64,000 nucleotides of DNA. Source: Megasphaera sp. Lineage in GTDB: Bacteria; Bacillota; Negativicutes; Veillonellales; Megasphaeraceae. Where the stretch lies: assembly GCA_022641375.1 (NCBI GenBank), contig JALCDF010000001.1, forward strand, positions 53,125 through 117,124, read 5' to 3'. How positions within the stretch are numbered: position 1 is the first letter of the stretch; each line of letters opens with the position of its first letter. Below the pieces are notes generated by a model, which made no database searches, was not told where the DNA came from, and saw nothing but the letters and a program-made list of their open reading frames with translations. Shown piece by piece: positions 1 to 64,000 of this stretch. Made by a program: the position numbers and the translations under genes.

Positions 1-572
1 GGAAGATTCAGGATAACGTGTGTACAATTACGAAACGGATATTTCTGTATCATCATCAGAGCATCGATATACTCCGCCAGCGTATGGCCGCGGTTGATTT
101 TCTGCAACGTCTTGTAATTCACGGTCTGCAAGCCGAATTCAACAAGAATATCCACACCATATTTTTCTTTGATTTCCGCCATGATATCCAAATAAGTTTC
201 ATTGATGCAGTCCGGCCGGGTCGCAATCGCCAAGCCGACAATATCCGGCTGACAAGCTTCGATAAGATATTGCCGGAATTGTTCCGGATCCAAATAGGTA
301 TTGGTAAAATTTTGGAAATAAGAAATAAATTTATTCGCTTTATATTTTGGCTGGATATGAGCAATATTAGCGGCAATCTGCTGCTGTATCGTTACCGAAG
401 ACGGCAGATTTTCATATCCGGCGCCAATAGAACCACAAAAGACACAGCCTCTCGTTCCCAGTGTACCATCCCGATTGGGACATGTATCAGGAATACTGAT
501 TGGCAATTTATAGACTTTTTCACCATATGTATTTTTTAAATATGCAGAATAGACCCCATATCGTTCGTTCAT
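1..572 (-). CDS. TIGR01212/YhcC-type radical SAM protein (3' end truncated by window edge)
   Basis: Reverse frame from ATG at 572 reads MNERYGVYSAYLKNTYGEKVYKLPISIPDTCPNRDGTLGTRGCVFCGSIGAGYE...; CxxxxxxxCxxC-type radical SAM cysteines; open to the left edge. Confidence 0.85.
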   Translation of the reverse strand, partial: MNERYGVYSAYLKNTYGEKVYKLPISIPDTCPNRDGTLGTRGCVFCGSIGAGYENLPSSVTIQQQIAANIAHIQPKYKANKFISYFQNFTNTYLDPEQFRQYLIEACQPDIVGLAIATRPDCINETYLDIMAEIKEKYGVDILVEFGLQTVNYKTLQKINRGHTLAEYIDALMMIQKYPFRNCTHVILNL

Positions 573-649
573 AATACTCCTTATAAAATGTAAGCTTATC
601 TAGTATCGGATCGTATACTCCCATGCCTTCCGCCATGCAGATGAATATA

Positions 650-2404
650 TCAGGAACCCGCTATATGCTGTGGCACAAACTGCCACGTTACTCCGGTCTT
701 ATGATTTTCCGCCAGCATATATACCGGGCCCTGCGGAATCGTCGTATAGCGGCTCAGTTCTTTTTGCGTTTCCGCTCCGACTTCCCATATACGATAATGC
801 ATCTTGATGTCCCGCCAATTCGTGAATCGATATTCTGGGACGTACTGCCGCATCCATTGTTCCTGACGAAACAACGGATCGGTTGCTTCCCGCCCGGCTT
901 CGTGCCAGCCTAAGAAATCCATTTTTAAACGGAACCGGAAAAAGGTAAGCATGTCCAGAGTCAGCAGATCCACAGCGATTTTCTTTTCTCCATCGCACAG
1001 GTCCAGTACCTGACAAATGCAGTGGTAGAGGAACTGGCAGAGTTTTTCATCAGAAATGGCGACTTCATCATAATGCAAGGCCAGCCATTCATCGGTAATC
1101 TTCTCATACAAGGAAAAATAATCCGGCGCAGCAAGGCGGGCCAGATAATCACACAAATAAAGGAATTTGCCGGCATTATATGTCCGTTCAAAAACGTCTT
1201 CAAAAACCTTCATATACCGTACCTTTTCATACGGCAGCCATGCCGTTGCCAGCACTTCATAAGGCCCGCAGGGATCATATTTATACTCAGCTGGATAATC
1301 GCGACGGATTCCGGACCCCTTCAGGAGCTTCAGGAAGCCGATTTGCAATTTATGAGGATGAAGCGCGTAAATATCATCAAAGGATTGCTGCAGATGGTCA
1401 TACGTTTCAAAAGGCAGTCCTACGATGAGATCCAGATGGATGTGAATGTTATCATAGGATAACAGCTGCTGCATGATATATGTAATCCGGGCCCAGTCAT
1501 TATGACGGTGAATCGCTTTTAATGTAGGCTCGTATGTCGACTGGATACCCATTTCCAACTGAATCCTGCCTTTCGGGGCCTTGGCCAGCAGGGCCAGGTC
1601 TTCATCGCGAAGGACCCCTGGTTCAATTTCCAAATGGAAATTAATGGTTTTATCGAGGTGTATCATATATTCGATAAGGGGCCGGTGATGGCGGGGATTG
1701 CAGTTAAACGTACGATCAACGAATTTAATCTGATGTACGGATGCATCGACAAATTGTTGCAGTTCCCGTATCACAATTGGCACGGAACGAAACCGCACGT
1801 CATCGCTCATACCGGATAAACAATACTGGCAATGGAACGGACACCCACGGGAGCTTTCGTAATAGATGATCTTATGTGCTAATTGGCTGAAATCCTGCTG
1901 TTCATACGGGAACGGCAGCTTGTCCAGATCCGGTACTTCCTGGAAGGTTTCACTTCCCTGGATCGTACCGTCTACCCGGCCTAAGACACCGGGAACAGTC
2001 GTACCGCTGCCGCCATTTTCCAAATCGCGGACAAAGGACGGTACTATTATTTCTCCCTCGCCCTGAAACACATAATCAATATCAGGATACTGTTCCAGTA
2101 TCTCCCGGGCCGTATACGATACTTCCGGCCCGCCGACGGCAATGCGTACACCGGGCATAATCTGTTTAAGCAGGGAAATAACGTGACAGGTCATTTCAAT
2201 ATTCCATATATAACAGGAAAAGCCGATGACAGCTGCGTGGAAAGAATATATATGCCGCAGTATATCATAGGCATTCTGATTAATCGTGTATTCAGCCGTA
2301 ACGACGTCATTCAGGCCGGCATGCCGGCACGCAGTCACAAGACACCGCAAAGCCAGTGACGAATGGATGAATTTAGCATTCAACGTTGTCAGCAATATTT
2401 TCAT
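650..2404 (-). CDS. B12-binding domain / radical SAM protein (DUF4080-type C-terminus)
   Basis: ORF 584 aa; N-terminal B12-binding-like fold and CPFHCQYC radical SAM motif. Confidence 0.88.
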   Translation of the reverse strand: MKILLTTLNAKFIHSSLALRCLVTACRHAGLNDVVTAEYTINQNAYDILRHIYSFHAAVIGFSCYIWNIEMTCHVISLLKQIMPGVRIAVGGPEVSYTAREILEQYPDIDYVFQGEGEIIVPSFVRDLENGGSGTTVPGVLGRVDGTIQGSETFQEVPDLDKLPFPYEQQDFSQLAHKIIYYESSRGCPFHCQYCLSGMSDDVRFRSVPIVIRELQQFVDASVHQIKFVDRTFNCNPRHHRPLIEYMIHLDKTINFHLEIEPGVLRDEDLALLAKAPKGRIQLEMGIQSTYEPTLKAIHRHNDWARITYIMQQLLSYDNIHIHLDLIVGLPFETYDHLQQSFDDIYALHPHKLQIGFLKLLKGSGIRRDYPAEYKYDPCGPYEVLATAWLPYEKVRYMKVFEDVFERTYNAGKFLYLCDYLARLAAPDYFSLYEKITDEWLALHYDEVAISDEKLCQFLYHCICQVLDLCDGEKKIAVDLLTLDMLTFFRFRLKMDFLGWHEAGREATDPLFRQEQWMRQYVPEYRFTNWRDIKMHYRIWEVGAETQKELSRYTTIPQGPVYMLAENHKTGVTWQFVPQHIAGS

Positions 2405-2743
2405 GAACTTCTCTTTTCTATATACTTATATTTCTACTTATACTAACTGTGTTCTAGGAAATATTATACTACATCAAAAATTATTTTTATAGGGCCTGCC
2501 GCGCCTCATCACAACAAGTTGGACTCTAGCCCCCTGACTATGCAATCGTATCTTGCCGGTTCGCTCCCATGAGGAAATTGTTAAGAATGTATAAACTGGA
2601 TAGTTCGCACATTTTATGATACTATATTAGCATGATGCATAATCAAAATACTCATGGGAATGATCTTGCTTTAGCCCTGTTAACAATGCTAAAAAGGCAA
2701 GCGTTTCCGTGTCATATTACATTATTTCAAGGGAGGCATCCAT

Positions 2744-4648
2744 ATGCTGAAAATCGCTTTGGCCCAAATCAATATCCTCGCCGGTAATCCCCGTCATAAT
2801 ACGGCGACGATGAAAACGTACATATCCAAGGCTAAGAATGGTGGCTGCGATATCATCATCTTCCCGGAACTTTCTATCCCGGGATACTTTATCGGTGACA
2901 TTTGGGATCAGCCGGATTTTATCAATGAATGTATCAGCTTCGGCGATGAAATCAGATCGTTATCCGACAATATCGTCATCATTTTTGGCAACGTCGCTAA
3001 GGAATCAGACCGGCTCAACCTGGACGGCCGGACACGGAAATATAATGCCATGTTCATCGCCCAAAACGGACAGTGGCTTTCTCCTGCCCGCAGCCCGTAC
3101 CCGTTCTACATCAAAACACTGTTGCCGAATTATCGTGAATTCAATGATATACGCTATTTCACATCGCTCATGGAAGTAGCACAGGAACGGCATGCTTTCC
3201 CGGAAGACTTTTTATCCCCGGTACAGATTGCTTTCGATAAAGGACGCAAAATCTGCATCGGTCCGCTCATCTGCGAAGACAGCTGGGATGATAATTATCC
3301 ATTTAAGCCGATGTCCTATTTAAATGATACTTATGATATTGACTTGTTCATCAATATTTCCAGTTCGCCCTTCACCTTAGGCAAGACGAACCGCCGCCAC
3401 CGCCTCTTTGGGCAGGCAATCAAAAAAATAAACCGGCCGGCTATCTATGTGAACTGCACCGGCATCCAAAATAATGGCAAGAATATCTACACCTTCGATG
3501 GCTCCAGCAGTACCTATCAGAAAGACGGTTCGCTCCATTATGAATGCCATCCGTTCACTGAAGAAATGTCCATCGTCACCTGTGATGAAACATCAGGAAA
3601 ATTCGTTTCCCCGGTTCATCATAATCCACATCAGGACCAGACATCCGAAATATACCACAGCCTGCACTACGGCCTGCAGTCGTTCCTGGAAAGTATCGGC
3701 GTCAATAAAGTCGTCCTCGGTGTATCCGGCGGTATCGATTCAGCTGTAAATGCCGCTTTATATGCCACGGTATTATCGCCTGAAAACATCTTATTGGTCA
3801 ATATGCCAAGCTGCTATAATTCCAGCCTGACCAAAAATCTGGCTAAGCAGCTCGCCGATAATATCGACTGCCTGTATACCGTCATCCCGGTCCAGGACAG
3901 CCTGGAACTGACCCGCCATCAATTTGGCGAAGCGGCTCTCCTGCAGCAGGACTCAGCTGCCGGTCATTTGCAGCTCACGAGTTTTATCGAAGAAAACATT
4001 CAGGCCCGCGACCGTTCCAGCCGTATCTTAGCTGCTGCTGCTGCTTCCTTCGGCGGCGTCTTTACCTGTAATGCCAATAAAGCGGAATCAACAGTCGGCT
4101 ATGCAACCCTGTATGGCGACAGTGCCGGCTTCCTGGCCGCTACCGCAGATCTATGGAAACATCAGATTTACGATTTGGCCCGGTACCTCAACGAAAAGGT
4201 ATTCCGCCATGAAGTAGTCCCCCAGGGCTCCATCGATGTCGTCCCCAGCGCGGAACTTTCATCCGCTCAGGATATCACCAAGGGACAAGGAGATCCTCTC
4301 ATTTATCCCTATCATGATTATCTTTTCGCTTCTTTTGTAGAACGCTGGCAGCGGGCTACGCCGGAATCCATTTTGGAATGGTATCTTGACGGCACCCTGG
4401 AACAGCATATCGGCTGTGACGTCAACGTCCACACCCTCTTCCCTAAAGCAGGTGATTTTATTGCCGATTTGGAACGGTGGTGGCGTCTCATCGCCGGCTT
4501 TGCCGTCGCCAAACGCATTCAAAGTCCGCCTATCCTTTCTATCAGCCGCCGTTCCTTTGGCAATGATCTGCGGGAAGCCCAGCTCAAGCCATATTTTACC
4601 GTTCGCTACGAAAAATTAAAAGAAAAAGCGTTGGCACAAGACAAATAA
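2744..4648 (+). CDS. nadE: glutamine-dependent NAD+ synthetase
   Basis: 634 aa; N-terminal nitrilase/glutaminase domain, C-terminal SGGIDSAV P-loop of NAD synthetase. Confidence 0.95.
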   Translation: MLKIALAQINILAGNPRHNTATMKTYISKAKNGGCDIIIFPELSIPGYFIGDIWDQPDFINECISFGDEIRSLSDNIVIIFGNVAKESDRLNLDGRTRKYNAMFIAQNGQWLSPARSPYPFYIKTLLPNYREFNDIRYFTSLMEVAQERHAFPEDFLSPVQIAFDKGRKICIGPLICEDSWDDNYPFKPMSYLNDTYDIDLFINISSSPFTLGKTNRRHRLFGQAIKKINRPAIYVNCTGIQNNGKNIYTFDGSSSTYQKDGSLHYECHPFTEEMSIVTCDETSGKFVSPVHHNPHQDQTSEIYHSLHYGLQSFLESIGVNKVVLGVSGGIDSAVNAALYATVLSPENILLVNMPSCYNSSLTKNLAKQLADNIDCLYTVIPVQDSLELTRHQFGEAALLQQDSAAGHLQLTSFIEENIQARDRSSRILAAAAASFGGVFTCNANKAESTVGYATLYGDSAGFLAATADLWKHQIYDLARYLNEKVFRHEVVPQGSIDVVPSAELSSAQDITKGQGDPLIYPYHDYLFASFVERWQRATPESILEWYLDGTLEQHIGCDVNVHTLFPKAGDFIADLERWWRLIAGFAVAKRIQSPPILSISRRSFGNDLREAQLKPYFTVRYEKLKEKALAQDK

Positions 4649-4660
4649 ATCATAGTACAT

Positions 4661-4693
4661 AAAGGATACGCCATTTTACGGCGTATCCTTTTT
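4661..4693 (+). terminator. intrinsic terminator after nadE
   Basis: AAAGGATACGCC-ATTTTAC-GGCGTATCCTTT followed by TT. Confidence 0.85.
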
Positions 4694-4725
4694 AGTTGCT
4701 GACACAGCGGTATCCCTGTCGATTT

Positions 4726-5727
4726 TTATTTATTGGTAATCTTACAAATATTTTTCAATTCTATCGAGATGGTTCCGTCAGGATTATTGATGATCTGTAT
4801 ATAATCTGTATTTTCGATGTATTCGGACGGAAACGTGATTTCTATGCCCGTATCTGTCTTAATCTTATGATTTTTCCCCGTCTTGCGGGCATACTCTTTT
4901 TCAATGGACACATCCGCAGGCATCTGCGCTTCCCGGACCTGTGACTCAAATTCTTCCTGCATCTGCGGTGAATCGGCAAACACGCCGGCCCCCAGATTTT
5001 GCGGTGAGAAGGAATCGGCCGTTTCCGCATTTTCAACAAGATACTGCTTCGTCTTTGACAATGCCTCCACCGTGCTACCTCCATGATCTTCCGCCACTTT
5101 GGCAGCGATTTTGGTAACCATCTTCACGGCGTCTTTGCTGGAAATAACCGCCGTACATTGGAGTAATTTATCCGGCAATATATAGATATCCTGTCCGTCC
5201 ATTTGTCTTTTCTTATCGACGAACCGGACCGAAAAATCCCGGCAATTGATAAGCGCATAAGCTTCCGCCTTTTGTGCAGCTCCCGGCAAAATAGCCTGGT
5301 GCTGAATCAATTTATTGTATATCGCCCCATCATCATCGAGGATCTGATGAGTATACGCGGTCTTATTATCCAGCATCAGTATTCCCAGCCAGCGCACGTC
5401 ATCATCATCCTGAAAATCCACGACCAGAGCATCTACCGATTCAGGAACATCACAATGGCTCAGGATATCAAAAAGACTGCGCGCTGCTGAAGCCGCAAAT
5501 TCATCGAATTTCAGGGACCCCGCCGCCAAATTTTGGACCAGAGGCTGAAACTGACTCGTCGCATAAAAAGCCCCGGTCTGCTGACTGGCATCATGCCGGA
5601 TCTTATTGATGCGCTTATCTACATATTCATATACTACATCGCTGGAAAAATCCAATTCTTTTTGTGATAAAATACAAACATTCGTATTGAAATCCAACAC
5701 GTGGAGAATCGCCTTATTAATCAACAT
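4726..5727 (-). CDS. nucleoid-associated protein (NdpA/YejK-like, PF04245 type)
   Basis: 333 aa, resembles 37-kDa nucleoid-associated protein family. Confidence 0.75.
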   Translation of the reverse strand: MLINKAILHVLDFNTNVCILSQKELDFSSDVVYEYVDKRINKIRHDASQQTGAFYATSQFQPLVQNLAAGSLKFDEFAASAARSLFDILSHCDVPESVDALVVDFQDDDDVRWLGILMLDNKTAYTHQILDDDGAIYNKLIQHQAILPGAAQKAEAYALINCRDFSVRFVDKKRQMDGQDIYILPDKLLQCTAVISSKDAVKMVTKIAAKVAEDHGGSTVEALSKTKQYLVENAETADSFSPQNLGAGVFADSPQMQEEFESQVREAQMPADVSIEKEYARKTGKNHKIKTDTGIEITFPSEYIENTDYIQIINNPDGTISIELKNICKITNK

Positions 5728-5777
5728 AAACTAATACCTGCTCCTTCTGAGGCTGTATTAACAGCCCTATACATTCA

Positions 5778-7040
5778 CTACTGACTCATCATTTCAAATA
5801 CAGATACTTCCCGGGAACATCCCATGCGGAATGGCAGCCAATGACCCGTTCCCCTGTTGACATACCCATAACAGCCGTCTTTGTGAAAAAGGCCGCGCAA
5901 ATACTTGAATCCCACAGCTTGCACCAACGGTCCCAGTGGGGCAAATTGTGCCCCATGGGTATGCCCGCAGAGCGTAAGGGGAATATGATGTGCAAACGCT
6001 TCATCAATAAAATCCGGATGGTGGGCCAACAGGATAACAAACGCATTGTCAGGAATCCCCTGCAATGCCGCCGTGACATATGATTCGCGGGCTTCATCAA
6101 ACGCTTCTTTGCCTCTGGCAAAACTGTAATCGACACCAGCAATATAAAACGGGATATCATCCCGTCCCTGGCGGCCTGCCAACTCGCTGCCCCGGCCGGG
6201 ACTGGCCATAAAATGGCTGTTGCGTAAAATCCGCACCGGTGTCTGTGTCAGCATGGCCGTAATATCATCAAAGCCGCGATAATATTCATGATTTCCATAG
6301 CAAAAATCGATGCCGTCAGGAAAACGGGCTGCATTGTCCACTAAGATCTGCTGAAATTCCGGCAATAACGACACTTCATCAATCAGATCACCGGTCATGA
6401 CCAACCGATTCACGTGCTGCTCAGCCAATGCATCCAGCGCTTCCTGCAACCGCCGGGGACTAAAAAATAAACCCATATGGACATCGGAAATCTGGCCGAT
6501 CCTATACCCTTCCAAATAATCCGGCAGGCCCGCAAATAACAGCGGATGTACGGTTACGGCCAAATCCTTTTCACCTAAAAAATTCCCGATCATTCCGGTT
6601 CCCAAAGACAGGACCGGAATCGCCGCTGCTGCCCCTTTAAGGAACGTCCGGCGTGACATCGTGCCTGACACAGGTACGGCTACAGCCGGCGGATTTTTTT
6701 TATGCTGAAGCCGCCGCCGAATCCATTGGATACCACGATATATGGCACAGCCGACAGCTGTCACCACCAGGACCGGCAATGCTAAAATAAACATGAACAG
6801 CCATCCCAATGAAGCAAGGGACCCGTACATCCAACCTATGGCCGCCTCTCCATCGGTAAAATAAGGAAAGGCATTCCCATAATAACATAAACATCCTACA
6901 GCCACCGCCGTACCGGCCATAGCCGCTGTAAAAACCGCCAATTTATGATTGGTCCGGTTAATAAAATTCCACAATACGACGGCTAGAACCGTAAAGCAGA
7001 ATAAACTGATCATAAAATTAATAAAAAAAGGCCCTCTCAT
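5778..7040 (-). CDS. membrane-anchored metallophosphoesterase (YkuE-like domain) with internal twin-arginine motif
   Basis: GDLID, GNHEYY, GHTHGAQ phosphoesterase motifs; N-terminal TM segments; internal SRRTFLKGAAAA. Confidence 0.9.
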   Translation of the reverse strand: MRGPFFINFMISLFCFTVLAVVLWNFINRTNHKLAVFTAAMAGTAVAVGCLCYYGNAFPYFTDGEAAIGWMYGSLASLGWLFMFILALPVLVVTAVGCAIYRGIQWIRRRLQHKKNPPAVAVPVSGTMSRRTFLKGAAAAIPVLSLGTGMIGNFLGEKDLAVTVHPLLFAGLPDYLEGYRIGQISDVHMGLFFSPRRLQEALDALAEQHVNRLVMTGDLIDEVSLLPEFQQILVDNAARFPDGIDFCYGNHEYYRGFDDITAMLTQTPVRILRNSHFMASPGRGSELAGRQGRDDIPFYIAGVDYSFARGKEAFDEARESYVTAALQGIPDNAFVILLAHHPDFIDEAFAHHIPLTLCGHTHGAQFAPLGPLVQAVGFKYLRGLFHKDGCYGYVNRGTGHWLPFRMGCSREVSVFEMMSQ

Positions 7041-8098
7041 TATACCATAGCAGTGATTTTCCCATGCGGTCCGGCCCAGGGAATCGTCGTATATTGATCA
7101 CGACGCAGCCACTGCCAATCCTCCTTATCTATATCAACGCTGCCGCTAACTTCCTGCTCATAAATCGACATCTGCCATATTTTATGAGAAAAAACGTGTT
7201 TGAGCGTTCCAATCGGGACGGAGCAATCAGCCGGAACCTTCACCCCTGCCGTTTGCAGCAGATTGCGTACAGCCTTCCAGCCTTCTTCCCCTGCTCCCAT
7301 GACGTTGGGAAACTCCCACATCGAAGCCAGCAATCCTTTTTCCGGGCGGCGGTGTATCAGCCAATACGGTCCATTTGTTACCACCAGGACGGTAATCTTT
7401 TCAGTAGGTATGTCCTTTTTCGTAATACGTACGGGAAGCTCTTTTTCCCGCCCCGCCCTTTGGGCCCGGCAAATAGCTTGCAACGGGCATATATCACAAT
7501 GCGGGCTCTTGGGAATGCAGACCATCGCTCCAAAATCCATCAGTGCTTCATTAAAGGTACCGGGATTGTCAGCTGGAAGCTGTTCCTGTACCAGCACGGT
7601 AATTTTCTTTTTTACTTCTGTCGATAAAATATTTTCGCCAATATCATACAGTCTGGCAAAGACCCGCAGGACATTGCCATCTACGGCAGCGACAGGCTGG
7701 CCATAGGCAATGCTGAGGATAGCACCGGCCGTATAATCACCAATTCCTTTTAACTGCAAGATATCTTTTTTTGTATCCGGCACCTTGCCGCCATAGGCCG
7801 ATTGTACTTCACAAACGGCCTGATGGAGGTTACGGGCCCGGGAATAATATCCCAAGCCCTGCCACTGACGCAATACTTCATCCTGAGATGCTGCTGCCAG
7901 TGAAGGGATATCCGGAAATCGTTCCATCCAGCTATCATAATACGGCCGTACGGCTTCTACTTTTGTCTGTTGCAGCATGATTTCCGATACCCATACTTTA
8001 TAGGGATCACGCGGCGCATCGCATCGCCACGGAAGGTCACGGCGATGCGTACCGAACCACGTCAGCAACAGGGGCGCCCAATGTATCGTATCTGTCAT
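7040..8098 (-). CDS. mutY: A/G-specific adenine glycosylase
   Basis: 352 aa; HhH-GPD (LKGIGDYTAGAI...VDGNVLRV) and CIPKSPHCDICPLQAIC 4Fe-4S motif. Confidence 0.95.
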   Translation of the reverse strand: MTDTIHWAPLLLTWFGTHRRDLPWRCDAPRDPYKVWVSEIMLQQTKVEAVRPYYDSWMERFPDIPSLAAASQDEVLRQWQGLGYYSRARNLHQAVCEVQSAYGGKVPDTKKDILQLKGIGDYTAGAILSIAYGQPVAAVDGNVLRVFARLYDIGENILSTEVKKKITVLVQEQLPADNPGTFNEALMDFGAMVCIPKSPHCDICPLQAICRAQRAGREKELPVRITKKDIPTEKITVLVVTNGPYWLIHRRPEKGLLASMWEFPNVMGAGEEGWKAVRNLLQTAGVKVPADCSVPIGTLKHVFSHKIWQMSIYEQEVSGSVDIDKEDWQWLRRDQYTTIPWAGPHGKITAMV

Positions 8099-8324
8099 AG
8101 TATTATCCTTCTATCCTGAATACATGTTTTACATCAATATGCTCAGTAGTATCCCTAAATTAAAATCTCCGGGTACTATCATCTGATTATACTATTATAC
8201 TGATTGTATGCAGGGTGTCAATTTTTTTCAAGATGAGGGGATGTCATCAAGTTATTGAATACAGTTTAAAAAAAAGAAGTCCTATGCTACAATAGATATT
8301 AGATTGTGTAAAGGAGCCGCGATT

Positions 8325-9128
8325 ATGGAACTACATTCACCTCAGCATATACTTGAATATAACCTGGATCTGGGCAAGACCAAACCGGATACAGTGCATC
8401 GTGATGAGAAATATTGTCCTTTTTGCGATGTTTCCCATTTAAAAAATATCCTGGATACACAGGGTCATATGATTTGGCTGGAAAATGCCTATCCGGTCTT
8501 AAAAGATTCCTGGCAGACCTTAATCATTGAAACCAATGACTGCAATGGCGAATTTTCCAATTATACAGCCGCCTATGCTACGAAACTCATCCGTTTTGGC
8601 CTGGAAAAATGGCAGCAGGTAAAAGATATGCAGAAATTCAAGTCTGTCGTCTTCTACCGCAATCACGGCTATATGTCCGGAGGTACCATTCACCATCCGC
8701 ATTCACAAATCGTCGGCTTTGAAAAATATGACTATCATGAGGATATCCATCCGTATCATCTGATGGGTACCCCTATCCTCACTGAACCGGGTATCGAAAT
8801 CAATCTGTCATCACAGCCTATTATCGGTTTCTATGAAGTGAACCTCATCTTAAGTGATTATGATAAATTACCGCAATTCGTTCACTATATGCAGATTACA
8901 TCAGAATATTTCCGCCATAGTTTCATCAGCTTCAACGACAGCTACAATATTTTCTTCTATGATTTTCCCGACGATACTAATTTATACGTAAAAATCGTCC
9001 CCCGTTTCCTGACCAATCCGTTGTATGTCGGATATATGATTTCGCAAACAGCTAATAAAGGGCATACGGAACGATTCATGAATTCATTGAAGAAAAAACT
9101 GTTGCAGAAGCATTGCCATTTATTCTGA
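8325..9128 (+). CDS. DUF4931 / GalT-HIT-like protein
   Basis: Start taken at MELHSPQH after RBS; CPFC and HHPHSQI HIT-like motif. Confidence 0.75.
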   Translation: MELHSPQHILEYNLDLGKTKPDTVHRDEKYCPFCDVSHLKNILDTQGHMIWLENAYPVLKDSWQTLIIETNDCNGEFSNYTAAYATKLIRFGLEKWQQVKDMQKFKSVVFYRNHGYMSGGTIHHPHSQIVGFEKYDYHEDIHPYHLMGTPILTEPGIEINLSSQPIIGFYEVNLILSDYDKLPQFVHYMQITSEYFRHSFISFNDSYNIFFYDFPDDTNLYVKIVPRFLTNPLYVGYMISQTANKGHTERFMNSLKKKLLQKHCHLF

Positions 9129-9167
9129 TTGCCTGCATACACCCCATAAGAAAGAAAGGAAGTATAT

Positions 9168-9905
9168 ATGCGATTATTTGCTATTGGAGATTTACATCTG
9201 TCGGGTAATCCACCCAAAAAGCCGATGGATGTATTCAGTCCCCGCTGGATAAACCATTGGACCCGCATCCAGGCCGATTGGAGGGAACGAGTCAGCGACG
9301 AAGATACCGTTCTTATTGCCGGAGATACCTCCTGGGCTATGCACTTAGCTGAAGCACAAGAAGATTTAAATAGTATCCGCGCACTGCCGGGCCATAAGAT
9401 TTTTATCCGGGGGAATCATGATTTCTGGTGGGAAAGCGCCGGAAAACTGAACCGCCTGGATGCCGGAAATAATATGCAATACCTTTACGGCACGACAGCC
9501 CTCCTCGATAACAATCAAATATGCATCTGTGGGACCCATGGATGGATTTGTCCCGGTGACATCCATTACCAGGAAGAAAAAGATGCCAAGCCGTATCGCC
9601 GTGAATTGCTGCGGGTTGAACGGACACTGCAGGAAGCAGCAGCACTGCATTGCCAGCACACCCTCCTCCTGCTGCATTATCCGCCGGTCTGCGATTTGAC
9701 AAAACCCAGCGGTTTTACCGATTTATTGGAGAAGTATCATGTTCCACTCTGCGTGTTCGGTCATCTCCACGGCATGGAACCGAATACGATGTTTCCCAGA
9801 CGGTATAACGGCACCCTGCTGCAACTCGTCTCTGCCGACTATCGGGACTGTAAGTTATTAGAAATTAATTTCAATGAGGAGGTATCTGATGAGCCAAATC
9901 GCTAA
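9168..9905 (+). CDS. metallophosphoesterase
   Basis: 245 aa; AIGDLHL, GDTSWAM, GNHDFWW, FGHLHG motifs. Confidence 0.9.
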   Translation: MRLFAIGDLHLSGNPPKKPMDVFSPRWINHWTRIQADWRERVSDEDTVLIAGDTSWAMHLAEAQEDLNSIRALPGHKIFIRGNHDFWWESAGKLNRLDAGNNMQYLYGTTALLDNNQICICGTHGWICPGDIHYQEEKDAKPYRRELLRVERTLQEAAALHCQHTLLLLHYPPVCDLTKPSGFTDLLEKYHVPLCVFGHLHGMEPNTMFPRRYNGTLLQLVSADYRDCKLLEINFNEEVSDEPNR

Positions 9906-10119
9906 AAAGCACCTGTTGGCAGGTATCATCTTCGGCGATACTGAAACAGGGGAATACGTCTATCTGCCAGGTGGAGAAGTCGGTACAGATCATCCGCTGT
10001 GTATCTTTGAACATGACGGTACCAAAGAAGATGTGCCGCTGGAAGAAGCAGGCCATTTGATAGATCATCTAACTTTAAAAAAATGCCATCACCCCAGTTT
10101 GGGGAACCGGTCATTTTAA
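9889..10119 (+). CDS. small conserved-looking hypothetical protein, overlaps upstream CDS
   Basis: 76 aa MSQIAKKHLLAG..., start preceded by GAGGAGG-like RBS inside upstream gene. Confidence 0.6.
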   Translation: MSQIAKKHLLAGIIFGDTETGEYVYLPGGEVGTDHPLCIFEHDGTKEDVPLEEAGHLIDHLTLKKCHHPSLGNRSF

Positions 10120-10186
10120 CCGGCTATATTGATAAGGGTATGTTGAGGATCCATGATTTTCCCTGCCCTATCCATTATATATGAAA

Positions 10187-10233
10187 AAGAGGTCCTGAGT
10201 GTTATATATTCCAACACTCAGGACCTCTTCTTT
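10187..10233. terminator. bidirectional intrinsic terminator
   Basis: 17-bp perfect stem AAGAGGTCCTGAGTGTT/AACACTCAGGACCTCTT between convergent genes. Confidence 0.9.
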
Positions 10234-10259
10234 ATCATTGCCATGATTTTAATGTAAAA

Positions 10260-11840
10260 TCACAAATTTTTCTTTACATTTTGCTGATTGCCCCTTTTAG
10301 CTATCGTAAACCAGAAGGTTACGCCATCCGGGCTATTATACATACCATACTGTTGATTATGGAGCTTCACCAGAGCTGCAACAATCCCCAGTCCTAGTCC
10401 ATGGCCGCCAAAAATACGTTCTTTACGTGCCCGTGATGAATCCACTTTATAAAAAGGTTCCCAAATTCGTTTTTGGTATTCCGGATCTATCTGGATTCCC
10501 TGATTATAGACACTAATCTTATACGCATCCCCTATATCCTCAGCACTAACTTCGATCTTCTTGCCTGCATCGGTATAGTCAATGGCATTGTTAAGAAAAT
10601 TAGTAAGGATCGTATCATATCGTTCCGGATCACCATAGACCGTCAGTTCTGCCGGTAAATTCCAACATATCTGAACGTTTTTCTTTTCTATTACATTGGC
10701 AAATCGATTCTTTGCTTCATCAACCAAGGCACCGAAATCAAATATGGTCTGTTCAATCCGGAAAGACCCTGTTTCTACCCGCGACAGATTCAGCAAATCC
10801 TTGACCAGTTTATCCATCTTTTCCGTTTCACTGCGGATAATATTGCAATACTGATTGCGCGTTTTTTCATCGACATCCAGACTGTCCAATCCTTCCGCAT
10901 AGCCCTGGATAATCGCCAACGGCGTCTTCAATTCGTGTGATACTGCAGAAATAAAGGATTTTCTCATATGTTCTACTTCTTTTGCTTTATCCAATTGCTT
11001 TTTCAGTTTCGCATTGGATTTCTTGAGCTCTTCAAGCGCCATACTGAGCTGATCAGACAATGTATTCAGGCTGTTCCCGAGTTGTCCGATTTCATCATCC
11101 CAGGTATGATTCCATCGTTTGGAAAAGTTGAGACGGGTCATCGCTGTTGACTGCCGGCGCAACTCCAGCATCGGATTGGTAATCCTGCGGGAAAACCATA
11201 CCGAACCGGCAATGGCGATAACCAGCCATATAGCTCCTAATGTAAAGATAAATCTCTGAAAAATGTCAACGCTTTCCTGGAGCGGTGCCACCGGCCGCAT
11301 CATAAGCAGATACGTATGTTCAGAAATACGATTGATAAGGTAAAAATATTGGAAATTAGGATCCGGTTTATAATATCTCACCTGTCCGATTTCCGACTCA
11401 TTCGGTTTATCTCCCTGTACAAGGGCAAACATTTCCTGGATATGCTTAGGCGGTTTCATATCATTATCTGGCTTGTCCATTTTCTTATCTTCGTCCGCTC
11501 CGTCATTTTTATCTGGATCCGCATCCCCCGGCTTATGCATAAACTTATTCATATTTTTCCTGAATCCGGGATGAGATGAGTATACCAGCTGGCTGTTATC
11601 GACAATGAGGACATCCGCCCCTAAATTCCGGCTTATTTCATCCATCTGTTCTTCCCCGTCAAGACCTTGTTCCTGGTAAATCCGGGTAATACTCTGACTG
11701 GATTGGATCATATTATCTTTCTTTACTTCGTAGAAATATCTGTCAAATCCCAATCCGACGGCAATCATCAGGGCAATAATAAAAAACAAGGTGAATCCGC
11801 TTACATAGAGGCTGACTTTGACACGAATGGATTTACTCAT
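10260..11840 (-). CDS. sensor histidine kinase (HAMP, HisKA, HATPase)
   Basis: 526 aa; two TM, HAMP, SHELKTPLAIIQGY H-box, GHGLGLGI G-box. Confidence 0.95.
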   Translation of the reverse strand: MSKSIRVKVSLYVSGFTLFFIIALMIAVGLGFDRYFYEVKKDNMIQSSQSITRIYQEQGLDGEEQMDEISRNLGADVLIVDNSQLVYSSHPGFRKNMNKFMHKPGDADPDKNDGADEDKKMDKPDNDMKPPKHIQEMFALVQGDKPNESEIGQVRYYKPDPNFQYFYLINRISEHTYLLMMRPVAPLQESVDIFQRFIFTLGAIWLVIAIAGSVWFSRRITNPMLELRRQSTAMTRLNFSKRWNHTWDDEIGQLGNSLNTLSDQLSMALEELKKSNAKLKKQLDKAKEVEHMRKSFISAVSHELKTPLAIIQGYAEGLDSLDVDEKTRNQYCNIIRSETEKMDKLVKDLLNLSRVETGSFRIEQTIFDFGALVDEAKNRFANVIEKKNVQICWNLPAELTVYGDPERYDTILTNFLNNAIDYTDAGKKIEVSAEDIGDAYKISVYNQGIQIDPEYQKRIWEPFYKVDSSRARKERIFGGHGLGLGIVAALVKLHNQQYGMYNSPDGVTFWFTIAKRGNQQNVKKNL

Positions 11841-12508
11841 TTTGAATCGTAACGATAGCCGTAGCCGCGGACGGTCTTAATCAGATTTCCCTTGTCACCG
11901 AGTTTGATGCGCAGCCGATTGATATGGGTATCGACGGTACGTAAATCACCATAGTACTCATAATTCCATACTTTGTTAAGGATCTGGCGGCGGCTTAATG
12001 CCTTCCCTTCATTAATCATGAGATAGTTCAGTAATTTATATTCCGTAGGGCTGAGATTGATATATTTCCCATCGATAACGACCTGTCGGGCATTACGGTC
12101 AATGGATACGCCTTCTTCGGATTGATTTTCGTCTTGTTCTTCTTCTTTTTGAGAACGACGCATCAACGCTTTGATTTTCGCTACTAATATCTTGGGGCTG
12201 AATGGTTTGGTAAGGTATTCATCGACACCCAGATCATACGCAAAAAGCTGGTCGATTTCTTCACCTTTAGCGGTGATCATCATGATAGGTACCGTCGATT
12301 CACGGCGGATTTCCCGGCATACCGTCCAGCCATCATACCCTGGCATCATTACATCGAGAAGGATTAAATCCGGATGTTCTTCCTTATATATTTCCAACGC
12401 TTGTTTTCCGTCGGCTGCTTCGAGGATTTCATAACCTTCCGGACGAAGAAAATCAGCAACCAGTTGGCGCATCAGTTGTTCATCATCTGCAATCAGTATT
12501 TTTTCCAT
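11837..12508 (-). CDS. OmpR/PhoB-type response regulator
   Basis: 223 aa; DDEQ, LLDVMMPG, winged-helix C-terminus; 4-nt overlap with histidine kinase. Confidence 0.95.
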   Translation of the reverse strand: MEKILIADDEQLMRQLVADFLRPEGYEILEAADGKQALEIYKEEHPDLILLDVMMPGYDGWTVCREIRRESTVPIMMITAKGEEIDQLFAYDLGVDEYLTKPFSPKILVAKIKALMRRSQKEEEQDENQSEEGVSIDRNARQVVIDGKYINLSPTEYKLLNYLMINEGKALSRRQILNKVWNYEYYGDLRTVDTHINRLRIKLGDKGNLIKTVRGYGYRYDSK

Positions 12509-13019
12509 ATGTAAATTCCTTTCTAAACCAATCTACCGGCTCCGCATATTTTTGTATTGTTTCTATATCATCAAGACCCTGGAGCCACATTCCTATCGCT
12601 TTACCATTGATGATCAGTTCCGGAGCAATATCCCTGACCGGTATCAGGACAAATGCTCGTTCCGTCATGTACGGATGGGGTAATTTCAATACATCCGTAT
12701 CATATGTCACATCCGGACTGTAAACCAGATCGATATCAATAGTACGGGCGCCCCATTTTTCATGACGCACACGCCCCAGGCTTGTTTCAATATGTTGACA
12801 TACCCTCAGCAGGGCCGGCCCATCCAAATCTGTTTCTATCAACGCCGCCCCATTGAGAAAATCCGGCTGATCCGTTTTCCCCCAGGGAGGTGTCTTATAT
12901 AAGGAAGATACGGCAGTCACAGAGACATGCGCCGACGAATCCAACATCTCTACAGCTTGGGACAACGTCTTCTTTTTAGGCCCTGCATTGGCCCCCAGGC
13001 TGAGATAATATATCGTCAT
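12483..13019 (-). CDS. folK: 2-amino-4-hydroxy-6-hydroxymethyldihydropteridine diphosphokinase
   Basis: 178 aa; SLGANAG, WGARTIDIDLVY, LPHPYMTERAFVL motifs. Confidence 0.95.
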   Translation of the reverse strand: MTIYYLSLGANAGPKKKTLSQAVEMLDSSAHVSVTAVSSLYKTPPWGKTDQPDFLNGAALIETDLDGPALLRVCQHIETSLGRVRHEKWGARTIDIDLVYSPDVTYDTDVLKLPHPYMTERAFVLIPVRDIAPELIINGKAIGMWLQGLDDIETIQKYAEPVDWFRKEFTYGKNTDCR

Positions 13020-13380
13020 ACCGGCTCCTCTCTATCGTAACAGCGACATCCTGCAAAAGACCTCCGACAGGTGCCTGTGGTTTATGGACCGTAACATCCA
13101 CCGCATCGACAGGAAATTGTGACAACAATGCACCGGCAATCGCTTCCGCGACGGCTTCAATGAGTTTATATGTATGATTTTCCACAATTTCCCTGACAAT
13201 ATGATATACGTTACTGTAGTCAATGGTTTTGGATAAATCATCACTGTTTCCTGCTGCCCGCAAATCGACGTATAAGACAATATCGACATAAAAAGGCTGT
13301 CCCGTCTTATTTTCTTCGGGAAGACACCCATGATACCCATAAAACGTCAGCCCTGTCAATGTAATCCTGTCCATCATCAT
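12976..13380 (-). CDS. folB: dihydroneopterin aldolase
   Basis: 134 aa; GYHGCLPEENKTGQPFYVDI. Confidence 0.93.
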   Translation of the reverse strand: MMMDRITLTGLTFYGYHGCLPEENKTGQPFYVDIVLYVDLRAAGNSDDLSKTIDYSNVYHIVREIVENHTYKLIEAVAEAIAGALLSQFPVDAVDVTVHKPQAPVGGLLQDVAVTIERSRYDDILSQPGGQCRA

Positions 13381-13402
13381 CCTCCTCCATACAATCTATT
13401 TC

Positions 13403-13801
13403 CTATAATACTACATAATACGCCGCGATGAAAATCAATCCCCCGACGATGATAAAAAAGGGACTGGCATATTGCTGCCATATACTCTGTTCATGGTCTA
13501 AATATATTTCCTGCGGATTTTCCGCATTATACCGCAAATCAACAGTATCCCCGGCAACGATTTTCCATTCGGAATCACCGTAATCATACCGGGATTTATA
13601 TGTCGTCCCCTGAGCCGTAAACTGCACCACCGGATAAAATAAGCTGCCGCTCTTCATCTTTTTTTCCTCGAAACCCAGCAGCGTCCCCTTGGCGGCAACT
13701 TTACAGTGCCGCGTCAAAGCCCGTAATTTCCATCCGTGATACGTACCTACAACAATAAATAAAATGCCCAATGCTGCCGGTAAATAATAAAATACACTCA
13801 T
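13403..13801 (-). CDS. DUF3592-type membrane protein
   Basis: Start at MSVFYYLPAALG; YPVVQFTAQG..YKSRYDYG; two TM. Confidence 0.7.
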   Translation of the reverse strand: MSVFYYLPAALGILFIVVGTYHGWKLRALTRHCKVAAKGTLLGFEEKKMKSGSLFYPVVQFTAQGTTYKSRYDYGDSEWKIVAGDTVDLRYNAENPQEIYLDHEQSIWQQYASPFFIIVGGLIFIAAYYVVL

Positions 13802-13823
13802 GCACGATTCCTCCTGTATATCT

Positions 13824-14339
13824 TTAATAATATCTTTTTTGTATTCGCTCTGCAATAGCCAACGCCAATAATATTCCCATGGACGCCGTAACGAGCTGCG
13901 GCCAGCTCATCATCAGGAAGATGGACGCCCGTATGAATGGCGGGAAATCCATGATGCTGAAAAGCAGGTAAAAAGCCCCACAGAGAGAAACACATTTCAA
14001 ACAAACTGCCAGGACCCAGCCTGTCAGATGATACGGTCTGAAAAGGAATACAGCGGTAACAAATACGATATTCCCCACTGCGACAGGTATGATAAACGGC
14101 AAAAAGGGCAGCATGCCTTCAAGCCAGGCAAACAACGGCGTCATACACGCTACGATGACAGCTGGTTTCCAGCCAATCAGCAGCACGGCAAGGACCAGGC
14201 ACGTATTGACTAAGGAACCGATAATAAACATACCGGTCTGTGGCGGCATAGGAAGTATGATGCGCAGCCCCTGCAATACCAATGTCACCGTCAGCAAAAC
14301 CGCGGTACGAGTCAATTTTTGTGTAAAATTCAGATTCAA
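13824..14339 (-). CDS. putative ECF-type S component / small integral membrane protein
   Basis: 171 aa, multiple TM helices, S-component-like pattern. Confidence 0.55.
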   Translation of the reverse strand: MNLNFTQKLTRTAVLLTVTLVLQGLRIILPMPPQTGMFIIGSLVNTCLVLAVLLIGWKPAVIVACMTPLFAWLEGMLPFLPFIIPVAVGNIVFVTAVFLFRPYHLTGWVLAVCLKCVSLCGAFYLLFSIMDFPPFIRASIFLMMSWPQLVTASMGILLALAIAERIQKRYY

Positions 14340-14400
14340 ATGCTACTGCACCTGCCTAAAACGGTAATTTTTTGTTATAATAAATAACGTACTTATTATA

Positions 14401-15528
14401 TTGTATCTTTCGAGGTGTTTTATGTCAAAACGATTTATTCATTCTATCAATTATATGCGCGGCCTGTGCATGCTGGGCGTCATCGCCATCCATGTCGGCT
14501 CCGTGGAACTGACCGCAGCTTCTCCCAATCTGGGACTGGTCGCGGTATTGGAAATCCTGTCCCGTTTCTCCGTACCGGCATTTTTCTTTCTTTCTGCCTT
14601 CGGCATGTTTTACAGTCAGCCCTTATCAGCACCTTTTGTCTATAAAGACTATTTGAGGCGGCGGCTGCGGACCGTTTTTGTCCCGTATATCGCCTGGTCT
14701 TTATTCTATATGGTATACGTTTCTGTGTTAAGCCATAATTTCAATATTTTCCAGCCATATACATTCGTTAAGACGCTATGGTATGGGCTGGCTATGTATC
14801 ATATCTATTTTTTAGTCATCTTATTGTGGTTCTATTTTCTCATGCCGGTCTGGCGGCCGCTGCTGCGGTTCATGAATCGGAAACCCTGGACTTATTTCAC
14901 ATTATTATTCATCGGCAATGTCATTTTTAATTTTTATTCCAGTTATATCTGGACTGTTCAGTCTGACAATGTGCTGATCCAGGATGCTTTTAATTATCGG
15001 CTGAACTATGTCGTCCTGCATTATCTGTTCATCTTTATGTTCGGGGCACTGACGGCCGAACATTTCCAGGACATCACAACATGGTTATCTCATCACGGCG
15101 TATTCATCAATGTCTTTCAGGCTCTGACTACGATATCCATGCTGGCCGGATATTATGGAATCATGCATTATCTGGACTACGATCCCTTATCCGCTGTATT
15201 TACCATCCATCAGCTTAGTCCGATGGGAATGGCGTACACGTTATCGACCATGCTGTTCCTCCTCTATTGGTGGGAATGCCGCCATGTTCCTTCCTTCGTT
15301 CATCATGTATTTACTATCTTAGGAAACTATTCCTATCCCATTTATCTGGTTCATCCCGTATTCCTGAGTATCTGTACCGGTTTGTGCGCCCATATGCATT
15401 TATATTTACGAGCCTGGCATATCGTCGTCATATATTGTATCGTTGCCGCTTTATCAACAGTATATTCGGCGATTATTTACAAATTATCTTTACCCCATTG
15501 GCTGAATATATGCCTGAAAGGAAAATAG
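14401..15528 (+). CDS. acyltransferase family (Acyl_transf_3) membrane protein
   Basis: 375 aa multi-TM, INYMRGLCMLGVIAIHVGS. Confidence 0.85.
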   Translation: MYLSRCFMSKRFIHSINYMRGLCMLGVIAIHVGSVELTAASPNLGLVAVLEILSRFSVPAFFFLSAFGMFYSQPLSAPFVYKDYLRRRLRTVFVPYIAWSLFYMVYVSVLSHNFNIFQPYTFVKTLWYGLAMYHIYFLVILLWFYFLMPVWRPLLRFMNRKPWTYFTLLFIGNVIFNFYSSYIWTVQSDNVLIQDAFNYRLNYVVLHYLFIFMFGALTAEHFQDITTWLSHHGVFINVFQALTTISMLAGYYGIMHYLDYDPLSAVFTIHQLSPMGMAYTLSTMLFLLYWWECRHVPSFVHHVFTILGNYSYPIYLVHPVFLSICTGLCAHMHLYLRAWHIVVIYCIVAALSTVYSAIIYKLSLPHWLNICLKGK

Positions 15529-15560
15529 TGATATCGCATCATCTGATATAGGACGATACG

Positions 15561-15590
15561 AAAAAATGGTCCCTTGCGGGACCATTTTTA
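15561..15590. terminator. intrinsic terminator between convergent genes
   Basis: AAAAATGGTCCC-TTGC-GGGACCATTTTT. Confidence 0.88.
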
Positions 15591-15600
15591 TGCTGTTAAA

Positions 15601-15984
15601 CTAATTTTTCTTCTGTTCAACTTTTTCCAGGACTTCATTGGCCATACGAGCCCGGGACTTAATAACAACATTCCCGTCCTTAATGGATTCCGGGTAGAAG
15701 CTGCTCTTATATTTGCTTTTCTTAGTTTTCGTAACCATTTCTTTTAACTGAATCGTCTGGTCATCTACATTATAGACGTATGTGCAATAGTCTGTCGTAT
15801 CGCCTGACGTTTCTACGGTCTTAAAAGTCAGGATAGTACGGCCCATATCGAATGTAATCTTTGCAGAATTCATATCGATTGCTGTGTATTTATTATATTG
15901 CCACATATCATCCGCTGCAAATACAGTCATTGCAGAGATAGCCAACGTCATTCCTAAAGCAGCTAAAACTTGTTTCACTTTCAA
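15601..15984 (-). CDS. secreted hypothetical protein
   Basis: 127 aa with signal peptide MKVKQVLAALGMTLAISAMTVFAAD. Confidence 0.65.
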   Translation of the reverse strand: MKVKQVLAALGMTLAISAMTVFAADDMWQYNKYTAIDMNSAKITFDMGRTILTFKTVETSGDTTDYCTYVYNVDDQTIQLKEMVTKTKKSKYKSSFYPESIKDGNVVIKSRARMANEVLEKVEQKKN

Positions 15985-16085
15985 CTATAACACCACCTTC
16001 ACATGTTTACATGTATTATATCATGAATGGCGAAGAGTGGCCAGTTATGAGAAAAAAAACTCAATTATTTCTAAAAAAAGATTCA

Positions 16086-16580
16086 TTATCTGTTATCGAT
16101 TTTTTCGGGATATATATCATGCTGGGATAAACGCTGCCAGGCAACCTTTTCCCACGGCGTCCCTTTGCGGCCATAATTACAGTACGGATCAATACTGATG
16201 CCGCCCCGGGGAAGGAATTTCCCCCAGACTTCGATATATTTAGGAGCCATAAGGGAAATCAGATCGTCCATGATGATATTGACGCAATCTTCATGGAAGT
16301 CACCATGATTCCGAAAGCTAAAGAGGTATAGTTTCAAGGACTTGCTTTCTACCATACGCTGGTCCGGCACATATGAAATATAAATAGCCGCATAATCCGG
16401 CTGCCCGGTCTTAGGACAAAGGCTGGTAAATTCAGGACAATTGAATTTGACGAAATAATCTCTGTCCGGATGCTTGTTGACGAATGTTTCCAATAATTCA
16501 GGATCATAATCCTGTTGATACTGTGTATGCTGACTTCCCAGAGATGTAACCCCCTGAAGTTCTTCTGTTGTACGACTCAT
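16086..16580 (-). CDS. queF: preQ1 synthase (NADPH-dependent 7-cyano-7-deazaguanine reductase)
   Basis: [15 protein letters not shown]...[15 protein letters not shown]/CPxTGQPD QueF motif. Confidence 0.93.
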
Positions 16581-17071
16581 ATTCCCTCCTGATGAAACGT
16601 ATATGCCCTTTCTATGATATGAACAAGAAAGGTACCACAAATGCCGGAAATTATCTGCCCGACGGACAGGCTGACTACAAGTATGCTATAGGGGATATGA
16701 AGTAAATAGGAAAGCCATACACTGACACCTAAAGACGGCACAGCCCAGATAGGCAATACGATCAGCCATATATTCCAGCCATGCTGCCGGATTTGAACAA
16801 TCAGCCATGCTGACGCCATCCCGACAAAACATCCGCCGAACATATCTAAAAATCCGAGCCCCCCAAAAAGAAAATTAGAAATCAAATTAGCGATTCCCAA
16901 CGGCACTACCAGAAAGGGATATACGTATGCTAATGCATACAATGCCGTAGCGATCCGAATCTGATAGACTCCAAAAGAAAATCCCTGTGTAATATACAAG
17001 GTAACAACGTAAATAGCAATAATCATACTGGATATGGTCATTCTGCGAGTATTGGCGATAAAATTATACAT
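16577..17071 (-). CDS. queT: QueT-type ECF transporter S component (queuosine precursor)
   Basis: Start at [11 protein letters not shown]; QueT-like; next to queF and downstream of preQ1 aptamer. Confidence 0.88.
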
Positions 17072-17094
17072 CAGCGCTACCTCCTTTCTTATAT

Positions 17095-17123
17095 CAAAAA
17101 CGGGTCTGTCAGCGACAAACCCG
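17095..17123 (-). terminator. terminator hairpin in queT leader (riboswitch expression platform)
   Basis: Minus strand CGGGTTTGTC-GCT-GACAGACCCG followed by TTTTTT, between aptamer and queT start. Confidence 0.85.
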
Positions 17124-17146
17124 TAAGCATACAATCATGTTGTATA

Positions 17147-17190
17147 ACTCCTAGTTTTGTTTACCGACAGGATGGATTACGAACTGTCCT
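17147..17190 (-). ncRNA. preQ1-I riboswitch aptamer
   Basis: Minus strand GGACAG-UUCGUAAUCCAUC-CUGUC-GGUAAACAAAACUAGGAG: P1 stem, L1 and A-rich AAACAAAACUAG tail typical of preQ1-I; directly upstream of queT-queF. Confidence 0.85.
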
Positions 17191-17198
17191 ATGAAATT

Positions 17199-17813
17199 TT
17201 ACCAGACTACCCTGCCCAGGACGTGATCAATCGGGACCGGGCCGATAAAGCGGCTGTCACTACTATGATTGCGGTTATCACCCATACAAAATACATATCC
17301 TTCCGGAATCGTAATCGTATCTTTACGGCTGTATGTCATGGATTCATTGATATACGGTTCATCGAGAGCTTCGCCGTTGCGCCATACCTTGCCATCATGG
17401 AAAGCCAGGGTATCACCCGGCCGGCCGATGACCCGTTTTACCCAGACATTTTTAGTCTGCAGATCATGATCAAAAAAAGCCATATAATTGTGCATCGGTT
17501 CCGCTACATCATCTTTCCATGTGCGGGGATAATGGACCCGGCTGTCAATAATGACGATATCACCATAATTCGGCACTTCTTCCATGACATGTGTCCATTT
17601 AGAAACAACAAGGTATTCTCCATTATGTAATGTAGGTACCATCGATTCACCGGAAACCCGTGTCGGTTGAAAAAAGAAAATATGGATAACCATAGCAATG
17701 GCTAATGCTATAATAATAGAATAAATCCATTCGTATGCTTCGTGTAAAATAGTATTCAAATTGAGCCTCCTTACGTACTTATCTATTTTACCAAACAGAT
17801 ACAGCAAAAGCAA
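17199..17813 (-). CDS. lepB: signal peptidase I
   Basis: 204 aa; SGESMVPTL catalytic Ser motif, KRVIGRPGD, MGDNRNHSSDSR. Confidence 0.95.
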   Translation of the reverse strand: MLLLYLFGKIDKYVRRLNLNTILHEAYEWIYSIIIALAIAMVIHIFFFQPTRVSGESMVPTLHNGEYLVVSKWTHVMEEVPNYGDIVIIDSRVHYPRTWKDDVAEPMHNYMAFFDHDLQTKNVWVKRVIGRPGDTLAFHDGKVWRNGEALDEPYINESMTYSRKDTITIPEGYVFCMGDNRNHSSDSRFIGPVPIDHVLGRVVW

Positions 17814-17851
17814 GAGACAAGCAGCAATATCCCCGTCATGAAATACAAGGT

Positions 17852-18394
17852 TTATCTGCTGCCTTTTTCTATCATGTATGCCAATTCTCTGGAGTCCAAT
17901 ACCCCGTTTTTCCGCCCGGTGATTTGTCCATATCTGGCAATCATCAGGGATTGCGGAACGTCATTGACGTTATAATCAGAAGCTGCTGATATATCTGCCG
18001 TATAAAAAGGCAAATCATAGTCATGATTTACAAAAAAAGTCTGCATCTCTTCCTCGGATTTCCCTGCCGCCAGGATAACAAAATAGACCTGGTGTCCATA
18101 TCTGTGATACACATCTTCCAATATATCAAGCTGGGTTATGCTCAACTCACTCCAAGGCATCCAAAATAAAACATATACCGGTTTCTTATTATATAACTCT
18201 CTCATCGTACAGTCTTTTCCCGACTGATCATAGAGGGTAATATTATGGGCCAGTGACTCTGTTTCCATTTGGGAAATACGTTGTGCTTCCTTCTTATCTG
18301 CGTCCTGGGCAATTTTTTCATCTTTGCCGGGCCAAAAAAACAGCATGATAATGATACAAATAAGTGCCAGGACGATCAAAATCTTATTTTTCAT
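17852..18394 (-). CDS. thioredoxin-like/redoxin (TlpA-type) membrane-anchored protein
   Basis: N-terminal TM; YVLFWMPWSELS in place of WCxxC. Confidence 0.65.
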   Translation of the reverse strand: MKNKILIVLALICIIIMLFFWPGKDEKIAQDADKKEAQRISQMETESLAHNITLYDQSGKDCTMRELYNKKPVYVLFWMPWSELSITQLDILEDVYHRYGHQVYFVILAAGKSEEEMQTFFVNHDYDLPFYTADISAASDYNVNDVPQSLMIARYGQITGRKNGVLDSRELAYMIEKGSR

Positions 18395-19359
18395 TTCTTA
18401 TAGCCTGTCGAAAAATCAACAAGATTCCGTAACGGTTTGCCCGCTAAAAAGTTTCTCAGATTCGCAGCGGCAATATGAATAATATTATCATGGGTCGCCT
18501 GCAAATGATATCCGCCAGAAACATGAGGTGTAATATAAATACCTTTCGTATGCCACATCAGGTCCCCGTCAGGCAGCGGTTCCGGATCGGTTACATCAAC
18601 GGCAGCCCCGGCAAGATGGCCGCCTTTCACGGCATTACAGAGGTCTTTTTGAACAACATTGGATCCCCGGCCGATATTCAAAAAATAAGCTCCCCTTTTC
18701 ATCGCCGCAAAACGTTCGCTGGTATAAAGATGATATGTTGCCGCCGTATCCGGCAGACAGGATGCAACAATATCCGCCCTGGCCAGATATGTATCAAGTT
18801 CATCCATCGTCCCCATTTCATCTGCTTCCGGCACCAATACGGTGCTGCGGCGGTGAATCCCCGTGACATGGGCTCCCATCGCTTTCATCCGTTTGCCGAA
18901 CTGGCGTCCGATATCACCAAACCCGATAATCAACACCTGCGCACCATAAATAGATTGGACAGTCCCTTCATCATGCCAGTATCCCTTTTTTTGATTATCA
19001 TAATACACATATAATTTTTTCATCATCGCCAGGAGCTGTCCTGTCATATGTTCTGCCAATGCCAGTCCATAGGCACCGGTAGCGTTGGTCAGATATACAC
19101 CGTCAGCTAATATGCCCGGCCGGCAGTATGAATTGGCTCCGGCACTGTTAAGCTGGAGCCATTGGAGATGTACCGCTTTGGACAAAAGTGATGGGGCGAT
19201 GTTGCCGATAATGACATCAGCTTCTGTCAAAATCGAATCCGGTACCTGCACTTCTACCGGTCCCTTGGGCTGAAGATAGATGATTTCATTTTCACCAGCA
19301 GCTGCTTCCAGCCATTTTCGATGCTGCTGATTGGTTTCCATTGCCACTATTATTTTCAT
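18391..19359 (-). CDS. D-2-hydroxyacid dehydrogenase
   Basis: 322 aa; VLIIGFGDIGRQFGKR NAD motif; ITPHVSGG. Confidence 0.9.
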   Translation of the reverse strand: MKIIVAMETNQQHRKWLEAAAGENEIIYLQPKGPVEVQVPDSILTEADVIIGNIAPSLLSKAVHLQWLQLNSAGANSYCRPGILADGVYLTNATGAYGLALAEHMTGQLLAMMKKLYVYYDNQKKGYWHDEGTVQSIYGAQVLIIGFGDIGRQFGKRMKAMGAHVTGIHRRSTVLVPEADEMGTMDELDTYLARADIVASCLPDTAATYHLYTSERFAAMKRGAYFLNIGRGSNVVQKDLCNAVKGGHLAGAAVDVTDPEPLPDGDLMWHTKGIYITPHVSGGYHLQATHDNIIHIAAANLRNFLAGKPLRNLVDFSTGYKK

Positions 19360-19428
19360 GATGATCCCTCTTATCTCAGATAGTTACGGGTATATTATCC
19401 TATATTCATGTCTCCTTGTAAATAGAAA

Positions 19429-19468
19429 AAATCCGTAAATCGGACCATCCGGCCCTTTTTACGGATTT
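19429..19468 (-). terminator. intrinsic terminator
   Basis: AAATCCGTAAA...TTTACGGATTT stem. Confidence 0.75.
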
Positions 19469-19512
19469 ATCAGTGTCATACTACTGCTGCGTATTGATTT
19501 AACAACTGCTGA

Positions 19513-20454
19513 CTACCAGTCCAGTTTTCCTGTTATAAGGTATACTAAGAGGCCTTTTTCAGCATGACGGCGGTTTTCGGCTTCATCGAGGATGGTTTCC
19601 AAATGTTTTTCCATGATATCCTGCGTAACTTCAAAACCAGGATGAATGGGCATATCATGAAAGACCATCGTATCGGTTTCTGCCATCAGGTCGTCATCGA
19701 TCTGATACGGCATCATCATATTGATGATAGAATCTTTCTTTTCTTTATACGCCGGATTGGTGAAAAATTCCATATCGACCCACGTATCGGTATAAACGCA
19801 ATCTACATCAGCAACGACCTTTTTCAATTCTGCCTTGGAGATATCTGTAGGAAGTTCGACATAATGACCAGTCTTTTTCAAATCATCATAAAAATCTTGT
19901 CCGATAGCCATGACCTGGCTGAACGGCGTCAGACCATACATGGTTCCACCCATTTTAGTAACGATTTCACTAAGAGAATTATACGTGTTATTTTTAGCTC
20001 CGATATACAATACTTTGGCATCAAAATGACCCGTCTTTTCATAGAGCGTAAGCATATCTGCCAATGCCTGTGTCGGGTGAAATGTATTATCACACCCATT
20101 GATGACCGGTACCGTCCCATGTTTCATAAACGACATGGTCGTTTCGGATTTTTTGAACCGTCCCATGATGCAATCCACATTGCGGCAAACATATTTTACT
20201 TCGCTCATGATATCTCCGATTGTAAAATTACTGTCGGCCCATTTCTGATTATATGATTTCCCTCCTAATTCTTCCATTCCGATGGAAAAAGATAAGTAGG
20301 TTCGATTCGATGTTTTTTCAAATAAAGTGTATAATTTTTTACCGTCCAGAAGATGATCATAAGCACTCTGGTTTTGTTTTATTTTTTCTGCCAGCAATAA
20401 AATCCCTTTTAATTCAGCTTCTGTATAATCGGAAAAGCTATTCATATGTTTCAT
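19513..20454 (-). CDS. divergent aspartate/ornithine-type carbamoyltransferase
   Basis: 313 aa; SNRT (cf. STRT), HPTQALADMLT motif; atypical C-terminal HDMPIHPG. Confidence 0.8.
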   Translation of the reverse strand: MKHMNSFSDYTEAELKGILLLAEKIKQNQSAYDHLLDGKKLYTLFEKTSNRTYLSFSIGMEELGGKSYNQKWADSNFTIGDIMSEVKYVCRNVDCIMGRFKKSETTMSFMKHGTVPVINGCDNTFHPTQALADMLTLYEKTGHFDAKVLYIGAKNNTYNSLSEIVTKMGGTMYGLTPFSQVMAIGQDFYDDLKKTGHYVELPTDISKAELKKVVADVDCVYTDTWVDMEFFTNPAYKEKKDSIINMMMPYQIDDDLMAETDTMVFHDMPIHPGFEVTQDIMEKHLETILDEAENRRHAEKGLLVYLITGKLDW

Positions 20455-20500
20455 TTATATACATCCTCCAAACTATGACCTCAACTCTAAATGTATTTAT

Positions 20501-20529
20501 ATTCTAACACATCTCATTCTTTTGTTCAA
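20501..20529 (-). promoter_or_regulatory. sigma-A-like promoter for carbamoyltransferase gene
   Basis: Minus strand TTGAAC-17 nt-TAGAAT. Confidence 0.6.
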
Positions 20530-20575
20530 GTTTTTATGCAATATTTTTACAATTTCATGCACGGCAGGGTATAAT

Positions 20576-20608
20576 AAAAAGCTGTTGGAATAACTCCAAC
20601 AGCTTTTT
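20576..20608 (-). terminator. terminator of atp operon
   Basis: AAAAAGCTGTTGGA-ATAAC-TCCAACAGCTTTTT. Confidence 0.88.
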
Positions 20609-20627
20609 ACTGATTTCGTACTAGTGA

Positions 20628-21044
20628 TTACTTGTCTTTATTGGCAACATTCAGACGGCATAATGCCCGCTGTAATGCAAGCTGCGCCCGTTCGATGTCA
20701 ATCGTGTTTCCCGCATCGCTAAGTCGTTTTTCTGCTCTTCCCTTAGCTGCGTTAGCCCGATCTATATCAATATCTGCCGGTCTTTCCGCCGCCGGCGTAA
20801 TGACCGTGATCTTGTTGTTATTAACTTCCAAAAAGCCTTTAGCAGCCGTAATGCATTCACGTTTGCCATTCACTTCATATTCCAGAGGCCAAATAGCAAG
20901 AGATGCAATAAGCGGCGCATGATGAGGCATGATGCCCAAATCCCCATCTAATGCACGAGCAAGAACAAATGTAACATCTTCACTCAGCACAGCAGCGTCT
21001 GGCGTAATCACTTCCAAATGAATTGTACTTCTTGATTCTGCCAT
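20628..21044 (-). CDS. atpC: ATP synthase epsilon subunit
   Basis: 138 aa; position in operon and GDLGIMPHHAPLI motif. Confidence 0.95.
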   Translation of the reverse strand: MAESRSTIHLEVITPDAAVLSEDVTFVLARALDGDLGIMPHHAPLIASLAIWPLEYEVNGKRECITAAKGFLEVNNNKITVITPAAERPADIDIDRANAAKGRAEKRLSDAGNTIDIERAQLALQRALCRLNVANKDK

Positions 21045-21047
21045 TGC

Positions 21048-22487
<1,440 letters not shown>

Positions 22488-22516
22488 TTAATTTTAGTCA
22501 AACCGTAGTACCTGCA

Positions 22517-23374
22517 TTACTGCAGCGCATTAGCACCGCTGACGATTTCTGTCAATTCATTGGTAATGCCGGACTGACGGACTTTGTTATAATGAACCGT
22601 CAGTTTATCAAGCAGCTCTCCTGCATTGTCCGTTGCCGACGTCATAGCCGTCATACGGGCGCCTAATTCACTGGCTGCTGATTGAAGCAAACCATTGTAT
22701 ACGAACATATCCAGATATTGCGGCAAAAGGGATGACAGCACTTCCTGTGCATCCGGTGCGAAAAGATATTCTTCCCGCGGTCCCTGTGCTCCTTCTGTTT
22801 CATGCTGTTCGATAGGCAGCATTTTTACAGTTTGAACAGTCTGAGACAATGCCGATTTGAAATGCGTATAGATGACATAGACTTCGTCTACTTCACCAGA
22901 CAAAAATTGTTTTGTAGCAAGATGCGAAATAGCCTGAGCATTGACAAACTGGGGCTTATCGGAAAAACCACTCCAACGCTTGTCAGGAACAACTCGCAAA
23001 TGCTTCAGATATTCTGCCGGTTTGCGGCCTGTCGTAATAATATACGAGGCACTACGGGGCTTATTTTTGAGGACAGCCACCATAGCCTTGTTGATATTGG
23101 AGCTATAAGCCCCTGCTAATCCTTTATCGGCACCGATAAATATATAACAGGTCTTTTTCACTTCCCGGGCTGTAAATAAAGCATTATCATCAGAGGAAGC
23201 TGCCGATAACCGCTGCAGCATCCCTTCAATTTTGTCGGTATAGGGGGCTGTTGCCAGCGCCCGTTCCTGTGCACGGCGCAGTCGTACGGAGGATACCATC
23301 TTCATGGCCTTGGTAATCTGCTGGGTATTCGTAACGGATTTAATCCGCTTGTTTATTTCGCGTGCACTCGGCAT
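22517..23374 (-). CDS. atpG: ATP synthase gamma subunit
   Basis: 285 aa; REINKRIKSVTNTQQITKAMKMVS. Confidence 0.97.
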   Translation of the reverse strand: MPSAREINKRIKSVTNTQQITKAMKMVSSVRLRRAQERALATAPYTDKIEGMLQRLSAASSDDNALFTAREVKKTCYIFIGADKGLAGAYSSNINKAMVAVLKNKPRSASYIITTGRKPAEYLKHLRVVPDKRWSGFSDKPQFVNAQAISHLATKQFLSGEVDEVYVIYTHFKSALSQTVQTVKMLPIEQHETEGAQGPREEYLFAPDAQEVLSSLLPQYLDMFVYNGLLQSAASELGARMTAMTSATDNAGELLDKLTVHYNKVRQSGITNELTEIVSGANALQ

Positions 23375-23377
23375 AGA

Positions 23378-24913
23378 TTATTCCTCCTCCTTGATCAGAG
23401 TGTGGGATGCACCATATTCTTTAGTGAATTCCACAACAGCTTTCTGGAGGGTATCTTCGTCTTCTTTACCGAGCTGTTTCGTTTCCTTGATATGCTGACC
23501 GACTTCCGGATAGTTAGCATGCATGAATTTGATAAAGCCTTCTTCAAATTCCGGTACTTCTTTGACTTCGACCGGCATCAGATAGTCTTTCACTGCCAAA
23601 TATACTTCCATGACCTGATCTTCAACAGGCATTGGCTGATATTGCGGCTGAATCAACATCTGCATCGTCCGTTCGCCCTGATCGATCTGGGCTTTCGTAT
23701 TTTTATCAAGATCGGACCCAAATTGTGCAAATGCTGCCAATTCACGGTACTGGGCAAGACTCAGACGTAATGTACCGGCAACCTTCTTCATCGCCTTGAT
23801 TTGGGCAGACCCACCTACACGGGATACGGACAACCCGACATTGATAGCCGGACGTACACCGGAGTTGAATAATTCTGTTTCCAGGAAAATCTGGCCATCC
23901 GTAATAGAAATAACGTTGGTCGGAATATATGCGGATAAGTCACCCGCCAGTGTTTCAATAATAGGCAATGCCGTAATCGAACCGCCGCCTAAGTCATCGG
24001 ACAATTTAGCTGCCCGTTCGAGCAAACGGGAATGTAAATAAAATACATCGCCCGGATATGCTTCACGTCCTGGCGGACGGCGCAAAAGCAAACTCATTGC
24101 ACGATATGCCTGCGCATGCTTGGAAAGATCATCGTATACACAAAGGACATCCTTGCCCTGATCCATAAAGTATTCGCCCATAGCTACACCGGCATACGGA
24201 GCTAGATACTGAACTGGAGAACCATCGGAAGCCGTAGCAACGACGACGATTGTATAACTCATGGCATTATGCTGTTCCAATGTACGTACGACACGGGCAA
24301 CAGTAGATGCCTTCTGGCCTATAGCCACATAAATACAAAGGACGCCGCTGTCCTTCTGGTTAATGATCGTATCCAACGCAATGGCGGTTTTACCGGTACC
24401 ACGGTCGCCGATAATCAATTCACGTTGTCCACGACCGATAGGTACCATGGAGTCGATAGCTTTCAAACCTGTCTGCAATGGTACTTTAACCGGCTGACGA
24501 TCAGCAATACCATGTGCTTTGACTTCTATCAGACGGGTTTCCTTGGTATCAATGGCACCTTTGCCATCGATAGGACCCCCTAAAGGATTTACGACACGGC
24601 CCAACAACGCATCCCCAACAGGAACACGCATAACACGGCCGGTACGGCGTACGGTGTCGCCTTCCTTGATAAGATAGTCATTACCAAGCAGTACAGCACC
24701 GACATTATCTTCTTCCAGGTTCAAAGCCAGCCCATATACATCATGAGGCAATTCCAGCAATTCCCCGGACATGCACTTATCCAAACCATAAATGTGAGCA
24801 ATTCCATCCCCGACTTCCAGGACGGTGCCGACATCGTCGACGTTCATTTCCACATCATAATCTTCGATTTGTTTTTTAATTATAGCCGTTATTTCTTCTG
24901 GCTTCATTTTCAT
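23378..24913 (-). CDS. atpA: ATP synthase alpha subunit
   Basis: 511 aa; [15 protein letters not shown]. Confidence 0.99.
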
Positions 24914-25479
24914 TATTCGTCCGTCACCCCATTCATAACGTCAGCTTTCAGCAGCGTATGTCTCATATCGCGCAATTGCCGCAACAAGCTTCCGTCGATT
25001 AGTCTGTCACCAATCTGAACAATGACCCCGCCAATAATGGTCGGATCAACATAGTAAAGCGGATCGATTTTTTGACCGGTCAGCTTTTCCAAACTGGCAA
25101 GTAATTTCTTTTCTTCTTCTGCCGATAGTTTTTTGACGACGCGAATTTTAGCAACCGTAATATTCTGAGCCTTGCGGGCCAAATCGATAAACCCATCAAT
25201 AGCACAGATGATAGCTGCTTCACGCCGGCGATCCACCATGACGTAGAGAAACTGTAACACCAGTTTTGATAAACTATCAGCAAATACTTCTTTCAATGTT
25301 TCCTTTTTTGACGCTTCCGGCACCAGGGGATGATTGAGGAATTTCCAAAGTTCCGGATTTTCCTGGAATGTATCCCGTACCATTTTCAGCTCATTTCCAA
25401 ATCCTTCAAGCTTCTTCTGTTCGCTGGCAATGTCAAATAACGCCTGGCTGTATTTGCTATAAACGATTTCGGGTATCAT
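24913..25479 (-). CDS. atpH: ATP synthase delta subunit
   Basis: 188 aa; operon position, OSCP-like. Confidence 0.95.
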
Positions 25480-25481
25480 GA

Positions 25482-25979
25482 TTAATTCCCCTTTGCACGT
25501 TGGCTGTGAATTCGATCAATGCAGTCCGCAATCAGTTTAGTATTAACATCATTATCCATATTTTTTTGGAGCAGTTTTTCTGCTACAGCCATAGACAGTG
25601 TTACTACTTCATTATGCATTTCTCTGATAGCGGCTTCACGTTCATTCTTGATTTCAGCCTGAGCAATTTCTTTTTCCCGGATAATCTGAGTGCGGATCGC
25701 TTCGAGTTGTTCTTGTGATTCTTTATTGGCCTGTTTCATCGCTTTATCGACGATAGCCTGCGCTTCAGCCCGGGCATTTTGAAGCTGTGCTTCATAGCCT
25801 GCTTTGATTTTAGCGGCTTCGTCACGATTTTTGGCAGCTTCACCAAGGTCCGACGCGATTTTATTTCTCCGGTCTTCCAACACTTTCAACAGAGGTTTGT
25901 AAGCAAACTTTGCTAAAATAGCTACTAAGATGACAAAGTTGAGTAATTGGAAAATCAACGTACCATTGATACTAACCAA
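25482..25979 (-). CDS. atpF: ATP synthase b subunit
   Basis: 165 aa; N-terminal TM then charged helix. Confidence 0.95.
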   Translation of the reverse strand: MVSINGTLIFQLLNFVILVAILAKFAYKPLLKVLEDRRNKIASDLGEAAKNRDEAAKIKAGYEAQLQNARAEAQAIVDKAMKQANKESQEQLEAIRTQIIREKEIAQAEIKNEREAAIREMHNEVVTLSMAVAEKLLQKNMDNDVNTKLIADCIDRIHSQRAKGN

Positions 25980-26026
25980 TATAATTCCCTCCTTGGCTGT
26001 GATTCATAATTCATCTTTTTGTAGTA

Positions 26027-26284
26027 TTAAAGCATGCTGACAAACGGATTAGCGAATACCAATACGATAGCGATAACCGTTGCGATGATAGGCATGGATT
26101 CAATCAAGCCAACAGAAATAAGGAAGTTTACGAGAAGTTTGCCGCCCATTTCCGGCTGGCGAGCTATCCCTTCGAGCATCTTAGATGCAGCATGACCATC
26201 ACCAATAGCAGCGCCCATAGCTGCGAATCCAACACCCAAACCTGCACCAACTGCTGACAATGCCAATATTAACGCTTTTTCCAT
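26027..26284 (-). CDS. atpE: ATP synthase c subunit
   Basis: 85 aa; two-helix hairpin, GIARQPE loop, LIES ion site. Confidence 0.97.
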   Translation of the reverse strand: MEKALILALSAVGAGLGVGFAAMGAAIGDGHAASKMLEGIARQPEMGGKLLVNFLISVGLIESMPIIATVIAIVLVFANPFVSML

Positions 26285-26326
26285 AATAAATAACCTCCCT
26301 AATATTCATAAATAGTTGTGCTGCCC

Positions 26327-26998
26327 TTAATCTTCGGTAAAGGACGAAGCCAGATACGATGTCGTCAGAATCGTAAAAATAAATGCCTGGATCAGACCAA
26401 TGACGATACTAAATAAGAGCCAAATCATCGGCACCCCTGCAGGCACAAGGAAATACAAAACTTCCATCAGGATTTCGCCAGCCAAAATATTCCCAAAAAG
26501 ACGGAACGCCAATGTGAGCGGTCTGGTGATTTCATCCAACAAGTTAATAAGGACGAACGGTACATACGGATCAAAAAAATGCTTAAAATGCTTCTTGACT
26601 CCCTGATTCTTCAACGCCATGAAATGTACCATAAAAGATGATATCAATGCCAAAGCCACTGTCGTATTCAAATCATTAGTCGGTGACGCCAGAACATGAG
26701 GACTTGGTAACAGCCCTAATTCATTAGCAAACAAGATAAACAAAAACATCGTCAGCAACACGGAGACGACCTGTCCATATTTAGGTCCTATCGTTTCCTT
26801 GAACTGGGACAACAGCGATTCGATAACAATTTCCATCGCATTTTGTAATCCCGACGGCACAAGGGACCGACCCCGTGTAGCCGCAACTGAAACAATAATG
26901 ACCAAGGCTGCCGTCAACCAGGTTAAATAAATGGTATCCATGTTGACATTCATGCCTAACAGCTGGACGATTAAATGATTACCGGTATGTAGTTCCAT
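26327..26998 (-). CDS. atpB: ATP synthase a subunit
   Basis: 223 aa; LAFRLFGNILAGEIL motif. Confidence 0.96.
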   Translation of the reverse strand: MELHTGNHLIVQLLGMNVNMDTIYLTWLTAALVIIVSVAATRGRSLVPSGLQNAMEIVIESLLSQFKETIGPKYGQVVSVLLTMFLFILFANELGLLPSPHVLASPTNDLNTTVALALISSFMVHFMALKNQGVKKHFKHFFDPYVPFVLINLLDEITRPLTLAFRLFGNILAGEILMEVLYFLVPAGVPMIWLLFSIVIGLIQAFIFTILTTSYLASSFTED

Positions 26999-27001
26999 AC
27001 G

Positions 27002-27388
27002 CTATCCCTCCTTTCTCCGTCGTAAATGAATAGTATTCTTCACCGTATCCGCAATGATTATTATCCGGTAAGAAAGAATGCCGGCTACAGCTGCCCAAAA
27101 ATGAATCGATGGGTAATGTGAAATGAGAATCAATACAAGACAAATCAGCAAGATCCGCATTCCTGCTCCGCCACGAATAAAGGAAACTATCCGTTCCGGT
27201 GGTAAATGTAAGGCCCGTGAGCACCGACTCGTAAGCATGGCAAAATACACCAGATTCACTCCACAGCCGGCTAACCAGCCTGTCATATATTCCCAGCCAC
27301 CGCCTAATGCAAGCAGCGACGTGACAATACAAGTTAAACCTATGAACTTAAATATTGTTGCCTTCACGTATATTGTGAATTCTTCCAT
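27002..27388 (-). CDS. atpI: ATP synthase subunit I (AtpI-like)
   Basis: 128 aa, membrane; position upstream of atpB. Confidence 0.75.
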   Translation of the reverse strand: MEEFTIYVKATIFKFIGLTCIVTSLLALGGGWEYMTGWLAGCGVNLVYFAMLTSRCSRALHLPPERIVSFIRGGAGMRILLICLVLILISHYPSIHFWAAVAGILSYRIIIIADTVKNTIHLRRRKEG

Positions 27389-27399
27389 AAGGGCCTTCC

Positions 27400-27654
27400 T
27401 TACTTGCCACTATCGTTCTTATCGGAAGGCTTATCATCCTTCATCAAGACGATGGCTTTTTTATATAACGTCCAAAAGCCGGATACCGCTCCCAACAGGG
27501 AAAAAACAATAAGTCCCCAGGGAGTAGTGCCCAAAAAACCATCTAAAGAATGCCCGATAAAAACACCGGTGCAAATACAAACAAAGAGTGTCATTCCCAT
27601 AGAAGCAGCAATAACAATCATATCCAAAAGGATTCTTTTTTCGTGTTTCATCAT
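27400..27654 (-). CDS. AtpZ/AtpI family protein
   Basis: 84 aa; GVFIGHSLDGFLGTTPWGLIVFSLLGAVSGFWTLY. Confidence 0.8.
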   Translation of the reverse strand: MMKHEKRILLDMIVIAASMGMTLFVCICTGVFIGHSLDGFLGTTPWGLIVFSLLGAVSGFWTLYKKAIVLMKDDKPSDKNDSGK

Positions 27655-28814
27655 CCTCTAACGGGTAATTTAAATTCTTCCGGACGACTTCCCGTATGAC
27701 TAAACGCGTAGATAATCGCCTGCACGATACGTTTGGATGCAAAGCCATCGCCATACGGGTTCACCGCATTGCTCATAGCTGCATACGCTGCCGGATCGGT
27801 CAGCAAACGTTTTGTTTCCCGGTAAACAACATCTTTTTGCGTACCGATGAGACGTACCGTTCCGGCATCCACTGCTTCCGGCCGTTCCGTCGTATCCCGT
27901 AAGACCAGGACAGGCTTGCCCAAAGACGGTGCTTCTTCCTGGATGCCGCCGGAATCTGTCAGTACCAAACTGCTCTTACTCATCAGATTCGCAAACGGTT
28001 CATAATCCATCGGTTCAATCAGATGAATCCGGTCAACACCTTCCAGCTCTTCTTCCACTACTTTCCGAACCTTGGGATTTCGATGTACCGGAAAAACAAT
28101 TTCTGTATCAGAAATTTCTTCGATGATATGCCGTAATGCTATATAAATATGGCGCATAGGTTCACCCAGGTTTTCCCGGCGGTGTGTCGTCAGCAAAATG
28201 ATGCGATGATTCTGGAAATCCACATTGTCCAAACCAGCTTTTTCATGAAAATGATATTCGCCGGCAACGGTATTCATCAAGGCATCGATGACGGTATTCC
28301 CGGTAATGTAAATATTATGGGGATCCATGTTTTCATTGAGAAGATTTTGTTTAGCCACCGGTGTCGGAGCAAAATGAATGCTGGCAATGGAACCCGTCAG
28401 ACGACGATTGATTTCTTCCGGAAACGGCGAGTAAATATTTCCTGTCCTGAGACCTGCTTCCACATGTCCTACGGGGATTTGCTGATAATACGCTGCCAGC
28501 GCACCCGAAAAAGTAGTCGTCGTATCACCGTGTACCAATACTAAATCCGGTTTTTCTTTTTCAAATACAGTTTTCAACCCCAACAGGGATTTCGTTGTAA
28601 TATCATACAGCGTCTGACCCTGCGACATGATATCCAAATCATAATCCGGCTGGATATGAAATAATTCCAACACCTGATCCAACATCTGGCGGTGCTGGGC
28701 TGTAACGGCAACAATGGTCTGGATTTGATCGCGATGTTTTTTCAATTCCAAGACAACGGGTGCCATTTTAATGGCTTCCGGTCTCGTACCAAACACAGCA
28801 ATGACCTTTATCAT
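27651..28814 (-). CDS. wecB: UDP-N-acetylglucosamine 2-epimerase (non-hydrolyzing)
   Basis: 387 aa; FGTRPEAIKMAPV, DSGGIQEEAPSLGKPVLVLRDTTERPE. Confidence 0.95.
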   Translation of the reverse strand: MIKVIAVFGTRPEAIKMAPVVLELKKHRDQIQTIVAVTAQHRQMLDQVLELFHIQPDYDLDIMSQGQTLYDITTKSLLGLKTVFEKEKPDLVLVHGDTTTTFSGALAAYYQQIPVGHVEAGLRTGNIYSPFPEEINRRLTGSIASIHFAPTPVAKQNLLNENMDPHNIYITGNTVIDALMNTVAGEYHFHEKAGLDNVDFQNHRIILLTTHRRENLGEPMRHIYIALRHIIEEISDTEIVFPVHRNPKVRKVVEEELEGVDRIHLIEPMDYEPFANLMSKSSLVLTDSGGIQEEAPSLGKPVLVLRDTTERPEAVDAGTVRLIGTQKDVVYRETKRLLTDPAAYAAMSNAVNPYGDGFASKRIVQAIIYAFSHTGSRPEEFKLPVRG

Positions 28815-28853
28815 ATAAGCACCTCTTTATATAAAACAATACTCTTTATATCT

Positions 28854-29894
28854 TTATCGTTTACGCGTAGAATTATTCGTCGTTGTCTTCCGCAATATAC
28901 CAATGCGTTTGGCGGAATAAATAATAATTGCCAATACAACGAGTACAGTCACAATTCCTGTTTTATAATTTACGCTGGCTACAAATAAAGCGACAACTCC
29001 TAATATGAGGCTGACAAGATACATGATCAATACAACCTGCTTCTGGGTTAGCCCCAACGCCAATAAGCGATGATGCAGATGCCCTTTGTCCGGTTGGAAA
29101 ATAGGCACCCCGCTCATTTTACGACGAATAATAGCAAATAACGTATCCAGGATTGGCACGCCCAACGCAATGACCGGTACGACCAATGCTACCGTAGCCG
29201 CGGTCTTGACCAGGCCCAGCACGGCTGCTACAGACATCGTATAGCCTAAAAGCATGCTTCCTGTATCTCCCATAAAAATCTTTGCAGGGTTAAAATTATA
29301 CTGCAAAAATCCTAAAGCCGCTCCGGCCATAGCCACGATGATCATCGCCGGCAGATATTGATTCATCTTATAGGCCATGAGGAACATGGAAATAGAAGCG
29401 ATAAAAGATACACCCGCCGCTAATCCATCCAACCCATCAATAAGATTTACCGTATTTGTAAAGCCGATAATCCAAAAAATCGTAATCGGTACCGCTATGA
29501 TTTCCGGCAATACGATAAGTGTTCCAAAGGGATTAGTAAGCCATTCAATCTGGATACCAAAAGCTACCGGGATGGCTGCTGCCAATATTTGTCCCACAAG
29601 CTTCACTTTAGCCGGGATATTACAAATGTCATCCCAGATACCCAAAGCCACGATGGCGGTGCATCCTAACAAAAGGCCCAAAAGCTCATGATTCACAGGC
29701 ATACAGAACATTACTGCTGCCATGAATCCAATATAAATTGCCAAACCGCCCAATCGCGGAATAACATGAGTATGCACCTTTCTTGCGTTCGGTTTGTCAA
29801 CAGCACCCACCTTGATCGCCAGTTTCTTAACGCTGGGTGTCAATGCATAGGATATAACCAATGCGATAACAAAAGGTACAAAATATTCAAGCAC
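28854..29894 (-). CDS. MraY/WecA/TagO-family glycosyl-1-phosphate transferase
   Basis: 346 aa multi-TM; NLIDGLDGLAAG, MGDTGSMLLGY. Confidence 0.93.
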   Translation of the reverse strand: MLEYFVPFVIALVISYALTPSVKKLAIKVGAVDKPNARKVHTHVIPRLGGLAIYIGFMAAVMFCMPVNHELLGLLLGCTAIVALGIWDDICNIPAKVKLVGQILAAAIPVAFGIQIEWLTNPFGTLIVLPEIIAVPITIFWIIGFTNTVNLIDGLDGLAAGVSFIASISMFLMAYKMNQYLPAMIIVAMAGAALGFLQYNFNPAKIFMGDTGSMLLGYTMSVAAVLGLVKTAATVALVVPVIALGVPILDTLFAIIRRKMSGVPIFQPDKGHLHHRLLALGLTQKQVVLIMYLVSLILGVVALFVASVNYKTGIVTVLVVLAIIIYSAKRIGILRKTTTNNSTRKR

Positions 29895-29936
29895 AACACA
29901 CGCCTACTTTCCATTAATATTCGCAAATCAACATAT

Positions 29937-31295
29937 TTAGTTCGTCAGGCTGCGCATAGGAGCCGGAATATGACCACCGCGGGCAATAAAATCAGCCGAC
30001 TTGTACTTATTCACACTGATAATCGGACAATGTCCCAACAGACCACCGAATTCAACGGTATCACCGACATCCTTGCCAGGGACCGGAATAACACGGACAG
30101 CTGTCGTCTTATTATTAATCATCCCGATTGCCGCTTCATCAGCAATGATTGCCGCAATCGTTTCCGCTGTCGTATTGCCGGGAATAGCAATCATGTCAAG
30201 CCCGACCGAACATACACAGGTCATCGCTTCTAATTTTTCCAAGCACAGACTTCCCCTGCCGACAGCTTCGAGCATCCCCTTGTCTTCACTAACAGGAATA
30301 AATGCACCGGATAAACCACCTACCCGGGATGAGGCCATCAGACCGCCCTTTTTCACAGCGTCATTTAATAGGGCCAAGGCTGCTGTCGTGCCATAGGCAC
30401 CACAACTTTCCAGACCCATTTCTTCTAATATATCTGCAACACTATCACCTACAGCAGGTGTCGGTGCCAACGATAAGTCGATGATACCAAACGGCACCTG
30501 AAGCCGTTTAGATGCTTCCATCGCCACCAGCTGCCCTACACGGGTAATCTTGAATGCTGTTTTTTTAATCGTTTCTGCTACGACATCGAAAGGCGCACCT
30601 TTGATATTTTCCAAGGCCCGTTTTACGACACCAGGACCGCTGACCCCTACACTGACACAGCAGTCACCCTGCGTAACACCGTGGAACGCTCCGGCCATAA
30701 ACGGATTATCTTCTACGGCATTGCAGAAAACAACCAATTTAGCACAACCAAGAGCATCCTGTTCCTTGGTCAGTTCTCCCAAATTCTTGAATACACGGCC
30801 CATTTCAGCGACAGCATCCATATTGATGCCCGCCTTAGTTGACCCAACGGCTACCGAACTGCAGACCAGGTCCGTACAAGCCAGTCCTTCGGCAATGGAA
30901 TCGATCAGGCGCTGATCTCCATCGGTATATCCCCGGTCTACTAATGCGGAAAAACCACCGATAAAATCGATGCCTATTTCCTTTGCTGCCTTATCGAGAG
31001 TCTTCGCTATTTCCGTGTAATTGCGTAAATCACTGGATCCGGCCACCAGACTGATTGGTGTTACAGAAACACGTTTATTGATGATTGGCACGCCATATTC
31101 CCTGGCAATTGCTTCACCGGTATCCACTAAATGTTCGCCATACGACGTAATCTTATCATAAATATTACGACATAATGTTTTGCCGTCACTGGAACAACAA
31201 TCCAAGAGACTGATACCCATCGTAATCGTACGTACGTCTAAATTGTTTTTCTGAATCATTTGATTTGTTTCTAACACATCATGTATTGTCAGCAT
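29937..31295 (-). CDS. PFL family protein (DUF711)
   Basis: 452 aa; adjacent ACT-domain gene as typical. Confidence 0.88.
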
Positions 31296-31306
31296 ATCAA
31301 ATCTCC

Positions 31307-31579
31307 TTACCCTACCCGATGCATTGCATCGAATATTGCCTTATTCTGAGCACGGATTTCCACGCCCAGTTCATCACCTTTTTCTTTGAGCACGGTCTGT
31401 AATGCATCGATATCAATATCAGCATCCGCTAAATCAACGATCATGGCCATATTAAATATGCCACCCAGAATAACCTGATTGATTGTTTCGATATTAATTT
31501 TATGGTCAGCCATAATCGTACTGACTGCGGCAATAATGCCCGTACGGTCTACCCCAACTACAGTAACAACTGCTTTCAC
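31307..31579 (-). CDS. ACT domain-containing protein
   Basis: 90 aa [23 protein letters not shown]. Confidence 0.9.
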
Positions 31580-31638
31580 GATATTACCTCTCCTTTTGTC
31601 TATTGAAATACTTCCCTATTATAACACAGGTCGTATAC

Positions 31639-31699
31639 GAAATTCCACTGGCTGTATACAAACCGCTTGTATAGCTTACAAGCGGTTCGTATGAATTTC
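31639..31699. repeat. nested inverted repeat (possible pgm terminator or REP-like hairpin)
   Basis: Inner AACCGCTTGTA/TACAAGCGGTT plus outer GAAATTC/GAATTTC. Confidence 0.7.
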
Positions 31700-31732
31700 T
31701 GAATATAACTTTAACTACAAAATCCTTGCTAA

Positions 31733-33415
31733 TTAAATAGTCTGGGATAATGTTTTAGAAATAAGTTTTTTCCCCTCATCCAATAGTTTCCCAGCCTGTT
31801 TTTCCGAAACAAAGCTTTCCGCATACAATTTATACATATCTTCCGTACCTGACGGACGGGCCGCTACCCAGCCGTCTTCCGTAGCGATTTTAACGCCGCC
31901 AATAGCAAAATCACCGTAGGGAGATTTGGACAATACAGCCGTAATCGGGCTGCCACATAACGTGGATTCCGTAATATCCGCCGCCGTCAATGAACTGATT
32001 GCCGCTTTTTCTTCCAGCGTTGCCGGTGAATCACTGCGCATCGTGTACGGACGTCCCAGCTGCCCGCATAAATCATTATAATAATCTAACGGTGATTTTC
32101 CTGTTATCGCCTTGATTTCACAAGCCAGGAGACACATGATCATGCCATCTTTATCGGTCGTCCAAACGGAACCGTCTTTGGCAACAAAAGATGCACCGGC
32201 ACTTTCTTCGCCGGAAAAGGCAATTTTGCCGTCCGTATATAATGAACCGAAATATTTGAAACCTACCGGTACTTCATAACAGGGAATCCCCATCTTTTGG
32301 GCCGATCTGGCAAGCATATCCGTCGTAACGACGGTCTTGGCAATACCCATACCGGCAAAATTACGATGCGTCATGAGATAATGGGAAGCAACCGTCAGAT
32401 ACGCATTGGCCATGATCATTCCCTGCGGCCCCGATATGATACCAAATCTGTCATAGTCCGGATCATTGGCCAAAATCAAATCATATTGATCCTGACTTTT
32501 GGTAACAGCTGACATCACATAGGCAGAGGAGCAATCCATCCGTATTTTCCCATCATGGTCATAATTCATGAACGTAAATTGGGGATCATAGGTATCGTTG
32601 ACAAAATCAATAGGAATATGATAACTTTCAGAGATTTTATGCCAATAGTTCATCCCGGAACCACCCAGTGCATTGACCATGATATGCAGATGAGCATTAC
32701 AAATCGCGTCCATATCGATGATAGAATCCAATTCCGCTACGTATAATCCCTTATAGTCATACGGAATAATCAGAGGGCTCTCTTTGGCCTGTTCAGCCGT
32801 GATCCGCTTAACATCTTTATTTCCCCCGGCCAGGATTTGATTGGCTTCGGATTCAATAGCCTTCGTAATGTCGGATCCAGCCGGACCACCCGTAACCGGA
32901 TTATACTTGATTCCGCCATGTTCCGGAGGATTATGGGACGGCGTAATAATAAGTCCATCCGCCAGGTTTTCCTTCCGTCTGTCATTATACCGCAAAATAG
33001 CCCGCGATACCGAAGGAGTAGGAACGAAATCACCTTCACTGTCAACATATGCCGTAACGCCGTTAGCCGCTAACACTTCCAATACGGTTTCATAGGCAAG
33101 TTTGGAAAGATAATGCGTATCTTCCCCGACAAACAAGGGGCCTTCAGCACCAAACCGTTTACGGTGATTACAGACAGCCTGGGTAATGGCAGCTACATGA
33201 TCATCGGTAAAGCTGCTGTTTCCTGCCTGTCCCCGATGACCAGATGTGCCAAAACGAACCTGCTGATGCGGATTTGTCACATCGGGATGATTGTTGTGAT
33301 ATGCTCTTGCAATGGCTTCTAAATCAATGTAATCTTCTTTTCTTACCTTGGTACCTGCTAATTCATGAATTGCCATATCAATCACCTGATTCCTCTGAAT
33401 TTTTATTTTTGACAT
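31733..33415 (-). CDS. pgm: phosphoglucomutase (alpha-D-glucose phosphate-specific type)
   Basis: Start at MSKIKIQRN; RFGTSGHRG, TPSHNPPEHGGIKYNP. Confidence 0.93.
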   Translation of the reverse strand: MSKIKIQRNQVIDMAIHELAGTKVRKEDYIDLEAIARAYHNNHPDVTNPHQQVRFGTSGHRGQAGNSSFTDDHVAAITQAVCNHRKRFGAEGPLFVGEDTHYLSKLAYETVLEVLAANGVTAYVDSEGDFVPTPSVSRAILRYNDRRKENLADGLIITPSHNPPEHGGIKYNPVTGGPAGSDITKAIESEANQILAGGNKDVKRITAEQAKESPLIIPYDYKGLYVAELDSIIDMDAICNAHLHIMVNALGGSGMNYWHKISESYHIPIDFVNDTYDPQFTFMNYDHDGKIRMDCSSAYVMSAVTKSQDQYDLILANDPDYDRFGIISGPQGMIMANAYLTVASHYLMTHRNFAGMGIAKTVVTTDMLARSAQKMGIPCYEVPVGFKYFGSLYTDGKIAFSGEESAGASFVAKDGSVWTTDKDGMIMCLLACEIKAITGKSPLDYYNDLCGQLGRPYTMRSDSPATLEEKAAISSLTAADITESTLCGSPITAVLSKSPYGDFAIGGVKIATEDGWVAARPSGTEDMYKLYAESFVSEKQAGKLLDEGKKLISKTLSQTI

Positions 33416-33560
33416 TCCCAATGATCTTTTATACAATAAATATGTCATCGTTCCTAATATATTGCATGAATCATTGTAAAATACTTTTGGAATATGCTGT
33501 ATTTATTATAGCAAAAATCGCACCATTAAAACAGTAGTATAAAAAAGAAAGGATGATATT

Positions 33561-34313
33561 ATGAAATTTATTTCTTGGAATGTCAACGGTTTGCGCGCCG
33601 CCATGAAAAAGGGATTCATGGAAACATTTCAACATCTCGATGCTGATATATTCTGCCTTCAGGAAACAAAACTCCAGGAAGGGCAAATTGCTGTCGACCT
33701 CCCCGGATACGAACAATATTGGAACTATGCCGACCGCAAAGGCTATAGCGGAACCGCTATTTTTACCCGCATGAAACCCATTTCCGTATCGTATGGCATG
33801 GGAATCGACGAACATGACCATGAAGGCCGTCTGATTACATTAGAATTTCCTGATTTTTACTTCGTCACCTGTTATACGCCAAACAGCCAGAATGAATTGG
33901 CCCGGCTGCCGTATCGCATGAAATGGGAAGATGATTTCCGCAGTTATTTGCAGCATCTGGCCGAAACGAAGGGCGTCGTCCTATGCGGTGACCTCAACGT
34001 AGCCCACGAGGAAATCGACTTGAAAAACCCTAAGACAAATCATAAAAATGCCGGTTTTTCCGATGCAGAACGACAAAAGATGACACAATTATTAACCGCC
34101 GGATTCACAGATACGTGGCGTTATTTTTATCCCGACGTAACCGGCATCTATTCCTGGTGGAGCTACCGTTTCAAGGCCCGTCAAAATAATGCCGGATGGC
34201 GCATCGACTACTTTATTACATCGTCTTCCCTGGATGACCGGTTGGAAAAAGCCGAAATCCATACGGATATTACCGGCAGCGACCATTGTCCGGTCGGACT
34301 GCTGATGAAATAG
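33561..34313 (+). CDS. xth: exodeoxyribonuclease III
   Basis: 250 aa; SWNVNGLRA, LQETKLQ, GDLNVAH, GSDHCPV. Confidence 0.95.
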   Translation: MKFISWNVNGLRAAMKKGFMETFQHLDADIFCLQETKLQEGQIAVDLPGYEQYWNYADRKGYSGTAIFTRMKPISVSYGMGIDEHDHEGRLITLEFPDFYFVTCYTPNSQNELARLPYRMKWEDDFRSYLQHLAETKGVVLCGDLNVAHEEIDLKNPKTNHKNAGFSDAERQKMTQLLTAGFTDTWRYFYPDVTGIYSWWSYRFKARQNNAGWRIDYFITSSSLDDRLEKAEIHTDITGSDHCPVGLLMK

Positions 34314-34367
34314 CAGCTTCTTCCCGAATCGTTGGAATTTGCAAAATAATCTTATTGTTTATATACC

Positions 34368-34403
34368 AAAGGGACCTTACCTGTCAAATGGTAAGGTCCC
34401 TTT
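34368..34403. terminator. bidirectional terminator
   Basis: AAAGGGACCTTACC/GGTAAGGTCCCTTT 14-bp stem between convergent genes. Confidence 0.88.
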
Positions 34404-34419
34404 CATATAATTCTACACG

Positions 34420-36321
34420 CTAAAATGCATTATGAGAATATTCATAATAAAGAGAAGATAATTCATCCATCTTATCGCTCATGAGGACCATAAGATCAGA
34501 AGCCGTATCATAATCTTTGATATTCAGAGCCCGTTTGATTTTGGAGAAAATGGACAAGCTCTTTTCTGTATCGCGTCCCAATTCCGTACGCAATGCATTG
34601 ATTGTCGTCCAGCGTTCCACTTCCAGAGGATTGCTGTCACCGTCTGTATGGAGCTGTTTTGCCGAGATGACCATTTCCAAATTATCCGGGATAATGCGGA
34701 ACTGGAGTTCCAAGGCCCAACGGGTCATTGCCCCTTGTTTGAAGGAATCCATCAAGCGTTTCTGGAAGCTGTCGCAAGTAAGATCATCGACTTTTTCAGG
34801 ATATTCCTGCAATGCTTTGAAGTTTTCCCAAACCGTACGCGGTGCTTTGCCAAACATATCCGCCCGTTCTTCATCAGTAAAGGATTCGAATACGTCGACT
34901 TCAGAGCGATATGCCCGTGATTTTTCAAGATAATCAGCAGCTTCACCCGGTTTTTTGGATAATTCAGCCAATAAATCAGCTGGTGCTTTTTCATTGCCGA
35001 CAGTATATTTGATGCCATCCAAGGCAGCTAAATAGAACAATGCCAAGGCAATATAGGTGTTCGTAAACGGATTTGGCGCACGCATTTCAAAGCGTGTTGC
35101 TTTCGGATTTTCCGCACTGCGGATCAGGCCGGCCAATACGGAACGATTCCGGGTCGGTGCATCCGGTGTTTCGCCGCCGAGCGCGGTAACAATGCAGACC
35201 GGTGCTTCAAAACCCGGTTTCAGACGATTTAAAGAGTCTGTCGTTGCGGATACGAACGGATTGATGACTTCATAGTGTTTCAAGATTCCCATTACCGCAC
35301 CATAGCCGATATTGGACAAGAATTCTTTATTCATGTCATCCGGATTAAAGAGATTGATGAATTTACCGTTCTTCAAGATAGCACCGATACCAACATGGGT
35401 ATGTTCGCCACTGCCGGCAACACCATGGATCGGTTTTGCCTGGAACGTAACTTCAAGGCCGTTTTCACGAAATACTTCACGAACGATAATACGGGCACAG
35501 ATTTCATTATCTGCTGTCTGTACCGGATCGCTGGCATATTTCCAGTCACATTCGAGCTGTTCCAAGACGAAGATCAATTTGCCGGAGTCATCAATCTGTG
35601 CTTTGATCCCGCCAACTTCTTTATGGCCCATTTCTGGTTCCAAACCATATTGCTGCAACCGTTCTACCGTCTGTTCAAGGGCTGTACGAACGACGCCATG
35701 AGTACGCTGCCAGTACTGTTCCTGCAGCTTCTGAGAAGCTGACAACAGACGTGTAGCCACTTCCTGGCTCGGGGATTTAACCCAGAATTCCAATTCTGTA
35801 GCTGTTGTAAAAACAATCTTTACGATATCGTCCGGATTAACGGAAAGACCTTTGATACCATGTTTTTTAACCAAAGCCAATACCTGATCAGCTACATAAT
35901 CGGTTGTATGACGAAGAATGGAGCGGGAATCGATGTATCCCGTTGCATGACGCAAAAAGCTTGGGATACGCAACGTGCCAACAGGACGACCCGTCGCTTC
36001 ATCGATATTGCCATCATTATAATCGACAAACCAATTTACGCCTGGATCCGCTTTAATATCAACGCGGGCACGTGATAATGTAGCAATGCCGGGCAATACG
36101 ACAGAAGAACCATCAGTCTGAAATGCAGTACCATTAAAGAATTTATCATAATCATTGAAAAATACAGAAATAGGAATCTTTTCATCTGTGTCATTACCAG
36201 CCAAATCAACACCGACAAGAGAAACAAATTTAATTTCCGGATGCTGTTCTAATAAAGCCAGCACCCCTTCTTTTCCGTATTGACCTGCAGGGATTACATA
36301 AACCAAACCTTCTTTAGTCAT
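34420..36321 (-). CDS. glutamine synthetase, long form with C-terminal extension
   Basis: 633 aa; GSGEHTHVGIG, RFEMRAPNPFTNTYIA. Confidence 0.88.
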   Translation of the reverse strand: MTKEGLVYVIPAGQYGKEGVLALLEQHPEIKFVSLVGVDLAGNDTDEKIPISVFFNDYDKFFNGTAFQTDGSSVVLPGIATLSRARVDIKADPGVNWFVDYNDGNIDEATGRPVGTLRIPSFLRHATGYIDSRSILRHTTDYVADQVLALVKKHGIKGLSVNPDDIVKIVFTTATELEFWVKSPSQEVATRLLSASQKLQEQYWQRTHGVVRTALEQTVERLQQYGLEPEMGHKEVGGIKAQIDDSGKLIFVLEQLECDWKYASDPVQTADNEICARIIVREVFRENGLEVTFQAKPIHGVAGSGEHTHVGIGAILKNGKFINLFNPDDMNKEFLSNIGYGAVMGILKHYEVINPFVSATTDSLNRLKPGFEAPVCIVTALGGETPDAPTRNRSVLAGLIRSAENPKATRFEMRAPNPFTNTYIALALFYLAALDGIKYTVGNEKAPADLLAELSKKPGEAADYLEKSRAYRSEVDVFESFTDEERADMFGKAPRTVWENFKALQEYPEKVDDLTCDSFQKRLMDSFKQGAMTRWALELQFRIIPDNLEMVISAKQLHTDGDSNPLEVERWTTINALRTELGRDTEKSLSIFSKIKRALNIKDYDTASDLMVLMSDKMDELSSLYYEYSHNAF

Positions 36322-36470
36322 ACTTCCTCCTTTTTCGAAAAAGAAAAGACTCCTCCCCTATTACGGTTTGAAGTCTTCTTTGACTTTGAATCATGACTTA
36401 TTCTATTTTTAAATCATGCATAAATGATACAATCAATTAGGCCATTTGTCAATATCAAAACCAAATAAAT

Positions 36471-36911
36471 CTAACTTTTTTGTAACATTTCCTTTACAAT
36501 TTGAGAGACAAGACGTCCATCAGCTTTCCCCTTGACCTGAGGCATAACAAGTTTCATTACGTCACCCATTTTAAGGTTTTCCTTGCCAGCCGTGACATTC
36601 GTCACAATCTGGCGGACTTCATCTGCTGTAAGCTGTTTAGGCATGTATTTTTCCAATACCGTCATTTCAGCTTTTGTCTGGTCTATCAAATCCTGACGAT
36701 TCGCTTTTTCGAATTCGGCCAGTGATTCTTTACGTTGTTTCATTTCTTTAGCAATGACAGCGCTGACACCAGTATCGTCAAGTTCACATTTTCCGTCGAT
36801 TTCTACATTACGAATAGACGAACGGGCCATGCGAATTACCGCTAATGTGGTTTTATCCTTCGCTTTCATTGCTGTCTTCATGTCCTGAAGCAGTTCTTCT
36901 TTTAGAGACAT
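36471..36911 (-). CDS. GatB/YqeY domain-containing protein
   Basis: 146 aa; LEKYMPKQLTADEVRQIV. Confidence 0.93.
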   Translation of the reverse strand: MSLKEELLQDMKTAMKAKDKTTLAVIRMARSSIRNVEIDGKCELDDTGVSAVIAKEMKQRKESLAEFEKANRQDLIDQTKAEMTVLEKYMPKQLTADEVRQIVTNVTAGKENLKMGDVMKLVMPQVKGKADGRLVSQIVKEMLQKS

Positions 36912-36937
36912 CCTATCACCCTTCTAACTTTGAAAGA

Positions 36938-37117
36938 CTATGCTCTGTACTTTCTTTTCCGTGCTGCTTCGGATTTTTTCTTTCTCCGTACACTTGGTTT
37001 TTCATAATGTTCACGTTTCCGTACTTCGGAGAGAACCCCTGCCTTTTGGCAAGAACGTTTGAAGCGGCGAAGTGCGCTATCTAACGTTTCATTTTTACCA
37101 ACCTTGATTTCTGCCAT
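36938..37117 (-). CDS. rpsU: 30S ribosomal protein S21
   Basis: 59 aa [59 protein letters not shown] (below the ORF track cutoff). Confidence 0.96.
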
Positions 37118-37171
37118 TCTATATCCCTCCCTCCAAATTTATGTTAGGGAGTGCTTACTGCACACAATGAA

Positions 37172-37200
37172 ATTATACTCAAATTGCATGATTTTGTCAA
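37172..37200 (-). promoter_or_regulatory. consensus sigma-A promoter for rpsU
   Basis: Minus strand TTGACA-17 nt-TATAAT. Confidence 0.85.
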
Positions 37201-37215
37201 TCCTGCCAGCGGTAT

Positions 37216-38334
37216 TTATCGAATAAAACGACTAAAAACATAGTTTCCATACGATAAACCCTCCTCTGTCATGCAGCAACCCTTCCCTGTCTTTTCCAAT
37301 AATCCCTGATCAGACAGCCGTCTGACTACATCACCAAATACGGATTGAAGAGAAACGCCGAAATGTCGTTCAAAATCAGCATACTCAATCCCCTTACGCA
37401 GGCGCAGCGCCAAAAAGCAATAATCTTCCATCGCCCGTTGCCGTTGAATATCAATCGATTCGCCGATAACGGATTGCTGCCCCGCTCTGCGGATATAATC
37501 AGGAATATTCGAGATATTCGCCCAACGTCTTGACCCATCGAACGAATGGGCAGATACGCCAAACCCAATATATGGCGTATACTGCCAATATTTGCAATTA
37601 TGCCGGGACTGACGTCCCGCTTTGGCATAACTGGAAATTTCATAATGAGAGAATCCCATGGCATGCATGGAATCATGGACCAGCTTCCCCATTTCTTCTA
37701 TCTTTTTATCATCAGGCAAGGTGAACTCGCCCTGATCCAGTCCGTTTTTCAACACGGTACCCGCTTCAACGATGAGACTGTAAGCAGAAGCATGACAAAC
37801 CGGCAATATCTTCATGATATCCATATCATACTTCACCATGTCTGCCGTCTGCCGGGGCAGGCCATACATTAAATCGATAGAAATATTATCTATCCCCGCA
37901 TCATATACATCCCGGACAGACTGCAACGCCTGCTCTGCTGTATGTATGCGTCCCAAAAAGCGCAGCATGTCATCATTAAAGGACTGGACTCCCAGGCTGA
38001 TGCGGTTGACTCCATAGGAACAAAGCGCTGCCGCATACGCTGCCGTCATGCTGTCAGGATTGGCTTCTACCGTGATTTCCGCTGCCGGATCTATCGTAAA
38101 TTTTTTCTGCAGATGATCCAGGATTGCACCTATTTGACCAGCTTCCAACAAAGACGGCGTGCCACCGCCAAAATAAACCGTATCGGCTGCTGCCGCATCA
38201 CTCCAGCTGTCAATTTCACGGCACACTGCCTCTACGTAAGCCTGCCGATACTGGAGGATCCCTCCATATGAAGGAAAATCACAATACAAGCATTTATGGA
38301 TACAAAAGGGAATATGGATATACAAGCCAATCAT
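37216..38334 (-). CDS. hemW: radical SAM family heme chaperone
   Basis: 372 aa; [19 protein letters not shown], next to lepA. Confidence 0.93.
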
Positions 38335-40133
38335 TTTTCGCCAACTTCAAGAACGGCCATAAACGCTTCCTGCGGAATTTCAACGTTGCCGACTTGTTTC
38401 ATCCGCTTCTTCCCTTCTTTTTGCTTTTCCAACAATTTACGCTTACGAGATACGTCGCCGCCATAACATTTTGCCAGGACATCTTTGCGGTATGCCGCAA
38501 CATTTTCACGGGCAATGATCTTATTGCCGATTGCTGCCTGTATCGGAATCTGGAACAGCTGCCGCGGGATCAGGCTGCGTAATTTCTGAACCAACGTACG
38601 GCCCCGTGACGCCGCAAATTCTTTATGTACGATGATGCTCAGGGCATCCACCACTTCCCCATTAATAAGGATATCCATCTTGACCATAGGCGATTCCTGA
38701 TACCCGTGAAGTTCATAATCCAGGGACGCATAGCCCCGGGTAGATGATTTCAACGTATCAAAGAAATCAAATAAAATTTCACATAACGGCATGTCATACA
38801 CAAGAGACACCCTCGCTTCATCAAGATAATCCATGGTGACATACTGGCCGCGGCGGTTTTGAGAAATTTCCATGACGGTGCCAACCATATCTTTCGGAAT
38901 GATAATCGTCGTCTTGACCAGCGGTTCTTCTACATGATCGATTTTCGTCATATCCGGCATGAGAGACGGGTTATCGACAGCCACCATCGTACCATCCGTA
39001 CAAAACACATGATAAATAACAGAAGGAGCCGTCGTAATGAGAGACAATCCGTATTCCCGTTCCAGCCGTTCTTTGACAACATCCATATGCAGGAGTCCCA
39101 GGAAACCGCAACGAAAACCAAAACCTAACGCCGTCGATTTTTCCGCTTCGAAATGCAATGCCGCATCGTTCAAATGGAGTTTTTCCAATGCATCACGCAA
39201 ATTATTATAGTCATTCGTTTCTATCGGATACAAGCCGCAATACACCATAGGTACGGCTTGTCGATAGCCCGGTAGGGCTTCTTTAGCCGGATTATCGGCA
39301 AATGTTACCGTATCGCCGACGCGGCAGTCGCGGACATTTTTCATGCTGGCCGCCAAATACCCGACACTGCCGCATTCCAAATGGGCAATGGGATGCATCT
39401 GCGGCAGGAATACCCCCGTTTCAATGACTTCAAATTCTTTCCCCGATGACATCATGCGGATGCGGTCGCCCGGTTTTACCGTTCCCTCGACAACGCGTAC
39501 ATTCGCAATGGCCCCTTTATAGGAATCAAAGTGAGAATCGAAAATGAGTGCCCGTAACGGTTTATCCGGCGCATCTTCCGGAGCGGGAATCCGTTGCACT
39601 ATCGCTTCCAGGACTTTATCCACCCCTACTCCCGTTTTAGCGCTCACTTCAATCGCTTCAGAGGCATCCAATCCGATAACATCTTCGATTTCCTTGCGTA
39701 CCCGTTCCGGGTCGGCGCTGGGTAAATCGATTTTATTGATAATGGGTATGATTTCAAGATCATGTTCCATTGCCAAATATACGTTAGCCAAGGTCTGCGC
39801 TTCAACCCCCTGCGTAGCATCGACGATAAGCAAGGCCCCTTCACAAGCGGCCAGGCTGCGGGACACTTCATAGTTGAAATCAACATGCCCCGGTGTATCG
39901 ATCAGATTCAATTCATATTGATGCCCATCTTTGGCATCGTACATCAGACGGGCGGACTGGGCTTTAATGGTGATACCCCGTTCCCGTTCCAAATCCATCG
40001 TATCTAAAAGCTGATCTTCCATTTCCCGTTTGGAAACAGTCCCGGTCATTTCCAAGAGCCGATCTGCCAATGTTGATTTACCATGGTCAATATGTGCGAT
40101 AATAGAAAAATTACGAATATATTTGGTTGCCAC
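38331..40133 (-). CDS. lepA: elongation factor 4
   Basis: 600 aa; [17 protein letters not shown]. Confidence 0.98.
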
Positions 40134-40151
40134 GTTGTCTCTCCTCTTTCA

Positions 40152-41237
40152 TCATATAATAATACCGCCGCCAAGAACGCGGTCACCGCTTTCCCGGTCA
40201 TACAAAACCAAAGCCTGTCCGGATGTTACTGCCCGCTGGGGCTGAGCAAATTCAGCCCGCAGCGTATTTCCTTCAGGATATACTACACACGGTGATTCTT
40301 TAGCAGCATACCGTATTTTTCCCAATGCTTCAAATGGGCCTTCTGGTTTTTTTTCAACCCATGAGACCTCTTCTGCACAAACCGTCGTCGAAAATAAATT
40401 TTGTTCCGAACCGACAATCACACGGTTCCTTTTTACATCGAGAGCCGTTACATAGTATGGACCGCCGGGACCACCGAGATCCAGACCACGCCGCTGCCCG
40501 ATTGTGTAACAAGGAATGCCCTTATGGCGGCCGACGACCCGGCCGTCCTGATCCACAAAATTCCCCGGCTTAAAATATTGCGGTATCCGGCTATGCAGGA
40601 ACCCCTTATAATCATTATCAGGAATAAAGCAAATATCCTGACTTTCCGGCTTGTTAAAGACGGGAAGCTGCCATTCCTTTGCTAATTCCCGTGTATGCGA
40701 TTTTTCCAGATCAGCCATGGGAAATAATATGTGGGGCAACAGCTCCTGCGTCAGCTGATACAATACATATGACTGATCTTTCCGTTGATCCGTGCCGCGA
40801 AGCAATGACCAGGTATTATTTGCTGCATTACAGGTGACGCGGGCATAATGTCCCGTTGCCAGGTATTGGGCACCAAATTGCTGTGCTTTCTGCCATAACA
40901 GACCAAATTTAATGAATTTATTGCAGGCAATACAGGGATTCGGCGTACGCCCTTTGCTATACGACTGGACAAAGTAATCAATGACGTCCCGATGGAATAT
41001 ATCCCGAAAATCCAGCGTGTAATGGGGAATCCCAAGGATAGATGCAACCGCTTTAGCATCATCGACAGCCGATCGGGAACAGCAGGCATGTATATTATCT
41101 ATCTCCGGATCTGAAGGATCCTTTTCCCACAGACGTAACGTAACGCCAATCACATCGTATCCCTGTTTTTTTAAAAGTCCTGCCGTTACAGAACTATCAA
41201 CACCGCCGCTCATAGCAACAGCTACACGTTTATTCAT
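40152..41237 (-). CDS. mnmA: tRNA 2-thiouridine(34) synthase
   Basis: Start at MNKRVAVAMSGGVDSSV; NPCIACNKFIKFG. Confidence 0.96.
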   Translation of the reverse strand: MNKRVAVAMSGGVDSSVTAGLLKKQGYDVIGVTLRLWEKDPSDPEIDNIHACCSRSAVDDAKAVASILGIPHYTLDFRDIFHRDVIDYFVQSYSKGRTPNPCIACNKFIKFGLLWQKAQQFGAQYLATGHYARVTCNAANNTWSLLRGTDQRKDQSYVLYQLTQELLPHILFPMADLEKSHTRELAKEWQLPVFNKPESQDICFIPDNDYKGFLHSRIPQYFKPGNFVDQDGRVVGRHKGIPCYTIGQRRGLDLGGPGGPYYVTALDVKRNRVIVGSEQNLFSTTVCAEEVSWVEKKPEGPFEALGKIRYAAKESPCVVYPEGNTLRAEFAQPQRAVTSGQALVLYDRESGDRVLGGGIII

Positions 41238-42381
41238 GTTTTCCTCCCTGTGCCGTATCCAGTATCGACTGCATGACAACTATGGCTTGTTCCATTTCTG
41301 CCATCGTATTTTCTTTACCAACAGAAACACGTATACTGCCATGAATCCATTCTTCCCCTGTTCCCATCGCTGCCAGCACATGAGAAGGCTCAAGCGCCCC
41401 CGCTTCACAAGCAGAGCCGGCTGACACGGCAACCCCGGCCGTATCCATCGCTATGAGCAATACATCATTGTCCATGCCGCGAATACTAAAATTAATAATA
41501 TTGGGAAGGGAACAGGCCATCGCCCCATTCAAACGAATATTGGAGCTGGGGGTAATAAATTTATCATAGAGAAACCGCTTCAACCCATAGGCATGCCGAG
41601 CCCGGCTCTGTCGTTCTGTCTCCAACAGCGCCGCCGCCGTACCAAAACCGACGATGGCCGCTACATTTTCCGTGCCGGCCCGCAGATGGTGTTCCTGTGG
41701 GCCGCCGTACCCTTCGGACATGATATCCAGGCCCTGACGGACATATAAGGCTCCTATTCCCTTCGGACCATAAATTTTATGGCTGCATATAGTCAACAGA
41801 TCAATATTTTCATCCTGTGGTTTGATGGGAACATAGCCCAGAGCCTGTACCGCATCCACATGAAACGCGATGCCTGCCTTTTTTGCAACCATACCGATAT
41901 CCCGGACAGGCTGAATCATGCCGGTTTCATTATTAGCATACATAACCGAAATCAACACTGTATCCGGACGCAACGCTTCCTGAACAGCCTCACCACTGAC
42001 TCTGCCAACGGAATCGACCGGTAATATCGTTACATCATACTTTCCTTCTGCCAAGGCTTGAAAGGTGTGCAGCACAGCATCGTGTTCAACAGCCGTCGTG
42101 ATAATATGTCCGCCTTCAGGATAGTTTGCCTTTAAATATCCCAAAATCGCCAAATTATCCGCTTCCGTACCACCGCTGGTGAATATAATATCCTGAGCCT
42201 CCACTCCCAGGCAGTGAGCAATCTGATGGCGGGCCTGCTGCACAGCAGCACGGGCTTGTTGCCCATAATAGTGGAGACTGGACGGATTGCCATATTGTGT
42301 CGTTAAATACGGCATCATGGCATCCAACACCCGTTTATCCAAAATCGTTGCCGCCGCATTATCCAAATATATTCGTTGCAT
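41230..42381 (-). CDS. cysteine desulfurase (NifS/IscS type)
   Basis: MQRIYLDNAAAT; SHKIYGPKGIGALY; SAGSACEAG. Confidence 0.95.
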   Translation of the reverse strand: MQRIYLDNAAATILDKRVLDAMMPYLTTQYGNPSSLHYYGQQARAAVQQARHQIAHCLGVEAQDIIFTSGGTEADNLAILGYLKANYPEGGHIITTAVEHDAVLHTFQALAEGKYDVTILPVDSVGRVSGEAVQEALRPDTVLISVMYANNETGMIQPVRDIGMVAKKAGIAFHVDAVQALGYVPIKPQDENIDLLTICSHKIYGPKGIGALYVRQGLDIMSEGYGGPQEHHLRAGTENVAAIVGFGTAAALLETERQSRARHAYGLKRFLYDKFITPSSNIRLNGAMACSLPNIINFSIRGMDNDVLLIAMDTAGVAVSAGSACEAGALEPSHVLAAMGTGEEWIHGSIRVSVGKENTMAEMEQAIVVMQSILDTAQGGKHE

Positions 42382-42439
42382 TGTTATTCCCTCCATGCCA
42401 GAGCCTGTAAACTCTATTTTATCATATTCAGGCAGGTAA

Positions 42440-42480
42440 AAAAAGCAGAGCTGCCGCGGATTTGCCGCCAGCAGCTCTTT
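42440..42480 (-). terminator. intrinsic terminator downstream of ECF gene
   Basis: Minus strand AGAGCTGCTGGCGGC...GCCG..GCAGCTCT followed by T-run. Confidence 0.8.
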
Positions 42481-42512
42481 ATAGATTCTCTAATATCATA
42501 CTAATATGCTAT

Positions 42513-43136
42513 TTATCTGTTTTTAAGTGCTTTCTTCAACACAATGACCACCGGCACCGTAATAACTGCTGATACGATAGCTTCCGGAATACCGTTAAAC
42601 GCACAAATCCCTAAAATAATATTTACCACATTATCCAGCGGAATGTTGCGGACTTCCGCAAAATCTTTCGCATAAATAAAGTAAATGCCACCCATGACAC
42701 CGATTGTATTAATCAGTGAACCACATAAACCGGCAATCGCCAGACTGATAGATTCCTTATGCAATACGCCCCGGATACCCTTGTACACATAATATGCGCC
42801 AATGCCAATCAAAATACGCGGTATCACAGAAATAACCGGATTCAGGAAAGCAAATGACAACAAGACAGGTGACGTAATCGCCTGGAAAATACTAAAACAG
42901 CCAAAAATCAATCCGACCATAGCCCCAACACGAGGCCCGGCAACCAGTGCCCCGATAATAACCGGTACATGAAGGATAGTCGCTTTCATCATCGGCAAGG
43001 GAATAAATCCATAGCCGGTCAATCCCAATAACATTGTAATCCCGGATAACATCCCGATAATCGTCAGTTCACGAGTCGTAAAAAGCGATCCTCTCATCAC
43101 ATTGCGTGATGCTTTTACACCCATTTCTTTTTGCAT
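42513..43136 (-). CDS. ECF transporter S component (PanT-like, substrate unproven)
   Basis: Start at MQKEMGVK; FIPLPMMKATILHVPVIIGALVAGP S-component pattern. Confidence 0.8.
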   Translation of the reverse strand: MQKEMGVKASRNVMRGSLFTTRELTIIGMLSGITMLLGLTGYGFIPLPMMKATILHVPVIIGALVAGPRVGAMVGLIFGCFSIFQAITSPVLLSFAFLNPVISVIPRILIGIGAYYVYKGIRGVLHKESISLAIAGLCGSLINTIGVMGGIYFIYAKDFAEVRNIPLDNVVNIILGICAFNGIPEAIVSAVITVPVVIVLKKALKNR

Positions 43137-43190
43137 TTTTTCCTCCGTTCTCGCTCTTAAATAAAGATACAAGTCGCAAAACAGTACCTA

Positions 43191-43265
43191 TGCTCCCCAT
43201 ACATTCTTCATTATAGTCCCGCTCAATTGATACAGACTCAATAGTCATCGCAAGAATCGGGAGCA
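43191..43265 (-). promoter_or_regulatory. structured 5' leader of ECF gene (candidate cis-regulatory RNA)
   Basis: TGCTCCC...GGGAGCA and nested ATTCTT...AAGAAT pairing; promoter just upstream. Confidence 0.5.
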
Positions 43266-43276
43266 ACTTCACGCGT

Positions 43277-43305
43277 AGTATAGCACACTTGGACATCCTT
43301 GCCAA
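43277..43305 (-). promoter_or_regulatory. sigma-A promoter for ECF gene
   Basis: Minus strand TTGGCA-17 nt-TATACT. Confidence 0.7.
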
Positions 43306-43439
43306 TACCTTTTAGTCATTTTACAAAAAAAATCACAAATTTCTTCATAGGTAAAATAGTCGCTTTTCTTTTTCTATTGTATCATTCAAATATCTATGAT
43401 AGAATATTAAACGGACGCTAAAGTTATACATATACTCAT

Positions 43440-43523
43440 GCGAGTGTGGCGGAATGGCAGACGCGCCAGACTTAGGATCTGGTGTCTTACGACGTGAGGG
43501 TTCAAATCCCTCCACTCGCACCA
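43440..43523 (+). tRNA. tRNA-Leu (anticodon TAG)
   Basis: GCGAGTG acceptor, CTTAGGA anticodon loop, long variable arm, GGTTCAAATCC T-arm, encoded CCA. Confidence 0.95.
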
Positions 43524-43527
43524 AGCT

Positions 43528-43562
43528 GACAACCCTCTTATTTTTAGATGGTTGTCTTTTTT
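43528..43562 (+). terminator. terminator of tRNA-Leu
   Basis: GACAACC...GGTTGTC-TTTTTT. Confidence 0.85.
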
Positions 43563-43582
43563 ATTGACCCCATAAAGTCTGA

Positions 43583-43966
43583 TTATCTATGATCGCATTT
43601 CTGGCACTGGGCCATCGCATACTCAGAATCCTCTTTGTAAAAAATGCCTGACCATTGACAAATCGATTGTAAAATAGGTACTGCGGATTCGCCTTTTTTC
43701 GTAAGGCTGTATTCCACGCGGGGCGGAATTTCATCATACGATTTACGTACAATCATCCTATCCCCTATCAATTGTTTAAGCGTTGCCGCCAGTACTGCAT
43801 CGGTAATATTGAACATTTCATGGCGAAGTTCACTATACCGAAGTGTACCTTTCGTAGCTAACACACAAATGATACGAGATTTCCACTTGCCTCCAAATAC
43901 ATCGAGGCCATATTCCAAGGGGCAGCGTATATCTGCTTCTAATTTTTTCTTGTACATAGACATCAT
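43583..43966 (-). CDS. HxlR-family transcriptional regulator
   Basis: 127 aa; CPLEYGLDVFGGKWKSRIICVL...LRYSELRHEM. Confidence 0.93.
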   Translation of the reverse strand: MMSMYKKKLEADIRCPLEYGLDVFGGKWKSRIICVLATKGTLRYSELRHEMFNITDAVLAATLKQLIGDRMIVRKSYDEIPPRVEYSLTKKGESAVPILQSICQWSGIFYKEDSEYAMAQCQKCDHR

Positions 43967-44074
43967 CTCCTTACCCCAGTATACGTATATATTTTTATAT
44001 TAACAAGCTGCTATGAAATTTAATAGTGACTTATTAATTTATTAATATCTTACATCTTATGAGTAATCATCTTA

Positions 44075-44090
44075 TACTGTAGTCACAGTA
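44075..44090. promoter_or_regulatory. palindrome TACTGT-AGTC-ACAGTA in HxlR/flavoprotein divergent region
   Basis: Perfect 6+6 inverted repeat. Confidence 0.45.
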
Positions 44091-44131
44091 AATTCACTAC
44101 TGCACGCATTTAAAACAAGGAGGAATTTAAA

Positions 44132-44518
44132 ATGAATCAAGCAGTCATCAATCTCTTAAAAGAACAAGTATGGTATTTGGGTACGTATAATAACGAACCA
44201 AACGCTATCCCAGTCGCTTTCAAAGATGTAACATCTGATGGACAGCTCGTCGTAGGTGACGTCTTCTTGGAAACCACGCTGGAAAACATTAAAGCAAATG
44301 GTAAAATCGCCGTCTCTGCCTGTAATGCTCAGACATTCGAAGGCTATCAAATCAAAGGAACCGCCCGATATATCACGGACGGGCCTATTGTAGATACGTT
44401 CAAAAAACTCGTTTCTGACATGTTCAAAGGTGCCTGCACGGCCAAAGGAGCTCTCATCATCACTCCGGAAAAGGTAATTGTTACTACACCTGGTGCTGAT
44501 AATAAAAAAGAACTGTAA
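44132..44518 (+). CDS. pyridoxamine 5'-phosphate oxidase-family (FMN-binding) protein
   Basis: 128 aa; WYLGTYNNEPNAIPVAFKDV...GYQIKGTARY. Confidence 0.85.
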   Translation: MNQAVINLLKEQVWYLGTYNNEPNAIPVAFKDVTSDGQLVVGDVFLETTLENIKANGKIAVSACNAQTFEGYQIKGTARYITDGPIVDTFKKLVSDMFKGACTAKGALIITPEKVIVTTPGADNKKEL

Positions 44519-44542
44519 TCCTGAATTAAATAATTCCACTCT

Positions 44543-44608
44543 TTCACACAAATAATAAACCGGTTTGGTATAAATGAATCTGCCAAACCGGTTTATTATT
44601 TGTGTGAA
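44543..44608. repeat. 26-bp perfect inverted repeat (bidirectional terminator or hairpin element)
   Basis: TTCACACAAATAATAAACCGGTTTGG / CCAAACCGGTTTATTATTTGTGTGAA. Confidence 0.9.
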
Positions 44609-44664
44609 TATCTGCCAGGCTGATTTACAATCCGCAATCTATCTCATGATAATAAAATATTGGT

Positions 44665-45474
44665 TTAATACCATCCGAACAACGATTTCTGCGTATCCAA
44701 TGCCTTAATTTTCTCTATATCACTCGCAGATAATTCAAAATCAAAGATATCCATATTTTTTCTCATCCGATCCGGGTGGGATGATTTGGGGATAACGGAA
44801 ATACCTTGTTGAATGAGGAATTGCAATCCTGTTTGCGCAACGCTTTTATTATACCGGGTACCTATAGCCTGTAAAACCGCATTATGGAAAAAATTTTCTT
44901 TCCCGGCCGCAAAGGGACTCCATGCCTGCATATGTGTGCCATGACGCCGCAAGACCTCCTGCAATGCCCCCTGCTGATGAAAGACATGTGCTTCTACCTG
45001 ATTCACTACTGGAATTACACCGCAACTATCGATAAACTCAAGGTATTGACTGGTATTAAAATTGGAAATCCCCAAGGCTTTGACCGTCCCTGCTTGATAT
45101 GCTTCGGTCATCGCCCGATACATATCTAATGAAGCTTCATACGGTTCATGGATCAACAATAAATCGATATACTCCGTCTGCAAGGCTGCCAATGATTTCT
45201 CGATATCCCGTTTGGCTTCCCTATAACTTGCACTCGGCCTGTACAGTTTCGTCGTAATGAATAATTCCTGACGAGGTACCTGGCATCGACGTATGACGTT
45301 GCCGACTTCCCGTTCATTACCATACATCTGCGCTGTATCTAACAAGCGATATCCAGCGTTCACCGCAGCGAGCATAGACTGTTCGCCTGATTCTCCCTGA
45401 AGCATATACGTTCCCAAACCAACCATCGGCATGGAAACTCCTGTATGTAACGTCACATATTGCAAGCGGCTCAC
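44665..45474 (-). CDS. aldo/keto reductase
   Basis: 269 aa; LDTAQMYGNEREVG, IPKSSHPDRMRKNMDIFDFELS. Confidence 0.93.
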   Translation of the reverse strand: MSRLQYVTLHTGVSMPMVGLGTYMLQGESGEQSMLAAVNAGYRLLDTAQMYGNEREVGNVIRRCQVPRQELFITTKLYRPSASYREAKRDIEKSLAALQTEYIDLLLIHEPYEASLDMYRAMTEAYQAGTVKALGISNFNTSQYLEFIDSCGVIPVVNQVEAHVFHQQGALQEVLRRHGTHMQAWSPFAAGKENFFHNAVLQAIGTRYNKSVAQTGLQFLIQQGISVIPKSSHPDRMRKNMDIFDFELSASDIEKIKALDTQKSLFGWY

Positions 45475-45615
45475 TCCCTTATCAAACAGTATTATATGTC
45501 TCCATTATACACCAAGTATGCTCATGGCATCCATCTGACATACCATCATGATTACTCAAAATTCGATAATTCTACAAATGCTCAAACCGTATATCTTCAT
45601 ATAAAATATAAGTAT

Positions 45616-45643
45616 TTTACATGTAAATAAACGGCAGTTACAA
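45616..45643 (+). promoter_or_regulatory. promoter with palindromic -35 region (TTTACATGTAAA)
   Basis: TTTACA-17 nt-TACAAT upstream of CMD-family gene. Confidence 0.5.
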
Positions 45644-45705
45644 TATACATATAGTAAGAAATTAAAAATATTGAGGGCCCTTTCATTTTATGAGGAGGTT
45701 AGCTG

Positions 45706-46143
45706 ATGAATATGCGTAAACGCATGTCCGTATTGTTGGCAGCAGTAATGTTATCCACTAATATAGTACCGATGGGAGCGATCGTAATGGCAGAAAATCA
45801 AAATGCACCGAAAAAAGCAGTAAAAATCGTACAGACAGCCGGACGTGATCAATTAGGAACTTTTGCGCCGGATTTTGCCCATTATAATGACGATATTCTT
45901 TTTGGAGAAGTCTGGTCACGCAACGATAAATTATCCCTGCATGACCGCAGTATCGTGACGATTTCAGGGCTAATCGGTTCCGGTGTCATCGACAGTTCTC
46001 TGAAATATCATATCGCAACGGCTAAAAAAAACGGCGTAACCAAAGATGAAATGGTAGAAATCATCACCCAGCTTGGATTTTATACGGGCTGGCCGAAAGC
46101 CTGGGCCGCATTCAATATGGCCAAAGAAGTCTACGCAGAATAA
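45706..46143 (+). CDS. carboxymuconolactone decarboxylase family protein with signal peptide
   Basis: 145 aa; N-terminal signal sequence; DRSIVTISGLIGSG CMD motif. Confidence 0.85.
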   Translation: MNMRKRMSVLLAAVMLSTNIVPMGAIVMAENQNAPKKAVKIVQTAGRDQLGTFAPDFAHYNDDILFGEVWSRNDKLSLHDRSIVTISGLIGSGVIDSSLKYHIATAKKNGVTKDEMVEIITQLGFYTGWPKAWAAFNMAKEVYAE

Positions 46144-46177
46144 AACCATATTCATTCGTCCCATTTCCGATTAAAAC

Positions 46178-46216
46178 AAAGACTATTGCACAACAGCATC
46201 TGTGCAATAGTCTTTT
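46178..46216. terminator. bidirectional terminator
   Basis: AAAGACTATTGCACA...TGTGCAATAGTCTTT. Confidence 0.88.
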
Positions 46217-46274
46217 TATGATCATGTATCCCTTCGGCAGTACTTCTCCACCTATCGGAAATTTGTTGAAGATT

Positions 46275-46772
46275 TTACAGTAATTTACGCACTGCATCAA
46301 TCCATGCATCAACGTCCTGTTGCGGCGTTTCTATACGACTGCCGCCGGTAGAATCAAAGCGGATTTCTTTGCCGCAGCTATGGCTGGCACTCTTGCTCGC
46401 TTTAATCATATCATTGATGACATGCCCCGGCCAACCGCCGTTTGTCATAAACGGAATCACCGTCTTGCCAGCTAAATCATAATTACTGAAAAATGATGTA
46501 ACAGCCGGCGCCATCGTGTACCACCATGTCGGCGTACCGACAGCGATGATATCGTACTCGGCCGGATTATGGGCCAGTTCCTGGATAGCCGGTTCATAGC
46601 CACGTTGGACTTCGTCCTGTCCCTGACTGACAACATCATTATATTCACCGCGATACGGTGTCACCGTATCGATCCGGGCCATATCGGCACCGGTAGCACG
46701 CTGCAATTGTTCAGCAATTGCTTTTGTGTTACCGTTAGACCAGGAATAATAGGCAATTAACATTTTTTTCAA
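46275..46772 (-). CDS. flavodoxin
   Basis: 165 aa; LIAYYSWSNGNTKAIAE; GTPTWW. Confidence 0.92.
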   Translation of the reverse strand: MKKMLIAYYSWSNGNTKAIAEQLQRATGADMARIDTVTPYRGEYNDVVSQGQDEVQRGYEPAIQELAHNPAEYDIIAVGTPTWWYTMAPAVTSFFSNYDLAGKTVIPFMTNGGWPGHVINDMIKASKSASHSCGKEIRFDSTGGSRIETPQQDVDAWIDAVRKLL

Positions 46773-46783
46773 AAAAAGCCCTC

Positions 46784-47185
46784 CTATTTCAACTTTTCAT
46801 ATTCTACCGCATCTACCGGTTCACACCATTCATTACTGGCACCTTCAGCGGGGACTTCAATAGCTACATGGGCAAACCAACTTGTCGGTGCCGCACCATG
46901 CCAGTGCTTCACTTCCGGCGGAATATTGACGACATCTCCAGGATGGAGTTCACGAGCCGGTTTCCCCCATTCCTGATAATATCCGCGCCCGGATGTGCAT
47001 AAGAGAATCTGGCCTCCCTTATGGTGAATATGCCAATTGTTGCGGCACCCCGGTTCAAAGGTAACATTAGCCGTTACCAGGCGGTCCGTCGTAAGCATTT
47101 TTAAATAACTCTGTCCCACAAAATACTGGGCATATGCTTCATTTTTATCCCCTAATGGGAAAATTCCCGATTTTTCATTAGCCAT
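46784..47185 (-). CDS. cupin domain protein
   Basis: 133 aa; NNWHIHHKGGQILL...PPEVKHWHGA. Confidence 0.92.
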   Translation of the reverse strand: MANEKSGIFPLGDKNEAYAQYFVGQSYLKMLTTDRLVTANVTFEPGCRNNWHIHHKGGQILLCTSGRGYYQEWGKPARELHPGDVVNIPPEVKHWHGAAPTSWFAHVAIEVPAEGASNEWCEPVDAVEYEKLK

Positions 47186-47224
47186 ATCCTGTTTCCTCCC
47201 GATACAAATTACACCATAGTATAA

Positions 47225-47575
47225 TTATTTACCGCCCTGCCGCATTTCATAACGGAGATAATCGAGGCGGTCTAACTTTTTCTGCCTGACATGGATTTCA
47301 TCCAATGCCTGGTTGCGCAAGGCCATCAACATCTTCATCCGCTCGTCCTCCGTATTTTTTCCAGAGAGCAGCAGCCTCATATACTGTTCTACTTCATCAT
47401 TAGAGAAGCCAATATCATGGAGCGTCATGATGATTCCCAGGCGTTCGATATCTTCCTCATCATATTGCCAATGTCCCATGACAGATTTTACGGCACCACA
47501 GAGTCCCCATGATTCGTATTCTTTTAATATATGAATCGGAATTTTATACTTTTCACTTGCTTCGTCAATGGTCAT
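47225..47575 (-). CDS. MerR-family regulator
   Basis: 116 aa; MTIDEASEKYKIPIHILKEYESWGL. Confidence 0.85.
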   Translation of the reverse strand: MTIDEASEKYKIPIHILKEYESWGLCGAVKSVMGHWQYDEEDIERLGIIMTLHDIGFSNDEVEQYMRLLLSGKNTEDERMKMLMALRNQALDEIHVRQKKLDRLDYLRYEMRQGGK

Positions 47576-47642
47576 ATGACACCTCCGGAAAATACCCTCC
47601 TTTGCTGAGAATATTCAATGATAAATACAGTATCTCTCCCAT

Positions 47643-48809
47643 CTATCGATAGGACTGTTCGTAAATTTTTATTACATCCGCTTCACGAAGTTTTGCCGGA
47701 TCGCACATAAACAATCCTCCCATGGTATCTCTGGCATTCTTAGCCATGGCCTGGAATTCATCCGGATGGATTCCATAGTCGCTCATTTTCAAATCATAGA
47801 CCTGGCAGGCCTTTTGCAGATCTGCCAGTGCCGTCAGGAAATCCTCCGGCTTTTGTGCATCTTTCTTCCCCATATCCTTAGCCATCATAATAAACCGGTC
47901 ATCACAGACATGTTGTTCGATGAAATACTTGAAATATGCCAGGGAAATCATGATCAATCCCGCTCCATGGGGAAGTGCATGATGGAAAGCCGACAGCGCA
48001 TGTTCCATGGCATGTTCACTGGTACAGCTGCCTACATCCATGGAATAGCCGCTCATCGTATTGGCAAATGCCATTTTAGTACGAGCTTCCAGATTACTGC
48101 CATCCTTTACCGCCAACGGCAGATACTGGGCAACATTGCGTATGGCTTCCCGTTCTACCATCGCCGCCGCTTCATTGCAGAAGTTGGAAATATAGCCTTC
48201 TACACTATGGAATAACGCATCGAATCCCTGGTATGCCGTAAATTTCGGCGGCACTGTCAGCATTAATTCCGGATCGACAATCGCCAGCCAGGGATATTCC
48301 CCTTTAAAGCCAACTTTTTCCTTTGTATCCGGATTGGAAACAACGCCCCAGGCATCTACTTCACTGCCCGTACCGGCACTGGTCGTAACTTCAATATAGG
48401 GAAGGGAGGACACCGTCAGCGGTCGTTTGCCGCCGCTGCCCATTGCCACATAATCCCAGACCCGGCCCGAAGGCTGAGGAGCTACCGCGGCAATGATTGT
48501 TGCCGCATCGAGGACGGACCCGCCACCAAGGCCGACAATAAAATCACACTGTTCCCGTCGTGCCAATTCAACGCCCTGTTGAATCGTCGCTTCCAAGGGA
48601 TTCGCTTCAATATGATCAAAGACGATACTGGCTGCCCCGGCTGTTTTTAATTCCTGCAGCACCCGTTCCAAATAGCCGTTTACCTTCGCTGATTTGCCAT
48701 TAGAAATGACAACGAGTCCTTTTTTCCCCGGCATGGCTTCGTCGTGCAGGGAATTCAACTGCCCCGAACCAAACATCACTTTCGTGGGAATATTCCAAAT
48801 ATAACTCAT
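47643..48809 (-). CDS. iron-containing alcohol dehydrogenase
   Basis: 388 aa; GLGGGSVLDAATIIA; CTSEHAMEHALSAFHHALPHGAGL. Confidence 0.94.
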   Translation of the reverse strand: MSYIWNIPTKVMFGSGQLNSLHDEAMPGKKGLVVISNGKSAKVNGYLERVLQELKTAGAASIVFDHIEANPLEATIQQGVELARREQCDFIVGLGGGSVLDAATIIAAVAPQPSGRVWDYVAMGSGGKRPLTVSSLPYIEVTTSAGTGSEVDAWGVVSNPDTKEKVGFKGEYPWLAIVDPELMLTVPPKFTAYQGFDALFHSVEGYISNFCNEAAAMVEREAIRNVAQYLPLAVKDGSNLEARTKMAFANTMSGYSMDVGSCTSEHAMEHALSAFHHALPHGAGLIMISLAYFKYFIEQHVCDDRFIMMAKDMGKKDAQKPEDFLTALADLQKACQVYDLKMSDYGIHPDEFQAMAKNARDTMGGLFMCDPAKLREADVIKIYEQSYR

Positions 48810-48863
48810 GCTATCTCTTCCTTCCTGATTATGTTATACCAAACCAATTATCATCCTATTATT

Positions 48864-49580
48864 TTATTTCGATTGGTTGAGATTCAGGCCGCTCAGCCAT
48901 TGTGTGACTTGATTTTTACTATCTTTCACATCATTGGCATGAATGGCGATGCCCTGTGTAACCGTAGCCTGCGGTTCCAATTTTTGAATAGCGTCTACCG
49001 TATTGCCGAACCCGCTGCCGCCGGAGGTACAGAACGGAATAATCGTTTTGCCGGCAAAGTCCTGGCTGTCGAAGAAGCTGTACATGGCCATGGGCATATC
49101 ACCCCACCAGTTCGGGTAGCCTACGAAAATAACATCATAGTCTTTTAAATCCAATGGCTGATTCTGAAGTTCCGGCTTCGTACCATTTTCAACTTCCTGT
49201 TTCCCCTGTTTCACTGCCGCATCATAATCATTCGGATACGGGTTTACCGTTTTGATAGAATACGTATCCGCCTTGGTTTCCTGCGCAATCCATTTGGCTA
49301 CGAGGCCCGTATTGCCGATGGGTTTGCCGTTATCCAGCTGATAGCTGGCCCGGGCTGAAGCATCTACACCATCAGACAACTTTTCATTATCCGCATAAGA
49401 GAAATATACGACCAGGATCTTCGAATCTTTTTTCAAAGACGTTCCCGGCTGTTCCGCCCCGTTTCCTGCAGTTTGCTGTACTGCCTGTGTATTATTCTGA
49501 CCAGCCGTCGTCTGACTGCCACAACCAACGGTAACTGCCAATAATGCTGTCGCCATACATGCTGCTATTATCTTTTTCAT
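48864..49580 (-). CDS. exported flavodoxin lipoprotein
   Basis: 238 aa; LLAVTVGC lipobox; VVYFSYADNEK and GYPNWWGDMP flavodoxin motifs. Confidence 0.88.
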   Translation of the reverse strand: MKKIIAACMATALLAVTVGCGSQTTAGQNNTQAVQQTAGNGAEQPGTSLKKDSKILVVYFSYADNEKLSDGVDASARASYQLDNGKPIGNTGLVAKWIAQETKADTYSIKTVNPYPNDYDAAVKQGKQEVENGTKPELQNQPLDLKDYDVIFVGYPNWWGDMPMAMYSFFDSQDFAGKTIIPFCTSGGSGFGNTVDAIQKLEPQATVTQGIAIHANDVKDSKNQVTQWLSGLNLNQSK

Positions 49581-49615
49581 ATTGTTTACGCCTCCATGTA
49601 AACTATATATTTTAT

Positions 49616-50002
49616 TTATTGTAACTCTTGCATCAACCTGTCCGTTTGATGCAGGAGCGACGTTTCATAGTGGGATATTTGAAAATCCGCTTCCTGTACA
49701 GCATATTGTAAATATGCTATCTTCTTGAGTAAATTATTTTTAGCGGTACAGAGCATATTTTTACGGACTTTTGCCGTATCATCACCAGCTTTGGCCAATA
49801 TCATGTATTGCTGAATATCGTCTAATGTCATACCGCTGGATTTCAGGCTGCGAATCAACGCCATATATTGGATATGATACTCACTATAATTGCGGACTCC
49901 GCCAGCTTTACGCGGCACCGGCGGCATGATTCCAATCCGTTCGTAATATCGCAACGTTTCTTCTGTAATTCCTGTGCGTGCTGCCATTTCCTTGATATAC
50001 AT
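49616..50002 (-). CDS. MerR-family regulator
   Basis: 128 aa; MYIKEMAARTGITEETLRYYERIGIMPP. Confidence 0.95.
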   Translation of the reverse strand: MYIKEMAARTGITEETLRYYERIGIMPPVPRKAGGVRNYSEYHIQYMALIRSLKSSGMTLDDIQQYMILAKAGDDTAKVRKNMLCTAKNNLLKKIAYLQYAVQEADFQISHYETSLLHQTDRLMQELQ

Positions 50003-50125
50003 GTGTATTCTCCTTTCTGCCCTGGTCCTGAATTTTTCTTTCTTAAGACATCTTCATTGTACAAGTTTTATATTAGTATGTCTAATGCCTATACTATTCA
50101 GCAAGATATTCATTATATCTATATC

Positions 50126-51010
50126 TTAATCTTCCGGAGACGTAAAATAGGATTGTGCATATTCAATAAATTTATCTACCGCAGCCGTATGAAATTGATT
50201 CTTCTTCCAGGCCATAAAACAACCATTTTCTAATAACGGCTCCATCAACCGCTGGCATAAATGCGGATTAGCCTGCGGGAAGGAAAATCCAATAGACAGT
50301 CCCACCCCTTGTTCTACAAGGGCTTCTTTATTGTAAAAGGAGAGATTGACTACCGCTGCCTGCCTGATTTTTTTTAACGAAGGACCGGCCCAGTGTTCAA
50401 TCTGATTCCGGACAGATTCCCGTTTAGCCATAATGACCGGATATCCCTCCAAATCTTCCGCACGAATTGTTTTTTTCTGGGCCAGCGGATGATCTTTGCG
50501 CATCAATACGGACCATGTATCAGTATCCGGCATCCGCAAAAAATTATACTTGCTGATATCCACCGGTTCGAGCAGGATTCCAAAATCAAGACTGCCGTTT
50601 TCCATCCGTTCCTTCACATCGTCAGCAATAGCCGTATATATTTCAAACGTCACATCCGGGTATAATCGGCGAAACCCCGCCATGGCGCTTGCCAGGCAAC
50701 TGATATTTTTAGTTTCACCACAACCGATAGAAATCTCACCGGAAATCACTTCTTCCTGATGCTGTAATTCCCGTTCGGTTTTATTTGCCAATTCCACCAA
50801 TTCCTGTGCCCGGCGGCGCAGCAGCAGCCCGTCTGAAGTCAGGATAATGCTGTGTTTGCTGCGTCGGAAGAGCTGCACATCCAGTTCTTCTTCAAGCTGC
50901 CCGAGCTGCCGCGACAGTGTAGGCTGTGTTACATGTAATTGTTTGGCAGCCCTCGTAATATTTTCTTCCCGCGCCACAACCAGGAAATACTTCAATACTC
51001 GTAACTCCAT
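50126..51010 (-). CDS. LysR-family regulator
   Basis: Start at MELRVLKYFLVVAREENITRAAKQLHVTQPTLSRQLGQLEEEL. Confidence 0.95.
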   Translation of the reverse strand: MELRVLKYFLVVAREENITRAAKQLHVTQPTLSRQLGQLEEELDVQLFRRSKHSIILTSDGLLLRRRAQELVELANKTERELQHQEEVISGEISIGCGETKNISCLASAMAGFRRLYPDVTFEIYTAIADDVKERMENGSLDFGILLEPVDISKYNFLRMPDTDTWSVLMRKDHPLAQKKTIRAEDLEGYPVIMAKRESVRNQIEHWAGPSLKKIRQAAVVNLSFYNKEALVEQGVGLSIGFSFPQANPHLCQRLMEPLLENGCFMAWKKNQFHTAAVDKFIEYAQSYFTSPED

Positions 51011-51186
51011 ATTTATCGCTCCTCTATGAATACACAGGTATAAAAACTCTTTTCTTATCAGCCTAACCATCTATATGCAAAGACCTACCCATATCCTGTA
51101 TATATTTACGTATTACTATACTCATCATATCAAATATACATATCTCTCACAACCTTATTCCATACGCTAAAAAGCATCATAAAAAC

Positions 51187-51238
51187 AAACGGATGGCGGC
51201 AAAATGAAATAAATCATTCATTTTGCCGCCATCCGTTT
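51187..51238 (-). terminator. terminator of NifX/Mrp cluster
   Basis: 22-bp perfect stem AAACGGATGGCGGCAAAATGAA, T-rich tail on minus strand. Confidence 0.9.
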
Positions 51239-51270
51239 ATCTTTCCAAATCTGTACCACAATCGTTGTTA

Positions 51271-51633
51271 CTATTTATCACAATCTCCGGCATGCTGATG
51301 TTCATGGCAAATAGATCCGGTAGACTGCAGTTCACCCCGCAGATATGCTTCTACAGCTTCTTTGGCCGATCCCGATGCCCCCATGATGACTTCAATATTT
51401 CTTTCGTTGAAGATTTCTACGGCACCGCCTCCCATACCACCGGCAATAATGACTTCCGCCCCTCTGTCTGCTAAGAAATTGGGTAAAAATCCCGGACGAT
51501 GCCCCGGATTCGGAATGTTTTCTTCTGCCGTAATCTGGCCATTTTCAGTATCATACATATTAAAATTTTCACAATGGCCAAAATGAGGCCAAATTTCATT
51601 TCCATTACATGCAACAGCAATTTTCATCTTCAT
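51271..51633 (-). CDS. NifB/NifX-type Fe-Mo cofactor-binding domain protein
   Basis: 120 aa; VACNGNEIWPHFGHCENFNMYD; GAEVIIAGGMGGGAVEIF. Confidence 0.9.
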   Translation of the reverse strand: MKMKIAVACNGNEIWPHFGHCENFNMYDTENGQITAEENIPNPGHRPGFLPNFLADRGAEVIIAGGMGGGAVEIFNERNIEVIMGASGSAKEAVEAYLRGELQSTGSICHEHQHAGDCDK

Positions 51634-51736
51634 ATCTCCTTTGAGTGTTTTATTTGCTCTCGGCCATTATCTCTGCCACTGAATACCTGCGGTCAACCAT
51701 AACGCCCAAGTATAGCACTGTATTGATACGTTCATC

Positions 51737-52600
51737 TTACCGTTTCAGGATATCCATCGTACTTTCATACGCGTCATATAACGCATCCCGTGCCGGACAT
51801 ACTGTTTCCGCCAGGGATTTCCCTGCATTCACAGCAATCGAGGCCGCCGGATCGTACGGCACATAACCGACAACCGGTATCCCTCTATCTATACAAAATT
51901 CTTTTATCTTCGCCGTCTGCTCCGGGCAAACATCAAACTTATTGATACACACCGCCGCTTTCGTCTGAAAACTTTCGGTCGTCTTCAAAATCCTGGCCAA
52001 ATCGCTCAGCCCGGAAAGAGAGGGCTCGGTCACAATCAGCACCAAATCCATTCCGCTGATAGATGCAATGACCGGGCAGCCGATGCCAGGAGAGCCATCG
52101 ACAATGACCAGTTCAGCTTTTTGAGCATATTGGAACAAATTGGCCTTGACTGCACTAACTAATTTCCCTGAATTGCCACGCCCCATTTTTAACGTTGCCG
52201 TAGAAAATATTTTATCTCCTGTATACAGCGTTAACGTTCCGGCAACATCATCACTTAATTCCACTGCCTGCTGCGGGCATATGGCTTCACAAACGCTGCA
52301 GCCTTCACAAGCATATTCATCTATCGTATACATCCCGTTTGTTTTATGAATGGCATCAAACCGGCAATATGCTTCGCAACGGCCGCAGCCAATGCATGTT
52401 TCTGTCTGGATAACCGCTTTCTGTGATCCATAATATGCAGTTTCTTCGGGAACTGCATCCATCTTGGCAATTAAATGCAGATTGGGAGCATCGACATCAC
52501 AATCCGCAAATGCCCGGGCTTGGGAAAACCAGATAAAAGCAGCACTGATTGTTGTCTTCCCGGTCCCGCCTTTACCACTCAACACAAGGAGTTTCTTCAT
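51737..52600 (-). CDS. MinD/Mrp-superfamily ATPase with inserted ferredoxin domain
   Basis: MKKLLVLSGKGGTGKTTISAAF; two CxxCxxxC 4Fe-4S motifs. Confidence 0.9.
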   Translation of the reverse strand: MKKLLVLSGKGGTGKTTISAAFIWFSQARAFADCDVDAPNLHLIAKMDAVPEETAYYGSQKAVIQTETCIGCGRCEAYCRFDAIHKTNGMYTIDEYACEGCSVCEAICPQQAVELSDDVAGTLTLYTGDKIFSTATLKMGRGNSGKLVSAVKANLFQYAQKAELVIVDGSPGIGCPVIASISGMDLVLIVTEPSLSGLSDLARILKTTESFQTKAAVCINKFDVCPEQTAKIKEFCIDRGIPVVGYVPYDPAASIAVNAGKSLAETVCPARDALYDAYESTMDILKR

Positions 52601-53436
52601 CGTGCCGCCTCCTTTTGTATACGGATCAGTAAATCTCGAAATTGGCGGCCCCATTGGGAATCTTCCTCAGAAACAAGCTTACCGGCAGCAATACATCGTG
52701 CCAGTTGTGGCTGATATGGAATGTGCATCAATACAGGAATTCTTTCCGCAGCACAAAACGATTCTAAGGGAAAATACGGTTCATCTTCCTTATTCACTAC
52801 GACAAAACAAGGCTTCTGCAACATTTTCACTAATTCATATACCATTTTGAAATTGTGGAATCCAAAGGCCGTAGGTTCCGCTACAAGGATACAGCAATCG
52901 GCTGCCATGACACTTTCCATGACCGGGCAGCCGCTGCCGGGAGGACAATCGATGATGGTCTGGTTCCCCAGGGAAAGTCCTCGTTGCAGCGCTGCTTTAA
53001 TCACCGGCACCGCTGAAGCTTCACCGGGATCCAGGATTCCTGTAACAACCGTAACATCATGATACTGCCCCTGCTCTACTACTCCTACCGGACGCGGTAC
53101 TTCGGTGATGGCTTTTTCCGTACATACCAGCATGCAGCCGCCGCAGGAATGACATACTTCGGAAAACAGGACCGGATGTTTTTTTATAAATACCAACGCA
53201 TTAAAATGACAAAAATCCACACATTTCCTGCAGCCGCTGCATTTTCCCAAATCAAACCGGGGCACTGGCACTACTGCTTCACTACAGGAACATTCACCGG
53301 GAGATAAAAAAATTCTTCCGTTGGGCTCTTCTACGTCGCAGTCAATATACACCGATTTCCCCATGACTGCTGCCAGATTGACCGAAATAAAAGTCTTACC
53401 TGTTCCCCCCTTGCCACTCAACACAGCTATTTTCAT
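52597..53436 (-). CDS. MinD/Mrp-superfamily ATPase with inserted ferredoxin domain (paralog)
   Basis: MKIAVLSGKGGTGKTFISVNLAAV; CSGCRKCVDFCHF, CHSCGGCMLVC. Confidence 0.9.
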   Translation of the reverse strand: MKIAVLSGKGGTGKTFISVNLAAVMGKSVYIDCDVEEPNGRIFLSPGECSCSEAVVPVPRFDLGKCSGCRKCVDFCHFNALVFIKKHPVLFSEVCHSCGGCMLVCTEKAITEVPRPVGVVEQGQYHDVTVVTGILDPGEASAVPVIKAALQRGLSLGNQTIIDCPPGSGCPVMESVMAADCCILVAEPTAFGFHNFKMVYELVKMLQKPCFVVVNKEDEPYFPLESFCAAERIPVLMHIPYQPQLARCIAAGKLVSEEDSQWGRQFRDLLIRIQKEAAR

Positions 53437-53789
53437 GGCTGGCCATGAAAGCCCGCATGGAAATGCGTCAGTTTTTTCAGCTTTCCCTCTGTCAGACTGC
53501 GAAGATTCTCCCGAACATCGGTACCATCCGCCTGATAGATGGCAATATCCGCCATTTGCAGGACCGTTGCCGCATTTTCACCGCAACGTACAGTAATCAG
53601 TGCGGCCGCACCCCGGTCAACTACCAGTTGAGCCGACTTGGGGCCTGCCCCTCCCTGTGCCTCAGCAGCAGGATTTTTTACGGTTTCAGTCGTCCCGTCT
53701 TCGGTATGACAGAACATAAAATACGGAGCTCTGCCAAAAGAAACGCATACTGCTTTTTTTGTATCGTCTACGGGAATTGCAATAATCAT
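53433..53789 (-). CDS. NifB/NifX-type protein
   Basis: 118 aa; MIIAIPVDDTKKAVCVSFGRAPYFMF. Confidence 0.88.
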   Translation of the reverse strand: MIIAIPVDDTKKAVCVSFGRAPYFMFCHTEDGTTETVKNPAAEAQGGAGPKSAQLVVDRGAAALITVRCGENAATVLQMADIAIYQADGTDVRENLRSLTEGKLKKLTHFHAGFHGQP

Positions 53790-53816
53790 GTCTCGTCCTC
53801 CTTTGCTCTTGGTTTA

Positions 53817-53865
53817 TGACATATGACATTTATATTTATTATAACTTATTTTTGTCATATGTCAA
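53817..53865 (-). promoter_or_regulatory. consensus sigma-A promoter flanked by 12-bp inverted-repeat operator
   Basis: Minus strand TTGACA-16 nt-TATAAT; TGACATATGACA (53817-53828) and TGTCATATGTCA (53853-53864). Confidence 0.8.
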
Positions 53866-53917
53866 TAATAAGTACGAAAATGATACGGCAGGACCATTGC
53901 CCCAACCATCTCCACAC

Positions 53918-53956
53918 AAAAAAAAGAACTGATTCTTTTTAAATCAGTTCTTTTCA
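53918..53956 (-). terminator. terminator-like hairpin between divergent genes
   Basis: AAAAGAACTGATT...AATCAGTTCTTTT, followed by T-run on minus strand. Confidence 0.75.
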
Positions 53957-54118
53957 TTCATATGGATCTATTCCTATAAATTTTTACTTAATTATGAATA
54001 TATTAGGTATATTTTCTTCTTTTTTTTGAGAACGAACGATATAACACTTTTCTCTTGCGTTATGGTTTGAAGTATGTTATAAAGATAACAACTTTAATAC
54101 GAAAAAGGAGTCCTTCCT

Positions 54119-54988
54119 ATGCCCCAATCAGAAGAAACAAAAGCCAAACTTGCCTTATTATCTGCCATGCTGATTTTTGGTACTATCGGCATTTTTGTCC
54201 GGTACATCCCGCTTCCGTCCAGCATCATCGCATTAGCCCGGAGCTCTGTCGCTACCATATTCCTGTTCATTTTGCTGGCAGTACGTCACCAGCCGATATG
54301 TTTTTCTGCTATACGGCAAAACATGTGTTGTCTGTTTGCCTCCGGGTTGATGCTGGGGTTGAATTGGATCCTTTTGTTTGAAGCGTACCGTTATACGACA
54401 GTCGCTGTCGCAACCGTCTGCTATTATATGGCCCCCAGCATTGTCATGATTGCCGCACCCTTTATACTACACGAACGGCTGACTCTTCGTAAGGGAATCT
54501 GTGTCATCACCGCTCTGGCCGGCATCATTCTCATTTCCGGCGTCGGGCAAAACAGCGGCACTGGCGACCTGACAGGCATCCTCTGCGGGCTCGGTGCCGC
54601 CTGTTTCTACGCCGGCATCATCCTCCTCAACAAAAAGTTATCGGGTCTCACTGCCTATGACCGTACTATCGTCCAGCTCGGTATCGCCGCTATATTGCTT
54701 ATACCCTATACCCTTTGTACCGAGGACTTCACCGCACTGGCAATAGCCCCCATCGTTTTGATACTGCTGGCAGTAATCGGCATCGTCCATACCGGCATCG
54801 CGTATGTCCTCTACTTTGGGTCTATCCCCTATCTGAAAGCCCAGACTGTCGCTATTTTCAGCTATACCGATCCGATTTTTGCCATTTTATTATCGGCCTT
54901 GTTCCTTCAGGAACCACTCGGGCTGATTAGTATTTGCGGTGCCGTACTCGTGCTGGGATCCACTTTCATCAGTGAAATCAAATCATGA
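54119..54988 (+). CDS. EamA/DMT family transporter
   Basis: 289 aa, 10-TM EamA pattern. Confidence 0.92.
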   Translation: MPQSEETKAKLALLSAMLIFGTIGIFVRYIPLPSSIIALARSSVATIFLFILLAVRHQPICFSAIRQNMCCLFASGLMLGLNWILLFEAYRYTTVAVATVCYYMAPSIVMIAAPFILHERLTLRKGICVITALAGIILISGVGQNSGTGDLTGILCGLGAACFYAGIILLNKKLSGLTAYDRTIVQLGIAAILLIPYTLCTEDFTALAIAPIVLILLAVIGIVHTGIAYVLYFGSIPYLKAQTVAIFSYTDPIFAILLSALFLQEPLGLISICGAVLVLGSTFISEIKS

Positions 54989-56476
54989 TTTCCTCTCGTG
55001 ATTTCTTTGGTCTCCCAGAGTATGCTGTTCCGTTACAGCCCGGACTGTAATCGCCTTGGGATTGGCAGGACAATAATATTGACAAGCACCGCAGCCGATA
55101 CACAAATCGTGATGAACGACAGGCAGGAGTTTGTCTCCTTGTTCTTTCATCGTAATCGCTCCCTGGGGACAATGGCGGGCACAATTGCCGCATTCTACCC
55201 CCTGTTCATTAATGATGCAATGAAACGCATAATAGACGGCTTTGCCGATTACCAGCTTTTGTTTATCCTGAACGGTAAGGGGATGAATCGCACCACTGGG
55301 ACAGGCCTGACTGCAAAAATTACAATTATAGGCACAATAGCCTTTGGAAAAGTCCAAATGAGGCTGGAAAATCCCGTTCATTCCATATTCTTTTATCGCC
55401 GGCATCAGGACACCGCTGGGACACCGGTCGCTGCAAAGCTGACAGGCCGTGCAATGCTGCGTAAACTGATCATAGGATAACGCTCCCGGCGGCATGATAG
55501 TTCCTTTACCTTTGCCCCATGGAAGCACGGGCAGGCTGCCTCTGGTAACAGCCGCCAGTACCGCGCCGGCAGCAAGACCACAGCGGATAAGGGCATCGCG
55601 CCGGCTCAGTAAAGGAACCGCCGGAGTCTTCTCGTTTTCGGTAATCCTGCCAGGAATAGTTTTCCTGATAAATCGTATCGCCCCGTGTGGACAAGCCGCC
55701 ACGCAGTCAAAGCAATCGATACAGCGGCTGTATTCCACCCGATGATTTTTTACATCAATACAGGAAGAACGACATATTTTTTCACAAATCCCACAGGAAA
55801 CACACTGATCTGCAGCAAACACCGGCCCATAAAGATTATACCGGCTCACGGTTCCCAATATAGTCCCTACCGGACAAATCGTCTGACAATACAGGCGGCC
55901 GTATTTCCATGCCAAAAACGTGATAATCAGGAAGGTAATCCCTGACACTACCAGTATTTCAGTTCCTTTGTAGATTATATCTTCGCTTTCCCAAAGAAAG
56001 CCTCCCTGATTCATGCTAAAAGCGGCTATCCCGTTGAAACCATATTGATAGAAGGGTGTAATGATCTGGCCCATCGTACGGCCAAAAATACTGTAAGGAT
56101 CCAATACAATCGGAACCAGTGTCAACCCGGCAAAAAAAGCCAACGCCGTTACTCCCAAAACAACATACCGCAAGACTGCTTTTTCCGGACGGTACGCAAA
56201 GCGATACCGTTTTTTCTTGCGCCACCGGCTCAGCCATAGGATGATATCCTGCCAAATACCTAGCGGACAAATGACCGAACAATAGATACGTCCAAAGAAA
56301 AATGTCAATATCAGTATTCCCAGGATAACGAGTCCATGAGCAGCCAATACTGCCGGCAAAAACTGTAACTGCGGTACGAATGCCCGGATTATCCCCAGAA
56401 ATGCCAGCATCACCAACATAAAAAATATCCCTGCTAAGATAATACGACCCCGTTGCAATGCTTTTCCATTCATCAT
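54983..56476 (-). CDS. NapH-like polytopic 4Fe-4S membrane protein fused to NapG-like ferredoxin module
   Basis: 497 aa; GRIYCSVICPLG and GRLYCQTICPVG NapH motifs, multiple CxxCxxxCP clusters, internal SRRDALIRCGLAAGAVLAA. Confidence 0.88.
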   Translation of the reverse strand: MMNGKALQRGRIILAGIFFMLVMLAFLGIIRAFVPQLQFLPAVLAAHGLVILGILILTFFFGRIYCSVICPLGIWQDIILWLSRWRKKKRYRFAYRPEKAVLRYVVLGVTALAFFAGLTLVPIVLDPYSIFGRTMGQIITPFYQYGFNGIAAFSMNQGGFLWESEDIIYKGTEILVVSGITFLIITFLAWKYGRLYCQTICPVGTILGTVSRYNLYGPVFAADQCVSCGICEKICRSSCIDVKNHRVEYSRCIDCFDCVAACPHGAIRFIRKTIPGRITENEKTPAVPLLSRRDALIRCGLAAGAVLAAVTRGSLPVLPWGKGKGTIMPPGALSYDQFTQHCTACQLCSDRCPSGVLMPAIKEYGMNGIFQPHLDFSKGYCAYNCNFCSQACPSGAIHPLTVQDKQKLVIGKAVYYAFHCIINEQGVECGNCARHCPQGAITMKEQGDKLLPVVHHDLCIGCGACQYYCPANPKAITVRAVTEQHTLGDQRNHERKS

Positions 56477-57843
56477 ATGACGACCTTTCCTGTGTCAGCC
56501 GCTGTTTTCCGGACCATGGCATCGATTTTCCTGATTTCCTGCGGTATGGCAATATGCTGCGGGCAGCGGGACAGACACGTATTGCAGCCTATGCAATGAC
56601 CCGCCCTGCCGGCACGCCTGACTTCGTTTTTATAACGGATGATAAATTCTTTTTTATCTGTATCCGAAGCCGTATCTGTCGCAATGCCCAGCCGTACAGC
56701 CTGAGCATTGTAGACATGGAAGATTCTGGCAATATCGACCCCATAAGGACACGGGTCACAGTACCGGCAATACGTACAATGTACCTGCGCTGTTTCCGTT
56801 CCCTTTCCCATAGACCGGGCTAAGACCTGTTTTTCTCTGTCATCCAAAGGCTGGAAATCGGCCATGGTATGAATATTATCAATAACCTGTTCAATGGAAC
56901 TCATGCCGGATAACATCGTCACAATGCCGGGTAAAGATCCGACATACCGCAATGCCCAGGAGGCTTCACTATCATTTGGACGGGCCGCTTTTAAAATTTT
57001 CGAGGCTGACTCGGGAAGAATTGCCAGATTACCACCCTTGACCGGTTCCATCACAAAAATGGGAACCCCCTTTTCCATCGCTTTACGGTAAAGCGTTCCG
57101 GCCTGCCGGCTTCCTTCAGGCGCTTCACCCTCATCATTCCAATCAGCATAGTTGAGCTGGATCATTACACAATCCCAGGAAAATGTATCCATTAAATAAT
57201 TGAAGAACGGTACATCCCCATGAAAAGAAAATCCCAGGCAGCGGATACGCCCCGCGGCCTTTTCACTGCGTAAATAATCCAGGATGCCATCCTGGATATA
57301 CAGTTGTTCAAACTGTTCCCTGGTGGTCAGCGAGTGCAATAAATAATTATCGAAATATTCGACCTGGCACGCATCAAGCTGTCCCTGAAATATTTTCTTG
57401 GCCTGCTCCAGCCCGGTCAAAATCGGTGTCGGCATTTTATCACACAGATAGAAACTATCACGAGGATATTTTTTTAATATCTTGCCCATAAAGGCTTCTG
57501 ATTTTCCTTCATGGTAGAAATACGCTGTATCATAATAATTCACGCCGTGCCGATATGCATAATCGATCATTTTTCCGGCCAGCTCCTCATCGATTTCTTT
57601 ACCGCTTGCCGTCATTCTTGTCGGGAAGCGCATGCCGCCGAATCCCAACAGCGATAACTGCTGCCCATTAGACGGATACAACCTCGTCACGACAGTGTTC
57701 TCCTCACTGTTTTCTTGTTTCTCCACATCCCGATCCAGGAAATCAATGATTTTTGGGCGGTTCCATACGCCGATGCCCGCAACGGTTGCAATAGAGGCTC
57801 CCAGTATCCCTAACGCCTGACGGCGATTTATTTTTTTGCCCAT
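56473..57843 (-). CDS. Tat-signal aldo/keto reductase with C-terminal 4Fe-4S domain
   Basis: 456 aa; NRRQALGILGASIATVAGIG; AKR D-Y-K-H pattern; CTYCRYCDPCPYGV, CIGCNTCLSRCPQ. Confidence 0.9.
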   Translation of the reverse strand: MGKKINRRQALGILGASIATVAGIGVWNRPKIIDFLDRDVEKQENSEENTVVTRLYPSNGQQLSLLGFGGMRFPTRMTASGKEIDEELAGKMIDYAYRHGVNYYDTAYFYHEGKSEAFMGKILKKYPRDSFYLCDKMPTPILTGLEQAKKIFQGQLDACQVEYFDNYLLHSLTTREQFEQLYIQDGILDYLRSEKAAGRIRCLGFSFHGDVPFFNYLMDTFSWDCVMIQLNYADWNDEGEAPEGSRQAGTLYRKAMEKGVPIFVMEPVKGGNLAILPESASKILKAARPNDSEASWALRYVGSLPGIVTMLSGMSSIEQVIDNIHTMADFQPLDDREKQVLARSMGKGTETAQVHCTYCRYCDPCPYGVDIARIFHVYNAQAVRLGIATDTASDTDKKEFIIRYKNEVRRAGRAGHCIGCNTCLSRCPQHIAIPQEIRKIDAMVRKTAADTGKVVI

Positions 57844-57918
57844 GATTTTTCTCCCATAAAAATATATACTTCGATAGCATTCTTAATATACACCATGAAC
57901 CCCACTTTAAGTCAATGA

Positions 57919-57953
57919 AAAAACGGATTTTGCCTGATAGCAAAATCCGTTTT
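57919..57953 (-). terminator. terminator of hydrogenase gene
   Basis: AAAACGGATTTTG...CAAAATCCGTTTT. Confidence 0.88.
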
Positions 57954-57965
57954 ACATGTTATTAT

Positions 57966-59483
57966 TTATTCTTCAACGTTTTTCAATTCATCTGCATAGG
58001 GGCTGTCAACACACGATACGACAGGAGCTTCTTTGGCAAATTGTTTTACATGAGCTGTTTCCTGCATAATCGGTGCAATCGTACCGGCTCCGGCTACACA
58101 ACCACCCGGACAGGCCATGCCTTCCAAAAGATATCCATCGCGCTTACCCGCTCTGGCCATAAAAATCATCTTTTGGCATTCTTTCAACCCCGCTGCCTGC
58201 TCGATTTTAACTTCACGGTCGGGAGCAATGTGCTGCAACGCTTCGGCAACCGCACCGGCTACGCCGCCGCTGACAGCAAATCCACGACCCATAGCCGTAC
58301 CTTCATTCATATTATCGGCCGGGTCTGCTTCCAACGTCGCAAAATCAATACTTTTTGCATCAAACATTCCCTGTAATTCTTCAAAGGTCAACACGTAATC
58401 GACTTCCGAACGAACAGTCCTACGATTGGCTTCCAATTTTTTGGCTGCACACGGCCCGATGAAACAAATACGGACATCGGGATACTTATTTTTCACGACC
58501 CGGGCTGTAATGACCATCGGCGTCAGCGCCATGGAAATATTTTCCTTGAATTGCGGGAACGCTTTCTTTACCATCATCGACCATGCCGGGCAACAGGATG
58601 TGCCCATCCAGGGAATCTTTGCCGGGACTTCTTCTATAAAATCATGGGCTTCCTGAATCGTGCATAAATCAGCACCGATAGCTACTTCAACGACATCATC
58701 GAAACCCAGCATCCGCATAGCCGTCTTTAGCTTGGCCGGCGTCGCATCTTTACCAAACTGGCCCACAAAAGCCGGTGCCACACAGGCAACCACCTTGTGT
58801 TCTTTCATCGCCGAAATGACCTGGAGAATCTGACTCTTATCTGCAATTGCCGCAAACGGACAATTAACCAGACACATGCCGCAGGACACGCATTTATCAT
58901 AATTGATCTTAGCACAGCCATTTTCATCCGATTCAATGGCATCCATGCCACAGGCAGCCGCACAAGGCCGTTCAATATGTGAAATGGCCTGATACGGGCA
59001 CTGCTTGACACAACGGCCACATTTAATACATTTATCCTGATCGATGACACTATGTTGATTTTCATCGATCCAAATAGCATCTTTCGGACATACATTCATA
59101 CACGGATGCGAAATACATCCCTGACAATTGTCCGTAATACGAACCTGATTGGGCGGACAGGCATTGCAAGCAAACGTAACGACGTTAACCAACGGTTCTT
59201 CAAAAAAATTATTGTCCGCTTCAACGGCTTCCTTGATTCCGGCGCTGGCAGGAGCCCGGACATCAATGGGTTCTACCGGAAGACCACAAGCTAACCGTAC
59301 CCGTTCCTGGACAACCGCTCTTTCCAAAAAGATATCATGGCGATACGTTCCGCCTTTTCTTGAAACGAGCTTATAGGGGATCAAATCCACACGGGAGTAG
59401 TCCCCACCTTCATAAGCGATCTTCGCTACTTCCGTAAAGACATTGCGGCGAATATCGTCCACCACACTGTGAACACCTCTCAT
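57966..59483 (-). CDS. monomeric [FeFe] hydrogenase (group B-like)
   Basis: 505 aa; TSCCPAWSMMVKKAFPQ, IGPCAAKKLEA, EGMACPGGCVAGAG H-cluster motifs; N-terminal ferredoxin clusters. Confidence 0.9.
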   Translation of the reverse strand: MRGVHSVVDDIRRNVFTEVAKIAYEGGDYSRVDLIPYKLVSRKGGTYRHDIFLERAVVQERVRLACGLPVEPIDVRAPASAGIKEAVEADNNFFEEPLVNVVTFACNACPPNQVRITDNCQGCISHPCMNVCPKDAIWIDENQHSVIDQDKCIKCGRCVKQCPYQAISHIERPCAAACGMDAIESDENGCAKINYDKCVSCGMCLVNCPFAAIADKSQILQVISAMKEHKVVACVAPAFVGQFGKDATPAKLKTAMRMLGFDDVVEVAIGADLCTIQEAHDFIEEVPAKIPWMGTSCCPAWSMMVKKAFPQFKENISMALTPMVITARVVKNKYPDVRICFIGPCAAKKLEANRRTVRSEVDYVLTFEELQGMFDAKSIDFATLEADPADNMNEGTAMGRGFAVSGGVAGAVAEALQHIAPDREVKIEQAAGLKECQKMIFMARAGKRDGYLLEGMACPGGCVAGAGTIAPIMQETAHVKQFAKEAPVVSCVDSPYADELKNVEE

Positions 59484-59720
59484 ACTTAGTCACCTCATTA
59501 GAAAATAAAAAACAGAAAATTAAAATTTTATAACTGAATTCCATCTTTCCTAAGTATAAGGTAACCTTGCAAAATATGCAAGTAAATAAACGTTTTATGT
59601 CCCATGTGAAATTATGAATTTCCAAGGTATAATTCATAAAATATACCTCAGCAAAGACGCTTATCGACATCATTTCTTAAATTTTTTTTCCCTTTTCTTT
59701 AGTTCCACTATTTACACGAA

Positions 59721-59749
59721 AAAAACCGCTTGAAAATCAAGCGGTTTTA
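59721..59749 (-). terminator. terminator of alaS-ireB-ruvX-DUF1292 operon
   Basis: AAAACCGCTTGA/TCAAGCGGTTTT. Confidence 0.85.
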
Positions 59750-59761
59750 TCTGATATATAT

Positions 59762-60061
59762 CTAATTTTCTGTCTGTTCATCGTTTTCAGACATATGCTC
59801 ATACGCATGTGCAGCCGCTTCAAATTCTTCATCTGTCGGTGCTACATATACGACTTCGCCATTTTCTTCCGTATCGATACGGGCAATAATTGCTTCGGCA
59901 TCTGTATCTTCGTCCGCATCTTCCTCTTCTTCAGAAAACGGAACGAGAATTGCAAACGTCTTGTCATCAATGTCGAGGGTTGCGGCTTCAGCATAATATT
60001 CTTCCGAGCCGTCATCTCCGGTAATGGTAACTACCTGGACTTCTTCTAATTCTTCTGCCAT
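59762..60061 (-). CDS. DUF1292 domain protein
   Basis: 99 aa acidic; standard position after ruvX. Confidence 0.9.
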   Translation of the reverse strand: MAEELEEVQVVTITGDDGSEEYYAEAATLDIDDKTFAILVPFSEEEEDADEDTDAEAIIARIDTEENGEVVYVAPTDEEFEAAAHAYEHMSENDEQTEN

Positions 60062-60065
60062 TTGG

Positions 60066-60497
60066 TTAGTCTCCCTGTGCGTCTAAATAATTTTGTAAAA
60101 TAAGAATTGCTGCCATTTTATCGATATATTGTTTGCGCTTTTCACGGCGTACATTGCCTTCCATCAGAACTTTTTCTGCCATAACCGTCGTCAATCGTTC
60201 ATCCCAATAGACAAATTCCATGTCAGGCATTACCTTTTTCAGCTCATCGACAAAATGCTCGATTTTTTCCATATTATCGCTATAGTCACCATTCATATGA
60301 CGTGGTCTGCCTACTACGATACGATATACTTCTTTTTCCCGGATAATATCCCGGAGACGGGAAAAATCTTTTTTCTTCGATTGGCGTTGAATGGTTTCTA
60401 ACCCCTGGGCGGTGATATGCAGCGCATCACTGCAAGCCACCCCGATAGTTTTCGATCCGACATCCAATCCTAAAATGCGTATTCCTTTACAATCCAT
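60066..60497 (-). CDS. ruvX: Holliday junction resolvase RuvX/YqgF
   Basis: 143 aa; [17 protein letters not shown]. Confidence 0.95.
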
Positions 60498-60747
60498 GCT
60501 GTTTCACGTAAGAACGAACTAATTCTTCAATGAGTTCATCCCGTTCAATACGGCGAATATTGCCGCGAGCATTATTATGACTTGTAATATACGTTGGATC
60601 GCCCGAAAGAAGATATCCTACAATCTGATTCACAGGATTATAGCCCTTTTCTTCCAATGCCTGGTATACTTCCTTCAAAATCATAGATGCTACGCTTTGT
60701 TCTTCATTTCTGTTTTTCACAATCATCGTTTCATCACTTACTGCCAT
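60487..60747 (-). CDS. IreB family regulatory phosphoprotein (DUF965)
   Basis: 86 aa; [28 protein letters not shown]. Confidence 0.95.
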
Positions 60748-60786
60748 ATAATCACATCCTTTATCGATAGATATTCTTGCTTTTTA

Positions 60787-63396
60787 TTATCCCACTAACG
60801 TTTTTACGGCTTCTGCACCAGCTGCTAATGCTTCCAACAATTTTTCAGGTTGTTTGCCGCCGGCCTGAGCCATATCCGGACGGCCACCGCCGTTGCCGCC
60901 AGCCGCCTGAGCTGCCGCTTTGATAATCTTACCGGCATGCAATCCCTTTTTCGTATCCGCCTTGGCTACTTTGCAGACAAAGCTTACCTTGCCATCATGA
61001 ACCGCTCCCAGGAGGACAACGCCGCTGCCGGCCTTATCCATAACGGTATCCGCTAATTCACGAAGACTGTCCATTGTATCTGCCTGCGCTTCTGCAGCAA
61101 TCACAGACACCGTGCCGACAGTTTGTTTGGTTGCCATAATCGTATCCAAATCGGATAATGCCGCATTTTTCTTCCACTGCTGCAATTCTTTTTCTGTATC
61201 TTTCAACTCTGCCAAGACATGTTCCAATTTATCGGGCACATCACTGACTTTTGCTTTCAAAAGACTGGCCAGATGGGCCAATTCATCTGAATCACGTTGC
61301 GCTTTTTTGACTGCTGACGCACCGGTAACCGCTTCAATGCGGCGTACGCCTGTACCGATACCGGTTTCTGACAGAATACGGAAAGAACCGATGATAGATG
61401 TGCGTTCCACATGAGACCCACCACAAAGTTCACAGCTGAAATCGCCGGCTGTAACAACACGGACGATATGACCGTATTTTTCACCAAAGAGAGCCATCGC
61501 CCCTTTAGCCTTTGCTTCATCAATCGGCATTTCTTCCTTCGTTACCGGAACATCTTTAAAAATCTGTTCATTGACCATATCTTCGACTTGCCGCAATTCG
61601 GCGAAAGAAACCGGCGAAAAATGCGTGAAATCAAACCGGAGATGATCCGGAGTAACCAAAGAACCAGCCTGATTGACATGATTCCCCAATACTTTACGCA
61701 ATGCGGCCTGTAACAAGTGTGTCGCAGTATGATTACGGGCAATAGCAAGATTACGCGCCTTGTCAACAGCGATATCCAGAGCATCCCCCTGATGGAGGAC
61801 CCCTTCTTTTACCGTAGCGATAAGATATATCAAACCATTAGGCAGCTTTTTAGCATCGCTTACTTCTGCAATCCCTTCTGCGCCCTTTAAAATGCCTGTA
61901 TCACCAATCTGACCGCCACCGTCAGCATGGAACGGATTAACATCGAGAATTACCGTTACTTCTTCACCATCGCGTGCTTCCGATACTTCTGTTCCGCCCT
62001 TGCCCAGCATAGCAATATTGGCCTTTATCGCCGCTTCATCATTATACAATTTACTTTGATCCAGCTTTGTCGTATCCGGTGTGGCTACGAGTGCCGACAC
62101 CTTTTCATGCGCAGCCCGGGCCCGTTCCTGTTGTTCCTTCATGGCTGTGTCAAAGCCTTCCTGATCTATGGTATATCCCTTATCCTGTGCGATTTCTTCT
62201 GTCAATTCCTTAGGGAATCCAAACGTATCATACAATTTAAATACTTCTTTGCCGGATAATTTTTTGCTTTCCTTTTCAGCATCCATCATCTGGTTCAACA
62301 AATCCAGTCCCTGTACCAGGGTCGCACTGAATTGTTTTTCTTCGGTATCAATGACCTTTTTAATAATATCGACATGTTCCCGTAATTCCGGGTATTCGTC
62401 TTCAAGGATCTGAATAACCGTATCCACCAGGCTGCTGAGGAACATGTGCTGAATCCCCAGGAGGCGGCCAAACCGGACAGCACGACGTAATATACGCCGT
62501 AAAACGTAGCCTCTTCCTTCATTAGACGGCAAAATACCATCACTGATCATAACCGTAATGGCCCGGATATGATCGGCAATGACCTTCATCGCCATTTTCT
62601 GATCCGGATCCGTATAATCGCCATGGCACAGATCAATTACGTTTTCTATGATGGGGAATATCAAATCGGTTTCAAAATTCGATTCTTTTTGTTGAATAAC
62701 AGAGGCCAATCGTTCCAGACCGGCACCTGTATCAATATTTTTTTTGGCCAGAGGTTCATATTTTCCATCTTTAGTACGATTGAACTGCGTGAATACGAGA
62801 TTCCAGATTTCCAAATAGCGGTCGCAATCACAGCCAACGGTACACGTCGGTTTGCCACAACCCCGTTCCGGCCCTAAATCATAAAATATTTCGCTGTCGG
62901 GACCACAAGGTCCTTCGCCGATTTCCCAAAAATTATCATCGAATTTAAAAATTCGTTCATCGGCGAGGCCAATCATATTATGCCAGAGATCATACGCTTC
63001 CTGATCATCCGGATAAATCGTAACATACAACTTATCTACATCCAGTTCCAAGACCTTGGTCAAAAATTCCCAAGCCCATGAAATCGCTTCTTTTTTAAAA
63101 TAATTACCAAACGAAAAATTACCCATCATTTCAAAAAACGTATGATGGCGGGCGGTACGCCCAACATTGTCAATATCATCCGTGCGGATACATTTCTGGC
63201 TCGTTGTCACCCGATACGACGGCGGCACAAGTTTTCCTGTAAAGTATGGTTTCAACGGTGCCATGCCGGCGCCAATAAGCAGCAGGCTGGGGTCATCTTT
63301 CGGAACCAAAGGAAAACTATGTAGGATCAGATGTTCTTTACTCTTAAAAAACTGTAAGTATGCTTTGCGGATTTCATTTCCCGTCATATATTTCAT
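60787..63396 (-). CDS. alaS: alanyl-tRNA synthetase
   Basis: MKYMTGNEIRKAYLQFFKSKEHLILHSFPLVP; HTATHLLQAALR; CGGSHV. Confidence 0.98.
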   Translation of the reverse strand: MKYMTGNEIRKAYLQFFKSKEHLILHSFPLVPKDDPSLLLIGAGMAPLKPYFTGKLVPPSYRVTTSQKCIRTDDIDNVGRTARHHTFFEMMGNFSFGNYFKKEAISWAWEFLTKVLELDVDKLYVTIYPDDQEAYDLWHNMIGLADERIFKFDDNFWEIGEGPCGPDSEIFYDLGPERGCGKPTCTVGCDCDRYLEIWNLVFTQFNRTKDGKYEPLAKKNIDTGAGLERLASVIQQKESNFETDLIFPIIENVIDLCHGDYTDPDQKMAMKVIADHIRAITVMISDGILPSNEGRGYVLRRILRRAVRFGRLLGIQHMFLSSLVDTVIQILEDEYPELREHVDIIKKVIDTEEKQFSATLVQGLDLLNQMMDAEKESKKLSGKEVFKLYDTFGFPKELTEEIAQDKGYTIDQEGFDTAMKEQQERARAAHEKVSALVATPDTTKLDQSKLYNDEAAIKANIAMLGKGGTEVSEARDGEEVTVILDVNPFHADGGGQIGDTGILKGAEGIAEVSDAKKLPNGLIYLIATVKEGVLHQGDALDIAVDKARNLAIARNHTATHLLQAALRKVLGNHVNQAGSLVTPDHLRFDFTHFSPVSFAELRQVEDMVNEQIFKDVPVTKEEMPIDEAKAKGAMALFGEKYGHIVRVVTAGDFSCELCGGSHVERTSIIGSFRILSETGIGTGVRRIEAVTGASAVKKAQRDSDELAHLASLLKAKVSDVPDKLEHVLAELKDTEKELQQWKKNAALSDLDTIMATKQTVGTVSVIAAEAQADTMDSLRELADTVMDKAGSGVVLLGAVHDGKVSFVCKVAKADTKKGLHAGKIIKAAAQAAGGNGGGRPDMAQAGGKQPEKLLEALAAGAEAVKTLVG

Positions 63397-63518
63397 AAAT
63401 GGCAACACTCCCTTTATCTTCTTATGGGAAAATTATACGCTTATTTACCCCTATTAGGCAACCTTTCAGTGATAACTCTCCTTCTTTTCTTACTATATTA
63501 ATTTTAGCAAAAAGGAAA

Positions 63519-63556
63519 GGCTAGTAACAAGCAGCTTCCTGCTCAAATTACTAGCC
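63519..63556 (-). terminator. terminator of C40 peptidase gene
   Basis: GGCTAGTAA...TTACTAGCC with T-rich tail on minus strand. Confidence 0.85.
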
Positions 63557-63564
63557 ACTTATTT

Positions 63565-64000
63565 TTAATTCCTCACCCGTTTAGCTCCCACATACCGGGG
63601 CGACCAATAACCACTGTTTAAACTGTCTACACGAATGCCGCCGCTGCTGGTCGCACTAATGAAATTATTATCGCCGACGTAGATACCGGTATGAGATACC
63701 CCCGGTTCATATGTTGTAAAGAACACCAGGTCGCCCGGAACAAGATCCCGTCGGGACACCCTGGACCCTAACATATATTGTTCATCAGCCATCCGGGGCA
63801 GTATTATTCCATTGTGAGAAAAAACATATTTCGTAAATCCTGAACAATCAAATCCACTGGGTGTATTACCGCCAAACACATAGGGAACACCTAGATATTT
63901 ATATGCTGACGACACCAGTTTGTCGCCAATCACATCATGTTCATCGAATTTTTTTAGCTGGGAATAGCGGGTATATGATGTGCCTTCACCGTACCTTGCA
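63565..64000 (-). CDS. NlpC/P60 (C40) peptidase, 5' end beyond window
   Basis: Frame stays open past 63933 (ARYGEGTSYTRYSQLKKFDEHDVIGDK...); FDCSGFTKYVF, HTGIYVGD motifs. Confidence 0.9.
   Translation of the reverse strand, partial: ARYGEGTSYTRYSQLKKFDEHDVIGDKLVSSAYKYLGVPYVFGGNTPSGFDCSGFTKYVFSHNGIILPRMADEQYMLGSRVSRRDLVPGDLVFFTTYEPGVSHTGIYVGDNNFISATSSGGIRVDSLNSGYWSPRYVGAKRVRN

Follow-up and report, generated by a model that had tools for sequence, protein, structure and literature searches.

A predicted exported Fe-S aldo/keto reductase encoded beside a dual Sec/Tat-type polyferredoxin in Megasphaera and other gut bacteria

In textbooks, aldo/keto reductases (AKRs) are soluble enzymes that work with NAD(P)H. 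One AKR gene of the window, the whole 64,000-nucleotide stretch of DNA from the genus Megasphaera that was analysed here, encodes a protein with a twin-arginine start and adjoins the gene for a membrane polyferredoxin (PFD), which raises the question of whether such an enzyme acts outside the cytoplasm and from where it would receive electrons. The original prediction had the AKR exported and coupled to a NapH/NapG-like membrane protein, possibly taking electrons from it through its own Fe-S clusters in place of NADPH, and pointed to an [FeFe] hydrogenase gene directly upstream; export and the coupling are supported by the present analysis, and the replacement of NADPH and a hydrogenase link are not.

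The AKR (456 aa) is encoded by an ORF at 56473..57843 on the minus strand, as are all the features described below. Pfam Aldo_ket_red matches its residues 66-337 (5.2e-30), and several Fer4 dicluster models match the Fe-S region at its C-terminus. The AlphaFold2 model (pLDDT 85.4) has the (alpha/beta)8 barrel of the superfamily, with AKR11C1 as the top PDB match (1ynp_B, E 1.1e-14, TM-score by target 0.77). The barrel (aa 60-345; 56809..57666) contains the complete Asp-Tyr-Lys-His catalytic tetrad (D105, Y110, K136 and H170), invariant across 11 exported and 21 cytosolic relatives. It is followed by the paired 4Fe-4S motifs of Fe-S AKRs, CX2CX2CX2CP (aa 356-366; 56746..56778) and CX2CX2CX3CP (aa 417-428; 56560..56595), whose Cys, four in each motif, are invariant in both A4 and A6; in a set of 28 aligned sequences all eight are invariant. 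The twin-arginine start, the AKR catalytic pattern and the two C-terminal motifs had all been noted before and are confirmed, the first as a weak motif in the window copy. Barrel, tetrad, S-F-H motif, nucleotide-pocket residues and the two cluster motifs are shared with the common cytosolic Fe-S AKRs, which we take to be COG1453/cd19096; in contrast to these, the exported AKRs have a Tat signal, an extra loop with the invariant W235, an HGD motif, a longer inter-cluster linker and, in every case seen, a PFD neighbour. They form a single clade (100/100, and the same without the signal and gap-rich columns), which stands apart from the cytosolic forms.

Sequence comparison supports the prediction that the AKR is exported across the membrane. 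Its twin-arginine signal (aa 1-27, RR at 7-8; 57763..57843) has the weak, off-consensus motif NRRQALG, and no AxA cleavage site was seen in it, as would be expected if this were a normal Fe-S AKR of the cytosol with an N-terminal extension that only resembles a Tat signal. However, RR is found at the N-terminus of 11/11 exported-clade AKRs and an RR-signal-like start in 0/21 cytosolic relatives; orthologues read NRRSFLK, DRRNFLK or the consensus SRRTFLK (the latter in the genomes G001, G007 and G461), and the Bacteroidota copies have a lipobox-like Cys after the signal, which together make the cytosolic reading very improbable. TatC is encoded in the same genome as the window and in every PFD genome tested. 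One further RR-bearing AKR, in G006 (L056), falls outside the exported clade and, over the region covered, no PFD gene adjoins it; it was taken to have gained its signal independently.

The PFD gene (497 aa; 54983..56476) overlaps the AKR gene by 4 nt (ATGA, 56473-56476). Judged from its sequence, the protein fuses NapH and NapG and belongs to the dual Sec/Tat type of polyferredoxin, with an architecture common to 13 sequences. Its scores lie far under the curated NCBIfam cut-offs (NapG, the best match, 74.8 of 269 bits, NapH 46.9 of 234, napH/mauN 53.2 of 213); its AlphaFold2 model had a pLDDT of 46 and was left out of the analysis. The membrane part includes two CX3CP motifs, CSVICP (aa 66-71; 56264..56281) and CQTICP (aa 197-202; 55871..55888), with C66, C70, P71, C197, C201 and P202 invariant in the 13 sequences, followed by a predicted cytoplasmic ferredoxin domain (aa 225-263; 55688..55804) with eight invariant Cys. 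These eight, the four Cys of the CX3CP motifs and one other make up the 13 Cys before the internal twin-arginine motif; of the three cytoplasmic 4Fe-4S clusters of the dual Sec/Tat type, the third is uncertain here. The length, the ATGA overlap, the CX3CP motifs and the further ferredoxin Cys clusters agree with the earlier description, in which the internal signal was absent. This signal, SRR-x-x-L plus a hydrophobic segment at aa 291-312 (signal and TM5 together aa 290-312; 55541..55609), precedes a NapG-like domain (aa 342-470; 55067..55453) that is predicted to lie in the periplasm and to hold four 4Fe-4S clusters.

The dual Sec/Tat polyferredoxin family was shown to be Tat-dependent by Tooke et al. 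2017 (PMC5449189). As described there, the MLMS-1 PFD resembles that of the window in being a NapH-NapG fusion with TM segments, a twin-arginine motif inside the protein ahead of TM5, a predicted set of four extracytoplasmic 4Fe-4S clusters, and a TM5 of low hydrophobicity with basic residues after it. Among the PFDs compared here, R292 and R293 stand directly before TM5 in 13/13, and the Cys after them number 16 in 12/13, consistent with four extracytoplasmic 4Fe-4S clusters; the window PFD has 17, one of them inside TM5. In the window copy, TM5 is less hydrophobic than TM1 (sums of +5.6 and -5.0, respectively, on a simple biological hydrophobicity scale) and is followed by R and K. From sequence, the four C-terminal PFD clusters and the AKR are both predicted outside the membrane. 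In the passages of PMC5449189 consulted, no catalytic partner of the MLMS-1 PFD is described, and "aldo" is absent from the text of the paper; the window PFD, by contrast, has an exported AKR as its partner.

This pairing is conserved. Among 381 Negativicutes genomes, the exported AKR was found in 9/381 and the PFD in 11/381; all nine AKR genomes have the PFD adjacent, and no exported AKR without a PFD was found in this set. The pair is also adjacent in both Bacteroidota records, and carriers include Bacteroides and Parabacteroides with either gene order, PFD-AKR-AKR-PFD in P. distasonis and PFD-AKR in B. finegoldii; thus, gene order changed and the linkage stayed. These records bear out the linkage of the two genes and support the proposed coupling. 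PFDs also occur with another partner or with none: in P. distasonis one (L088) adjoins a DUF362 protein, and in G011 the PFD stands alone. In a 300-genome sample of Bacillota the PFD was confined to Negativicutes, which are diderm, as are the Bacteroidota. A scan of genome contigs with the single protein as query gave only two loci.

The nucleotide pocket bears on the claim that Fe-S electrons replace NADPH. The adenosine-side motif G313-M-S-S-I-E-Q-V-I-D-N323 (56875..56907) aligns with the corresponding segment of the NADP(H)-binding AKRs Kv-beta-2 and AKR11C1, and G313 and N323 are invariant in 32 sequences. Most of the aligned pocket positions are kept; the usual Ser-Asn/Arg pair is Ser-Phe, and Q319 is His in Bacteroidota. 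Since the residues at these positions and the catalytic tetrad are the same in exported and cytosolic Fe-S AKRs, export did not erode the pocket. Tat export of an NADP-containing enzyme also has a precedent in the glucose-fructose oxidoreductase (GFOR) of Zymomonas (title of Halbig et al. 1999, cited in PMC7317946), which leaves that part of the original prediction unsupported.

One-electron traffic between Fe-S clusters and NADP+ normally requires a flavin, and no flavin protein is encoded within the AKR-PFD pair, which counts against the module proposed below. A possible FMN partner in the window is an exported (lipobox) flavodoxin (48864..49580; Flavodoxin_4 1.1e-27), and in G001, G007 and G461 exported flavodoxins related to it are encoded immediately upstream or in the vicinity of the pair. 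However, exported-type flavodoxins were found in 24/30 Negativicutes tested, with or without a PFD, so the case for a specific partnership is weak.

Here it is proposed that the pair forms a periplasmic redox module, a tethered carbonyl oxidoreductase wired by the PFD to quinol, a proposal that we regard as evenly poised. It draws on features read in the genes, namely both Tat signals, the gene pairing, the tetrad, the cluster ligands and the pocket residues, whereas the location of the proteins, the transfer of electrons and its direction, the donor, the bound NADP(H) and the substrate are inferred. The MenA-, MenG- and polyprenyl-synthase-like genes of the window's own genome and its quinone-linked LdhH are in keeping with the proposal. 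The AKR would fold in the cytoplasm and gain its two 4Fe-4S clusters there, probably together with a firmly bound NADP(H), before Tat exports it and it stays tethered to the inner membrane on the outer side. The PFD would insert TM1-4 by Sec, with an Fe-S face in the cytoplasm, and then use its internal signal to bring four clusters to the periplasm by Tat. Electrons would most likely start at quinol (or at a ferredoxin in the cytoplasm), travel by way of the PFD to the clusters of the AKR and reduce a periplasmic carbonyl or a sugar lactone/ketone, for which the exported flavodoxin may serve as a one-to-two-electron switch. The wider reading, in which an AKR shared by gut Negativicutes and Bacteroidota respires outside the cytoplasm on quinol-pool electrons delivered by the PFD and its own clusters, with or without captive NADP(H), is tentative and slightly more doubtful than not.

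Known systems offer partial parallels. The NapGH of the periplasmic nitrate reductase is a quinol dehydrogenase. Like the window PFD as predicted here, it has CX3CP motifs, membrane segments and cytoplasmic and periplasmic Fe-S clusters, and it feeds an exported oxidoreductase, as is proposed for the PFD; unlike NapGH, the PFD is one polypeptide, far below the NCBIfam cut-offs, and its neighbour is an AKR instead of the molybdenum enzyme NapA. GFOR is likewise a Tat-exported, NADP-containing oxidoreductase, but it has the Gfo/Idh/MocA fold and neither Fe-S clusters nor a membrane partner. MsrPQ and RdhA/RdhC (PceA/PceC) share the logic of a Tat-exported cofactor enzyme with a membrane quinol-linked donor from a neighbouring gene, although MsrP is a molybdenum and RdhA a corrinoid enzyme and neither is an AKR. 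RdhC and NapH share the CX3CP membrane module (PMC5928378).

The direction and the donor have alternatives. The exported AKR may instead oxidise a periplasmic sugar or alcohol, as L-galactose dehydrogenase does, and hand the electrons on by way of its clusters and then the PFD to the quinone pool. Among solved structures, L-galactose dehydrogenases are the closest relatives of the Bacteroides copy (E 1.4e-17), and they rank high in the fold search with the window AKR, AKR chemistry is reversible, and the same genome encodes another quinone-linked dehydrogenase, the lactate dehydrogenase LdhH; this reverse flow is nevertheless somewhat unlikely, given that the known role of NapGH is to oxidise quinol, which is the reducing direction, and that the match to L-galactose dehydrogenase, at about 20% identity, is too low for the substrate to be read from it. 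A donor other than quinol, either reduced ferredoxin, flavodoxin or the neighbouring [FeFe] hydrogenase delivering to the cytoplasmic PFD clusters, is suggested by the predicted cytoplasmic side of the ferredoxin domain and by the quinone genes: MenD and MqnA over cut-off were found in none of the Megasphaera genomes tested, and no UbiA-type prenyltransferase over cut-off was found in G001 (rated 100% complete), which keeps the pair, so the quinol donor is uncertain. Against it, the window's own genome has MenA-, MenG- and polyprenyl-synthase-like genes, late menaquinone genes with which a quinone could be made from scavenged DHNA. The hydrogenase is indeed present upstream of the AKR (group B, TIGR04105, 596 bits vs a cut-off of 450), but it adjoins the pair in just two cases, the window and the nearest relative (L002), and does not do so in G001, G007, G203, G376, G461 or Bacteroidota, and a 14-bp hairpin with a T-run on the minus-strand reading (57917..57953; listed for the plus strand by the hairpin scan, the T-run read from the sequence) separates the two genes. 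Its coupling as the main link is rejected, and a non-quinol donor as a whole is considered unlikely.

Alternatively, the exported AKR might work with captive NADP(H) alone, in a GFOR-like dismutation, its clusters being structural or for docking to a PFD that serves other periplasmic acceptors. The unchanged pocket positions, the GFOR precedent and the PFDs with another partner or none are in line with this, whereas an exported AKR without a PFD occurs in 0 of 381 genomes; the tight pairing in two phyla argues that the PFD serves the AKR, and this alternative is improbable.

The AKR-PFD gene pair is found in two groups of gut bacteria that are far apart, but a literature search at title and abstract level brought up no study of it or of any exported Fe-S AKR, so the pair probably represents a new enzyme of respiratory style. 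If this is true, a conserved, exported and membrane-wired AKR branch would add a new kind of terminal (or initial) enzyme to the anaerobic respiration of common gut bacteria, and the dual Sec/Tat polyferredoxin, so far known for its biogenesis, would gain a catalytic partner. The carriage of the pair by Bacteroides and Parabacteroides makes knock-outs practical.

The genes for the aldo/keto reductase (AKR; 56473-57843, minus strand, 456 aa) and the fused polyferredoxin (PFD; 54983-56476, minus strand, 497 aa) overlap at an ATGA common to the stop of the former and the start of the latter. The AKR matches the Pfam model Aldo_ket_red (5.2e-30), and several Fer4 dicluster models match its final 100 residues. 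The original prediction had correctly described an Fe-S AKR paired with a membrane protein. The AlphaFold2 model of the AKR (mean pLDDT 85.4, alignment of 28 sequences) matched solved AKRs in a structure search, the best being AKR11C1 of Bacillus halodurans.

Conservation of this neighbourhood, which had been proposed as a check, is confirmed across two phyla. The exported AKR occurs in nine of 381 Negativicutes genomes and the PFD in 11; all nine AKR genomes also have the PFD, and in 9/9 the two genes are neighbours. Two of these nine copies look damaged, both in draft genomes, with a broken AKR frame in G705 (L076 8744-10133) and a broken PFD frame in G008 (L002 7371-8873). A third draft, G717, has an AKR with an internal deletion beside its PFD (L077 9907-10575), and assembly error is possible in all three; G011 has a PFD without an AKR. 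The raw chance of the nine-in-eleven co-occurrence is about 1e-16 with relatedness ignored, and a stronger argument for linkage is the pairing in Bacteroidota, where tblastn against plasmid records found the pair at 37-40% identity in Parabacteroides distasonis (PFD-AKR-AKR-PFD) and Bacteroides finegoldii (PFD-AKR). Between Bacteroidota and Negativicutes the gene order varies and the pairing is constant. A sample of 300 Bacillota genomes showed the PFD in Negativicutes only, and cytosolic Fe-S AKRs were found in 261/399 Bacillota genomes (E <= 1e-15), a tally that may take in other AKRs. Cells of both groups, Negativicutes and Bacteroidota, are bounded by an outer membrane, in keeping with a role of the pair in the periplasm.

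The exported AKRs fall into a single clade, separated from the cytosolic ones with 100/100 support (also without the signal and gap-rich columns). The twin-arginine (RR) motif of the window AKR is weak (NRRQALG); its relatives start with SRRTFLK (G001, G007, G461), NRRSFLK (G203) or DRRNFLK (Parabacteroides, followed by a lipobox-like Cys, GLLYGCGG). An RR start is present in 11/11 AKRs of the exported clade and in 0/21 cytosolic Fe-S AKRs from other Bacillota, a family comparison that settles the predicted export as far as sequence allows. TatC was found in the window's genome and every PFD genome tested. Further marks of the exported clade are W235 (11/11 vs 0/21 cytosolic) with an extra loop following it, an HGD motif and a longer stretch linking its two clusters. 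Another Megasphaera, G006, encodes an RR-signal Fe-S AKR outside this clade (L056 9253-11545), which overlaps an RR-signal protein resembling an amidohydrolase; no PFD was found beside it within the stretch read.

The only Pfam matches of the PFD are Fer4_5 and generic ferredoxin models, and it scores far below the curated cut-offs for NapG and NapH. It has a second twin-arginine motif in mid-protein (LLSRRDALIRCGLAAGAVLAAV, R292-R293), overlooked originally and kept in 13/13 relatives. Before this motif the chain has four predicted membrane segments, a pair of CX3CP motifs and a ferredoxin domain with eight Cys; after it come four more predicted clusters, with 16 Cys in 12/13 PFDs and 17 in the window copy, one of these within TM5. 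On a hydrophobicity scale, TM5 of the window PFD is less hydrophobic than TM1, and basic residues follow. The same architecture (internal RR, membrane segments, CX3CP, clusters) is seen in the MLMS-1 polyferredoxin, a NapH-NapG fusion that is Tat-dependent by reporter fusions (Tooke et al., PMC5449189); the less hydrophobic TM5 and following basic residues given there as a requirement are both found in the window PFD. P. distasonis also has a third dual-signal polyferredoxin (L088 7062-9599), adjoining a DUF362 protein in place of an AKR.

The original prediction had the AKR taking electrons instead of NADPH, which the pocket comparison does not support. The tetrad (D105, Y110, K136, H170), S206, Q229 and the G313-M-S-x-x-E-Q-x-x-D/E-N323 stretch, which aligns with Kv-beta-2 and AKR11C1, have identical residues, or an identical residue range, in exported and cytosolic AKRs. 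The canonical nicotinamide Ser-Asn/Arg is Ser-Phe in both sets, and in the Bacteroidota copies, as in some cytosolic AKRs, His replaces Q319. The nucleotide site has therefore not been relaxed by export, and the sequence leans towards NADP retention. Transport of NADP with a folded Tat substrate has a precedent in glucose-fructose oxidoreductase, according to a title in the reference list of PMC7317946 (Halbig et al. 1999).

The gene directly upstream indeed encodes an [FeFe] hydrogenase (group B), but it is not counted as belonging to the system: it adjoins the pair in the window and its nearest relative (L002) only, with none beside the pair in G001, G007, G203, G376, G461 or Bacteroidota, and a 14-bp hairpin (57920-57953), followed by a T-run as read on the minus strand, separates it from the AKR gene. 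As to the electron source, NapGH is a menaquinol oxidiser. The window's genome (79% complete) has genes for LdhH, the large subunit of a quinone-linked L-lactate dehydrogenase (1004.6 bits, above its cut-off), and polyprenyl diphosphate synthase-like, MenA-like and MenG-like proteins in a row on contig 43 (L083 149-4998), the synthase and MenA matches being under curated cut-offs. No MenD or MqnA over cut-off was found in any Megasphaera tested, near-complete genomes included; together with the row, this suggests menaquinone from scavenged DHNA, a reasonable guess for most Megasphaera tested. In G001 (rated 100% complete) no UbiA protein over cut-off was found, though the pair is kept, and cytoplasmic ferredoxin may be the donor there.

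The 44665-51070 gene set encodes an exported CMD protein (45706-46143), a cytosolic flavodoxin and an exported lipoprotein one (48864-49580), a cupin, an iron alcohol dehydrogenase, an ordinary cytosolic AKR and regulators of the MerR and LysR types. Genes of these families also lie near the pair in G001, G007, G203, G376 and G461. Because exported-type flavodoxins occur widely in the class in any case, the neighbours give just a hint of carbonyl or redox-stress chemistry and of an exported flavin protein. At 51271-53789, small NifX-like (Nitro_FeMo-Co) proteins and MinD/ParA-type ATPases carrying inserted ferredoxin motifs lie next to one another, two of each.

Confidence is moderate for the proposed wiring of the AKR to the membrane and low for direction, substrate and cofactor. 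Each half is of a known kind, an Fe-S AKR and a dual Sec/Tat polyferredoxin; no description of the two joined into an exported redox pair was found in the literature searched.
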